A program made the translations under genes and the position numbers. Source: Nannochloropsis salina CCMP1776 (Eukaryota > Sar > Eustigmatophyceae > Eustigmatales > Monodopsidaceae). From it: a stretch of DNA of 64,000 nt. The first letter of the stretch is position 1. Each line of letters begins with the position of its first letter. The notes beneath the pieces are model-generated. The model did not search any database, was not told the origin of the DNA, and saw only the letters and a list, made by a program, of their open reading frames with translations. The DNA lies in assembly GCA_004565275.1 (NCBI GenBank), contig SDOX01000166.1, positions 243,680 to 307,679 on the forward strand, given 5' to 3'. Of the stretch, positions 1 to 64,000 are shown piece by piece.

Positions 1-488
1 GGATGAGGATAACATGTCCTGCGCCGGTAGCGTGACATTGCCTGTCTCTCATTTTACACGTACTGAAAGCATAATGCACGCGCACACCAATATTCTTCGT
101 GTACGGAGATGAAGAGACGCGACACGTAAGATCACGTGAAGGCGAGCACGGTTGCCAATGGCAGACGCGCTAGTCTCCATTATCGCGTTGTTCGGTAGCT
201 TGCTGCATGTCTTCAGTGGCACCATATCCACTCTGCCTCGTCTTCTACACGAGGGCCACATCGGTGCAAGTTCGAAACATCATTTCTCAATCTTCAGATC
301 CTTTCCAGAAACGGTGCTCAGGCGGGGAAGTGAAGGTTTTCTACACTAGTGGCTACCCCAATTCTCCCCGACTGTCGCAAACGGTCCTTCGTTGCGCACG
401 CACCGCGCACTACCTCTGAAATTCGACAACCGAAGTTCAATTTCATTTCTTACTGCTTTCTCATTATCTCACCAAAGGCCTAGCTTCT
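1..488. other. Intergenic / upstream region of eIF4A-III
   Basis: No convincing gene. Only short unsupported reading frames occur on both strands. The last 70 bases before the eIF4A-III start are pyrimidine-rich and may be its 5' leader. The left part could be the 3' flank of a gene outside the window. Confidence 0.5.
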
Positions 489-2634
489 ATGTCGCGGAAA
501 CGAGCCTCAGGAGGCGGTCGATCGGAGGAGGAGATCCAATTTGACGCAACAGAGGAGGTCGAGTTCACCGTCACCAAGGATGTAGCTGTCAAACCCACAT
601 TTGAGGCGATGGGCCTACGTGAAGAGCTCCTACGAGGTGCGTTGGCGTGAAGATACTTTTTGAAAGCTTCGGGGGGGGGGTCGTGTTGGTCTTTATCATA
701 GGAGGTTCAGGAGATGGAAGAGAAAGGAGATAGAGGTCCGGTTGTCGGAAAGATACAAAGGAGTGGCATTATACGGTGTAACGTTGCTCCCACGGCAATC
801 TATCACGCATTGCGTGCAGGTATTTTTATGACAAATACCGGATGTCTCTGCGTGATTGACAAGAAAGGCACGCACCTGTCCGCCTCGAATCCTCCTTTCT
901 CCCTTCACCAGGTATCTACGACTACGGTTTCGAAAAGCCGTCTGCCATCCAACAACGGGCCGTCTTGCCCATTATCAAAGGCCACGACGTGATCGCTCAG
1001 TCCCAGTCGGGTACGGGGAAGACCGCGGTCTTCTCCATGGGCATCCTCCAGCGCCTGGACACAAGCAGCAACGACACGCAGGCCCTGGTCCTGTCCCCGA
1101 CCCGGGAATTGGCCGAGCAGACGCAGAAAGTCATCCTATCCCTGGGTGACTACATGAACGTGCAATGCCACGCCTGCATCGGAGGGAAGAGCATCGGGGA
1201 GGACATCCGCCGCCTAGACTACGGCGTGCAAGTGGTGAGCGGGACGCCGGGCCGGGTCTTTGACATGATCCGACGGCGGAACTTGAAGACAAAATCCTTG
1301 AAGATGCTTGTGATCGACGAGGCGGACGAGATGCTGAACAAAGGCTTTAAGGAGCAGATCTACGACATCTACCGGTACCTCCCTCCGACCACGCAGGTGG
1401 TGCTGATCAGCGCCACCCTGCCTCAGGAGGTACTGGACATGACCAAGAAGTTCATGAACGAGCCCATCAAGGTCCTGGTGAAGCGTGACGAGCTCACGTT
1501 GGAGGGGATCAAGCAGTTTTTCGTGGCGGTGGAGAAGGAGGAGTGGAAGTTCGACACCTTGTGCGATTTGTACGACACACTCACCATCACGCAGGCCGTC
1601 ATCTTTTGCAACACCCGGAAGAAGGTGGGCAGGCGGGATATTGGGGACGTCCTTCGCATCTTTGTGTGTGCATTTGATTCTCGCAACACTGCTTGACGAG
1701 AGGGGCTTGGATCTGCCACTTCAGGCGGTCAGCAAAGCTCATTCCCGGGTCCTCATTTCAGACCGGCTTGGGACTATTGGTCCGTGCACGCCAACGCCCG
1801 CTTCCTGCCTCACGACAAATGCTCCCTGTTCCCTTGTTTTTGATCCACGGCACAGGTGGACTGGCTGCGCAACAAGATGGTGGAGGCGAACTTCACGGTC
1901 TCGGCCATGCATGGCGACATGCCGCAGAAAGAGCGCGAGGCTATCATGGAGGAGTTCCGGTCGGGGGCGACCCGGGTGCTGATCGCCACGGACGTCTGGG
2001 GCCGGGGTCTGGACGTGCAGCAGGTGGGTGGGGGGGCTGGCTTGATGCCGTGGTCGGGGACTGGGGTGTGTCGTCTCCCGCGCGCCTGGTCTGTCGTGGG
2101 GTCACACATTGAGTGGATGCAGGCGAGCTCCCTGCCCGTGGTGGGGATGCGGCCTTTGGCATGGACTACCTGCCTTGAGGGTCTCTGCCCTAATTGGGGT
2201 CTGGTGTGGGTCGGGCAGGGGAGGAGAGAAGGTTTCCAGGCCCGCGTGCTGGGACTTTTATTCCCACCGATTTAATTTGAGAGCGTCGCAGGCAGTCGCC
2301 TCAACAGGCGCGCGCGTACGATACTTGACTGTCACGAGACGCGCCCATCGTCTAGGCAATACGTCTTTTTGCCTCATTCTTTTTTGTCCGCTCGCCCCCG
2401 TCCTCGGTCCCTGCCACACGGTCGCGTTGACAGGTCTCGCTCGTCATCAACTACGACCTGCCCAACAACAGGGAGCTCTACATCCATCGGATCGGCCGGT
2501 CTGGGCGCTTTGGGCGGAAGGGCGTGGCGATCAACTTCGTCAGGAACGACGACATCTCCATCCTGCGCGACATCGAACAGTACTACTCAACTCAGATCGA
2601 TGAGATGCCCATGTCCGTCCACGACCTTGTCTGA
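489..2634 (+). CDS. EIF4A3: DEAD-box RNA helicase eIF4A-III (exon junction complex core)
   Basis: ATP-dependent DEAD-box protein that clamps spliced mRNA as the core of the exon junction complex in the nucleus and on exported mRNPs. Four exons: 489-636, 912-1624, 1856-2023 and 2434-2634. The phases join cleanly to 409 residues, close to the human 411. Visible motifs are the Q-motif region ([10 protein letters not shown]), Walker A ([10 protein letters not shown]), PTREL, TPGR, DEAD inside [12 protein letters not shown], the C-terminal helicase motifs around RGLDVQQ, and HRIGRSGR. The tail [11 protein letters not shown] through STQIDEMP is diagnostic of eIF4A-III rather than eIF4A-I/II, as is [11 protein letters not shown]. 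The start is the ATG giving MSRKRAS, followed by an acidic segment and the conserved [15 protein letters not shown]. Introns are 275, 231 and 410 nt, all GT-AG. Nothing looks defective. Confidence 0.95.
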
Positions 2635-2809
2635 GAGGGTGGCTCGAGAGGGAGAGGGGTGTGTCATATGAGGGCGGGGGGGAATTCGTGTGTGAAAGGA
2701 AAGCATGAGTCGATAAAGGGGGGGGTGAAGCGAGACAAAGAAGAAACGGGGGTTGATAGCGCTAATCCAAAGCGTCGTCTCAGCTTTCTTTTCTCGCGAC
2801 GCCAACCTC

Positions 2810-4171
2810 TCATCTCCCCTCCCCGAGAAGCCAGTCCCTGTCAAATTTACACACGTCTTCGTACTCCACGCCCTCTAACACCACCTCCCTTCCCCCCTCT
2901 CGCAGCCGCACGCGGCAAGCGTACCTCTCCTCGTCGAGCCCCATCAACACCCCCTCCTTCCCCCTTCCCCGCCCATTCAGCACCTTCACCTGTCCTCCTG
3001 GCGCAGGAATCACTGTCTCCAGCTCCTCCTGATCGATGCGCACCCGCCCTCCCTCTCCATCTCCTAGGAGACACAGCTCCGCAACAAAGCCTCCTTCTAG
3101 AAGCTTCTCCACTCGTCCCTTCTTTTTGTAGAACCTCCCACCCCCCAACCTCTTGTTGATGATCTTGACGACGATACCGCGCGTCAGCCACTGCTCTGTT
3201 CGCTCTCCCTCTTCCCCTCCTTCCTCCTTCTTGCGTGCTCTTTCCTCGGCAGCCTTACGCGCCGCATCCTGCTCCATAAGCTTCTCCATCTCACTCTTCT
3301 TCCCTCCTCCTTTCTCTAGTCCACCTTGTCCACCGACCGCCTTCTTCTTAATCATCCCCAGGCCATCGTCTTCCTCCTCCCTTTCAAACACATTCACTCG
3401 CGCCCGTTTAATTCCCCCTCCTCCAGAGTCTCCGTGCACTCCGATCACAATCTTGCTCTCCCCGTCTCCCCTTTTCAACTCTCTACTTGCCTCTGCCCCC
3501 TTCTCTTCGCCCTTCCCAGTAGCAGCCGCTGCTGCCGCCGCCGCGCGCGCGGCCATCAACCGTTGCTGACGAACCTCCTCCTCCACCTCCTCCTTGCGCG
3601 CCTTCTCCAACTCCTCCCTCCTCAACAAATACTCCCGATCGATCCATTGAACGAACCAGCCCTTCTCCGTCTCGTCCACCAGGCAAATGCCCTTCTTGCC
3701 CAGATATTTGACGAAAGTGGTCAGGGAATCCCACTTGGTAGCGTTCATGTGGATGTGCGTTTTGTTGCATATCAATTCCTGATAGACTTGATTGGCTGGT
3801 ACCCGCTTGGTCCCATGGAGACGCGACAGGGCCTCCAGGTAGCTCTCCTCGAACTCCTGGCTGAATTTCTCCATCACCTGTACGGTTTCAAAGAAGGTAT
3901 GTGAGACGAAAAGAACGGGCACGACTAAACAAAAGGGGCAGGGAAGACAGTGTGATAACAGAACCCGAAAGCCGGAGCTTGCCTGTGTAGGATTTTCTGC
4001 GTACACCCGCATTTGCCGCAAGTGACTCTCAGACATAGTATGGCACTTAAATCCGTTCTCATCCCGGCATTGCTTCTCGCACATCTGGCAATACCATCGC
4101 AGGCGTTGTAGGCCCTTGGCTTTGGCTTTATTGGCGATAGCCTTGGGGGTACCAGCCGCTGCTTTTGGCAT
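2810..4171 (-). CDS. KIN: KIN17-like DNA/RNA-binding zinc-finger protein
   Basis: Conserved nuclear nucleic-acid-binding protein linked to DNA replication/repair and the spliceosome. Two exons on the minus strand, 4171-3983 and 3877-2810, give 418 residues. The N-terminus has the C2H2 finger (WYCQMCEKQCRDENGFKCH ending in SESH), followed by the winged-helix KIN17 domain (NKTHIHMNATKWDSL, VDETEKGWFVQWIDRE). A basic/acidic low-complexity middle follows, then the C-terminal tandem SH3-like/KOW region (RGIVVKIINKRLG, ETVIPAPGGQVKVLNGRGRG). The intron appears to be GC-AG (CAG then GCAAGC) and is exactly 105 nt without a stop, so retained transcripts would stay in frame. The frame is open another 53 codons upstream, but the first residues of the family match MPKAAAGTPKAIANK, which sets the start. 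It converges with eIF4A-III; the two 3' ends are 175 nt apart. Confidence 0.92.
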   Translation of the reverse strand: MPKAAAGTPKAIANKAKAKGLQRLRWYCQMCEKQCRDENGFKCHTMSESHLRQMRVYAENPTQASSGFRVLLSHCLPCPFCLVVPVLFVSHTFFETVQVMEKFSQEFEESYLEALSRLHGTKRVPANQVYQELICNKTHIHMNATKWDSLTTFVKYLGKKGICLVDETEKGWFVQWIDREYLLRREELEKARKEEVEEEVRQQRLMAARAAAAAAAATGKGEEKGAEASRELKRGDGESKIVIGVHGDSGGGGIKRARVNVFEREEEDDGLGMIKKKAVGGQGGLEKGGGKKSEMEKLMEQDAARKAAEERARKKEEGGEEGERTEQWLTRGIVVKIINKRLGGGRFYKKKGRVEKLLEGGFVAELCLLGDGEGGRVRIDQEELETVIPAPGGQVKVLNGRGRGKEGVLMGLDEERYACRVRLREGGREVVLEGVEYEDVCKFDRDWLLGEGR

Positions 4172-4925
4172 GGGTTTGGTGGAATCACGACGTAACTTAG
4201 CTGTTGTGCAGCTGATGCAAATTGTATGGAGATTGGAAAGTAAGTGAGAATCATCGTGGATCCGTTCAAAGGGCATTGGAAAGAGCTGCCGTGAGAAACT
4301 TGTAGAGATAGACTTGATGTGACACAACATCTGGAAACACGCTGCTGTAGAATTTCAGTGACACACCGTATCTAACGTGGAAACGATACGTTCTCACACG
4401 AAGAAATTCCCCGTGAGCCCAATGCATGAAAGGGGGTTCTTGGAGGGGATTGCTTAGTGCCTGATGGGTGATGGCGTCATGCATGTGATGCAAAGTGCCC
4501 CCTCGTTTTCAAGCCGGGCGCATGGGACTGGCACGTCCTAACGAGAACAGTGTGGTACAGGGTATCACCCCGTCGATTGACCAACGCTTGAGTCCCTCTA
4601 TAGAATATGCGCCCATGAAATGTGCCCTTTAATCTTTTCAAGCGCTTCCTCCCCTCAACACTGGCCACGATGGTCGTCCTGCCGCTCCCTGAGAGGACCA
4701 GGCTTTTCGACAAGCTTTCATCAGAAAAACGACGAGCCCATGGCATGGATTTATGCTAAAGTGGTGTCCTATATGGCTTTGCCTGTACGTTTAGTTTTTG
4801 ATGTCAACCCGATATTCGACATTTAAATTTTTATAGTTGTGGGCCATGCGTTCTTTTCATTCTTCGCCCAACTTTCACTCCGGATCTCATTGTCTAAAAC
4901 CCTCATATGGCGCGATATACAGGCG
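4172..4925. promoter_or_regulatory. Divergent intergenic region between KIN17 and the LEA-2-like gene
   Basis: Head-to-head region holding the 5' flanks of both genes. No gene was recognised and no promoter element could be assigned with confidence. Several short frames occur but none resembles a known protein. Confidence 0.5.
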
Positions 4926-5943
4926 ATGTCCTCCTCAAATCCTTCGTCTTCCCACTACTATGTGGCTGTGCCGGCAGATGGGACCAAAAGCACCACTTCC
5001 ACCTCCACTGCCACAACGGCAGCTGCTTCTTCCTCACCCGCGACTCGTGTTCTCCGACCCAAACGCCGTTGTTTCAGCCTAAGCAGGGCATTTATCCTCC
5101 TTCTTCTCCTCGGCCTTTTGCTCTTTTTCCTTGTACCCCGACGTCCAATCGTGCGCTACCAAAGCTCCACCCTTTCTCTGGATGAGAGCACCTCCAGCGT
5201 CACGTTGTCGCAGCTATTTTCCTACTACAATCCCAACTACTACACCGTGTACGTTTTATGCAGCTTGATCTCAGCATTTCGCCTTTATGAAGTCTCTCAG
5301 CTTTGTCTGAATCTTGAACGGATTTTCGGGGACAATAAACGTTATTTTTTTGGTGTCTTAAGCTCTCTTCCTTACCCCTTGTCAGGCAATGGAACAACCT
5401 GCACATTCAGGTGGAAGATCAAGAAAGTGCGACACCGCTTGGGTATGGCTGGCACAATGCCACTTTCCCCGTTCGGGCCCTTTCTTCCCGCTCTTCGGCT
5501 GTGAATATCACCATCACCGCTGCGTTCTCCGAGCTTGCGCCTCTGATAAAAGCACAGTGCGCGGAGAAAAACTACGTCATTTTAGCGTCGTACGGTAAGA
5601 AGGGGGAATTGTTAAGAATCCGAAGGAGATCGGAGGATGGGCGCGGGGGGTGGAGGGAAGTCGGGGCGGTGAAAAGCGTGAAAGTTTGTCGTTGTTACAC
5701 GTGCTGTTTGGAAGGTCTAGACGATCGATCGACCTGGCTTCCTTTCCGCATTCTCGTACAAAAGGGACCGTCAATGCATGGATTTGGAGTCAAAATTTGG
5801 GGGCGATTCGTATCGGCCCCTTCACCGAAGTTATCGATTGCGGGGGGGCAGCCACCATGCAGTACAAACGCAAAGTACAGGACATACGACAGCAGAAAAA
5901 GCAAGAAAGGCATCAGGAAAGGCTGCTACCTCGATGGTTGTAA
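4926..5943 (+). CDS. Single-pass membrane protein with LEA-2-like domain
   Basis: Three exons, 4926-5248, 5386-5594 and 5765-5943, join in phase to 236 residues. A Ser/Thr-rich cytosolic N-terminus of about 55 residues and a short basic patch (RPKRR) precede one hydrophobic helix (AFILLLLLGLLLFFLV). A beta-rich region follows, with WNNLHIQVEDQE, YGWHNATFPV and AVNITITAAF. This layout (basic patch, one transmembrane helix, beta-sandwich with an N-x-T/I-rich strand) resembles LEA-2 / NDR1-HIN1-like proteins, but similarity is weak and partly structural. The C-terminus is basic and glutamine-rich (QQKKQERHQERL). The frame is open further upstream to an ATG at 4839, giving 29 extra hydrophobic residues. 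The later ATG (MSSSNPSS) was chosen as the more typical start, but the upstream one could supply a signal anchor. Confidence 0.6.
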
Positions 5944-6428
5944 TAAGTATCCTAATTTTTGGGATCTAGTGTGTTGTTTGTCCATAGTTTTTGTAAATAC
6001 ATTGCTCATTGTACGGATCGGTGAACTGTCGAACGACAATCAAGCAGCTAGACGTATTTACTCGCGGGAGTCTTGATCTGATTCTTTAAAGGGAATAATC
6101 TGTTATTGCTGCCGCATATATTATTACGGTGACTTAGGTATTGCTTTGAAAGTCTGATGGAATGTGACCATGGCAGGAGAGATCGTACGGATCGATTCCT
6201 TGGCTCGGTCGGAGAACACAGGCAGCCTCTGGGGGGAAGACAAAGATGGTTTGTTAAATCTCGCTGATCAATACGAACACTCAAGACCTGTGACGGATCC
6301 TCATGATATTTCATTGTAGACCTTATGTCAGGGTCTGAGACTAATATAAGGATAGAACAAGGGATTTCGGGCCCTTCTTCCGGTGGGAATCGACGTTAAC
6401 CTCCCCCCCCCTCTCCTGTGCCTAGTCC
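5944..6428. other. Intergenic region before the PAS gene
   Basis: No gene was recognised. The last 30 bases before the PAS-gene ATG are a C/T tract ending in TAG, which looks like a splice acceptor. A non-coding first exon of the PAS gene may therefore lie here. Confidence 0.4.
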
Positions 6429-7496
6429 ATGGAGCCTGCGACCAAACATGTCTCTCTTGCAGCTTCATCGATCACGAACGCATGTGATATGCCGTTATCA
6501 ATCCAGCATGAGCCCATTGAAGAGCAGGGAACGGACATAGAACTGCATGACCAGCAGCAAAAGGAAGCTTTATGCTTCGCCATTCTCGAGCATTTCCCCA
6601 CTATGGTCTTTGCAAAAGATGCCGACCCCCGTACGCGAATGGACGATCAAACTGGCTTTCGTTACGTCTATTTTAATGCCCTCATGGACCATGCCAGTGG
6701 ATTCAATCGTTTGGACATGATTGGGCAAAACGCCCTCAACCATTTCAATTCCGTCGATGCCAGGCAGTATTTCTTGGACGACCATCGTGTTATGGCATTG
6801 TCGTCTCAGGACCCCGACGCCGTTCTTGATTTCTATGAACCCTGGCAAGTCCCCTCCGGCAAGCATGTCAACCACACCCGAAAGCGAAATTTGCAGGATG
6901 CCTTCATGCTGGGAACTTTTCTGATAGTGGACGAGGTGCATACAGGTAAAGAAGGGAGGCGGCGCCGACAGGCCCTACCACCTCTTTCGACTCCTCCACC
7001 TAGCCCTAGTGACTCCTTTTTCAGCCGTGCCTTCGACGATTTACCGGTTCCTGTTCTCGTCATCACAAGCCGGGCAAGGCGCGCATCCTCTTCTTCCAGC
7101 TCCCTCGCTCCTCCCCCCTCGACGTCGACAGGCCTGATGAAAAATCGGTTGTTCTGTCATTTCTTTGGTCCTGAAGCTGCCCATGTGTCAAGGGCGGAAT
7201 GCCTGGATACTTTAGTTACCTCTCACCTCTTAGGCCTGAATCACCTGGCAGAGCCAGGACTCATCCTCGAGTGGAGTAACGTGGCTCTCGGAGAGAGGGA
7301 GGTGGAAGACAAAGCTTCGGCAAGGGGTGCGAAGGGAGGAAAGGGAGGTCTGTGGCACATCATGCAGCGGCGCTTAGGGGACGCCGAATTGGGCAAGGAA
7401 GGGGTTATGGTGTCAGCGGACGGCTTGGTTCTGGTGTATGTCCTCTGGCCTCAGGGCGACGAGGGCCAGGCGTCTCTGGCTCGGGTGACATCTTAA
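6429..7496 (+). CDS. PAS-domain protein of unknown function
   Basis: An uninterrupted 355-residue frame starting at ATG (MEPATKHVSL). Residues about 50-125 read as a PAS fold: FPTMVFAKDADP, then FRYVYFNALMDHASGF, then MIGQNALNHFNSVDARQYFLDDHRVM. This resembles PAS domains in which a small ligand or cofactor is held, but no flavin-binding NCRFL-type LOV motif is present. The rest (about 165-355) is Ser/Pro-rich and then a region I do not recognise, with no histidine kinase, cyclase or GGDEF output domain. A stand-alone PAS sensor or dimerisation protein is the most that can be inferred. A pyrimidine tract plus AG immediately upstream suggests a 5' UTR intron. It converges with the sulfotransferase gene. 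Confidence 0.6.
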   Translation: MEPATKHVSLAASSITNACDMPLSIQHEPIEEQGTDIELHDQQQKEALCFAILEHFPTMVFAKDADPRTRMDDQTGFRYVYFNALMDHASGFNRLDMIGQNALNHFNSVDARQYFLDDHRVMALSSQDPDAVLDFYEPWQVPSGKHVNHTRKRNLQDAFMLGTFLIVDEVHTGKEGRRRRQALPPLSTPPPSPSDSFFSRAFDDLPVPVLVITSRARRASSSSSSLAPPPSTSTGLMKNRLFCHFFGPEAAHVSRAECLDTLVTSHLLGLNHLAEPGLILEWSNVALGEREVEDKASARGAKGGKGGLWHIMQRRLGDAELGKEGVMVSADGLVLVYVLWPQGDEGQASLARVTS

Positions 7497-7614
7497 GCTC
7501 GGGCAAGGAATACTTCCGCGGGCAGTTCTATTCTTTCTCTCAATCTTGTTTCAGGATGTATTGTGTTTTACGCAGACTTGCGACGTACCAGGCGCCACAT
7601 GCGAAACTTGGCCG

Positions 7615-8882
7615 TCAAGCCCTCTCTTCCCCCTCCTTTCTTCCCCTCTCCCACTCCTCTCCCCCGAGCAATTCTCGCATCAGACACGCCCCTGCCTGCC
7701 CTGACTTTCTCTGCGCCTCCCTCACCGCCTCGGCGAAGCACACGCACTGGTCCTCCGTGAAAAGCTGTCGATAATCGCCCACCGCCCCCTTGCGCATGAA
7801 CCGAAAGCTCCGGTCCCTCCAGATCACGCTGCGTGGTTCGTAAACTCTTCGGTTTGTTGCCATATATTCGAAGGAGCATTTCTCCCGCACTGCCTCCAAC
7901 ACCTCCTCCCCCTTTTCCCCTATCCTGCCGCCCACGTCGATGCCGCAGTGCCGGGCGATACGCTTCAGCTCCCCCGTCAGGTCCGCCTTCAAATCCTCGT
8001 ACCGCACCACTAAGACACGGGCGTTCCTCCCCCGCCCCCTCTCCCGCTCCCTCCCCATCCAGGCCGCCACGTGGTCCGTCCACCGCCCGTAGGCCAGTCG
8101 CCCCTCCAACCATTCCTGGAAGAAGATTGCGAAGTCTCCTTCAAAGCCGCCGTCCTCCTTCGCCATGCTCTTCATGTGGTGGAAAAACGACACGCAAGCG
8201 TCCCGCCCGTCACGGACCAAGTACAGGTAGCAGGGCGAGTCCTCTTCCCTCTCTATTCCCTCTGCCCCCCCCCCCTTTCCTCGTCTCCAGTGCCGGGCAG
8301 CATGCCCCACAGTAAGTGTGTGTTGAAGATGCGCCGCCCCAGGCGTGCGTGCATGGCCTCATATCTGGCAGCCAGTCCCTCTCCATCCCAGGTCCTATCC
8401 GCCTCGTAAAAAGGAGCTACGTCACTGATGTGCTCGATAGACAGATCGACTCTATCTACATCCTTCTGCGTGTCAACCACTTCTAAGGCTGACTCCACGC
8501 AGGATCGGCTTCCTCCATAGCTGCGCACATTGGACTTTCCTTCATTCTCCCCGTGCTCCGTCCTCCTCTTGTTGAGTCGATCTTTCGTCGCAACGTCGGC
8601 CGCAGCGGCCAGAAGCTGGTATACAATATTTTGTGTCCACGTCGTCCCGCTTTTGGGATACGACGCGATGAAGATGTCGCAAGATTTGCAGGGAAATGAC
8701 TTGCATTTCCGAAGCGTGGCGTCGGAGGTGATAGGAAGGAGAGGAAAGGCCGGTGGGACGGGAGGTAAAAAGGGAGAGGCGTTCATGGCGGGCGGCAACA
8801 GAATGGGGGGTAAATCGTGCAAAGGCTCTAACTTTTTTGCATGACGTCTGTGGTAAATATATGCGGTATGATATGTTTTCAT
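7615..8882 (-). CDS. Cytosolic-type sulfotransferase (reading frame broken at a C homopolymer)
   Basis: Transfers sulfate from PAPS to an acceptor hydroxyl or amine; the acceptor cannot be predicted. It starts at ATG 8882 (MKTYHTAYIY). The 5'-phosphosulfate-binding loop is seen near residue 73 (IFIASYPKSGTTWTQNIVYQ). The 3'-phosphate region is YLYLVRDGRDACVSFFHHM, and the downstream conserved parts are VVRYEDLKADL and YRQLFTEDQ. The first part is open to about 8265 and the second from about 8275 to the stop at 7615, in different frames. The change of frame lies at an 11-C run near 8265-8275, with no GT donor there to make an intron. A sequencing or assembly indel in the homopolymer is most likely; a recent frameshift is the alternative. 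No membrane segment is seen, so it resembles the soluble SULT type more than Golgi enzymes. Confidence 0.8.
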
Positions 8883-9487
8883 GGTTGCAAAAGGTTGAGG
8901 CAAGAAAAGGGGGGGGAGGTCGCGAGCCCGTGCGAGTACCCCCGACCTGTGGGTGATGGCCACACCTAGTGTCTTCCAGTGGCCCAGTCATGTGGTGATT
9001 TTCGTGCTTGCGACTGTCAAAATCACAAAAATGTAGTGGGGGGTCTGTCTGTCCTTCGAGTGGCATGATCGCAGTTTGCGTCTCGGGCGCATAAGGCGAA
9101 TTACCAGAAGCATTAATTCCTTGCCTCAGCCCGAGCTCTGTTAACCCTTTGTTCCCGTATCGTCTCGCGATAGCCTTTGAGTTCGATCAGCAAAAATCCA
9201 AGCACCAGACGCCGTCTCGGCTCAGTAGGGTATTCTTGGCATGCTTTCAGGCAAAGCCGCAACTGGGAGATTTGGTGTTTTCCGATGTATAGACCCTCGC
9301 TCAAACTTGCTGGAAAAGAAACAAGCGACTTCGCCTCTCTTCTTCTTTCAGGCTTCCTCCCTCAGCACCATACAGGGGGCCCTCTATGCTTACTGACCAC
9401 TCCCGCTCTCCCACATCCTCCTGATCTACCCGTAGGCAGGCATAGATCTCGAACCTGGGCTTTTTAGCGCGTGGGAGCCGGTGACAG
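8883..9487. promoter_or_regulatory. Divergent intergenic region between sulfotransferase and RPN9
   Basis: Head-to-head 5' flanks of the two genes. The sequence just before the RPN9 ATG ends in CAG, so a spliced leader exon for RPN9 is possible. No other element is recognised. Confidence 0.45.
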
Positions 9488-10630
9488 ATGACCGAGTACA
9501 TTCAGACCGCCATCGCCGCTAAGCCGGCCCTGCACGAGCCTTTGAGCAATTTGGGGGACCTGCACGCCCGCAAACTCTGGCACCAACTCACAGTTGCCCT
9601 CCTGTCTTTTCTCAAAGACACGAATTATGTCCAGCAAGTTGACTTGCGCGCGCTTTACCAAAATTTTATCGTCAAATTTGAGGCTAAATTGAACCCCCTC
9701 CGTCTGGCCGAAGTGGCAGCCACTCTGTCGAAAGCCCTTCTTCCTGATGTGGACGCCGCTCGCGATTTTCTCCAGCAGTTTGAGGAGAAACGAGAACGCT
9801 ACGGTTCGGAAGCTGCCCTGTTCATAGATATGGAGATTGTCTCGCTAAAGCTGCGCCAAGGGGATGTGAGGGAGGTGGAACCCAACCTGAAAGCTGCCAA
9901 GCTGGTGTTGGAGGGACTGACCGGAGCAGATGCGATGGTGTATTCTGCCTACTACAGAGCTGCGTCGGAATACCACAAAATGGTGGGCCCTCCCGAAGCC
10001 TTCTACAAGAACGCACTCATGTACCTAGCCTACACCCCCGTGGAGAGCCTTACGGCAGAGGAGCAGTCCACCCTGGCCGTCGACATCTCCCTAGCCGCCT
10101 TGACCGGGGACGGGGTCTTCAATTTCGGGGAAGTCCTGTCCACGCCCATCCTCTCCGTTCTGGCTCAGGGCGCGCACGCGTGGCTCTCGGAGCTGCTGCA
10201 CGTCTTCGACGCGGGCGACGTGGACCGGTTCGCGGCCCTGGTGGAGAGGCACCGGGAGGAATACTACTCGCAGCCCGCCCTGGTCAACCGGGAGGAGTTC
10301 ATCAAGGAGAAGGTAGTCTTGCTTTCGCTCATAAACCTGGTCTTCGAGACCCCGTCCCACGAGCGGACCATCCCTTTCTCCAAAGTGGCCGCCCGGGGAC
10401 GGATCGGAACAGAGCAGGTGGAGTGGCTGCTGATGCGCGCTATGTCCCTGGGGCTGATCAAGGGGGTCATCGACGAGGTGGCTCAGGACGTGAACGTGTC
10501 ATGGGTACAGCCTCGGGTCCTGAACCAGGAGCAGATCAAGCAGCTGGCCGTAAGACTGGAGGGATGGGGGGGCAAGGTGCAAGAGACGTTGGGTTTCGTG
10601 GAAGAGCAGACGCCCGAGTTGTTTAATTAG
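9488..10630 (+). CDS. PSMD13: 26S proteasome non-ATPase regulatory subunit RPN9/PSMD13
   Basis: Scaffold subunit of the 19S lid that holds the RPN11 deubiquitinase module in the proteasome. One exon of 380 residues against 376 in human PSMD13. The N-terminal helical repeats include HARKLWHQLTVALLSFL, LYQNFIVKFEAKLNPLRLAE and FIDMEIVSLKLRQGD. The PCI domain occupies about residues 190-345 (NREEFIKEKVVLLSLINLVFE, then TIPFSKVAARGRI, then VEWLLMRAMSLGLIKGVID). The C-terminal helix reads PRVLNQEQIKQLAVRLEGW. The start ATG (MTEYIQTAIA) is the only reasonable choice, and all family landmarks are present without truncation. Confidence 0.95.
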   Translation: MTEYIQTAIAAKPALHEPLSNLGDLHARKLWHQLTVALLSFLKDTNYVQQVDLRALYQNFIVKFEAKLNPLRLAEVAATLSKALLPDVDAARDFLQQFEEKRERYGSEAALFIDMEIVSLKLRQGDVREVEPNLKAAKLVLEGLTGADAMVYSAYYRAASEYHKMVGPPEAFYKNALMYLAYTPVESLTAEEQSTLAVDISLAALTGDGVFNFGEVLSTPILSVLAQGAHAWLSELLHVFDAGDVDRFAALVERHREEYYSQPALVNREEFIKEKVVLLSLINLVFETPSHERTIPFSKVAARGRIGTEQVEWLLMRAMSLGLIKGVIDEVAQDVNVSWVQPRVLNQEQIKQLAVRLEGWGGKVQETLGFVEEQTPELFN

Positions 10631-10983
10631 CGCAGGGGAGGATAAGGCAGGAGTTGCAATGTTAATGAAGGGTATAAAGGGCCTAAAAAAAGACATTAGG
10701 TCGGTGGATTCTAAGAGTGAACGGAAAGGCAGTGGGAAACAAAACTGTCCTCCTCTCCCTTCTGATCGCATTCCGATATAGCCTTCAGCCTCCTTGCCTT
10801 GCTTCCGATCTATCAACCCTATCGAATTCCTGGATTTGACTCTTACATATGGGGCAGAATCTATAGAATGCCCAACCCCTGTCTTCCCGCGTTAGCAGAC
10901 CTATCCTATCCTCGCCCCATGCGTGCCTTACATACCGCATCTCACCCATAGCTCGCATTCTCGCTCCTTTGTCGGCGTTTCCT
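10631..10983. other. Convergent 3' intergenic region
   Basis: Holds the 3' ends of RPN9 and the Kelch gene. No gene or structural element is recognised. Confidence 0.5.
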
Positions 10984-12954
10984 TCACATGGACAGCACAA
11001 ACAGGTCGTCCCGCCTCTCCCCCTTCCGGTCCTGTCCTCCAAACACCAGCACTCGCCCGTCGCCGTTCTCCTCCCCGCCTTGCCCTCCCTCCCCCCCTTC
11101 TCGGCCCGCCCGAGCCACTACCGCTGTGTGTCCGACCACCACGCCAGGACCCTCCTCCTGCTGCTCCCCGGCCCCTACCTCCGCGCCCGCTGCACGCCAC
11201 TCCCAGGTCTCCGTGTCGAGGATGAAGGCGTCCTCGAAGAGGGTGGTCTCCTCGCTCGTCTCGTCCTGGGGGTCCCAGCCTCCCTGCACCCAGATGCTTT
11301 TGCCGTCCTGGAGGAGGCAGGCCGCGTGGCCCGTCCGCTTCGCCGGTCGGTCACACCCAACCACCATTGGGTGAAACCATTCCCATCCTCGCTCCCTCCC
11401 TCCTCCCCTCCCTCCCACCTTCAGGACGTGCACTTTGTCGAAGCATGTCGATCCGTCGTTCCCTCCAAAGTACACGATCATCGTCTGCTTATTCTCTTCC
11501 CCCACGTCCCCCGTCATACCTTCCTCCTCCACAGGCAACGATGCTGTAGAGGGAAGCAAGCATGTCGCACCGGCCCCCTCCTTCCCGTTCCTCTTCCCCG
11601 CCCTCCCTCCTTCCCCCGCGGCCTGGACAACCACCGCGGTGTGGTAGGACCTGCCAGGGGGGGGATCTCCCGCAATGACGGGCGCCCGCCAGTGCCACCG
11701 CTCCACGTCCAGGACGCAGACATTGTTCTGCCATCCTCGGCCCCGGGATCCCCCGAAGACGACGATCTCCTTTCCCCCCCCCACCAGGGAGGCCGTGTGG
11801 CCAGAGCGCGCGGAGGGAGGTTTCCCTGTGATCGCGGGTGGGTACCAAAGGAAGAGCTCCGTGTCCAGGACCATGATGTCGTCCAAGACCTCTGCCACGC
11901 CCTCTTTGCCGCCCGCGCTCCCCGCCCGCTCCCCCCCAAAGGCCACCATCAGGTTCTTGTCCTCCAGGAACGTGCACGAGTGCCAGGCCCGCGGTACCGA
12001 GTCGCAATTGATGGGTTTCTCCCACCGAACCACGATGGCCCTCGCGTCCTCTCCCCCCCCTTCCTCATTCTTCGCCGCTGTCAAGGTACAGACATGCAGG
12101 TCCCCGAACGTACAGCCGCCGCCGTCAGCATCGTCGCCTTCCCCTCCGTAGACAACCATCCTGTTAGGGCCTATCCTGGTGGCCGTGTGTCCCCATCGGC
12201 CCTGGGGCACTCTACCCGAGGAAGGAGAGGTCAACGCACGCGGCGCAGAGGACGGCATGGAGGGAGGGGCGGGAGCCGCTAGGGAAGTCGCATCAGCGGG
12301 CCGCGCTTTCTTGTGGCGGGAGGACGACGAGGAAGCTGTCGGAGGCTTGCGAGCAGCGAGCCCAATGGGACCATCGTAATCATCTAGGGCTTTGTTTTCG
12401 TCGCTGTTATCGGGGCGGTTCTCCTTCTCGGCTTTCCCTTTCGCGTGGCCCCTTTTTCGGCCCACGCTCCTCGACGATTTTGGCGGGGCAGAAGGAGGGG
12501 ACTGAATCGGCGCTTCTCTCAGTTGCTGATCACTGGAGCCCAAGAGGGCATCCATCTCATCTGCCCACGTATCCTTTTCAGCACTTTTGTCGTGATCCTG
12601 GCTGGTAACCTCCGACGCCGTCAAAGCTGCTCGCTGTGTTTCGCTTCGTGCTGCCGGCTGCTTTTCTGTTTTCTTTGGGACACTCCTAGATTTAGAAGCA
12701 GCGGGTGGACGAGAAGCTGACACCCCTTTGCAGCTCTGGCTTTTAGTGCAAGTCGTTGAGGTCGATTGCTTAATTGACGGTGCTGGAGTTGCCGCCTCGG
12801 CTTTTGCGTCCGCCGTCGGGCATCGAAGTACGATTGTACCAGTGTAGTCTTTGAGCGACAAACACAAATGACCGTCCTCCGTGAACTCTACTCCCGGGAG
12901 AGGGGATAGTTCTAGGCTGATGCCGTAGAATTTAATCGGGGTAGTCGATGCCAT
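10984..12954 (-). CDS. Kelch-repeat beta-propeller protein
   Basis: An uninterrupted 656-residue frame, starting at ATG 12954 (MASTTPIKFYGISLEL). Residues 1-45 form a short conserved-looking beta segment. Residues about 50-240 are low-complexity, charged and Ser/Pro-rich with basic clusters (GRKRGHAKGKAEKE) that could act as nuclear localisation signals. From about 245 on, Kelch repeats follow: RWGHTATRIGPNRMVVYGGE, RAWHSCTFLEDKNLMVAFGGE, SGHTASLVGGGKEIVVFGGS, SYHTAVVV, RTGHAACLLQDGKSIWVQGG and a closing GHTAVVARAG...VLVFGG. Each shows the GH and GG hallmarks, enough for a six-bladed propeller, with Gly/Glu-rich insertions between blades. Such proteins are interaction scaffolds; no BTB, F-box or catalytic domain is present, so the partner is unknown. 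Confidence 0.8.
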   Translation of the reverse strand: MASTTPIKFYGISLELSPLPGVEFTEDGHLCLSLKDYTGTIVLRCPTADAKAEAATPAPSIKQSTSTTCTKSQSCKGVSASRPPAASKSRSVPKKTEKQPAARSETQRAALTASEVTSQDHDKSAEKDTWADEMDALLGSSDQQLREAPIQSPPSAPPKSSRSVGRKRGHAKGKAEKENRPDNSDENKALDDYDGPIGLAARKPPTASSSSSRHKKARPADATSLAAPAPPSMPSSAPRALTSPSSGRVPQGRWGHTATRIGPNRMVVYGGEGDDADGGGCTFGDLHVCTLTAAKNEEGGGEDARAIVVRWEKPINCDSVPRAWHSCTFLEDKNLMVAFGGERAGSAGGKEGVAEVLDDIMVLDTELFLWYPPAITGKPPSARSGHTASLVGGGKEIVVFGGSRGRGWQNNVCVLDVERWHWRAPVIAGDPPPGRSYHTAVVVQAAGEGGRAGKRNGKEGAGATCLLPSTASLPVEEEGMTGDVGEENKQTMIVYFGGNDGSTCFDKVHVLKVGGRGGGRERGWEWFHPMVVGCDRPAKRTGHAACLLQDGKSIWVQGGWDPQDETSEETTLFEDAFILDTETWEWRAAGAEVGAGEQQEEGPGVVVGHTAVVARAGREGGEGGQGGEENGDGRVLVFGGQDRKGERRDDLFVLSM

Positions 12955-14111
12955 AGCTGCCGGAATCAGGAGAGAAGATTTGCCCCTTTCAATATACGGG
13001 AGCACAGGGTGGTTAAAGAGCAAAAATCTACCACGCCTGACCTAAGAGAGAAATCGTCGCTATCAGTTGTCAGATAATAATGCAGGTGAGCGCTGGCGCT
13101 TGTAGCTCTCTCCCGAAAGGTTACGGCGCGTGGCGGGGCTCGAGCTCTGTAGCACTCCGGACATGGGGCTAATTTCGTGAAGGGCATTTCCCGCCCTGCG
13201 AGTTCCCGCCCGGGGGGGTACGTATGTGCGGTTAGGAGTGGGCATGTACCCTCCGACCTTTTTTTCGACTATCCGGTGTTCCCGTGGGAGGGTGTGTGGG
13301 AGGGTGTGTGTGTATGTGTGTACGTTGCATATACAAAGGTGCATGTTTTGTGTGGAGCTGGCTTTTCCGTCTTCTTTATTAGGGGTGCTTTCAAGCTTTC
13401 TGCAATCAGTCGTCCGCCATGTTTGCCGTCCTTGCCATGTCTCCATCATGTCGGGTTTCCTTTTTCTTCCTTCCCCAAGCGAACTTGCAGATCTAAAACT
13501 CACTTCGTCAAGCTACTATTACTTGACTTCTGAAGTCTTCTCCTTCTGGAAGCTATGTCGCCAGCGGTGCGCCACGCACAATGTGCATATGCAGACGAGA
13601 GAAGGAAGGCTCTTCACTCTCTCGATAGGCGGACAGGGAAGAGCTGAAAATGGAGGATTCGGCACCAGAGGTAGCACTAAGCGGAAACGCTGTCATCGAG
13701 AGGGAGACCCATCACGCCATAACCAAAATTGTGTGTGCCCGGTATGGAGACCTTTGTGGCGGCAGAAAGAATAGAACAATTCATAATTAGCAGGTTGTCA
13801 TGTGTGATTTATAAGTTTGCAAGAATTTTTTCTTAGACTGCGGCATATGAGAAAGTAAACGAAGACCAGGATAATAAGGCGTGAGAGCACGAGGCCACAA
13901 GGAGGTGGAGAATCAGGAACATACCTCTTCCCATGGGACGTGGAGGCACGTGGAGCACATATAGGGATGGCAGAAAATGTCTCACCACACCTAATTATAA
14001 TGGTGACTCAAAAAGAGGGCGACCCACAGGTTAAAGAGGAACGCAAAAATACAACAGAAGGTACGGATGATGAAGAGGGAAGGACCTCCTTATCTTTCTG
14101 TCGTAAATATT
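12955..14111. promoter_or_regulatory. Intergenic region: Kelch 5' flank and APC2 3' flank
   Basis: Both neighbouring genes lie on the minus strand. The region contains a GT-rich simple-sequence stretch near 13280-13330 and no recognisable gene. Short frames on both strands have no protein-like features. Confidence 0.5.
13282..13332. repeat. GT-rich simple sequence
   Basis: A purine/GT-alternating tract containing two copies of GGGAGGGTGTGTG followed by a TGTGTATGTGTGTACGT run. This looks like an ordinary microsatellite-type expansion upstream of the Kelch gene; no function is implied. Confidence 0.6.
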
Positions 14112-17100
14112 TTATTGACGATGATGCGCCGGTCGCGATACAAGCTGATATACACCATCCACCATCTCTACTTTTCGCTCCTCCACCAATCTATTCAAAA
14201 TCTTCTCGACCTCGGGAAGCTTCAGGGCCGTCATTGGCCGCTCACCTCCTACCCATATCCGAAGAGTGTCATGAATAGCGCGCACGGACCTCCCGCCGTA
14301 TGTCCCAAGCATGCCAACGACATACGAAATGTATAAGTCCATTTCCTGTGCCTCCTGTGCATCTGAGGACACGGCCGCTTCCAAGTCATCCTCCTCCATC
14401 CCCATCGTCCCCTCCCGCCTCCCGAGGGCACCGCCACCCTCCTGGTCCCGCCTGTGAAGCAAGCGGTACACTAGCCCCCCCGTGGGCCTGCCCAACAAGG
14501 AAGGCAAGAGCGCCGATACTGATGCGCCCGCCTGGGCTTGAGAGGACGAGGTCGCGGAGGAGGGGAGGGTGGAGGCGACAACGCCTTGATTGACCCAGAA
14601 AGCCATCTTCCGCGCCACCAGGTCCGCGTCGATCCCCATCACATGGGCCAGCTCCTGAAGCGTCCACTCGTCCCGGTCCTCGAAGTGCATGATGAGGGAG
14701 GCGTGGACGGGAGAGACCTTCAAAGAAAGCCTCGCCCCTCTTCCCGTCTCCCCCACCCCCTTCTCCCTCTCAGAGCTGCTACCGATAGCCGAGCCCGTCT
14801 TCACGCTCCCCGACGAGACCCCGCCCCCTTGAAGTCCTTCCCTACCCCCAAACCCCTTCCGGTCCTCCTCCTCTTCACCTTCTGCTCCCTCGAATTCCAG
14901 CTCGATGTGCACGAGACCCAAGTGGGCCTTCCACTCCAGCTTTCGGGGGTTCTTCAGCACGGCGTAGGCTCTTCCGTACCCGTCCAGGCATGCGCCCATG
15001 CGCGGATGCAGCGTCATCTCTTCTTCCTGCAAGGGGGGCCAGAAATGATGCGAAATGATGGTGGCATCTACCACCGTATCCTTCGCTCCTGCTTCAGCTT
15101 CCCGGGCTGGATCTGCTCTCGCCCCATCCCTGTCCGTGTCGCCCCCCTCCCCCCTACTGCCAACGACGTGTCCTCCCTCTCCCATCCGGCCCTCCCCCTC
15201 TCCTATTCCCCCCCCCGCCTCCTCCTCCATCCCAACGCTCCCCCTGCTCGTTCGCGGCGCCCTTGCCTGCTCCCTGACCCACTGAGCCACGTGTCCGTTC
15301 ACCCGCTTGGACTCCTCCAGGTCGCGCAGCATGATCTCGCAGGGCTGCAGCGCCCCCCCCTCTCCAAACTTCAACTTCAACAGCTCCAAGATCGTCAACT
15401 CGCGGTCCGTGTCCAGGGTCAGGCTGTTGAGGAGCTTCTCTGCCAGCATCAGCCGATACTCGGCCGCAAACAAGTCCTTGCTTCCGTATATGGAGACCAG
15501 CATCCGCAGGACCTCTCCCCCGTTCCCTCCCTCGCCTGCTCCTCTCCCGTCGCCACCGATCCTCGCGGCCCCTCCTTCCCTCCCCGCTGGCATCCATCCC
15601 CCTCCCCCTTCGCCCTCTTCCTCTTCCTCCTCCTCCTCCTCATCCAAGCACAAAGGCGCGGCGTCATGTCTTCTGAGCTCCTCGTAGAGCACGCCCCCTT
15701 GCTCGTCGTCCGTGAGGCTGCTGACGATACAACGCACCGTGTCCGGACGGCCTTGCAGATAGGACCGAAGGGGCCCGGCCACGCACTCCAGGAGGGCGTC
15801 CGTCGGGTCCACAACACGAAGGGCCTGACATAAGGGGAGGGACGGGGGGAAGAGGGGATGTGGCGAGAGGAAAGGAGGGCAACAAGGGCGCCATGGTTGT
15901 GAGGCGTGAAATTTACGCAAATGTGTGCAGTGCAAGAGGATGCGACCTCTTCCACAAGCAGTGACGAAAAACACGCTCGCGCTCCCTCTGTCTGCCGCCC
16001 GTCCCAAGCCCATCGCGTCCAGGGCCCCCCAGCTTCCTCCGCCCCCCCCCCCCTCCGAACCTGTATGGTCGCGATATACACGTCCAGGACCTGCATGGTG
16101 TTGGCGCCCACGTGCAGCAAGCGTTGTCGCATGCTCTCACACAGGCAGGCGGCAAGCTGCTGGTGTTGCTGCGTCACCTCGAGGGCGGCCCGCAGGTCCC
16201 GGGCGGCCGCCACTGTGTCCGGGTAGTCGCGGACGATGTCGAACATCTCCAGCATTCGGACGCGCACGAAACACTCTTGCATGACAAAGGAATGCCGAAG
16301 CCGCCACTCGGGGAAGGGCGAGGTCGGCGGGGGCGCATTGGGCGTGCCAAGCCCCGGGGCGGATGGCGTCCCAGGGCCTCGGCCCGTCTGCCCCCCCCCG
16401 ACCTCCTCCTCCTTCCCCAGCAGCCCTGCCAACCATGGCATCAGGACCGCGTCTCTCCACGCCTCCACTCGCCGCAAGCAAGGTTTATCGTACACGCCCG
16501 CGCAAGTCCTCTCGATGTACTTCTCCGTTTCTCTCTTGACTACCGACGTGATGGTGGACTGCACCAGTGGCAGCCAATGCAAGCGCCGCAGTGCCTTCAA
16601 CGCAGTTTCCACCTCCTCCGCATGGACCCCCCAATCCTCCCAAGCTTCTTCGTCCTCTTCATACCCTGCATCACCCGCTTCTTCCACACTCATCAGTATG
16701 TCTCCCTCCTCGCTTCCCTCCTCCCCGTCCCGCCCTTCCCGTCGTTGCCGCCTTTGCCGCCTCCACTGCCAATGCCATGCTCGTAAAGACGTCTCGAAGA
16801 AGGCGACCCACCAATCATAAAACTCGTCAGGGGCTGTGTTGAATATAAAAGCGGCCAAGCGTGTTCGCAGCATATGTTCCAACCGCCCCGCCTCGGCAGG
16901 CAAAATGAGCTCCGCAACCATGGCGAGTTTTGCTCTCCGCTCCCGCAATGCCTGATCTGCGTACGAGAGGGCAGCGCCCATATATCCTATGACCCAGTGC
17001 GGGGAAACACGTCTATGCTCCTGCATTTCTGTCATGTTTTCTGCTTCTTCACGACCGGTTCCGACATCGTCGAAATGCTCCCAGAATACGGGCTTGACCA

Positions 17101-17392
17101 CACGGGCGAGCTCGTGATCCATACAGTCGGCCACATATTCCACCGCCAGGCTTCCGAGTCCCGCCTTTTGTAAAAGGCGCAGAGCATGAAGTGGTACGAC
17201 TGATTGCAGCCAAGCTCTTCCAGAGCTCCCCTCTAGCTGCACGTTATCGTTGTGACATTTACCTTTTGACGGGAAAAGGAGGTGTCTGTCGAGCGCTTCG
17301 TAGACTTCCACCCAGGCGTCCTTGACCGCTTCCATTCCCCCTTCGTCATCGTGCATGGGAGAACATGACGAAAGAAAGGCTGCGGGGGCCAT
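14112..17392 (-). CDS. APC2: Anaphase-promoting complex subunit 2 (cullin-like)
   Basis: Cullin-family scaffold of the APC/C ubiquitin ligase, which binds the RING subunit APC11. Two exons: from 17392 to 16061, and 15824-14112; a 236-nt intron in phase 0 separates them. From ATG 17392 the protein has about 1014 residues. The N-terminal cullin-repeat part includes LRHSFVMQECFVRVRMLEMFDIVRDYPDT (two overlapping blocks) and SMRQRLLHVGANTMQVLDVYIATI. Exon 2 begins with ALRVVDPTDALLECVAGPLR and RPDTVRCIVSSL, then the cullin homology core (SIYGSKDLFAAEYRLMLAEK) and CEIMLRDLEESKRVN. It ends with the APC2 winged helix (AIHDTLRIWV, KILNRLVEERKVEMVDGVY). Gly/Glu-rich insertions interrupt the cullin core. 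The frame is open 32 codons further upstream to 17488 but begins there without an ATG, so the true start may lie in an undetected upstream exon. Confidence 0.92.
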
Positions 17393-17873
17393 CACCAGTG
17401 TCGCCAGGTGCCTCTTAAATGATCCTGCCTCAATAATCAGGGTCGCTGCCTTGCCGTCGCTTTCCACTTGTCGCACGGGGACATTCAAGTGCGTCTTCTG
17501 TCTCTTCGCCGACCTGCTGAGGCTACCTCACCAAATGGACGGTAAGTGACAAATTGTGTCAAATATAAAAAGTAAGTCTGAGCTGTAAGATGAAGTGTCT
17601 AAACAGGAGGCTGCCTGTTTGTATGTATGTCGTGTGTGCCCGGACAAAGACATCGTCCGGGAGCTCCTCGACCTCTCTTGCCGTTACCGGGGCCGGCCGG
17701 GAGGTTATCTGTGGCCCATTTTAGAGGACCAAAATAAAAACATTTGGAAGCACTTAAGAATGGCCACAGAGTGCACTTGGGGAACTTCTATCTCAAAAAT
17801 TTATGATTTGATACTATGTGAACATTGATGTAGCTCAAGCTTTGCTCCACACTTCAAGCACCGCAGATTTAGA
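17393..17873. promoter_or_regulatory. Divergent region between APC2 and DNAI1
   Basis: Head-to-head 5' flanks, with about 96 bases at the left possibly still coding for APC2. No other gene is recognised. Confidence 0.45.
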
Positions 17874-20099
17874 ATGAAGAAAAATATTTTCCAAAAGAAA
17901 CATTCTCCCAAAAAGAAGGCAGCTCCGACCACCAACCATGGCCCTGGTCCCCTAACCACATCTTTCGTTGAAAACGATAGCTTTCCTAGTAATGATTTGA
18001 TTTCAGCCTCTTCCTTGGCCGGTGGTAGCAGCCATAATATGCCTTTCGAAGCTGAAAAAGTGACGACGACATTTGTCAAGCCCCAGCACCAATTATCACT
18101 TTCTGAAGCTGAACTCAAAGAAGATATTCCACGGACGTTAACCACAGTTGACCCTAATCAACTTAGTAGTCTAGTAGTATATAGTTACAAGGAGAGGGCT
18201 TTTAAGGCTAAGCCGGCCAGCAACCAGCCTGATCCATTCACGATCCACTTTGCCTTAGAAGGTACTGCTCTACACAAGGATAGTGTCGAAGCAAAGCAGC
18301 AGGCGCAATGGGAGCAGAGGCGTGAGAATGAATGGGAGCAAGCTCGAAATCAAGCCTTGGAAGAGGCAGTTGAGGCAGGAGAAGAGGCCTTTTTCGACGG
18401 TGGGGAGGCCAAAAGGGGGATGCGTGGGGGATTCAAGTACTGCGAGCGGGCAGCGCAGACGACTCATCTATCGACCAAAGACAAGAGTGTAGGCTCGGAA
18501 CCTCCACCTGTTCTATTGTTTTCTGCGACATGTAACCAGCGGGAGATATACGACGCCTATCTTGACCAGTACCGGATGCAATGCAAGCAACAACACGTAA
18601 ACAGCCTCGCGAAAGACGTCCCCAGTGGTTCAGTGACCAATGTCATGCACGCCCTCCCCGAAAGTAAGGGCATCCAGACTGTGCATTCAAAAAAATTGCT
18701 AAGATCACTAGAGATGTTGGAGAGGATTCTCACGCATAACGCGGAAGACGATGTATACCATGACTTCAAGTATTTTGACGAAACATCAGATGCTTCTCGA
18801 GCACAAGGATCCTTGCTACCTTTGTGGCATTTCACAACAGAAAAAACAAGGAGGAAACAAGTCACAGCATTGGTATGGAATCCTTATTACAATGATTTGT
18901 TCGCAGCAGGATACGGTAGCTACGATTTTCTTAGGCAAGGCGGAGGGCTCATTTGCTGCTTTTCTTTGAAAAATACAGCAACGCCACAATACGTTTTCTC
19001 GGTGGAGGCAGGGGTTATGTGCCTAGATTTCCATCCCGAACACCCGTTTCTTTTGGCTGTGGGTTGCTACGATGGCAGCGTCCTCGTGTTCGATGTCCGG
19101 AACAAGGTCAACGCTCCTGTGTCCGCCTCGAAAGTCACCACAGGAAAACACACAGATCCTGTCTGGAAAGTACGATGGCAGACATTGGAAGAAGGACTAT
19201 TGGGGGGAAGCTCTTCAGCAAATCGAGAGCTTTGCTTTCTTTCTGTGGCTGCCGACGGCCAAGTGGTGGCGTGGCTCTTGTCTAAAAATGAACTGAAAAT
19301 GGAGCCTCTCATGCAGCTCAAGCTGATCCGAGGCTGTGGTATATCCTCCGTGATTTCTTCGTCGTCATTCAGCTTTATGGATAACACTACGCGCAGAAAC
19401 AGCTGGGGTCTTGATGGCTTTGACGTGGAGGGTGAAGCATTGAGCCTTCCGACGACTACAACAGGTCTAGCGAGCGGATCATGCTTTGATTTCAGCCCTC
19501 TTCCCGGACAAGGACATCTCTTCTTGGTTGGTACGGAGGAGGGGACCATACACAAGTGCTCAAAAACGTATACAGGCCAGTATCTGACGACGTACAGAAA
19601 TGGCCACCATATGGCCGTGTATGCGGTTCGTTGGAATCCCTTTCACCCAAAGCTCTTCCTATCTTGCTCCGCTGACTGGACTGTCAAGCTGTGGGACCAC
19701 ACCCAATCAAGCGCCCCTCTCTTGTCATTTGATCTGGCCAATGCAGTTGGGGATTTGGATTGGTCGCCAGTCTCTTCTACTTCTTTCGCTGCTGTCACGA
19801 GTGACGGTCGCGTTCAAGTCTTCGACTTAGCGGTGAACAAATACGAACCTATCTGCCTTCAAAAAATAGTGAAACGCGCGAAACTTACCCATGTAGCGTT
19901 TAATGTACATGAACCCGTGCTGTTGGTCGGAGATGATAGGGGTGACTTGACTTCTTTCAAGCTCTCGCCGAACTTACGCAACCGACACGAGCCAAAGGAT
20001 GAGGCCGGGAATATTCTCCCTCACGACACAGTGCGACTACAATCTAATAATGTGGAAAAATTCTTGGCGTCGGTCATTCGTAAAGAAATTGAAAAATAG
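17874..20099 (+). CDS. DNAI1: Axonemal outer-arm dynein intermediate chain 1
   Basis: WD-repeat intermediate chain that anchors the outer dynein arm to flagellar doublet microtubules. One exon, 741 residues, against about 700 in human DNAI1. Family landmarks run in order: SLSEAELKEDIPRTLTTVDP, YSYKERAFK, FTIHFALEGTALHKDS, FKYCERAAQTTH, EPPPVLLFSATCNQREIYDAY and DDVYHDFKYFDETSDASRAQ. The WD40 propeller follows with LLPLWHFTTEKTRRKQVTAL, WNPYYNDLFAAGYGSYDF, GVMCLDFHPEHPFLLAVG, GKHTDPVWKVRW, FLVGTEEGTIHKCSKTYTGQ, LFLSCSADWTVKLWDH, FAAVTSDGRVQVFDLAVNKY and VLLVGDDRGDLTSFKLSPNL. All are typical of DNAI1 rather than cytoplasmic dynein intermediate chains. The base composition of this gene is less GC-rich than its neighbours'. 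Confidence 0.95.
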   Translation: MKKNIFQKKHSPKKKAAPTTNHGPGPLTTSFVENDSFPSNDLISASSLAGGSSHNMPFEAEKVTTTFVKPQHQLSLSEAELKEDIPRTLTTVDPNQLSSLVVYSYKERAFKAKPASNQPDPFTIHFALEGTALHKDSVEAKQQAQWEQRRENEWEQARNQALEEAVEAGEEAFFDGGEAKRGMRGGFKYCERAAQTTHLSTKDKSVGSEPPPVLLFSATCNQREIYDAYLDQYRMQCKQQHVNSLAKDVPSGSVTNVMHALPESKGIQTVHSKKLLRSLEMLERILTHNAEDDVYHDFKYFDETSDASRAQGSLLPLWHFTTEKTRRKQVTALVWNPYYNDLFAAGYGSYDFLRQGGGLICCFSLKNTATPQYVFSVEAGVMCLDFHPEHPFLLAVGCYDGSVLVFDVRNKVNAPVSASKVTTGKHTDPVWKVRWQTLEEGLLGGSSSANRELCFLSVAADGQVVAWLLSKNELKMEPLMQLKLIRGCGISSVISSSSFSFMDNTTRRNSWGLDGFDVEGEALSLPTTTTGLASGSCFDFSPLPGQGHLFLVGTEEGTIHKCSKTYTGQYLTTYRNGHHMAVYAVRWNPFHPKLFLSCSADWTVKLWDHTQSSAPLLSFDLANAVGDLDWSPVSSTSFAAVTSDGRVQVFDLAVNKYEPICLQKIVKRAKLTHVAFNVHEPVLLVGDDRGDLTSFKLSPNLRNRHEPKDEAGNILPHDTVRLQSNNVEKFLASVIRKEIEK

Positions 20100-21138
20100 A
20101 ATTGCAAGGTGACCGTACACCTTATATACATGTACGTGATCATGGTGAAAGCATCGAACAAAAAGATTTCCGGAGAGTAAGGAACTCGATCGTGGATTTT
20201 TTGGATGCTTGCTGGCCGAAAATCAGTTTGTTTATCGTGAGAGGGAAAACGGCGGACTCCTATTCCACCTGATATCTCTTTTCATTCACCCTTAAATCAT
20301 GTACATGTCGAGTTTAAAACGGACACATGCTCGCCTAGGGTACCTGGCAAACATTTTGGGAAAATATTAACGAGAAGAAAAGCATTTTTGTACTATGTTG
20401 GATTTCAACAAGGGCTCACGAAATTGCAATCATAGATGCATACAAAATGATGCGAGGAAAAGTATGCGAACTCGAGGCCTTTTCTCGCAATTGCCGTATC
20501 ATTCAACGTACATGTTGCTCAGAGAACGGTGCTTTGCGTCTTCATTGTAGTCGTCGATATTTTTTCTGTCACTTCTTACCTTTTTTCCCAAAATATTTGT
20601 TCCAGCAGCATCTTGGTCGAGGCAGCCCTAAATTAGTGAGAGATGTTTGACTTGTGGGTACTTTGGCGCGCGGAAAGACTATATATGGAAACCAAATCAA
20701 TGCTGCATAAGATGCAGTTTATCTAGCATTTATTATCTCTTGGTGACGGAGGAGACTTCAATTACCGTGATTCTTCTTGAGCGCTCCTCGTCTTCCCCTG
20801 TCACTTCCTAAAAAGTACCCGGAGAGAGCCCTTTCGCCGACATCGATCTCATGGTTTGTCCTTCATTTGCATTCGTAATGAAATGAAAACAAGCCCCCTA
20901 TTTCCGGCATGAGAATGATAGAGCTTCTGTATTTCCGCTCTGAAATTAAGCAATGAAATATTCTTGCCTTTTTAATCCCGTAAATGTGCGAAGCCCCTAC
21001 GCGCATGAGTTGAAGTTTTCCAGAGCAATAAAACAAACAAAGATGAATTGTTCGACGTTAAAAATGACACTTACATGTCTCACGCTGTAAAATGCCAACA
21101 AATATTTAGGTCTGGCTCCTCCGCAGCCAACAGATGCG
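20100..21138. other. Long intergenic region before VWA8
   Basis: About 1 kb, AT-richer than the genes. No gene, repeat or RNA is recognised. It contains the DNAI1 3' flank and the presumed VWA8 promoter. Confidence 0.5.
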
Positions 21139-24100
21139 ATGCTTGCGCGGCGGCGCCTCCACGTCTTGGACAAACATCTCTCACTGGCCCGCAGAGGCCT
21201 CTCTACACAGGCCTCCTCGGGTGGAGTCCGCATCGATTTAGGGAGTGGGGTCCATGTCGTTAAGCGCTTTCCTCGAAATCCTGAATTGGTGCCCAGAGGG
21301 TACTTGGGAAACCTGTCTCAGCTTTCGGAGGTAAAGTAATGAAAAGTGGAAGTATACGGTGTATTCAGTGCATACGGCATAGAGGAAAAACTTGCGAGAA
21401 AATTGTTGATCTTGCGTTATATCGATCGGATGTCCAACCCGGCCTGCGCCACGTGCGGTCTTAATCAATTTATCAGTCCATATTTTTCTCTTCTTGTGTG
21501 ATAGGAGACCCTGAACCACCTCCGGTGGATGGCGCAGAAGGACCGGTTGGGCCAAGACTGTTTCCTCCTCGGGGGCCCGGGGCCTGTACGTCGCTGGCTA
21601 GCCCTAAGCTACTGCGAGCTGGCTGGTCGGGAGGTAGACTTTATGACACTGTCACGCGACACCACGGAGTCAGACTTGAAGCAACGACGGGAGATCTTGC
21701 ACGCGAATGCCCTTTTCGTGGACCAGGCCCCGGTGCGGGCGGCGCTGCATGGGCGGGTGCTGATCATCGAGGGCATCGAGAGGGTGGAGAGGAACGTCCT
21801 ACCGACCCTGAACAACCTGTTGGAGGACAGGAGCATGGCGTTGGAGGACGGGCGTTTCATCATGAAGTCCAGTGGTGAGTGCGGTAGGAGAGGGCCTGGG
21901 GGTCGTGGGTGGGATGGTGCGAGGCGTGTCAAGCCGTGAGAGACGCAGACGCCTTTGAGAGTGGGCGGGCATCAACATCACGTCCTCACGCCTCCCCTTA
22001 AATCCCCGGCCCCTGGCAGGCTACATGCAGCTCCTGGCGGCGGGGCACTCCGAGGCCGACCTCCGAACCCAGGGCCTGCTACCTTGCCACCCTGACTTCC
22101 GCGTCCTCGCCCTCGGTCTCCCCGTTCCTCCCTACAAAGGCCGCACGCTCGATCCACCTCTTCGATCCCGCTTCCAGTGTCGGGCGGTCGACTCGAGCCT
22201 GTCGGGAGACCCTCTGGGGGCTTCCACTGTAACAGGTCCTCTCCCTCGGGCGTCCTCCCTGGCTGCTCCACCGCCAGGTGCTATTCCCTCTTCGTCTGAT
22301 CCTTGCCCACACAACTTTTCTCTCGATCGATCCGCGCCGGCCGTGGACCCTCAGATCGTTACTTTCGTGGAAACGCTGCGGCAGCTCCGGGTGGGCGCCG
22401 GCGGAGGCGGGCAGGGAGTCGGCGCGAACTTCCCTATCTTTCCTGTCTGGAATCTGCCCCATCTCAACGACCTGCTGGCCCGCTTTCCTGGATGTGGACG
22501 TGGCCAGGCACTAGCGCGCACCTACCCTTACATGTATGCCGCATCGTCCCCCCTTTCGTATGAGCGGCAAGAGCCGCTGCAGCAACAACTAAGGCCTTCG
22601 TCTCCGTCCCGCCCTCGGCGCTTCAAGGGATCCAGGACTAGAGAGGGCGAGAGCAATAATAAAGGTGCGCTGATGGGTCTGGCAGGGAGGCTGGGTGTGG
22701 ACAATATGAGCGTGGGACCTCTGTTCCAGGCGGTAGAGGCAATGGTCACACACGAGGAGCCTTCGAAAGGACTATGCGCCAGACGGCAAGTGCGCCTGCA
22801 ATTTGAGGGCGGGATTGAGGCGACGGCCGAGGCCGGGGAGTTGGCCCCTTCCAATGCCCCCTTATCCCTCTACGCGCCCGGAGGTGGGGTTGCGGGGAAG
22901 GAGGAGGGGAGGGAGAGGGAGGAGTACTTCGTGGAGACCCCCACGACGAGGGCCATTCTCACGGGCATGCTCCAGGAGCACGCCTTGGGCAGAGACGTCT
23001 GCCTACTGGGCGAGAAAGGCGTGGGGAAGTCCCGCCTCGCTCAGCTGTTCGGGCATCGACTCGGGTACGTCCCGGAGGTCTTCCCTTTGTTCAGGGACCT
23101 GACGCCGCGAGATCTGCTACAGCGGCGCGGGACGGACGGGGAGGGGAACACCCGGTGGGAGGACTCCCCCCTGGTGAGGGCGGCGAAGGAAGGGAAGCTG
23201 GTGATCTTGGACGGTATCCACAGGCTGCACGCGGACACGCTGGTGAGCCTGCAGCGACTCGTCTTGGACCGGGAGGTGGAGCTCTACGACGGGACGCGGC
23301 TGGTCCTGGGGGCCGGGGAGGGAGGCGATGGGCGAGGCAGGGGGGGGGAGCCGAGGCTATCGGACGGAGGCCTGCGGGTCCTCCCCCTCCACCCGTCCTT
23401 TCGGATCGTGGCCCTGGGTCAGACCGACCCATCCCCGCTCTCCTCCGCGTCGGCTCTCTCTGTTCCCTGGCTGCAGCACGAGATCGTTCCCCTTTTCAGC
23501 TGGCTGTCGCTCCCGCCCTTGACAGCCCCCGAACACGATCATTTGCTCCACGAGGCCTTCCCTTCCCTTCCTCCCTCGCTCCGCCATGCTCTTCTGAAAA
23601 TCGAAGCAGGCCTTGGCAACCGTGAGACAGAGGGGGAGCAAGTATCCCTGTCCACCCGCCAGCTCGTGCGACTGGCTCGGGCCCTGGTGGCGGTCGTCGG
23701 GGAGGGAGGACCGGAAAGGGAGGAGCGAGCGCGGGCGACCTTGCCAGTCCTGATGCACGAGACGCTGATGACCGCGTTCGCCACAGGCCAGGTCAGAGAG
23801 GTGGTGGAGGATGTCCTGCAAAGGGCGGGCTTGAGCATGCCGAGCAAGGGCAGTCGGCGCACGCCTGATAGCAAGAGCAACGGGAGCCCCAGTGCCTTGA
23901 ACATCGAGACAACACCAGACACGGTACGGATTGGCGATGTTAGCGCTCCCCGTTGCCGTGCGCAGCAAAGGGAGCTGGTGCCCAACCCGACCCCCTTCTT
24001 TGACAACCCCCGACACGTGCAGCTGCTGCAGCGGCTGTTGGTGGACTGGATCGCCGGCGAGAAGGCCATCTTGCTCGTGGGAAACCAGGTAAAGGACTAG

Positions 24101-27100
24101 AGGGGGCCTGTGGACAGGAAGATTCGAGAGCGTCCCTGTCATTTTCTATTCTTACGTTCCCCCTTCCTCCTTTCTTCTCCCATATTGATCGTGACAGGGC
24201 GTGGGTAAGAACAAACTTGTGGACCGCCTCCTTCAGCTCCTGGATGCAGAGCGAGAGTACATCCAACTCCACCGCGACACGACACTCCACTCTCTTACCC
24301 TCGTTCCTGCGCTTATAGACGGAAGGATCACTTACGAAGACTCTCCCTTGATCCGAGCCGTCGAACAGGGCCGGGTGCTAGTCGTGGACGAGGCAGACAA
24401 GGCGCCCGCTGAGGTGGTGCTGGTGTTGAAGGGCCTCCTGGAGGATGGTTACTTGCTCTTGCCGGACGGGAGGAAAGTCATGGCGGGCACCGATCGGGAA
24501 GGTGGCATTGGGAGCGTGGGCGAAGGCACCAGCGCCCGCCAGAAGAACGGCGAGAAGGCCGTCATCCCCATTCACCCCGACTTCCGGATGATCGTGCTTG
24601 CGAACAGGCCCGGATATCCGTTCTTAGGAAACGATTTCTTCGCGACGGTGGGCGACGTGTTCGCCTGCCATGCCATTGAGAACGCCGACGTGGACTCGGA
24701 GGAGCAATTGCTCGCTGCGTACGCCCCCTCCCTCCCTCCCTCCCTCCATCGCCGCCTCGCCCTGTGCTTCGCTGACCTGCGGGAGCTCTATCTGGAGGGT
24801 GTCATCCTCTACCCCTACTCGGTCCGGGAGGCGGTGGCCGTTGTCCGGCATTTGGAGGCCTTTCCCCAGGATGGCGTGGGCGCTGCGCTGAATAACGTCT
24901 TAGATTTCGATGTTTTCTCCCAGGAGGAGACGCGGGAGATCTTGGCTCAGGTGTTTCAGTCGCGGGGCATCCCCTTGACGTCGGGGCTGGTGGTGGAGGG
25001 AAGAAGTGGAAGCTCTGAGGAGGGTAAAATACCACCGGTTGAAGTAGCGAGTCCGCAGCCTTTGCCCCCCGTGGAGGTTGTGGGGTCGTGGAAAGAGGAG
25101 AGAGGAGAAAGGGGGAAGGGGGTGGACTTGTGGGCGGAGGTGATGCAAGGGAGGGCGTGGCAGTTGCCGGCGTCCGTGTGGGGATCGTACGAGGTGGAGA
25201 CGTCGCGACTGTCGAGGTTCTCCGAGGAGGTGGCCCGCGTAAATGTGGGCAAGTGGGTGCGGGGAGGGGGAGGAGGGGGAGGAGGGAGGGGCGCGTCCCT
25301 GTCAATGGCTGCGACCAGGGGCATGGGGAGTGGCGGCGAGACGGACCTGCACGTCCTGGCCTCGGACCCCTTCTGTCTCCTATCCTTCTACGACCTGGGG
25401 GGCGGCGGGGGCGGCAGCAGGGCACTGCGGCGCCTGGAGCTCTTTCCCGGGCCTTGGGGCAGCATGCTGGATGACACTCCCTACGTCTTCCCCATTCCTT
25501 GCCCCTCTGCGGTCCCCTCCCAGGGAGACAGTGGGGAGGGCGGAGGGGACTGGGTCGGTGTTGTCTTCCCCCGTAAAAGGTACGTGCTGCTCCTGCCGGC
25601 ATCGGGAGCCCTGTCCGAAGGGGAAGCACAGCGCCTGGACCTTCCCCGACCCGGCTCTGCGTCTCCCGCGACAGCTCTCTCGCCCGCATTGGCGGCCTGG
25701 GGGGGATCGACCGCCAGCGCCTGGCGCGACATGCTGGGTGGGCGGGGGGATGCCGGGGGGGGCAAAATGGCTGAAGACGTCCGGGTGGGGGTGCAGCTCG
25801 TTGCAGAGAGCATGGGGAGCCGACGGCTCATCTATTACACTCCGGGCGAGGCGTCCCTGTCCGTGATGGATGTGGAGGGTGGGACGGGAAAGGGAGGAGG
25901 GGCAAAGAAAGGACGAGGGGTGACCGGGCGAATCACACACATCCAGCTTCGCGACCCTTGGACAGGCGACGACATTAATTTGAGGCATATAGGTGTCGCA
26001 CCATCAGGGGAGCTCGTGCTGTGGTGTCAGGGGGGAAGGGAGGAAGGAGGGGGGAGGGAGGAGGCAGTCTTTGCATTGGAGGGCCTCAGACTAGACCTGA
26101 GTAATGCAGAGGGGAGTACAGGGGGCGTAATGCACTCGGGTAAAGGAGGATTTTGTTTCGAAAATGAAGCCGATCCCATGGCCGCGTTGCGGCTGAGGAA
26201 AATTCGAGTCTCCGGGGTGCCGGCGTCGGAGGCATTCGTGGAGCAGGGCCGCGTGCTAAGCCCGACTTCGTTATCCCTTCCCTCCTTCCTCGCGCCCTCC
26301 AATTCCTCCTCCTCCTCCTCGCCGTCCTCCGCCTTTTTCACGACGGCCCCTGGGGCGTATTTCCAAGCAATAGGGCCCTGGTGCCGGGAGGAAATTAAGA
26401 CGGAGGAGGAGCGGTCCGTGTTCATGGTGCCACGAGGCATCCGAGGCGGCGATACGGGCCCCGGATGCGTCATGAGGGTTGTACAAGAGCATCCGCGCGC
26501 CCTCAAGCGCCTGGATCACCTCGTCTCCGTCCTCTCGTCCCCCTCCTCTTCCGAAACCTCCTCTCCCTCCCCCCTCTCGCCCAACTGTACCGGCAGCGAG
26601 GGCACAAGCGACAAGGTGGTAGTGGAGGTCATCGACCCCTGCGCCCGCACTCTCAGGAGCATCGTCCTGCACAGTCATCCTCCTCCCTCCCTTGCGTCTG
26701 TGTCACGCCCTCGCGGTCGCCCGCCGCGGCCGCTGCGTGCTCTTGGGATGCTCCAGGTAGGCAAGGCGGGCGGAGAGGGGGGCACGGGCCGGGTGGCGCT
26801 GCTGCTGAATGACGAGACCTTGAGGCTTGTGGAGATGGAGGAGGAGGCTCTGGAGCGACAGCAGAGGGAGTGGAAGATGATGTTTCCCGGAGGGGTTGCA
26901 GGGAAGGAGGAGATGCTTCGACAGAGGGCCACGGAGGAGGAGGAGCGGAACAAGGGAAAGCGGGAGCGTTGGGAGAAAGCGGAAGCGTCTGTGCCCAAAA
27001 CGGGGCTAGACAGGCCGAAGCACGGGAAGGAGGACGCAAAGAACGAGCCGCACGTGGGGGGCAACACATGGGCGGGGGGTACCGGCGGCAGCGACACGGC

Positions 27101-28166
27101 GGGGCTGGGGGGGCGGGGGGGACCGTACAGGCTGGACAAGGGGCACAGGGTCCACCAGGTCTCGGAGGCGATGAAGCAGCAAGTCACCGAAAGCGCGCGA
27201 AAAGAAGCGGCGCACATGGGGAGGGAAGCGTTGAAGGCGCGTTTACGGGAGATTGGCATGGTGGAGGGGGAGTGGAAGGCCTATGATGGGATCAGGGAGA
27301 GGGTGGAGGGGTCGGTGCGGCAGCTCAGGGAAATTCTGGAGGGGCTAAGGAGCCGAGGAAAGGAACGAGAGTGGGTGCGAAACCAGGCGCAGGGGGAACT
27401 AGACGACGCCAAGCTCGTGGACGGCCTGGCGGGGGAGCGACTCGTCTTCCGAAGGCGAGTGGAGGCGGCGGAGGCCGAGGAGGGCGGGGGCAGGAAAGCA
27501 GAGAAGGAGAAGCGCGGAAGGAGGAGGATGCTCTTTGTGATGGACGCGTCAGGAAGCATGTACCGCTTCAATGGGGAGGACGGGCGGCTAGACCGGATGC
27601 TGGAGGTTGCGTGCATGCTCATGGAGGCTTTTGAGGGCCAGGCCGGGGAGGAGGGGGGAGGCGAGGTGGAATACGCGATATGGGCCCACTCGGGGGACGC
27701 GCCCCGGTTGCCCTTGGTTGAGTTCGGGCGCCCACCCCGGACGCGGAAGGAGAAGCTCGCAGTCTTGGAGCGGATCGCGGCCCACGCCCAGTACTGCCAG
27801 GCGGGCGATCACACCCTGCGCGCCACGGAGGAGGCAGCGGCGGAGCTCTCCGCGTACCAACAAGCCCGAGACGGGGGAGAGGAAGAGGGAGAGGGACAGG
27901 GAAGGGGCGGGGGCTCCTACCTGTTCGTGGTGTCAGATGCGAATTTCGCACGGTACGGGATCGATCCACGCCGGCTGGGAGAGGCCCTGGTCAGGGATCG
28001 GAGTGTGCGCGGGCACGTCTTTTTGGTGGCGAGCCTGGGGGACGAGGCGGCTGCGGCCGTTCGTGCCATGCCTGTGGGGCGGGCGCACCTGTGTTTGGAC
28101 GCGGCGGCCTTGCCGGGGGCGATGAAAAGGATTTTTGTAGAGGAGTTGAAGGGGTCGATGGGGTGA
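21139..28166 (+). CDS. VWA8: VWA8: giant AAA+ ATPase with C-terminal von Willebrand A domain
   Basis: Mitochondrial dynein-like/midasin-like AAA+ protein of unclear cellular role. Four exons: 21139-21330, 21505-21874, 22020-24088 and 24198-28166, all GT-AG and in phase, giving 2199 residues against about 1905 in human. The N-terminus (MLARRRLHVLDKHLSLARRG) is an Arg/Leu-rich, acid-free presequence consistent with mitochondrial import. The first AAA module has a degenerate P-loop (LLGGPGPVRRW) and LSRDTTESDLKQRREIL, LNNLLEDRSMALEDGRF and ALGLPVPPY, diagnostic of VWA8. The second has LLGEKGVGKSRLAQLFGHR near residue 515. The third (residues near 877) has its Walker A, LVGNQGVGKNKL, split by intron 3, and Walker B VLVVDEADKAP. 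The VWA domain near residue 1990 keeps the MIDAS core DASGS. The extra length comes from Gly/Ser/Glu-rich insertions between the third AAA module and VWA. Confidence 0.93.
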
Positions 28167-28481
28167 GAGGGAGCGTGCGTGTGGGATGGAGGAAGGGAAG
28201 GTGGAGACGAGGCAATGGGCGTATGCCTGAGGGCGCACGGTAGGGGACCAAGGAGGGTTGGAAGGCAGCCTTTAAAGGCCGTTTTGGAGGGGAGGCGTAA
28301 CGATCTAGCACATTCGGGGCTTAAGCCATCGAATAGGAAAAAAAACCGCATGGCTCAACAATGAAATGTGTAGAGTGTACACTACTGTTACGTGTTGTCT
28401 TCCGAAAATGTCTTCCGCACCGCCTTTCCCTCCCGCCAGTGCCTCCCAGGACCCCCTGGGTCCACCTCCCAGGGCCGCTGG
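28167..28481. other. Convergent 3' intergenic region
   Basis: 3' flanks of VWA8 and the PPP4R1-like gene. No gene is recognised. Confidence 0.5.
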
Positions 28482-31457
28482 TCAGCACTCCTCGGTGTTG
28501 GCCCTCTCCTCTTCAACGTGGCTGAGGCGACTCCCCTCTTCATCCCTGCTTTCTCCGGTGCCCCCTGTCCCTATCGCGACCCTCTCCTCCTCCGCCTCCT
28601 CCTCCTCCTCCCTTCCTCCTCCCCCGCTGGCCACTCCCCCTCCTTCCTCACCCCTAGTCTTCCCGTCCCCAACCCCGACCCCCCTCGCTGCCCCCCCCCC
28701 CCAACCTGCTCCCTCCATTACCGCCCGGACGCCGCTAGCATCTCCCCTCTCGGTCGGGAGCGACGTGCTTCGCGCAGTCCCGCCCTTCTCTCCATCAAGT
28801 ACCCCCTTATCCTCACCCTCCTGTCCATCTTCCTCCTCCTCTTCCTCCTCCTCCTCTCGCGCGGCCTCGTGCGCCTGCTTCTCGCGCGCTAGGCTCAGGA
28901 TGGCCTGGATGCGTTCCGGGTCCGCGGTGGCGTGGATGTCGTCCAGGAGGGAGGCGGCCTGGAGGGAGGGAGGGGGGGACAGGACCGGCAGCTCCTCGCC
29001 CGTCGAGAAAGAGCGCCGTCGCCCCCCGCTTTTCAGAGTAAGGGAGAGCGGCGAGAGACAGGAGGGAGAGGGGGGCAGGGGCGGGGGCGGGGGCGGGGGC
29101 GGGGAGGCGGGAGGATGGGAGAGGAGGGAAGCCAGCTCCGGTCGATTGGCGCGGCAGTGCTCCATGCTCAGCCGCACGTCCCGATTGGCGTCGAGGAGGA
29201 GGTTGGTCAAGGCTTCTTGCAGAGGCGGCGACTCCTCCAACGCCCAGACAGGGAGGCTGGCGACGAGCCGGGCCAGGACGATGCGCACGTTGGGCACAGG
29301 GTCCTGGGCGAGGCGGAGGAGGCGAGGGAGGAGCTGCCGGTGGAAGCAGGGACGGGGGAGGGTGGAGGAGGTGGACGGCAGTGTCAGGGCCACCCGCAGG
29401 AAGAGCTGCCGCCGCAGGTAGGACTCCGCCTCCGCCATGGTCAGCAACCGACCCATCAAGGCCTCCCTCCCCCCCTCCTCCTCCCCCTCCTCCTCCCCCT
29501 TCTCCGCCCCGCCCTCCGCGGCCCCGATCTCCCCCCTCTCCTCCCGGGAGAAGGCGTCATAGAGCGGCCCGAAGGCCGGTACGGCCTCCGCCCTCACTAC
29601 CGCGACAGGGTCCTCCAGGAGGGCGAAGGCGAGGGGCCCGAAGACGGCGTGCAGGGCCCGGCCCCCGTAGAGCGGGAGGAGGCCGGGGAGCTGGCGGGCG
29701 AGGGCGTGGCGGGGGCGCCATTGCCAGGCGGGCGTGCGCGTGACCAGCTCGCAGAGGACGGGCAGGTAGGCCTGGCGCGAGGGCGGAGGCAGGTGGGCGA
29801 GGGTGGCGGCGAGGTGCTGGAGCGCCCCCATGCGCACGTCCTCAACGTCCTGGAGGAAAGCGTCCAGGGCGAAGACAAGCTCCCTCTCCACGCGTTCGGG
29901 CCCGGGGCACTGCATCAGGTCCTCGTCGCCACCGTCCCGCCCCTCCGCCCTCCCCCCCACCTCGCTCTCCACCCCTTTGCCCTTCTCATCCTCCTCGTCC
30001 CCCGGCCCCCCTGCCCAGGGCTCTCCTCCCTGCATCGGCTCGGTGCTGCCACCTTTCTCCCTCCACTCCCTATCCGCACCACACACTTCTAGCCGCTCCG
30101 CGTCGCCCGCCAAACCCCCTCCTCCCCGCTACCCCTCCGCCCCTCCATCTTCTTTCCCGGCCCACCCTCCGGCCCCGGCCCCCTCCCCCCCATCACGCGC
30201 ACCATCTCGTGCAGGGAGCAGGCCAAGGTCCTCCGCACGGTCCACACCCCGTCGCGGACCAGGCGCCCGTACGCTTCCTTCAGGAAGGGCCGCCAGCGGG
30301 ACGGGCCCACCGCGGCCATCACGCCCGGCAGGTTGTAGGCACAGTAGCCGCGCATGTCTCGGTCCAGGGTCGGGTCCCCCGTGTCGGCGGCCGCCATGCC
30401 CGCGAACATCTCCAGAAGGGCGTCCGAGACCTTAGCGGCGGGCAGGGTGCTGAGGAAGGGCCCCAGCTGCTGCATGGCTGCCTGCCGCACCAGCTTGCTC
30501 GCGTCCCCCGCCAGGCGCGTGAAGACCTCGAGGAGGACGTGGCCACGGAGGCCGGGGGAGACGGCCGCGCTCATATCGACCAGAGCCTCCGCGCAGGCCT
30601 TGCGGACGCGGTAGATGTCGTCCTTGGTCAGCCGGATGAAGGCGGGGAGGAGCCGGTCCACCGCGTCCGCCTCCCCGGCCACGCGGCAGGCGGAGTGGAG
30701 GGCCAGGGCCGCCGCCTTGCGGACCCGGAAGACGGGGTCCTCGGCCAGGGAGACGAGCTCGGGGGAGACGAACTGCGTGCACAGGTCGGGGCCTGTCGGG
30801 AGGGGAGGGGGGGAGGGGGGTGAGAGGAAGGGAAGGGAAGGAGCGGGAGGGCAGGAGAGGAGGTGGGAGGGAGCGGAGCTTGCGCGGTAAGGCTCGAACG
30901 GGGGCCCATGCGCACGCACCAAGAATCTCGACTATGTCATTGAGCAGCTTGGCCGCTGTCATCCTCAACTCCTCCTGCTCGTCGTCGTGCGCGAGCTGCA
31001 AGGCTAGGGTGAGAGCGCGCCGGCCCCGGTCTTCGGGAGCGAGGAGACTGCAGATGTGGCAAAGACTGGCGCCCGAGCTCTGCCTGACCTCGTCCTGGGA
31101 GTCATTCAGGAGTGTCTGGATTAGGGGAAGGATGCTCTCGATGATTCCTCGGTAGCCAGGCCCGTCCTCGCCCTCGGCTTCGCGGAGGCAGGCTGCCGCC
31201 ACCCCGCCAAGCTGCTCCCCCAGGTGCTGCCGGATCACCCACTCATTGTCCGTGCTCAGCGCCCGCAGCAGCGGGAAGAGGTCGGTCTGGATTGACTCGT
31301 ACGGGACGCTTTCCGCGGCCTCCGTCAGCATCTTCACGTGCACCAGACGCTGCAGGGCAATGGCGCTAGTCCCGTATTGGCGGACGCGGGCCAGGGCCCC
31401 CAGCGAGTCGTCGATGGATAGGTCCTCAAAGGTCGCTGTTTGGGGCTCCCCCTCCAT
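28482..31457 (-). CDS. PPP4R1: PPP4R1-like HEAT-repeat regulatory subunit of protein phosphatase 4
   Basis: All-helical scaffold expected to bind the PP4 catalytic subunit. Exon 1 is 31457-30920 (ATG, MEGEPQTATFEDLSIDDS), with HEAT repeats VIRQHLGEQLGGVAAACLRE and DEVRQSSGASLCHICSLL. Exon 2 starts at 30792 with PDLCTQFVSPELVSLAEDP, FRVRKAAALALHSACRVAGE and DMRGYCAYNLPGVMAAVGPS, matching the PPP4R1 block CAYSLPGVALTLG. The last part, in another frame, runs from about 30100 to 28482 with FALDAFLQDVEDVRMGALQH, RLAQDPVPNVRIVLARLVAS and LLLDANRDVRLSMEHCRANR. The join between 30200 and 29990 is unresolved: one phase-compatible option uses a donor near 30166 and an acceptor near 30002, otherwise an indel lies in the G runs. 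The final 200 residues are Pro/Glu/Gly low complexity. PP2A-A shares the fold, but the spacing favours PPP4R1. Confidence 0.8.
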
Positions 31458-31619
31458 GAAAAATAACGACGTGCAGACGATGTGTGTGGACAAGGCGTCG
31501 GGTCTCAGAGGTTGGCGTGCGCGCCCCGGGAGTGCGGCAACGTGGGGGGGATGGGCTGGCTATGTAATGCAGAGCAAGCCGCAATTCCTGGGAGCACCAG
31601 GCCTCTTGATTCCCACCCA

Positions 31620-31638
31620 GACAAGCCTTTGGCTTGTC
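31620..31638. repeat. Perfect short hairpin
   Basis: GACAAGCC, then TTT, then GGCTTGTC: a perfect 8-bp inverted repeat with a 3-nt loop. It lies about 160 bases upstream of the PPP4R1 start codon. It could be part of the 5' leader or a DNA-binding palindrome; function unknown. Confidence 0.55.
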
Positions 31639-31641
31639 TTT

Positions 31642-31724
31642 GAACGAGGCAGGCAGGCCCAAACCTGTCGTCCCTGTCCTGACAGGCGGCCTCGAGCCTC
31701 CCTGCCTGCCCAGCTCGATTGTTC
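31642..31724. repeat. Long imperfect hairpin
   Basis: GAACGAG plus GCAGGCAGG on the left pair with CCTGCCTGC, CTCG and GTTC on the right. A smaller inner stem, CCTGTC with GACAGG, is nested within the loop. The arms span 83 bases, adjacent to the perfect hairpin at 31620. It could fold in either transcript orientation; whether it is transcribed is unknown. Confidence 0.45.
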
Positions 31725-32641
31725 CGACTTGGGGCCCCACACGCCTGACCAAGGCTTCGTCCGCCCGCACGTCCTATCCGCTGCCTCGAAGACACAATCC
31801 AGTGTTTTCAGGCGCCTGATTTTGTGTTAACGATGTTTGATGGGTTTGTAAAGCATCAGTTGACATGTAAATTATTCTCTTAGCTAAGAAATGCCCGCGA
31901 TGAAGCCTGCTCGCTGCGAGCAAGGCCGCGAGGTGCAATACCAGGAAACGGACCTCAAAAACCTCCCATTCCAGAATTCACGGCATGTAGCTTGCCAACG
32001 CCTACAAGGCGACAAAGGAGGGCACCGCGACAGGGGCAACATCATTATGTACTGTGGCTGTGTGTGTCGACGGGCTCAGGGCATTTCCTCCGGGACGGGG
32101 TTCAGAGGGGGAGGAAACGGATTGAGGCGAGGAGCAGCGGGGCTGGCACAGGCGGCAACGAGACAAGAATACTAATTAAATGCGGAAACTACGTCGAGGG
32201 CTCACTGTCAGGTATCTGTGGAAGGTCTACTTTGCCACATTCAAGGCATTCGTAGGACTCTGATGACATTGGTGCTATTTTTCAAAATTTTCGTACCTTC
32301 TATTTTCTTCGTGAAGTGGACGTTGCCCAGCCAGTGACAAAAATAGCATTTGTGTTTCATTGACTTTAGAAGAGACTATGTTAAGCATGAATTAAAGAGG
32401 AATTCAAAACACTTTTCAGATGGCGGATGTCCATTTGATTTCCAAATGAGAAATCACCTGGCAAACCACTGCTTTCACGGCGTACTTCATTTTGTGAGGT
32501 TACTTTCGATGCGCCATTTGCGAAAAAACAAGGCAATTATCACAGGTGGAAATCTATCAGCAAAACTGTACACGTGCTACACCCTGGTGTAGAATCATTG
32601 AAAGACAGCCTTACTCGCTCGAAAGCTCAGATCGTGCCATT

Positions 32642-33077
32642 TCATTTGCTGCTCATTTTGTAGAGCTTTGTGTCGCCGACCTTTCTCCCGCACATGGCAC
32701 AAATTGCTTTCTGTGTCATGTTTGAAAAGAGAGGTGTGAGCTTGTGAGGTGTCCCTGCTTCGGGCCTGACGTTGTCTTATGTTTGCTCGCGCTCCCGCCC
32801 TCCCAACATTTACCTTGTATGCACACCCGTTGCAGTAATGCCGCTGCACGTCCATGATGCGCACCTTACAAATGCGACACTGCCTTCCCAAGCCTCCGCC
32901 TGCTTCCGCCAAGCGGGCCTTGCGCTTTTCCGATAATTTATTCAAGGAGGCAGAGGGACCGCTGGAAGTGGGGACACGGCCCCCGTCTTTCCCGCCCGTC
33001 ACATTGCGACTGCCTTCTTTCCACTTATCCGGGACGCAGAGTTTGCCAAGCTTCTTCTCACACGCATCGCAAACCAT
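32642..33077 (-). CDS. CRIPT: CRIPT, cysteine-rich PDZ-binding / minor-spliceosome-associated protein
   Basis: Small zinc-binding protein known in animals as a PSD-95 partner, and conserved in eukaryotes lacking synapses, where it is linked to splicing. Two exons, 33077-32814 and 32710-32642, give 110 residues against 101 in human. It starts MVCDACEKKLGKLCVPDKWK, the family signature. CRICKV and HYCNGCAYK follow, then exon 2 supplies AICAMCGRKVGDTKLYKMSS. The paired CxxC motifs (C3/C6, CRIC, CNGC, CAMC) are all intact. The intron is 103 nt with a GTAAAT donor. The ATG is directly preceded by a pyrimidine-rich acceptor-like CAG, so a non-coding first exon is likely. Confidence 0.93.
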
Positions 33078-33744
33078 CTGCCAGACGAATAAGAGAGCGA
33101 TTAGAAAAATCAGGCGCTGCGAATGTGACTTGAGAGTACGCAATCATATTTTCAAGATGACCGTCGAAGATTTTCCCCGCCATCCTTATTGCCACTTACC
33201 TCTCCCCCAGTTCAATTTGTGTCTGGTAGTTGTATTAGGGTGAGGTGGAGCTTACCGGGCTGAAGGCCTGGCAAAGTGAAAGAAATTCCCCAGTGCTCCC
33301 ACTCCTACTAGGCTTTTCCTCCAGGCGGTAATGCTGTTTTCATGACGGGCGACAGGACGGCTGTTCAGAAACATCCACAACTTTTTCAAGAAAAAACAAG
33401 CTAGAATAGCATCACATGGACATAATTGAGAATTTCTAGGGCATGACTATGGGAGAGGGGACCTTTATAAATGTGATGGAGACGTCGGGGGAGGAGGCGA
33501 TCGGACTGAGGGCGATGGAGTTGCTGTTGCTGCACAGGGGAAGGTCAAAGGGCCTCATTTCATTTCAGGCAACCTGTGCATAAGTGCTCCCTTTCACGCC
33601 ATGGTGGTGGAAATCCTGGCCGTGTCCCATTATGGGCATGTGCGTCTTCGTGATAACATGTTTTTTCCACAAACAAAACACATTACGTCGAAGTGCTAGC
33701 AGGAGGAGCGGAGTCACGCCATCCTTCCATCCGGAGAAGCAGCT
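33078..33744. promoter_or_regulatory. Divergent region between CRIPT and the UBL gene
   Basis: Head-to-head 5' flanks, probably including a CRIPT leader exon. No other gene is recognised. Confidence 0.45.
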
Positions 33745-35201
33745 ATGGCATTCAGAAAAATCGTCACCGCCACCTTCCTCTTGGTCGTGACCCTTCTTTG
33801 CTGTTGTCTTACCAACGTCTTTGGTACTGCGGTGAGTGTTGGGACCGGGAAACTTCTATGTCTCGCTTAGACGAGGCAGCCCCCCATTCTATGAAGCGGG
33901 GCGTGTGAGGATACGCCACTCTGGAAGACGCGGTTCTATTTCAATTTTATTCACAAATGCATGTATATGTGTACACGTATAGATCACACATTTGTCGCAT
34001 GAGTGGGAACCGGATCTGTCAGATGTTTTTAAACCACACAAAGGTTGTGGGTTTTGCCGCATTGCTTTTCCTTCATTTCCGATCTCTCTGTAGCTTCTAC
34101 CGCAGCTAGTATGCATGTGACTTTTTCGGATACACACGATATGGCCCACACGAATTTTCACGTATAGCCATTTTTTCATTGTCCAGGCGCCCGTCAATGT
34201 TGTAGTCACGCTCCGTGGCAAGAAGTACGACTTATCAGCGGAAAGCGTGCAGGATATTCAGGCCCAAATGGAAGGTAAATCCGGCCTGAAACCCGGCCAG
34301 CAAGCCATTTTGTTCAAAGGAAAGCAGCTGGGCGCGAGTGAGAGCCTGAGTGCAGCGGGCGTGGTGGAAGGGGATACCCTGAACATCGTGCCCACCAAGG
34401 GAGACGTGCCCCGGGCGCCCCCTCCCCGACCTCGCGCCAGCTTCTCCTCCGCCAGCGCGGAGGATGAGGACCTCGCCACGCCCGCGGGGACTTCTTCTCC
34501 AGCGGCAGGTGCTGGACCCTCCACCCCGGACGAGCTCTTGGCCATGCTGAATGGCATGTTGGGGAACTCGGGCCTGGGGGGCCTGGCGGGGGCGAGCTCG
34601 CCCGAGGACGCGGCCAAGGTCTTCCAGGGCATGGACATGGGCAAGGTGGCCAAGATGTATCAGGCCTTCATCTGGAAGCTGGTCCGCTCCCCCATCGTCG
34701 CTCGATACTTGTCGAGCGAGGAAGACATGGAGCAGTTGCGTCTGAAGCTGAAGGAGAGCTTCGAGAACGTCTCGCAGGATCCCAAGGTGGCGGCGCAGAT
34801 GGCCCCTTTCCTGAACGACGACTTCCGCGCCATGATGGAGGATACCCGGAAATTCAGGGAGGTACGTGAAGGAGTGAGGGAGGGATGAAGGGAGGAGAGA
34901 GGGAGGGAGGAAAGATGGGGCTGCCGAGAGACAGCGTTGGTTGCACGCGCGAACTGTCGATGCCCCGTTTGCTGGCTCTGAATCGACCCGCCCAATACCT
35001 TCTTTTGTCCAGGAAATTCAAAAAGTGGTGGATTTTTACATGAAGATGCCAGACCCTGACGCGGACGGGAGCGCCTTCAGCGGGTTGGACATGAGCATGT
35101 TCGAGGGCCTGGCCAAGAGCCCCGACGAGGACGCGAGCGACGATCTGGACAACCTGGGGGACGAGGACGAGGACGAGGGGGACGGGGGGGGCGAGCTGTA
35201 G
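33745..35201 (+). CDS. Ubiquitin-like-domain protein with N-terminal signal peptide
   Basis: Three exons, 33745-33831, 34187-34861 and 35013-35201, each a whole number of codons, give 316 residues. Exon 1 encodes almost exactly a signal peptide: a basic start (MAFRK) and a hydrophobic core (VTATFLLVVTLLCCCLTNVF), ending GTA. Exon 2 opens with a ubiquitin fold, residues about 30-95 (VNVVVTLRGKKYDLSAESVQ, MEGKSGLKPGQQAILFKGKQL, VVEGDTLNIVPTKGD), with no C-terminal Gly-Gly. A Pro/Ala linker, a helical region (KVAKMYQAFIWKLVRSPIVA, DMEQLRLKLKESFENVSQDP, DFYMKMPDPD) and a strongly acidic tail follow. A ubiquitin-like protein sent into the secretory pathway is unusual. In algae with complex red plastids, signal peptides also start plastid or periplastid targeting; an F follows a possible cleavage site (NV/FGTAAP). 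Function unknown. Confidence 0.75.
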
Positions 35202-35589
35202 GGGCGGTGGGCGTGTCTGAGTCGGGCGGCGAAGAGGGAAGAGGGCCGGGAGCAGGGGGAGCAGGGGGAGGCGCTGGGGGGAAGACGAAGACTTGGCCTG
35301 GAGGCGCGAAAGCAAAGAGACATGTAACGATCGGCGGAAGCATCTTTCTGCATTTAATTCTTTTTCGGAGGCTTGTTTCAGCATCCCCGTTTCGAAATCG
35401 AAGACGGAGGCACCAGTCCTCTGGCCCACAGTCGATTGACCACACTGAAGGCCCACGTCCTGCTCACGCTCGCTTCCCGTTCCTACCGGAGAATCACCAT
35501 CTCTACCACGCGGTGCCTGCTTTTTTCCAGCCTGTCCCCCACCCCTCCCTGCCTCGCTCCGTCCCTCTCCTCATTGTCCGCCTTTTCCG
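35202..35589. other. Convergent 3' intergenic region
   Basis: 3' flanks of the UBL and ataxin-3 genes. The left part is purine-rich. No gene is recognised. Confidence 0.5.
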
Positions 35590-36634
35590 CTATCTCTCCT
35601 CCAAGCTCATGGCGATGACCCGCGCGAGCTCCTCCTCCTCGCTCCCCCCCTCCGTCCCAGTCGTGCCAGCTTGACCGCCCTCTTCTCCGCCCTTCCCGCC
35701 TGCTCCCATCCCGGTCGTCCCCTCGCCGGCCACGTCCCGCCCGCGCCCCGTCAAACGCCCCCACAGCCCCCTCTTTCCTCGCTCCCCTCCCTCCCCATCT
35801 CCCCCTCGCCGCTGCCCCCCCGCCACCAGGTCGCTCACTCTGTACCACATCCCAATATCCCGCCGCCCATGCCCCCCCCCTTCCTCCGGGTAGCCTCTCT
35901 CGGGCAGCCCCTCGCCGCGTACCAGGAAGACGCTGTAGCCCTCCGCGACCAGGGCCTCTAAGAAGGCACTCAGGTAGAACCTCCCCACCTCCTCCGGACC
36001 CCGCTCCAGCGTCGAGTTCAGGTTCCACCACCGACGCCCCACCCTGCGTAAAGCGAACCAGTGCTCGGCTCGGTTCACCAGGAAGCCAAGCTCCTGCGTC
36101 AGGTCACCGGCCGCCTCAGCCGCCTTATCCCGTTCGCCCTCCCCACCGCCCCGGGAAGAGGGCTGAGAGAAGGAGATTTTTTGGAAAGGGATCAACTCAA
36201 TGGCTCCAAAGCGGGCGAGAGCGAGACGAAGAACATCCACAGAAAAAAAACCGCTGTGCAAGGGAGAGAGGCATGGATGCAGAGGATTAAAAAGGTGAGG
36301 AGTGACAAATTGAGAAGTAAAGGAAGTAGAGATACCAAACAGGTCTCAATCGCTATTCTCATGCAAACATATACCTAGCATTAACATTCTCGCTATCCTC
36401 CGCCAGGAATTTCATGGCGTCTATCGTCTCGCCCGCCGCCAACATCAATTCCGCCTCTTTGGCATCGAGCTCAGCGGCGATCTCGGCCAGGTCAGCGGGA
36501 GAAAAGTAAGGTCCAATTAAGAGGGCATTGAGGGCATGCTGTCCGCATAGGGAGGACTCTTGTCTTTCGTGGTATAAAAACGTGCGGGTATCGTCTTCAT
36601 CATCACCGCCTAGAGTGCTGGCCCCGTTGTGCAT
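35590..36634 (-). CDS. ATXN3: Ataxin-3-like Josephin-domain deubiquitinase
   Basis: Cysteine protease that removes or trims ubiquitin chains. Two exons, 36634-36375 and 36253-35590, join within a Ser codon to give 307 residues. The Josephin domain carries the catalytic Cys30 (HERQESSLCGQHALNALL), His151 (EHWFALRR) and Asn166 (WWNLNS), with the same His-Asn spacing as human ataxin-3. SGFFSVDVLRLALARFG and FLEALVAEGYSVFLV are further family blocks. The C-terminus ends with one ubiquitin-interacting motif (EEEELARVIAMSLEE); there is no polyglutamine tract. A Gly/Arg-rich linker of about 70 residues separates the two. The frame is open five codons upstream of the chosen ATG but without an ATG start. 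The intron is 121 nt, GT-AG. Confidence 0.93.
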
Positions 36635-37116
36635 TACCACAAGCGCCAAAAAAAGAAAAGCGATTGAGATGTTCCGCCGCTAAGACGGTAGGACAGATCC
36701 TATGTAGAGCATGATAAGTCTCAGACTCATCGCAGGGACCCTGTGGCAACGTGTGATTGCGTGATGGAATGTGAGCTAAGATGGCTACTCGTATGGTCAG
36801 TCCTGCCTGGGGAGAGAAGGCTTGAAACCGAGCAAAGACGATGACAAGGAGGAAGTATCTGCCGCCGGACCGGAGATCGATAAATTTACTGTATGTAGCG
36901 GATGGCGCACGCTTTGAAGGATTTTGACGCGGTCATTCCGGTGAGCAAAACACATAAAGATCGTATCGATCTTGCAGGTTGCACTATGGGACGTCGACGT
37001 CACGCTTGTTCTTTCTCCCTTCAAAAGACCACCTCCTCTTACGAGTCTCCGCGCAACACATACAGGTTTAACGAACGAAAGGAGGACTTTATCTTATTAA
37101 AAAGCCATTAGCATCA
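36635..37116. promoter_or_regulatory. Divergent region between ataxin-3 and dihydropteridine reductase
   Basis: Head-to-head 5' flanks of 482 bases. No gene is recognised. Confidence 0.5.
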
Positions 37117-38125
37117 ATGACAGCCGCTAAGCAGGCAATCATCGTTGTCGGCGGCGCTGGTGCGTTAGGAAAGAGTCTAATCAACTCCCTCAGAACCTCC
37201 CCTGGCAGTAGCGCCAGTAGCATAATTAGCGTTGATTTCTTCCCCAATCCACGTGCGACACACTCGGTCCCTTTAATGGCAACAATTGGATCTATAGCTT
37301 GGCCTGAAACGGCCATGCAGGCGTTAGCAAAAGTGCGGGCATGTTTAAAGGACGAGGGTGGGTCGGAAATGCCATGCCGGGCCGTATTGCATGTTGCAGG
37401 AGGGTGGTCAGGGGGTGGTGTGCGCGACTCCGGCTTTCTGGAGAGCATGAATCGCATGTGGATCTGCAATGTACAGAGTGCGGCCCTCGCAGCCCACATG
37501 GCTGGCCTGTACCTTCGACCGCAGTATCCGTCGGTGGGGCGTCAAGCCGGGATGGGCGATGCCACACGCGATGTGGGCGACGGAAGGACTAAGAGCGGGG
37601 GGTTGATGGTATTGACGGGGGCAGGAGCAGCTATTGACCCTAAGGCATGCGTGAGCATGGTTGGATATGGTTTGAGCAAGAGCGCGACTCACTTTCTGAC
37701 GAGGACTGTTGCAGCGGACCCGGAAGTGGTCAGGGCAGGCCTGACGGCCCTGTCTATCTTGCCTACGACGATTGACACTCCGGCAAATCGGATGGCTATG
37801 CCCGACGCTGATTTTGGAGAATGGACACGGGTAGGTTTTGGAAGAGGAGAGCGAAAAATACATGGTGAACGAGCGCATGGATGTTCAATATGGTCCTTAA
37901 TGGGCACTTACTTACAATTACAGCCGGAAATTATTGCGGAGAGGCTGGTGACCTGGGTGGAAGACGCATCTCAGCGGCCCGCTTCGGGATCCCTGATCCG
38001 GGTAAGGATGCAAGAGTGCATGCTTTTACAATGAGAGGACTAAGGCCTTATTTGCTCTTTTCTTTCAGGTGGTCACATCTCAAGGCAAGACATCCTGGAT
38101 GCCTGTCTTAGATTCCTCCTTGTGA
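37117..38125 (+). CDS. QDPR: Dihydropteridine reductase (quinoid type)
   Basis: NADH-dependent short-chain dehydrogenase that regenerates tetrahydrobiopterin from its quinonoid dihydro form, supporting aromatic amino acid hydroxylases. Three exons, 37117-37830, 37924-38001 and 38069-38125, give 282 residues against about 244 in human. The Rossmann motif is IIVVGGAGALGKSLINSL. VLHVAGGWSGGGV matches the family's CVAGGWAGG. The catalytic Tyr184 and Lys188 lie in MVGYGLSKSATHFLTR. ILPTTIDTPANRMAMPDADF and SGSLIRVVTSQGKT match the human LPVTLDTPMNRKSMPEADF and SGSLIQVVTTEGRT. All introns are GT-AG and in phase 0. The extra length is a Gly-rich insertion around residues 135-165. Confidence 0.93.
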
Positions 38126-38910
38126 GGTTTATTTATAGAAGCCTCGACGGATGTGAAAAATCATTTTGTTATGGATGCATTGAAGATGACAGATAAATTG
38201 AGGATCTTATAGCTGTCCCGAGAATGTTGAGAACAAACAATCAAAATTGTGTAAGGTAAAAATCGTGCAGGAGGACAGGATGATGGATTTTCTGTGTATA
38301 GATGAGAATAATCAGTCGCAAATAGGAGTAGAGGAGATGTCATGGATTTGACCGTCCTAACTACTACAATAGTAAGTCAGAGACGTGGTGGAAAAAGCCT
38401 GGCAGAAAGATGTTTCCTCTTTTCTCCTTGCTGATTTCTGTGTTACTTCGTATACTATCCTTCGAGTGTTGCTCCTCCCTGATCTCAAAGAGTCCCGAGT
38501 AGGCCAATGCCAACATTTTCTCATTCTCTGGACATTGCACCCTTCACACGTAAAAATTGGATGCGGTGCACTCAGTCAGAAAAACAGACCCCCAAAAGCC
38601 ACGACATAATTGAGCCGGCTGTGTGCTCGTGTACGTTCCCTAAGTTGAAGCGAGGTCGGCGGCTTCCTTCCTCATCACCCAGTGCCTCCATGCCTTCCCT
38701 GCACATCACCGCCCGGCCCTTTTGTCATCGATGCTTGATGCCGCTCTTATCGTCTTTTGTCACATGATTTGACATGCTTTTATACCACCTGCTTCTTTAA
38801 ATGTCGCCTTTTTATGCGAGGAAGCTGCGCCCATTTTACGAGGACATATCATGCTCACGCTTACTTTCCGACCCATATAAATACGTGCAATACTCCTTTC
38901 AGACTTGACC
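38126..38910. promoter_or_regulatory. Intergenic region upstream of the coiled-coil gene
   Basis: 3' flank of QDPR and 5' flank of the next gene. No gene is recognised. A TATA-like box lies near its right end and is listed separately. Confidence 0.45.
38874..38883 (+). promoter_or_regulatory. Possible TATA box
   Basis: CATATAAATA lies about 30 bases before the ATG at 38911. If used it would imply a very short leader. The match is by sequence only. Confidence 0.3.
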
Positions 38911-40843
38911 ATGGCCACTGCAGATGACGAATCCTTAAGGCGTTGTTCTTCTTTTTCTCCCCCCTCCTCCATGTGCTCTTCCCTAACATCGACCCATCCT
39001 ACGCCCCCTCACACACCCGTTTTTGCTCCCAACCTCCCCACATCTGGGCACCTCACGACTCTCAATAATGACGGTGACGATGAAGATGATCTCGTAAACC
39101 CTACTTCTCACTATCTCATGCTTCACTCGCTGCCCCATCGTTTCTCTCCTGAGCCTGATCTAAATTGCCTGGCCTGGCTTCGTGTCTATGAAGAAGCACA
39201 ACAAGCCTTCCAGGCCAACAGCCGGAATGTCGCTGCACACTTCCCCGAACGCGTTAAAGAATTGCCATTATCATGTTTTTTGCAGCCACCTTCTAATGCT
39301 GCTACTTCTGTACCAGAAGATGGCTGTTCTGTACCAGAAGATGGCTGTTCTGTACATTTATTGACTACAGAAGACGGTGAGAAAGATAAGAGACAAAGCG
39401 GCCTTGCCAAAACGAGCGCTCATGAATTGATAAGCTTCAGTACGAAGGGTAATGTCGAAGGACCAAGTGAAAGGCTAGAAGTGGCCGAATTTCAGCGGAC
39501 ACATTTTTTGCACGACTGCGTAATCCCTTGGGTGGTGGCTGTCCACGAAGAGAAGGCAAACGGCGCGAGAAGCAAAACGAAGCTGCGAATAAAATACGAA
39601 ATCACAGACCTTTTGTTGTACAACGCTATCGGGGCGGTACTGCAAGATACATATGACGACGAGGAGGTAGAGGATACGAACGCATTTTCCGAAGAGTGCG
39701 AGGTGAGAAAGTATGCGATTCTTGAATATCAAAGTCGAGAGAGCGGAGGAAGAGAGCGTCAACACAAGAGAATGAAATTTGATACGAGCTCCCAAAGAAA
39801 TGGAGGGGGATACCTGGAAAACTGTACGAGTATCAGCAGTGTGTACTGACTGTACCAGTATCAGCAGACAAAAAGAGGATGAGCAACACCCAAAAACTCG
39901 CGCGCATAGGTATGATCATCATCGCCATGAACAATTTCGCCTGCGCTCCCTCCTAAAGCTCGCGCAACTTCGACAGAAAGCGATCGAGCATTTGCAACGA
40001 CATGTGCGTCGCTTAGGGCAGGACCGAATAAATACTACGTGTCTTCCTGACACCCTCGACGAAAAAGGGAGGAATCTGGAGGGGATTTATGGGAAGAAAA
40101 TTGAAGTAGTCGGCAACGGACGGGTAATGTCACAGGGGAAGTTAAAACATGAAATCTGTCCCAATCAAGCGGACTTTCAAGCAAAATTACAGCAGGATAA
40201 GGACGCATCGATAGGAAGATGTGGGGATGGCTTGGTAGAAGAGCATGCAACGGCAAAGCATGTCATTCGAAAAAATTTGGAAGGAGGTGAAGATCGACCA
40301 CAGAATGACGTTGACTATAATGAAGGGTTTCGCTTGTTCCTGACACAAATGGGAGCAAAAAAGCAACATGTGAAGAACGCACCTTTAGAAGAGAAGACTG
40401 ACAATAATGTGCTTGGAAATTCAATAGAGCTCGTAGATCCGCGGAGCCTGTACCAGCTACAGCTGCCGAAACTTAGATTCGCTCGAACGGTGACAAATTA
40501 TAAACTCTCTATCACGTGGTTGTTAGAAAACAATTTGATACTAGGGAGGAAATTCGAGACATATTTAGGAGCTAAATGGAAGATAGCAAAGTGGAATAGG
40601 GCTAAGAAATGGGAGATGGCAAAATAAGAGGAACAAATACATAGCATGTAAGAGCGCCTCAAAAGCCTGGAGACAGAAGTTCGGAGCAGGGAGAAAGAGG
40701 ACAAGGAGCGCGACTTGACATTGTCAGAACTGAATGATGATATCTCGGATTGCCAGGATCGGTTGGCTGCTTGTGACGAGGCCTTTAAATGGCTGATTCA
40801 AAACAGCAAAACACATCATGAGACAGAAGATAAAAAGAAGTAA
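38911..40843 (+). CDS. Unrecognised coiled-coil protein; frame interrupted (possible pseudogene)
   Basis: I do not recognise this gene. The first frame, 38911-39849 (ATG, MATADDESLRRC), has a Ser/Thr/Pro-rich N-terminus and two perfect 21-bp tandem repeats encoding VPEDGCS twice (39308-39349). A conserved-looking helical part follows (KLRIKYEITDLLLYNAIGAV). The frame ends just after a 28-bp near-perfect tandem duplication at 39822-39867. Without that extra unit it would continue directly into a second frame running to 40627 (RQKEDEQHPK, FRLRSLLKLAQLRQKAIEHL). Two TAA stops follow (40625-40627 and 40649-40651), after which the same frame is open again as a charged coiled coil (ERLKSLETEVRSREKEDKER) to 40843. 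Either an unrecognised intron covers 40490-40660 or the gene is decaying. The region is AT-richer than most neighbours. Confidence 0.5.
39308..39349 (+). repeat. 21-bp tandem repeat, two perfect copies
   Basis: A unit beginning CTGTACCAGAAGATGG repeats twice in frame inside the coiled-coil gene, adding seven residues (VPEDGCS). A partial third start (CTGTAC) follows at 39350. Confidence 0.85.
39822..39867 (+). repeat. 28-bp tandem duplication that shifts the frame
   Basis: The 18-base string CTGTACGAGTATCAGCAG at 39822 recurs with one mismatch at 39850, an offset of 28 bases. Because 28 is not a multiple of three, the two copies place the downstream sequence in a different frame. A conventional GT-AG intron of matching phase could not be fitted here. 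Confidence 0.8.
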
Positions 40844-41900
40844 TGGTAGAGATCTACTGAAATGCCATTTGAGCATGATTACGTAAGCATGATTAAAGTT
40901 TCATTAAATGGAAAAAATGGATGTAAAGGACAGACTCCGTTCCATCCTATGCCTGACCAAATTTTCAAATGAATTTCAGCTTTTGTTCAAAAAGAAAGTG
41001 GCATAAGACGCTTTTCTGCTATACGCACGCACACTGCGTCGTGCCTAGAAAAGCGTAACTGTATCAAGTAAAAGGAGACAGAGGAGGCAAGTCCCACGGC
41101 TCACAATCCTGTACGCTACTTCCAAATCGTGCCAACAGCACAGTCTTCTTGAATATGGTGTGGTGAGGGAGAGTAAATTTTAAAAAGCGAATTCCAAGCA
41201 ATCAGGACGAAATTTTAGCTACCAGGCTGAGAAAAATTACAGGTGTGGTCGCCGCCTATGACTTGCTTTGGACAACATTTGGGTGCTTTCCATGCTGGTG
41301 AACGAAAGGTCCGGTGGCTAGGATCGCACAATTCCATCGAAAGTTTAGTTTTAACGGGATACGTCCATATACAAGGCTTTGTGAAAACAATGAAGACAAC
41401 TCGAGTGCTTGGCTGATGGGTGCGAGGTTACTTCAATCTACGCAGCGCTAAAAGCACACCTTTCGTAACGTGCGAATGACATGCTCCCATCCCAACTGCT
41501 AATATGAAATGTGTACAATTTTAAGTGTACAACGAAATATTTGATCAAAGAATAGAAGGATTTTCAGGTCTCGTGCTGGGCGTGTGCAAGCAATTATTTC
41601 GATTGTGAGGTGAGACGTTCACGACAGTAGTGAGCGATGAAAACCGGGTCTTGGGTACTATCAATTATTCAAAACATGCGCTTTGCGTATCTAATCAAAC
41701 ACTCAAGCTGTCATTTGGAAACGATTTTATCCAGACATTCGTATCCTTGTACAGGCCACAACTCATTTCGATTTGAAACTCCTCACTTGCTGGCCTCCTT
41801 CATCCTCCGACCTCCCGCCAACCTCATCAAGCATCGAGCGGTTGAAGGAAACTTTGCTCTGAAACTCCCCATCATATCATTCGAGTCCTAGCACACAAAC
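40844..41900. other. Long intergenic region before RRP45
   Basis: About 1 kb of AT-richer sequence. An 84-codon frame at 41637-41891 has no family resemblance and ends just before the RRP45 start, so it is more likely leader or promoter. Nothing else is seen. Confidence 0.5.
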
Positions 41901-43763
41901 ATGTCAGTCATAAAGCAAGGGGAAGACATGAGTATCAATGAGCGGGAATTCATTCTTACGGCGCTAAAGGATGAAAATTGTCGCGCCGATGGCCGGACGC
42001 CTGCGGATACCCGTGAGCTGCGTGTTACTTACGCGCGTGCTGAAGGCCGGGCAACCGCCGAAATTCAGCTGGGTAAGACGCGCGTGCTTACTGTGGTTAC
42101 TAGCGAGCTTACCCCGCCCTATCCTGATCGGCCTGCAGAAGGATTTTTGAACTTGAATGTAGAGTACTCTCCCATGGCAACACTGGGAATCGATAATGCA
42201 CGCACTAATCCGACGTTAGTGGAAGTGGACCGTGTCATTGAGCGGTGCTTGCGTCAAAGCCGTGCACTAGACACAGAGGCACTTTGTGTTATCGCTGGCA
42301 GTAAAGTGTGGTCCTTGCGCTGCGACGTGCGAATCCTAGATGACGCAGGGAATGTTGTGGACGCGGCATGCTTGGCCACAGTCGCAGCGTTGATGCATTT
42401 TCGTCTCCCAGAAGTAACGGTGTTGACTGGAGGCTCAGACGAGAGGAGCAACAGCAGCGCAAACGACGGTAAAAGCAGTGTAGGTCGTGTTCGGGAGGGG
42501 AAAGGCCTGGGGCACGCGTCTGTGGTTGTTCACCACTCCTTCGAGAAGGAGCCGTCCGCCTTGCCCATCCACCACGTTCCCATCTGCGTCACTTTCGTGC
42601 TCTTTAACACGTCTCCTATCGTCTCTGTCATTGACCCTACGGAGCGCGAGGAGCTGGTGATGGGGGGCCGTGTAACTTTTTCAATCAACGTGCACAGAGA
42701 GGTGTGTGCCATGCAGAAGATTGGAGGGCTGGCGCTGGCCCCGACCAGCCTAACGCGGTTGGCAGAGATAGCCATGGAGAAGGTGGGCGACTGGCACTCT
42801 CTCTTAAAGACTTCTTTGGAGGCGGCGGACTCGCAAGCCAAGGCGGAAAGATTGCGATGCGTGCGTGGGACCGCCTCCATGCACGTTCGGAGAGGAGCGC
42901 TGGGAGACGCAGAAGGAGAAAGGGGAGCAAAAGAAGTGGAAGGAGGGGCGGACGCATCTACATCGCAAATCGAGACAGTTCATCTTGATTTTGCAGAGTT
43001 GCACGCACCAATCAAAGTTCGAGAGGAATCGGAGAAGCCGCCTGTCGATGAAGAGGAGGAGACACGTACGTTGAGTGTATTGGAGCAGGCAGCTTTGGAT
43101 GCAGAGGACTACCGAATGAAACAAGGAACCGAAAATTTGACTCAGGGGATACAGGAGACGCAGTTCTCATGGACAGGGGCAGCAACTCGTAACTCAGATA
43201 CAGGAGCTGTCGCAGGGCCTACAGACTCGGTGGTGACTGAAAGCACAGGCGTGAACGACGTGTGTACAGCAGCTTGTCCGGGATCGACTGCCGAAACTGC
43301 GCTTACTTCACATAGGTCGAGCATGGAAACCAAACCAGCAGGAGCTCGTGAGCTAGGGAGAAAAACAAAGACATTGGGGAGAAGAAAGGACGTAAGGAAC
43401 GGAGAGGGTAGGGACACGGAAGAGGAGGACGACGACGAGGAGGGGGATGCCGTCATGATGGTTTCAGAATTTGCATCAAGCAGCGAAAGCAGTCTCGGAT
43501 CCCCTTATGGTAAGACGGCCATTGCAGCGACAGGCTCCAATGCGAGGAGGCCTTCGTCACAGGGCGCCCCGCAGGCGACAGCTACTACTGAGCGAGCTGA
43601 AAACGATGACGAAGAAATTAAAGATTTGAGAGATGCGGTAAAAAAACCACGTGTACGAGGACAGAACGGAAGCTCGAGTGGCCGAGGTGCTGCGAAGCGT
43701 CCCAGTGGTACGTCGAGTAAGGGCACAAGCAAGAGCAGACCGGAAGGAGGCACGAAAAGATAA
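41901..43763 (+). CDS. EXOSC9: Exosome complex component RRP45 (EXOSC9), RNase PH family
   Basis: Structural subunit of the nine-member RNA exosome ring used in 3'-5' RNA decay and rRNA processing. One exon, 620 residues. The RNase PH fold fills residues about 10-300: NEREFILTALKDENCRADGR, AEIQLGKTRVLTVVTSELT, PDRPAEGFLNLNVEYSPMA, VIERCLRQSRALDTEALCVI, WSLRCDVRILDDAGNVVDAA, PICVTFVLF and MQKIGGLALAPTSL. The order and wording match RRP45 rather than RRP42/43. As in other eukaryotic RRP45 proteins, a long C-terminal tail (about 320-620) lacks fold; here it is acidic (EEEDDDEEGDAVMMVSEF) and ends in a basic, Ser/Gly-rich stretch likely to bind RNA or act as a nuclear signal. The first ATG was chosen; another at codon 10 (MSINEREF) is nearer the typical family start. 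Confidence 0.93.
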   Translation: MSVIKQGEDMSINEREFILTALKDENCRADGRTPADTRELRVTYARAEGRATAEIQLGKTRVLTVVTSELTPPYPDRPAEGFLNLNVEYSPMATLGIDNARTNPTLVEVDRVIERCLRQSRALDTEALCVIAGSKVWSLRCDVRILDDAGNVVDAACLATVAALMHFRLPEVTVLTGGSDERSNSSANDGKSSVGRVREGKGLGHASVVVHHSFEKEPSALPIHHVPICVTFVLFNTSPIVSVIDPTEREELVMGGRVTFSINVHREVCAMQKIGGLALAPTSLTRLAEIAMEKVGDWHSLLKTSLEAADSQAKAERLRCVRGTASMHVRRGALGDAEGERGAKEVEGGADASTSQIETVHLDFAELHAPIKVREESEKPPVDEEEETRTLSVLEQAALDAEDYRMKQGTENLTQGIQETQFSWTGAATRNSDTGAVAGPTDSVVTESTGVNDVCTAACPGSTAETALTSHRSSMETKPAGARELGRKTKTLGRRKDVRNGEGRDTEEEDDDEEGDAVMMVSEFASSSESSLGSPYGKTAIAATGSNARRPSSQGAPQATATTERAENDDEEIKDLRDAVKKPRVRGQNGSSSGRGAAKRPSGTSSKGTSKSRPEGGTKR

Positions 43764-44451
43764 AGCGCTCCTGACAACGATTAAAGATCTCGTAGCAGCA
43801 AAATGTCAAATATGAATGGTTTTGTGATTATTTTATATTATGGGTCGCGTCTCGTGTAAGATCTTTCAGCGCACACCAGAAAACGCGGGCCCTGGCCTGG
43901 GAAGGGGGGCTGGCAACCTACCCGGAGGAGAGGGCCCGGTCCCACCCCCGCAAGGCGATGACGAGTCCAACCTGCCTCTGCTTCTTCGTGATTTACCAGC
44001 AACGCCGGCCTTCATGCCGCCGGCGTGACAATTTTGTCCCGTCGGCTCGCGTCAGACCCTTTTGAATACTCAGGAATGGACGAAAGATGGTAGCGTACGC
44101 CATTGTCGCAACTGATTTTGCGAGCAATACCGACGCAACCTCCACCACGTGCGTTGGCGGAGTGAGCGAAAGTCACGGAGATCGACGGGCTGGACGAAGA
44201 TTGACCCGTGGAAAACCATTACCCATCCCATCACGGTTCAGAACATTAAAGGAAACGCTTGTACATTGAACAAATTGTGCCAGCCGTCTGATCGATACAT
44301 TTTCTCTGACTTGAGGGACATCTGACATACCGATCGAGCCGGCTCACGCACGTCATCCCTTGGTCCCGTGCCCTTTATTTCTATCCATCCGCATTATTGA
44401 CATCAAAATCGTGTCACTGAAATTTAAAGAGAACGCACAGGTGAAGGAATC
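43764..44451. promoter_or_regulatory. Intergenic region upstream of the desaturase fusion
   Basis: 3' flank of RRP45 and 5' flank of the desaturase gene. Two short frames (about 60 codons) lack any recognisable feature. No element is assigned. Confidence 0.45.
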
Positions 44452-46896
44452 ATGGCCCTTGATGCCCTTTTGCGGCGTCGGCGGCCACTACCCGGAACCA
44501 GCAGCTCGAAAAATACTCGGTCGCCGTCGCCGCCGCATGGAGGGAGCGTGGGATCTGACATCGAAGATGAGAACATCAAAACCGTTTTAAAAGGGACGCT
44601 AAATTCTGTACACAGCAAACTGGCAGTTGGAAATGCTAGAAAAGATGGGGGAAGTGACGGGTTTACGAGAGGATGGGAGGCGACCCCTCAAGCTGTGGAG
44701 GGCGAGGAAGCCCTCGTAAGCAGGTTGCGGGGCCTGGCCTTGGGCACGGATCGATGGACAGCCTTGCTAGTGGCTCTCTGGGCTCTCCTATTTCTGGCTC
44801 TCGTTGTGAACAAGCAGGAGCTGTGGGTAGTTTTGGCGGGCCTAGTTGCCTACGCCTGCTTCTGCTTCTTGCTGGACGTGGTGGCCATCCCGCCCATCTG
44901 GGACGGGCCCCTCAAGGCCAAGGAGACCGCCCGCCTCTCCAACAGCCTGGTCTGCATCGCGCACGCCCTCGCTATGGGTTTCGCAGCCCTCTTTGGAGCC
45001 TCGGCGATCCTGAAGCTGACCATGACCTGCGGCTTCCTCCTCTTCGACCTCTGGGACAAGACCTGGAAGCGCCTCTACACCTCCCCGCCCTACCGCTTCA
45101 CGCGGGGGATCCCCTACGCCCTCCAAGGCGCCACCACCCTGGTGCTCTCGATCACCGCCATTTGCAAAGGCGTCCCTATCAACGCCGATCTGCTCGTCGG
45201 CATCCCCGCCGCCCATCTTCTGGTCGAGTCAGTGCACGACCTGACGCGGATGTTCGCCTCGGAGAGAGCGCCCCCTCTGGGCCTGGCAAGGGTCACCGAG
45301 ACAGTCGTGCTTTTCCCCGCCCGGCTTCTTCCCCACGCACTCCTCCTTGTCTCCCACATCCTTACCATTCATGCGACCTCCGCCCTCCCCTGCGCCTCAA
45401 CCCCGCCCTCCACCCTACCCGTCCTCAGCACCTGGTGGGCGACTCGCGTGATGACCGTCCTGCTCGTCATGCTCAACGCCTCCAACCTTGCCTCTCTATT
45501 CTGGCCCGCCTTCCTTCGGCAGCGTTTCCTCGCCCAGCACCGTCTTCAGCCTCGACAAGGACACGAGCAGCGGCCAGGAGCCGCCCTCCCGCCCCTCCCC
45601 CCCCCCCCGTCCTCGCTCTGGTTTGTTCACGGTGAGGCCTATGATCTGTCTCCCTTCCTCTGTAAACATCCAGGAGGCTCCCACGCCCTGCGCTTGGGCC
45701 AAGGCCGCGACTGCACGGCTCTCTTCGAAAGCTATCACCCCTTCACCGAGCGCCACCGGCAGATCCTAGCGAAGCACCGCGTGGCCGTGGAGGAGACCGT
45801 GCTGGACGCGTACTGCCTGGGGGGCGGGGCGCGGGGACAGGGGCGGGGTAAGGACGTGTTCTACGAGACGTTGAAGAGGAGGGTGGCGGCGGCGATGGCG
45901 GGCGTGGACGTGGTCGCCTCCTGGAAGCGACGGGCCTACTACCTGCTGGTGCTCCTGGCCGTCCTCATCTCCTACCGCGGCTTCCTCCAGGGGCACTGGT
46001 CGGCCCTGCTTGTCTTCTCTCTCTCCTCCTGGCTCCTTGGCGCGATGGGCCACGACGGCTCGCACTTCGCGTGCTCCCATCGGCCCGGGGTCAACCGGCT
46101 CTGCGGCCTCGGCATCTCCCTGATCGCCTCTCCCTTCCTCTGGTACCATCAGCATACCTTCGCGCACCACTCCTTCACCAACGACTTCGACCACGACCCC
46201 GACCTCCACCACTTCGTTCTGACGCGGCCGCACGCCCGGCAGCCCCGCGGGCCCCATCACGCGCTCCAGCAGTTCCGGCTCTACGTGCTCGCCCAGTACG
46301 CGGTGGTCGTCTTCGGCGAGACCGTCTGGATCCCCCTCAAGCTCCTCTGCTTCCGGACCCTGCACGGGGTTATGGCCTTCCCCAACATTGGGTGGGACGG
46401 TCTGGCCCGGGCGCTCGCCCACTTCGTCCTGTACTACCTGCTCGTCTTCCACGCGCCGGCTCGGTGCTTGGCCGAGGCCGGCGAGGGCGCTTACAAGGCA
46501 TGGGCGTTCCCCTTGCTTTACGTGTCGATATGCGGCATGCTCTTCGGGGTTTTCTCGCAAATCAACCACTTGAACGAGAAGAGCATCGCTGCGGCTCGAG
46601 GAGGCTCAGGGCACGAAGGGAAGAAGGGGCGGACCGGGGGGTCCTCCTGGGCCAAGGAGCAAGTGGAGACCTCCTCCAATTTCGCGACGCACTCGCCTTG
46701 GTGGTTCGTCCTGTCTAATGGGTTGAACTTCCAAATTGAGCATCATCTTTTTCCAGGTATCAACCATGAGCACCTATGGAGGGTCCAGCCAGTGGTGAAG
46801 GAGGCATGCAAGGAGTTTGGCGTCAATTACAAGAGCTATGAAAGCATCATGGAAATCGTGTGGGAAACAGCTCAATACTACAAGTCATTGGCGTGA
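44452..46896 (+). CDS. TLC-domain / cytochrome b5 / front-end desaturase fusion protein
   Basis: A single uninterrupted 814-residue frame. Residues 1-95 are polar. Residues about 98-370 carry six to eight hydrophobic helices resembling a TLC (TRAM-LAG1-CLN8) domain: LSNSLVCIAHALAMGFAALF, CGFLLFDLWD, LARVTETVVLFPARLLPHAL and VMLNASNLASLFWPAF. A proline-rich linker follows, then a cytochrome b5 domain with the haem-binding HPGG at 406-409. The desaturase has three histidine boxes: H534-D-G-S-H538, HTFAHH (568-573, in WYHQHTFAHHSFTN) and QIEHH (761-765). The glutamine in box three and the N-terminal b5 are hallmarks of front-end (delta-4/5/6/8) and sphingolipid desaturases; the HxxxHH box two resembles protist delta-5/delta-4 enzymes. 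It should act in the ER on an acyl lipid. Substrate and regiospecificity cannot be read from sequence. The N-terminal TLC fusion is unusual. Confidence 0.88.
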   Translation: MALDALLRRRRPLPGTSSSKNTRSPSPPHGGSVGSDIEDENIKTVLKGTLNSVHSKLAVGNARKDGGSDGFTRGWEATPQAVEGEEALVSRLRGLALGTDRWTALLVALWALLFLALVVNKQELWVVLAGLVAYACFCFLLDVVAIPPIWDGPLKAKETARLSNSLVCIAHALAMGFAALFGASAILKLTMTCGFLLFDLWDKTWKRLYTSPPYRFTRGIPYALQGATTLVLSITAICKGVPINADLLVGIPAAHLLVESVHDLTRMFASERAPPLGLARVTETVVLFPARLLPHALLLVSHILTIHATSALPCASTPPSTLPVLSTWWATRVMTVLLVMLNASNLASLFWPAFLRQRFLAQHRLQPRQGHEQRPGAALPPLPPPPSSLWFVHGEAYDLSPFLCKHPGGSHALRLGQGRDCTALFESYHPFTERHRQILAKHRVAVEETVLDAYCLGGGARGQGRGKDVFYETLKRRVAAAMAGVDVVASWKRRAYYLLVLLAVLISYRGFLQGHWSALLVFSLSSWLLGAMGHDGSHFACSHRPGVNRLCGLGISLIASPFLWYHQHTFAHHSFTNDFDHDPDLHHFVLTRPHARQPRGPHHALQQFRLYVLAQYAVVVFGETVWIPLKLLCFRTLHGVMAFPNIGWDGLARALAHFVLYYLLVFHAPARCLAEAGEGAYKAWAFPLLYVSICGMLFGVFSQINHLNEKSIAAARGGSGHEGKKGRTGGSSWAKEQVETSSNFATHSPWWFVLSNGLNFQIEHHLFPGINHEHLWRVQPVVKEACKEFGVNYKSYESIMEIVWETAQYYKSLA

Positions 46897-47889
46897 GTGT
46901 GCAGGGTTGGGAAGGAGGAAGTTGTTTCATTATCTTCGTTACATAGGAGGGAGACTGGAGAAGTGACGCAAAGCAAGAGCTGGATCCTCAACGCGCTTAA
47001 ATGTGTCGTAAGGGACGATCTTTTTTATGTTTATGGGGCATAATCTACCACCATCATGTAAGCTGAGGGCAAATTTTGGATAGCAACAAATAGGAGAGTG
47101 AGCGGAAAGGTTCTTGCATGCAAGATTAGCAGCCGGAAAAGGGTTCTTACACGGGAGGAAGCCACCTTCTCCTGTTGAGCTCGTATATGATGGCGTAGTC
47201 TACGGACCCCAAAAAACAGGATGGGAAAATAAAAAACCAACTTATTGAAGGATTTTCGTTCGAAAGAAACGAGCACAACCTTACCAACGTAAATTTATTA
47301 CAAAAGTAAGAGCTCACGGCCAAAAATATCAGATGACATATGGGCCATAAAGGCCTGCCGCTGAACCACCTCCCCCATATGCGTCCAGGACCACGTCCTC
47401 TCTCTTTCCTCTTCGCCCCGCCTTCATCCGTCCGAGGCTTCGCAATGTGCGCCCACGGAAACTCCTATCGCTTGTTATATCCTGCCCATTCCTGTCTTGG
47501 TCTGCTCATCCGTCTTCTCTCGGATGGGGCGAGGACGCACGTTTTCCCAGAATGTGCCGCCGCTTCCTTCTATGACCTGCCCCCCCTTTGCTGCGTACCT
47601 CGGGCCCCAAGTCTACGTCGTGAAACGCCGTACTTCCTCTCCTTTATTCTTTGGCTAAGTTTCTGCGAGGAGAAATGTGCGCGATTTAAGAATTCCCAGC
47701 CACTTGACTGACAACCACCCATCGGGCCGTGCCCCCCCCCTCCTTGGCCCCTCCCCCTTCAACAGCAACTGCTTTCGTGGCCGCCGCCGCGCTTCTCACC
47801 CTGCAACTCACGCTCTTTGCGCATTCCTTGTCATCGTTACACATACGTCACACACAAATAGCCAATACTTCCTGTGGACGCACCCAGCT
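46897..47889. other. Intergenic region between desaturase and transporter genes
   Basis: About 1 kb. Frames of up to 123 codons on either strand show no family resemblance. It contains the desaturase 3' flank and the promoter of the SLC35B1-like gene. Confidence 0.5.
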
Positions 47890-49446
47890 ATGGCGGGGAA
47901 CACTTTGAAAGACATTTGCGTTTGTGGTAGGTGGAGCGGTAGGAGGGAGGCTTGAAGTTGGCAAGTCAGGGAAGCGTGACGGTGCTCATTGTGATGAATG
48001 CGAATTGAGCAAGCGCTTCCGCCTAGGTTGTACGATATAAGTATGATCTTTGTCATAAGACGTCACAAGAGCTTAAAGATATGTTTGAAATGGGAAAACA
48101 AGAGAGGAGAATCCTCGAAGCCGTGCTCCGGCATGAAGTGGTAGACATCGCGAGTAGCGTATTCGCTTCTCTCGACCGGACGGCTAAGCCATTGTAGTTG
48201 GTTTTTTCTCGGAAATGAAGTGTTTAGGGGACGTCCAGCTTTATTGGGGAATACCAGAGATAGACTTGAAAAGTTGTCATCGTGTGCTCTTTTCTCCTCC
48301 CCCCACCTAGGCCCCAAGATCCTTCTTCCCTTCCTTGGGGGAGCAGTCGCAGCCCTCATTGCCGTCTATGCAGACTGGGCAATCTTCAAGCGCCGGGCCG
48401 GACCCGGAGGCAAGGGCAATGAGAAGCAAGAAAAAGAGAAGGGAGGCCTCAGCCTTGATGCCTTGCCTAGCGAGGTCAAGCTCCTCATATGTGCTGGCGG
48501 CATCTACGCCTCCTACCTGACGTTCGGGGTCTTGCAGGAGCAGATTTTCAAGTACCGGGGCCCGCAAGGAGAGCGTTTCACGGCCACGCTCTTCCTCCTC
48601 TGGGTCCAGTGCCTGGTGAACGCCCTCTTCGCCCTGGCCTTCATGCTCGCCGGGTCGCGGAGCTCACAGAAGATTCCCCTTTTCAACTTTGGCCTGACTG
48701 GCACGTCCTATATCCTGGCGATGCTCTTCTCGAACGAGGCGCTCAAGTACGTCTCCTACCCGACGCAGGCGCTGGGCAAGTCCTGCAAAATGGTGCCGGT
48801 CATGCTCTTCGGGGTGCTGATCCGCGGGAAGAAGTATCGGCCGATCGAGTACTTTTGCGTGTTCCTGGTGACCCTGGGCATCACCATGTTTCAGCTCTAT
48901 GGAGGAAAGAAGAAGGGTGGCCACGGAAGCGGGAAAGCAGAGGAGGGGGACTCTTTGTACGGCGTGCTGCTGCTTCTGCTCTCCCTGGTGATGGACGGGG
49001 TGACGGGGGCGGTCCAGGACAAGCTGAAGACGATATGCAGGCCCACGGTGCACGAGTTCATGTTCTACACAAACATGGCCGGCGTCCTCGTCTGCTCCGT
49101 CCTTGTCCTCCCCACGGGCCAATTCATCCAGGGCACCCGCTTCTGCCTCGAGCACCCCGCCCTCTTCTCCACCATGGCCTGGCTCTCCCTCACCTCGGCC
49201 CTGGGTCAGAACTTCATCTTCCTGACCATCAAGTACTTCGACGCGCTCGTCCTGACCACGGTGACTACCACCCGCAAGTTCTTCACCATCCTAGTGTCCG
49301 TGGTCATGTACGGGCACGCCCTCAACAGCAAGCAGTGGCTGTCGGTGCTCTTGGTATTCTGCGGCCTCAGCGGGGAGGTTTATGACAAGTACGAGAAGAA
49401 GAAGGCGCAGCGAGCGAAGATGGCTCTGGAGGGAAAAAAGAAATGA
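47890..49446 (+). CDS. SLC35B1: SLC35B1/HUT1-type nucleotide-sugar (or ATP/ADP) transporter
   Basis: Multi-pass ER membrane transporter of the SLC35B family. Two exons: a tiny first exon of 37 nt at 47890-47926 (MAGNTLKDICVC) and 48311-49446. They join in phase at a Gly codon across a 384-nt GT-AG intron, giving 390 residues. About ten hydrophobic helices are visible. Family blocks include LICAGGIYASYLTFGVLQEQ, FNFGLTGTSYILAMLFSNEA, LKYVSYPTQALGKSCKMVPV, YFCVFLVTLGITMFQLYGGK, LLSLVMDGVTGAVQDKLK and FDALVLTTVTTTRKFFTILV. These match SLC35B1/UDP-galactose transporter HUT1 better than the Golgi PAPS transporters SLC35B2/B3, which are the alternative. The lysine-rich C-terminus (EGKKK) is compatible with ER retrieval but is not a strict KKxx. 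A Lys/Glu/Gly-rich loop interrupts the first third. Confidence 0.9.
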
Positions 49447-50125
49447 GTGGAGGAAAAAAATATAAGAGACGCAATATGGTTGAAAAGCGTAGACTGGAGA
49501 TGGGGAAAGGATACCGCCAGGCTCCACCAGGGATGTGGGGCTGTGGGGCTGCGACTCGGCGATTCGAGAGATTTTGTTGGCTGTATTGGCGAGGATACCA
49601 GGAAAGTGATATGATGCAAAATAGGGGCGGTCAGCGGGGAGCCAAGTCGTTGACCTTAACGTGTCACAGGGAGGAAAGCCGGTGGAGGCCGGCCGGGAGT
49701 ATTACATGGAGGGCCACGGTGCGCATTTCGACCCTAATCAACCAGGCGCATCACAATCTCCGACCCGCCATGTGCTCTTTTTTGGGAAAATGCGTGACGG
49801 ATGCTTGCGTGTGTAATTAAAAATTAAAAGCACAACCAGCTCGAAACGAAACAAGACGTAGTGAAGTGCGCCCCCGGCTACGCTCAATCCCGTAAAGCAA
49901 TCTCTCACTCATCCAGCAGCGACAAGCCACTCAAGTAGAGGCCGTCGTTCGAAGATTTTAGCACAGCTTCTCTTTTTAAATGTGTCGCTCTTACCGTCAA
50001 AGTTTTAGCCCCGCCCCACGCTTGCCCCTGCGGGCGTCTGGGACGACCCCGTCCAAATGTTTTTTCGCGCCTCCCTTTCCCCCCACATCCATCACTCCTG
50101 CTTGCCCGCCCCACCTTCAAATGTT
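49447..50125. other. Convergent 3' intergenic region
   Basis: 3' flanks of the transporter and Acinus genes. No RNA gene or repeat is recognised. Confidence 0.5.
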
Positions 50126-51727
50126 CTACCAGCGCCTGCGTGGCGGTGAGCGGTTCCGCGACCTATAGCCCCCCCCACCCCCTCCATCCCGACCCGCCCA
50201 TTGCCTGTCCGCCACAGGCTGCCTAACATCCCCCGCCGCCTCGCGCTTTTTGGCTTCCAGCTTTGCTTCTGCCTTCAGCTCCTTCAGCCGCTCTCGCTTC
50301 CGCGCGACCTGGTCCTCAAGCACCGGCGTCCAGTACAGCTTGGGCGGGGTGGATGTGGAGCGGAAAAGCTCCTCCAGTGTGGGCATCGCGGGCTTCTCGT
50401 CCTCCTCCTCTTTCACTGCTTCTTTCGCCCCCTCCGCATCGCGTCTCGCCCTCACAATCCTCTCGGGTGAGGGCCCTAACTCCCGCTTCCGCCGTACCGA
50501 ACCCCCCGATTCCGCCCCCCCCAGATGCGGTGGAGCCTCGAAGGGGGGGGGCCCGGGCAGGAGGCTGTTGCTGACCCGTTGCGTCTCCGCGCTCGCCGCC
50601 GCCAGGGCAGTCGTACGGGGCGTGGCCGCCAGAGGCTCCCCCGGCCTCGCCCTGCCTGCCTTGTCCCCTCCTTCCTGGAGCCTGGAGGCCGCGCGCGCCT
50701 TCTTGAGGAGTTTGTCCTCCTCCGTAACCTGGGCCGCGGTCTTGGACGAGAAATCGGCGGTCAGGACGCCCCCCCGCTCCGGCCACTGGTATTTGTTCAA
50801 TGCGATCCGTGCTCGCGCCGCGCACTCCTCCGACTGGAAGGTGGCGTAACAGTGCGTCTTGATCACGTCCATCCACATTCCATCCTCTGCAACAAGAGGG
50901 CCCCCTCCCCGCTCCTCCAGCATCTCCTTGGCCGCCACCAGGCGGAAGGGACGGATGAAGCCGTCCACGCGGATGGTGGTGCTTCTCGGATTCTTTGGGG
51001 CTGGCACAAGGGCGGCGGCGGGCTCAGGGGCATCAGGGCCGGACCGAGACTCCTCCCTGGCCAGGAGCGCGGTCTCACTCGGACCTGCGCCCCTCTTCAC
51101 CTCAGCATCAATGGGGGCAGGTGAAGCGCGTCCCTTCTGGGTCACTGCCGCCGCCATGTCAGACGATTGGGCTGACTCGCTCGGCACCGTGGCCGAGGAG
51201 GGAGAAGAGGGCAGGGCATCCGCGACCTGCCGCAGGGAGCTCACGATCTCAGAAGGCTCAGCGGCTTGTGGCACCGCCGAGGCCTCGGCTGGCGATGTCA
51301 GATGGGAAGGTTCCTCCTTCTCTACTACTCGATCGGGATTGCGCTCGAGCTCCGAGGGGTTGGCCGGGGCGGGGCTGGGACTTGGGTGGACGGCAGACGG
51401 GGCAGCCTCCGGCATTACCTCTCCTTCCTGCTCCTTCTCCCGCGAGGATCCAGAAGGACCTTTCGATCCAGAGCCTACCAATTCCTCCTCGACAATAGCC
51501 TTCACAGAAGGCTCCAAAGTCTTGTCTTGGGGCTCCGGTTTGTCGTTTAAGCCATCAACGTCGTCATTGCCCCCTTCCTCGGCGGCGCCTGCCTTCTCGA
51601 CGTGCTGCACGAGTCGCTGCATTAAGTCTGCTTTCAGCCCCTTCACAGGCAAATCAAGCTTCTCCAATACCTTCTTAAGCTCAGTGACCTTCATGCCCTT
51701 AATTGCTTCCAGGGTGGGCAGCGCCAT
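50126..51727 (-). CDS. ACIN1: Acinus-like SAP/RRM protein (ASAP complex)
   Basis: Nuclear RNA-binding protein that, with RNPS1 and SAP18, forms the ASAP complex peripheral to the exon junction complex. One exon, 533 residues, ATG at 51727. The SAP motif occupies residues 5-45 (MKVTELKKVLEKLDLPVKGL, KADLMQRLVQHVEKAG). A Ser/Glu/Pro-rich middle follows, then an RRM at about 248-325 (TTIRVDGFIRPFRLVAAKEM, MWMDVIKTHCYATFQSEECA). The RNPS1-SAP18-binding segment lies near 448-466 (PTLEELFRSTSTPPKLYWTP), matching the human DLFRKTKAAPCIYWLPL layout. The C-terminus is Lys/Glu-rich and ends in RSRNRSPPRRRW, an RS/RG-like tail. The order SAP-RRM-RSB is specific to Acinus. The domain order is complete, with only the long N-terminal region of animal Acinus missing. 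Confidence 0.9.
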   Translation of the reverse strand: MALPTLEAIKGMKVTELKKVLEKLDLPVKGLKADLMQRLVQHVEKAGAAEEGGNDDVDGLNDKPEPQDKTLEPSVKAIVEEELVGSGSKGPSGSSREKEQEGEVMPEAAPSAVHPSPSPAPANPSELERNPDRVVEKEEPSHLTSPAEASAVPQAAEPSEIVSSLRQVADALPSSPSSATVPSESAQSSDMAAAVTQKGRASPAPIDAEVKRGAGPSETALLAREESRSGPDAPEPAAALVPAPKNPRSTTIRVDGFIRPFRLVAAKEMLEERGGGPLVAEDGMWMDVIKTHCYATFQSEECAARARIALNKYQWPERGGVLTADFSSKTAAQVTEEDKLLKKARAASRLQEGGDKAGRARPGEPLAATPRTTALAAASAETQRVSNSLLPGPPPFEAPPHLGGAESGGSVRRKRELGPSPERIVRARRDAEGAKEAVKEEEDEKPAMPTLEELFRSTSTPPKLYWTPVLEDQVARKRERLKELKAEAKLEAKKREAAGDVRQPVADRQWAGRDGGGGGGYRSRNRSPPRRRW

Positions 51728-52214
51728 GGTACGATATAGGATGAGAAATGGTGCTGCGGTGTGTTGTCGTTTTTGTCCGTCTCTTGGTTTTTCACCTGAA
51801 AGGGTACGAACAAATTATCGGGTTCCATGAGGATCTCAAATGTATCTCAAAAGCTATACTGCCTCGATGGGCGGGCTGCGGGCGTAGCACTTCCCGCCTT
51901 TCCAGTGCCCTCTATCCTGTTGACTTCTTCTCTGAAGACTCCTCTCCGCCTTCTCTCCGCGCTCAAGCCAGCCCCCAGCCGCCTGTGTGCGTGTCGGGGC
52001 TTACGGTACGCGGACTCTGCAGAAGGCACGACCCGTCGTCAACGCAAACCATTGTGGCTTTCATTACGGCCCTGGAGAACACGCCAGGTCTCAAATAGTG
52101 AACCTGGAGGGGGGTGCACCCCCACAAATACTACAAGAGCTCTTCAGTCGACATAACCTCCTACCCTGTGCCTCATCTGCTCTCGCACATTGCCAGGTAC
52201 TTGCGGCGCATTTC
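51728..52214. promoter_or_regulatory. Divergent region between Acinus and the Abraxas-like gene
   Basis: Head-to-head 5' flanks. The frame of the Abraxas-like gene is open leftward to about 51987 but without an ATG. Nothing else is recognised. Confidence 0.45.
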
Positions 52215-53800
52215 ATGTGCTCAATTTCCCTGGGCGAAGTGCGCATAGCTGGCTCTCTTCTGGCTACGCTCATACAGGTAGTGGGGCAGCAGGCAGGTCG
52301 GCGTGCAGAGGGCTTGTTGCTCGGGGATGCCCTTGTCCACACCGTGGCCGTCACGGATGACACACAAGTAGCGAGGGAGCGCACAGACATGCAATTAGAC
52401 GTGACAGGGTATGTGTCCACAGATCAAAAGGACGCGTTCTATGAACCATTGACTGGAACCATGAACGCGACAAAAATTGCCGAGGCCACATCAGAAGTTA
52501 ATAGGCGACATGTAAGTCTGTTGGAGAGTTAATTGAGAAAGAAAGAGGTTTAAAGGGGTTTGAAGGGGACAAGGAGATACAGTAGAAGGCCGAATGTGTA
52601 ACGAAAGATGTAATATGACACTTAAAGATGGTAAAAAAGGTGATAGGAGAGGATGAGGACAGCATGAGAGAGAGTCACGAATCTGGACCATCTTCGTGTT
52701 GAGCCCCTTATTCCCTTTTACGCATCTGCGCCATCTCGCAGAGGATGGTTGGCTGGTATGTGGCTCGAAATATGGCAAGCACCAAGCCAAGCTTGCGAGA
52801 CCTGGCCATACTGAGGCATTTGGGTGACTACTTGAGGTCCACATCGCGAGAAGATGATGCTGAAGCTCTCCGGGGAGAGAGCAGGACGCCAAGCGAGGCA
52901 AAGAAATACACCAGCGAGACGACATTAGATAGGCGAGGAAAGGATCCAGCTTTAGCCTTTCCGGCAGTGCTAATCGTGTTCTCCCTGGACCTGCGATCCT
53001 CCTCGGAGGCTCAGGGCATTTCATATGCCTGCCACTACCTTTCTCCTGCTGCTCCCTCCTCTTCCTCCGAGAGTGCGTCCCTCGCCTACCACACGCATCT
53101 TCTCAAGGTTCGAAATGTCTCGCACGACTCTACCGCCGAGTACCAGGCCTACACAGGGGGCACGTACCCGTCATTGCTCTCCCCGCAATCGTCACTCCCC
53201 CCGAGAACCCCCCAACCCTCTGCAAGGATGCCCTCCCCAGGAATCCCCTCTATGCGTCCCGGCTTGGCAGACTTCGCACGCGCCATTCCTCCTCCTCATG
53301 TGACGGAATACGAACTGTATCTAGATCAGATTTTGGAGCATCTGCACGGCTTAGTGGATGAGATACGCGCGGAAGAACTAGAATTGAGTGCGTTGAAAAA
53401 AAAGCAAGGACGATTTAAACATTTATTGCGGGCGGAAAAAGAGAAGGGTAGGGGTGTCTCGGGAGAAAGAGAGCAAAAATTGGTTTGAAGTACATGAAGG
53501 GCTTGTAGATTTTATAAGACCAGAAATATTTGCAAATGTAGTGCCAGGGGAATCAAAATTGTTTCTGAAAATGGCTGAAATTTACAGGAACCTTTGTATC
53601 AACATCTTTCTGATATGATTGATCACTATCGATATGTATACGTCGAGTTTATGCGCCTTGAAGGGTCTTTAAGGAGCCAAACAGCGATTTCTGACAGTCA
53701 GAAGTACGAAGCAGAAAGAACTCCTTCTTCCTTCCAATCTACTAGTATGCATGTTCACGAGCAGACATTAAAATTGAGAGTTCGATTTCCATCTATCGGT
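52215..53800 (+). CDS. Abraxas/ABRO1-like MPN-minus scaffold (3' end unresolved)
   Basis: Expected pseudo-MPN partner of the K63-specific deubiquitinase BRCC36 in BRISC or BRCA1-A-type complexes. Exon 1 is 52215-52511 (ATG, MCSISLGEVRIAGSLLATLI), with EGLLLGDALVHTVAVTDD; this matches the family's EGLLLGEV, and the JAMM metal motif is absent. Exon 2 is 52742-53482 and opens RMVGWYVARNMASTKPSLRD, equivalent to the Abraxas VGWYKFRR block. It ends in a coiled coil (YELYLDQILEHLHGLVDEIR, ELSALKKKQGRFKHLLRAEK). Exon 3 starts at 53588 (EPLYQHLSDMIDHYRYVYVE). Its frame stays open to 54319, over the antisense ankyrin gene, and a perfect CAG/GTAAGT donor occurs at 54150. The 3' end given is therefore approximate. 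The exon 2 donor (GTTTGA) is weak. Family assignment rests on the VGWY block and architecture. Confidence 0.7.
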
Positions 53801-54054
53801 GCAGTGTATCTTCTGGAGCTCGCTCAATTCTTTTGCTGTGGGTGCATGTTCCCGGCTCCCGCCAAGGCAACGTCCGAGACTCGACATCATATAGCCCGGC
53901 AGAGCCCGCAGCGTCACGCCGTCTCTAGGTCGCGCTCGCCGACCTGTGTACCATGCTGCTTACGGCACTACCATAAGGTTGATTGGCTTTTGGCGCGACT
54001 CGAGTTTTCGTTCGCCCTCTTGACCATGGCGTTTCAAGTCGCTGCCCTCGATCC

Positions 54055-55557
54055 TCACCCTGGCAGCCTCCATGACCAGAGGAATCCCAGCAGCTCCTTG
54101 AACAAGTCCCCATTCATATGCTGCACTGCTAGCTGCAAAACACAGACAGGTAAGTCAGGAATCGGGTGCACTGGGCGCTGTGGTCCGTCTTCGCCTCGAC
54201 CGTGGAAATGTACGCGGGGCATTGGCCTCGGGGGCTCTAGTGTCTGTCGGCGCAGGCTGATCAGGTGCCGCACCCGCTCCACCGCTTTCGCAGGCCGCGC
54301 GATCTTGCCGTTGGTATAGATAAGGGACGGCGCAGTTGTCGCACGGTCTTCGCTTTCTCTTGCATGAGCGTCATCCGTCAAGGCCCCGCCTAGTTTGCCA
54401 TATTGCCCATCCTCCTTATTTTCTGTCCCCATCAATTCAACAAGACACCGCATTTTCTCCAGCTGATATGCTTGGTAAGGTGCAGCTTCCAGCATCTCTT
54501 CCACCGTCTTGCTTTTGGCCAAACGTAGGGGCGTCATGCCACCCTTGTCCTCCACAGACGGGTTGGCGCCCCCCAGGCCCAGCAAAAGCGAGACTACGTT
54601 CACCTTAGACGACGCCGCAGCGAGGTGCAGGGGCGTGTGACCCGCGTGGTCCCCTATGTCCACCTGTGCACCGTAAAGAAGCAAGCGCTTGACGCCTTTT
54701 TCCACCGCTAATTCGTGGCCGACCCGCCCGCACATCCCTCCCCTCCCCCCCCCACAGTGACTGTACCCCCCTTCAGCGAGGTAGTGCAAACAAGAGCGAA
54801 GAGACTGATCTGTGACGTCTGGGTCTGCGTTTCCGTCAAGCAAACAGCTCAATAACGGTACGTTGTACGCGGCTGCGGCATAAATCAAAGCTGTCCGTTG
54901 TGCCTCGTCCATGTGGTCAGGATCTGCGCCTCGTTCGAGCAGAAGGCGGACGACGCAGATGGATCCTGATTTGGTGGCCAGGTGGATAGGAGTCCGCAAG
55001 CAAGCGTCTCGCTCTTCGACACAAAACCCAACTTCATCAATAAGGAAGCGTACTGTATCTACTTGTCCGGCAAAGGAAGCAACCATGAGGGCATTCCACG
55101 AGTAAGGGCCGCGTGGGGCAAAGGCAACGGAGCGTCGCCCGTGTGCTTTCAACAAACTCTTGAGGGTATCTATATCCCCGTCGAAGGCCGCTGAATTTGC
55201 AGGACCGTCAGTATGGATATCTGATTTAAGTTTGAAAAGGTGTACGGCGCGTAAGAAACAAAGATCTTTCACAGGTTTCTTCGCATTGCCAAACGATCGG
55301 ATCGCGATATTTGGGAATGTATAAGGTGAAGACTCCCTTATTGACCTATTCTTGGATCGAAAATATTTGTCGATTCGGAGGTTTACAACCATTATTAACG
55401 AATCGAGCAAAAAATATGCGGCAAACCCCACATAGAACAATGACCAAAACCGAGACACATACCGGGATATTTGCCGCCTGTGAACGGCGGTCTGGACGGA
55501 ATCATCTTGGGGCCAATTAAGGTGACGTCTCTGCGACAATGATATATAAAAGAGCAT
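54055..55557 (-). CDS. Ankyrin-repeat protein with N-terminal membrane segment
   Basis: An open frame of about 500 residues from ATG 55557 (MLFYISLSQRRH). Near residues 38-60 lies a hydrophobic helix (FWSLFYVGFAAYFLLDSLIM). Ankyrin repeats run from about residue 120: NSAAFDGDIDTLKSLLKAHG, NALMVASFAGQVDTVRFLID, RTPIHLATKSGSICVVRLLL, RTALIYAAAAYNVPLLSCLL, GHTPLHLAAASSKVNVVSLL and GMTPLRLAKSKTVEEML, six or seven in all. The repeats mediate protein contacts; no catalytic domain follows. The C-terminal 60 residues are uncertain: an acceptor-like TTTTGCAG at about 54131-54138 suggests a further intron and a different last exon. Its 3' end overlaps, antisense, the open frame of the Abraxas-like gene. 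The N-terminal part may also contain an unrecognised intron. Confidence 0.7.
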   Translation of the reverse strand: MLFYISLSQRRHLNWPQDDSVQTAVHRRQISRYVSRFWSLFYVGFAAYFLLDSLIMVVNLRIDKYFRSKNRSIRESSPYTFPNIAIRSFGNAKKPVKDLCFLRAVHLFKLKSDIHTDGPANSAAFDGDIDTLKSLLKAHGRRSVAFAPRGPYSWNALMVASFAGQVDTVRFLIDEVGFCVEERDACLRTPIHLATKSGSICVVRLLLERGADPDHMDEAQRTALIYAAAAYNVPLLSCLLDGNADPDVTDQSLRSCLHYLAEGGYSHCGGGRGGMCGRVGHELAVEKGVKRLLLYGAQVDIGDHAGHTPLHLAAASSKVNVVSLLLGLGGANPSVEDKGGMTPLRLAKSKTVEEMLEAAPYQAYQLEKMRCLVELMGTENKEDGQYGKLGGALTDDAHARESEDRATTAPSLIYTNGKIARPAKAVERVRHLISLRRQTLEPPRPMPRVHFHGRGEDGPQRPVHPIPDLPVCVLQLAVQHMNGDLFKELLGFLWSWRLPG

Positions 55558-56332
55558 CTTAAGGAACAAAATCAGAAAGCACGTGAAAGTCGCCACCGGT
55601 GGGTCTAGTTATACGAATATTCGTCCTAGGCAAGCAGGCGCCATGACTGTCCCTTCAACTTCAACCTCTCCAACCTCCCCACCCCCACCACCTTTCACAA
55701 CGTGCAGCGGGAAACATTTTAAATTTGCAATATTTGCCGTAAGAAATCTTGCATACCTTGTACACAGATGTGCCAAAAGTAATCAATTATGATTGACTTG
55801 GATCAATTCAATTCAATTTTCGCTTCTGCTTCCGCAAGGCACCACCCATTCAGCGCCGAAGTGCTGGTAATCTGCATTCAAAGCTACTATGCCCTTCTTC
55901 GTCCCACATCGGGCATACATTCAATATGCCAATTTCATTTTCCCACCATCTTTTTAATTTCTGTATACACCAATTATTTTAATATCGATGAATGCTTCCC
56001 AAAAGCTTCACATGTGCACACAGCCCAATTCAATTACATAATTCCTGTCTCTCCGCACACGTACCCCGTAACGGTGATCCACACTATAAAAACCTATAAA
56101 GATATCAGCCTACTGCTGTTGAGTAAGATACATACAAGCAGGGCACCAACACCACTAATAACTGATATCATGATCCCATTGGCTCCCATGATCGTCGCGT
56201 ACATTTACTATCTTGACAACAACACATCAAAGCGCACCCGACTGTGTGCTTCGCTAATCGTATCCCTTTATTTCATCCCAGTAGTAAGATTCTTGTACTG
56301 TCGGAGTACTCCGACACATCCCTTCTCATGCT
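55558..56332. other. Intergenic region between the ankyrin and GH1 genes
   Basis: AT-rich. A 236-codon plus-strand frame at 55789-56499 overlaps the last GH1 exon on the opposite strand and has no protein-like conservation visible. It was not accepted as a gene. Confidence 0.5.
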
Positions 56333-58499
<2,167 letters not shown>

Positions 58500-59590
58500 G
58501 TTGATGCAGCAAAATATGGAAGGGTAAAGATGCGGCCTTCGAAAAGCTGTTCCACTGTAAGAGTAATGTGTCCCCCAAAAAAGAACTCACGATAAGCGTC
58601 GAGGAGAAAAAGCATGACAAAACAGAGCCGAGTCCCCGAGGCTGCCTATGGGGTAATTATTAGACTCTGCCCCAACTTCTTCTAAATCCACTACAAGGCA
58701 ATCGCATGTGAGGGCATAAATAATTGCAAGACGCGCGCTTTGGAATAGGAAACCTAGGAAAACCTTGATAGGTAGCAAAGTTGTGTAGACTTATGACTAC
58801 ACCTTTAAAACGTCCATACAGTGGAGATGCAGGTGGTTACTTTCTCAAAGAATGCACTTACGCGTGTCTACCTTTTTTGGTGCCGTAATAGACCGGATTC
58901 CAGACAATGCAATGAGATCGTCCGGGGAGACAAAGTACGACGACGACGTCGGGATGATCTATTACTGCCTGAGATGAAGTACAGGTGAAGACACAAAGCG
59001 GCGGGTGCGCACATTATCTCTTGTCCCGATCGTTATCTCTGCTCAAGCACTGATAGCATGCTCCAAACAATCAGCTTTTTATAAAGGCATTACGACACAA
59101 GCACTTGCAGAGTTGCCTCGATGCATGGATTCCATCTGGGGGAAGTGCCAGGAAAAGTCTCGAGGAAAAAAGCGACGGATGTCGGTGCAGGAGCTTCAAC
59201 ACAGCCACGTCCATATCCCGCGGACCCGCCTATATAAAACCTACGTCCTTGTCCTTCTGTAAAGCTCACGATTGCAATTTATACTCGCATTTGCAAGTCT
59301 TCAACAGTTTCTATAAGGACCTTCGCCAAGCTTTTATTGTGCCGGTCCGTTGTGTTGGGACTGTTTTAGGATCGGAAAAATTTTCGCCTTGATCTGGAAA
59401 AGCTCGCGAACATCTTCTCGGCAGGGTCCATCTTACGCCTCCTCTCAAGAAGGCACCCTTCATTTGCTCCTCTCGGTTTATTCCTTTTGAATGGGATGGC
59501 AAGAAGAGACGTGAATGTGAAAAAAAAATGAAAGAAGGACTTACATTCCCGTGGTATTTTTATTGGTACTTTCTTCATCTTTGATCAATT
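58500..59590. promoter_or_regulatory. Intergenic region upstream of GH1
   Basis: 5' flank of GH1 and 3' flank of the PHD-bromodomain gene, both on the minus strand. A TATA-like CTATATAAAAC occurs near 59230 on the plus strand but no plus-strand gene follows it. Nothing else is seen. Confidence 0.45.
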
Positions 59591-62500
59591 TTACTTTCCT
59601 CTCTGCTTGGGACCCCTCGTGTCCGCGGCGCGGACGCTTCGTTTTTTGGCCCTCGATTCGCTCCAGTCACCATGCCTTGCCTGTTTCGCCACAAAAGACG
59701 GTAAATCGCGCTGATGTTGTAGCTCAATGTCTTCCACCTTCCCCTTTTTCCCGTTTGAGCCCTCCCCTTTCTCTGCCCTTGCCTTCTGGCTTCTCTGCGT
59801 CTCGCTCTTCGTCCCTTCATACAGGCCACCTTTCTTTTCTCGCTCCTCCCCGCCTTCCAAGCTTGTCTCTCTTAATCCTCTCTTCGTATTCTCAAGGAAC
59901 CCCATCCCATTTCTATAGTCCTCTGGAATGCGTCCGGCCGCCTCGAGTGTTTGCAGATCTTGTACGCCCTGCCTTCGCATCTCCAGAGTTCGAACTTCCA
60001 ATATTCTCTTCTCCCCTTCACTTAAGTATCTTATCAGCCTTTGGACAACATTTCTTTCAAAGCAACGAGATAGCAGCTCTCCAATTGCCCAGTACACGCT
60101 CCCCACACCGTTGTACATTCCGCAGTTGAACCACACGCGCCGGACGTCGCAGACAAAGTCCACGAGGGGAAATCCTGCTACCCTTACCCCTCCATCACTA
60201 CCGTCACCGTCCAGTCCACCCTCCTGCTTCCTCGCTTTGCTTTCGTCCATGCTTTCGCCGCCTTCTTCGGTTCGGCTGCCGCCTGTCACACCTGCGCCAC
60301 CAGGATCCCGAGTCTTCTTCCTTCTTCTCACGGTGTCCCCTTCTGTTCCTGCCGTTTCCGCCGCTGCCACCGCCTTCCCTCCTTTCCCGAAATATCTGTC
60401 CCAAATCGTCTGGAGGTCCATGGCCTCTCGCACGTAGTCGGCGTAGTCTGGCACTTTCTCCACTTCCACAGGCTCGCAGAAAGCCCCTGAAAGCTCGTGT
60501 TTGAGCAGAAACTGCAAAATCTTCTTGGCATCCCGCTCCGGCGTCGCTTCTAGTCCGAGCTCCTCCACCAGGGCCCGTGTCGGCTCGTCTTCCGGTAGTC
60601 GACACTCGGCGCAAAGCCAGATGGCCGGGTCGGGGGGCAAGTGCTTGAGGTGCAGGCATCGGGAGTGGTACGCCCGGGGGCAGTGAGTGCAGAGAAGCAG
60701 CGCATTTGGCGCTCGCCCTTTTTTCTTTTTCCCACCTTCTACTCGAGACCCAATCTTTGCCAAGGCGCCACCCACTCCCAACCCTTCCCGCCCGGGCGCT
60801 TCCTCCTCTTCTGTCTCCTCTTGGCATATGCAGCAGACCTCAACATTCACGTGCCCGGGCCCGCGGCCAACCGCGGGCCCCGTCTCTCCAGGCTCCGCCT
60901 TCAGGTTGGCCGCCGTGGCTGGCAGAGGAAGTGCAGAGTGCGGGCGCGAGGCAAGCGGGGGGGCAGGCCCTGCCGCCTTATAGGTGGAGGAGGAGGCCGT
61001 CCCAAGACCTTTGCCGTCGGTCGCCGATGGATGCTTCCTCTTTCGGGAGGACTGGGCGGGGGCTGTGAAATTCTCTGCCTTGCCGATGCCAGCCGCAAGG
61101 GAGGGAGGGAGGTGTCCTTTGCTCCCCCCCCCCCCGCCAATGAGACCCTTCACGGGCGGACGAGCTCCGGACGAGAAGCCCGTCGCTGGCGTCCTCTCCT
61201 TGACCAAAACCGCCTTTGCCCCCCAGTCTGGCCCCGTTCCTTGGCCAGGCGCCTCGGCCCCATCCTTCCCTTCTCCTTTTCCTTCGGGCACGACCGGCAA
61301 CACCCCCAGGCCGGCGGCTGCCATCTCTGAGGGCGTGACCATCTCGAATGCGTAGAGAGCGCGCTCCGGGAGCACCAAGCTCGGACCAAACCACTTCCGC
61401 TTCCTCGCCGCCTCCTCTTCTTCCTCAGGGGCAGGGGCCAGGCACTCCCACCTCCCCCCGTCGCCTCCACCGCCCTCCTTTCCCCCCTCTCCTCCCATTC
61501 GACGACGGAGGCGGACCATCATTAGCGGAGAGGTCCACGAAGGCGTAGCAAGACGCTTTCGCACCCGGACCCGGACCCGCATCGAATCGCCCACCGGCGA
61601 GAAATCCAGCTTGATCCTCTTTCTCGACCCCGCCCTCGCACCTCCGCCGTCCTCGTCTTCCCTCCCAGCATGCCTCCCTCTCTCTCCCCCATTCCTCTCT
61701 CCCTCCTGCTCCCCGGCCTTCCGATTGAGCGTCTGGGCGCTGGCCGCAGCGTCTATGGAAGCCAGTCCTCGCAAGGCACTGGCCAAGCCCATGCCGCCTC
61801 CCCTCTCCCCCCCGTGCCCACCGACCTCGGCCAAGACGGCTGCCATTTTGGAGGTGTAAGCAACAGGGTCGAAGTTCGTGGGGAAGGGAGGGAAGCTGGG
61901 CGGGAGGGAGGAAATTTCCTGTATCCCCTCCTGCGCCCCTGCCTCCGCCCGCTTCTTTCTCTCTCCGCCTCGCCCTGCTGCTGAAGCGGCGAGCGCATTC
62001 GCAGCAGCCATGGCGGTCGTGAGGAAGGCTGGGTAGTCCCGCAGCTGCAGGGAGGGAGGGAAGGGGTAGCCCGCCTCCTCGGCGGCTTGCGTCACCGCCT
62101 GAGCCGCATGCCGGGCGCGCTGTGAGGCCTGACGGACCGCCCTTGCCGCAGCCCTTTGCTTGAGCTTGGCGGCTTGACGAGCCGCCTTGCGCTCGTCGGG
62201 ACTGAGACGGGCACTGGGCAGGGTCCGGGCGGGGGCCGGGACGCCCCGCGCGGCCTTGTCGATGGCTCCGAGGTAAGCAAGCAGGGTCTGGAGGAGGGAG
62301 GGGTCGAGGGAGGGGAGGACGAGGGGGGGAAAGGCGGTGGAGGGGGCGAGGGGGGGCAAGAGGGCCTCAGGCACGCTGTGCTTGAGCACCGTCTTGGAGG
62401 CGCTCTTGGCGCTCGCCTTCTCCTCTATCTGTCCCCTGAGCCCGCGGCGGACGTCGTCCTCAAGAAGCGAGTGGGCGACGCTGAGGGCGCCGCTGCGAGC

Positions 62501-64000
62501 GAGCGCGAGCGGGTGGGAGCCTAGGACGTCCAAGAGATCGCCGTCTTCGGTGGCGGCGCGGCCGGCCTTCAGGTTGAGGGCGCGGCGGAGAATGTCCAGG
62601 GCTCGACGAAGGGTCTGGCGGCGGCAGGGCTTGCAGGGGCACTGGAGCGAGCAGACGAGGCAGAGAGGGTGGAGGGAGCCCGCGGGCGTGGTGGTGCTGC
62701 TTGTGAGAGCAGCGGCCAAGCCACCTAGGCTCTGGAGCGGGCCCACCCCACCGACAGGGCTGTCCGATGGAATCGTCGAGGAGGAGACGAGAAGACTAGA
62801 CGCAGAAGGCTGAAGCTTCTCCCTGATAGCCTCCAGCGTCACCCTCGCTGTCTCCTCCTCTCCTCCATCGCCTGCCCCTCCTCCACCGCCGACTTCCGCG
62901 CCTCCTGTCGCCGGATCAGCTGCGCGCTCGACGCTCTTCCCCCCCCTAGCCGCCTCCCTGCTCCCTCCAGCCTCCTCCATCATCTCCTCTTTCACTGCTC
63001 CTTCAACCTTCTGCTCCACAGACAAGCGCGGCTGCCCCCGTGCCCGGAACAAAGCCAGCCCCTCCCGCTGACTCAGGTTCTGGTGGTGCCGGGAGAAGTG
63101 CAACTCGCAGAGGGCGTGAGACTGGTAGCCGCGGGGACAGTATGCCACCAGCTTATCCCTGCGGGGGAATGGGTTTAAAAGGGGGGAAAGGGCCGAGACA
63201 GATGGCGTATGGCTCTATATTCTACCGCTCATTCGTCCTTTTCCCCGCCTCCAAACGTACTGCGCGTGCTTGCACCCGTGACAGCACTGTTTGCTCTGAA
63301 TGAGCCCCTGCGGGGTGTGCGGGGCAAGATGGAGACAGACACGCTGAGCCTCGCGGGAGAGGGCCTCGAGGATGACGTGCAACTGGAGGGGAATGAGGGG
63401 GAGGACGGGGTCGAGCGCCGCGTCGAGGTGGTCCTTCATTAGGGCTACGTCTGTGGGGAAGGGAGGAGGCGAACAGGAGCCGAGAGGGCATTAAAGGGAG
63501 GAGACGGATACCCACCTTTCAAAGCACCCCTCAGCCTTCTCGCCGCGCGCCCGCTATGACCCACCTACCGATGCTTTTGATCGCCTTCTTGGCCGTTTGT
63601 TGCACGTCTCGCTGCTCATGCAGCAGCCTCCCCGCCTCCTCGGCCCGAGCACCCTCGCTCTTGCCGCCCCTGGCCGCGGCCCTGTGAAGGTCAGTCGAGG
63701 AGCAGAGACGCGTGTATATGGTGAGCTTCTCGCATGAGGGCGAGTGCGCGCCCGTAGCTCGTGGAGGGGGCCTCGTGAAAGACATCTGCGACGCGCCCGG
63801 TTCCCCTCCGTACGACAGACGGGGTCCCGAGGCCGGCACCAGCTCGCCTTTGCGCCCAAGGACTGCCCTGCATATAATGTCGAAGGCATCCGAACGGCCT
63901 GTTCCTCCTCTCTTCGCCTCCCGGTGCTTACATGTCTTCGGTGCCCGCCCGCGCCCCGGGGCCGCCAGCATGCCCGCCTGCCGCCTCGCCCCCCTTGTCC
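59591..64000 (-). CDS. Large PHD finger-bromodomain chromatin protein (5' end outside the window)
   Basis: Partial gene. Exons on the minus strand are 63932 or further left-handed coding up to the edge (probable), 63867-63569, 63450-63261 and 63158-59591; the last three join in phase. A cysteine-rich module is split by introns: QSKQCCHGCKHAQ / DKLVAYCPRGYQSHALCELH, followed after a long insertion by LCLVCSLQCPCKPCRRQ. It resembles the 4CXXC-R1 zinc finger of chromatin proteins. A long Ala/Arg-rich helical and Gly/Glu-rich middle follows, then a C4HC3 PHD finger (VCCICQEE, LLCTHCPRAYHSRCLHLKHL, WLCAECR). The bromodomain comes next (ILQFLLKHELSGAFCEPVEV, DYADYVREAMDLQTIWDRYF), with a 65-residue insertion before FPLVDFVCDVRRVWFNCGMY. 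A basic tail ends at 59591. PHD plus bromodomain implies reading histone marks in transcriptional control; the exact orthologue is not recognised. Confidence 0.82.

Follow-up and report, generated by a model that had tools for sequence, protein, structure and literature searches.

We describe a predicted single protein in the 64,000-nt window (the whole stretch of DNA that was analysed) whose sequence supports a cytochrome b5 front-end desaturase that carries a large additional membrane domain (Table 1). On balance, we lean slightly towards reading it as a single-chain integral membrane front-end desaturase in which the extra N-terminal domain handles or presents lipid.

An 814-residue frame and its two halves

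Starting at ATG and ending at TGA, the frame contains 814 sense codons and no internal stop, which confirms at its exact coordinates the single uninterrupted frame called in the first-pass annotation. When the 3.5 kb around it (44001–47500) were shuffled 300 times, no ORF exceeded 332 aa, compared with the 814 aa found. The two halves share their codon usage (correlation 0.87) and are both coding-like, with GC3 values of 0.81 (N-terminal) and 0.835 (C-terminal); GC3 is reduced in the first 100 residues and from around residue 751 onward. Codon usage also correlates with that of the downstream UAA-type transporter gene at 48220–49446 (0.88 for the N-terminal half, 0.87 for the C-terminal half), compared with 0.03 and 0.01, respectively, for the upstream RNase PH-type gene at 41901–43763. 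Neither adjoining gene suggests a link to lipids.

Table 1 Features of the 814-residue frame and their positions in the window.
Feature	Position	Strand	Basis or remark
Complete ORF, 814 aa	44452..46896	+	Frame scan; closest upstream in-frame stop at 44425
Residues 1–98, without predicted membrane helix, GC3 about 0.52–0.58	44452..44745	+	Hydropathy, GC3
Candidate intron (GTAAG donor, TAG acceptor), 102 nt	44716–44817	+	Splicing would delete first predicted membrane helix
Residues 100–345, predicted multi-helix membrane domain, about eight helices	44749..45486	+	Hydropathy and low-confidence models
Residues 151–360, possible six-helix TLC core, without HH	44902..45531	+	Weak local profile for; whole-core alignment weak and mostly against; Pfam negative
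Linker, residues 361–385, basic then proline-rich	45532..45606	+	Occupies expected start of b5 domain
Cytochrome b5 domain, residues 388–445	45613..45786	+	Pfam Cyt-b5, profile positions 13–71 of 74
Candidate introns, shared donor	45632–45673, 45632–45769	+	Splicing would cut out part of b5 domain
FA_desaturase domain, residues 516–795	45997..46836	+	Pfam, E 8.6e-24
His box 1, HDGSH, residues 534–538	46051..46065	+	Motif scan
His box 2, HTFAHH, residues 568–573	46153..46170	+	Motif scan
His box 3, QIEHH, residues 761–765	46732..46746	+	Motif scan; Gln form

Judged by its domains and motifs, the C-terminal half is a b5 front-end desaturase, as had been proposed. Both Pfam matches lie well above their cut-offs (Cyt-b5, 46.4 bits against 23.7, E 4.1e-12; FA_desaturase, 85.1 bits against 29.7), and the HPGG motif of the b5 domain, at residue 406, is present together with all three His boxes. 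H406 and H429, paired by alignment, are the likely haem ligands. The glutamine in the third box is described as characteristic of front-end desaturases (PMC5785352). Among three comparison desaturases, which are too few to fix the substrate, Mortierella delta-5 was the closest (25.8% identical across 431 columns, E 8.6e-32), ahead of a diatom delta-5 (E 7.9e-21) and a plant sphingolipid delta-8 (E 1.1e-20). The protein has in common with the delta-5, delta-6 and sphingolipid delta-8 enzymes a b5 domain ahead of FA_desaturase, HPGG and three His boxes of which the third is of the Gln type, whereas it differs from them in carrying around 385 extra residues upstream, with about eight predicted helices, and in leaving the usual b5 start unmatched. 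A tblastn search with the whole protein (E 1e-5) returned eight plasmid and two phage records, which match from residue 512 onward only.

The N-terminal half is best read as a multi-helix membrane domain. Hydropathy agrees with low-confidence helix assignments in placing about eight helices within residues 100–345, and a PDB sequence search with this half returned no entry. Under the eight-helix model, for which we set the helix bounds ourselves, loops on the b5 side carry 2, 2, 3, 3 and 5 lysines plus arginines, against 1, 0, 1 and 0 on the other side. Acidic residues are also more numerous on the b5 side (3, 2, 0, 1 and 1, against 0, 0, 0 and 0), which leaves a weaker net charge bias than the basic residues by themselves would indicate; the bias is suggestive only.

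The junction between the two halves

The sequence supports the proposed in-frame link between a b5 front-end desaturase and a multi-helix membrane domain. In-frame methionines occur at residues 334 and 340 and then at 482, with none between 340 and 482, so the linker would offer a b5-desaturase no ATG of its own; translation might start separately at Met 334 or Met 340, or from a non-ATG codon. Given the lack of in-frame methionines from 340 to 482 and a linker without a stop, one protein is the simplest reading.

The two halves might instead owe their continuity to the gene model, with two adjacent genes or an intron meaning that they are not one protein in the cell. This is eukaryotic DNA, and a search limited to GTRAG donors with YAG acceptors found three such donors in the ORF. 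Two of these are followed at 40–700 nt by in-frame acceptors and give the candidate introns in Table 1. The b5 domain also lacks its first 12 profile positions, in line with this explanation. We nevertheless consider this explanation improbable, because the frame stays open with coding-like GC3 through the junction and no in-frame methionine lies between 340 and 482.

The Mortierella delta-5 enzyme matches the b5 profile from position 1, whereas the match here lacks positions 1–12. Within 45532–45640, a proline-rich linker lies where these positions are missing, and the fusion may have put other sequence in place of the beginning of the b5 fold.

Possible relation of the N-terminal domain to the TLC family

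The first-pass annotation had assigned the N-terminal domain to the TLC family. Pfam, run with a limit of E 10 (HMMER's filters discard most matches above about 0.1) on the whole protein and on three cuts of the N-terminal half, detected neither TLC (PF03798) nor any other N-terminal family, and all six TLC proteins given to it as positive controls scored 35.4–144 bits. Structure models folded without relatives were unusable, with a mean pLDDT of 43.5 for the whole protein and 49.0 for residues 96–368. A Foldseek search with the latter gave no match with E <0.001 and no TLC structure among the best 50 of 211, a list that amounts to noise.

Small TLC profiles gave a different picture at the local level. 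The TLC hypothesis was drawn from the same sequence that these profiles were used on, and the counts that follow are uncorrected for the use of several profiles. With hmmsearch, the domain scored 7.0, 6.9 and 6.0 bits against three such profiles, values matched by 6, 2 and 2 of 1,000 shuffles that kept the residue class at each position and by none of 35 decoys (33 Escherichia coli multi-helix ORFs, the window's transporter and the protein's own desaturase half). Against plain composition shuffles, it ranked first of 498, first of 490 and, with the third profile, second of 445 (504 targets given). The hhalign score of 27.3 with a TLCD-like profile, from a match spanning residues 154–202, was reached by none of 300 shuffles and none of the 35 decoys; with an all-TLC profile, 2 of 300 shuffles and 4 of 35 decoys scored at or above the query. 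The probabilities that hhalign itself assigned were low: 8.8% with the TLCD-like profile, 1.2% with the all-TLC profile and 1.5% with TLCD4 and TLCD1. In a longer, low-probability alignment with TLCD4 and TLCD1, D199 (in GFLLFD), E259 (in LLVES) and R291 (in LFPARLLPH), the residues of interest in the possible TLC core, fall in register with the Asp, Glu and Arg of TLCD4. Single-sequence phmmer placed the protein's own desaturase half first, TLCD4 second and TLCD1 fourth of 39 scored sequences (42 given), with the other five TLC proteins at ranks 12 to 35.

Forcing the alignment across the whole TLC core, with columns defined by TLCD4 (itself not left out), gave z values of only 1.5 (TLCD-like) and 2.1 (all). 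The TLCD-like score was reached by 70 of 1,000 shuffles and 62 of 277 real membrane windows, and the all-TLC score by 24 of 1,000 and 35 of 277. Among controls left out of the profile, TLCD1, TLCD3B and CLN8 reached z 4.8–9.9 and TRAM1 only 1.0; LAG1 and LAC1 reached about 13, each with the other still in the profile. In the corresponding local leave-one-out, TLCD4, TLCD1, TLCD3B and CLN8 scored 13–30 bits, and the true members LAG1, LAC1 and TRAM1 fell below zero, so a remote TLC member can escape a small profile of this kind.

The TLC assignment is therefore unproven: a weak local profile preference speaks for it, whereas the missing Pfam match and the weak whole-core alignment speak against it. 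The profile search that the first-pass annotation had named as a possible refutation goes part of the way against the assignment: Pfam misses the domain, but the tests applied could also miss a remote member. We regard membership in the family as possible, with doubt slightly in the lead. For a TLC-like domain, proteins of the TLCD group would make a better comparison than the ceramide synthases. The N-terminal domain resembles TLCD1, TLCD2 and TLCD4-type proteins (PF03798) in its multiple helices, in the Asp, Glu and Arg register with TLCD4 (at low probability) and in the weak local preference, but differs in having no PF03798 match, no HH and a weak whole-core alignment. To the ceramide synthases LAG1 and LAC1, by contrast, the likeness is limited to a multi-helix membrane domain, and the phmmer scores are negative (−2.8 and −2.5 bits, respectively).

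The main alternative is that the N-terminal half is some other membrane domain, which only anchors, oligomerizes or localizes an ordinary front-end desaturase. The lack of a Pfam or PDB sequence match, a whole-core TLC alignment near noise and hhalign probabilities of 1.2–8.8% all agree with this. Local TLC-profile scores that exceed most shuffles and all 35 decoys, together with the register of the three charged residues with TLCD4 in the low-probability alignment, argue against it, and we judge a non-TLC domain of this kind unlikely, if still worth weighing. A bifunctional enzyme joining a ceramide synthase to a sphingolipid desaturase would accommodate the TLC-like hints and the presence of sphingolipid enzymes in the desaturase family. 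Residues 1–387 contain no HH, part of the Lag1 motif of ceramide synthases, as the first reading had noted, and this absence disfavours ceramide synthesis; the plant sphingolipid delta-8 also scores below the fungal delta-5. We therefore share the earlier doubt about synthase activity and think a bifunctional enzyme highly improbable.

Possible function, relatives and surroundings

From what its family does, the protein would probably be located in the endoplasmic reticulum, where a b5 reductase would supply electrons to the di-iron site by way of the fused b5 domain, and the new double bond would be placed on the carboxyl side of an existing one in the acyl chain. More tentatively, the N-terminal domain may have about eight helices with both ends cytosolic, an arrangement that would keep the b5 domain in the cytosol. 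It could be a TLCD-type TLC domain that has diverged strongly and that binds the lipid substrate or presents it; alternatively, it might restrict which lipids receive the product. We infer that a TLCD-like domain would choose the lipid for the desaturase. In its fullest form, this proposal has a diverged TLCD-type domain, fused to the b5 front-end desaturase, selecting or presenting a membrane lipid whose acyl chain is desaturated in place, and thereby coupling PUFA synthesis to membrane composition, which we hold to be rather unlikely as a whole. The coupled lipid sensing or acyl transfer suggested earlier is a guess.

Animal TLCD proteins offer a limited analogy. FLD-1 and TLCD1/2 are reported to limit the incorporation of PUFAs into phospholipids and not PUFA synthesis (PMC6279351). 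According to the same paper, FLD-1 is on plasma membranes and does not act through raised desaturases, yet its effect needs desaturase activity, and TLCD2 works independently of FADS2 (PMC6279351). On these findings, the animal analogy does not predict a fusion. Were both a TLC-like domain and the fusion confirmed, the protein would link PUFA-making enzymes to a family that is still poorly understood and that has one branch limiting PUFAs in membrane phospholipids (PMC6279351), and would provide a natural construct for probing the role of a TLCD domain. If the N-terminal domain is a mere anchor, the protein would be an unusual desaturase of local interest.

Viral contigs were scanned with each half of the protein, with LAG1 and with the TLCD and desaturase alignments, and no relative appeared; scans of genome contigs with the C-terminal half or the TLCD alignment also found none; and LAG1 had no match among phage sequences. 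The contig scans require a short peptide pattern to match first and reach mainly close relatives, and the collections searched comprise prokaryotes, viruses and plasmids, so that absence from them says nothing about algae. A literature search returned no paper whose title points to a fusion of a TLC domain with a desaturase, and none that pairs a TLC domain with Nannochloropsis or with a front-end desaturase, a lipid-sensing domain with an algal desaturase, or domain fusion with a cytochrome b5 desaturase of stramenopiles, although the architecture may still be published or present in protein databases, and the available part of PMC3853752 contains nothing on this protein.

Across the 64,000-nt window, Rfam (at the gathering score) and tRNA scans gave no matches. 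A glycosyl hydrolase family 1 protein is encoded around 10 kb downstream of the desaturase frame, at 57045–58499 on the reverse strand (Pfam E 9.8e-144). A PSD13-type proteasome regulatory subunit (9488–10630, forward strand; Pfam E 2.1e-58) provides a eukaryotic marker within the window.
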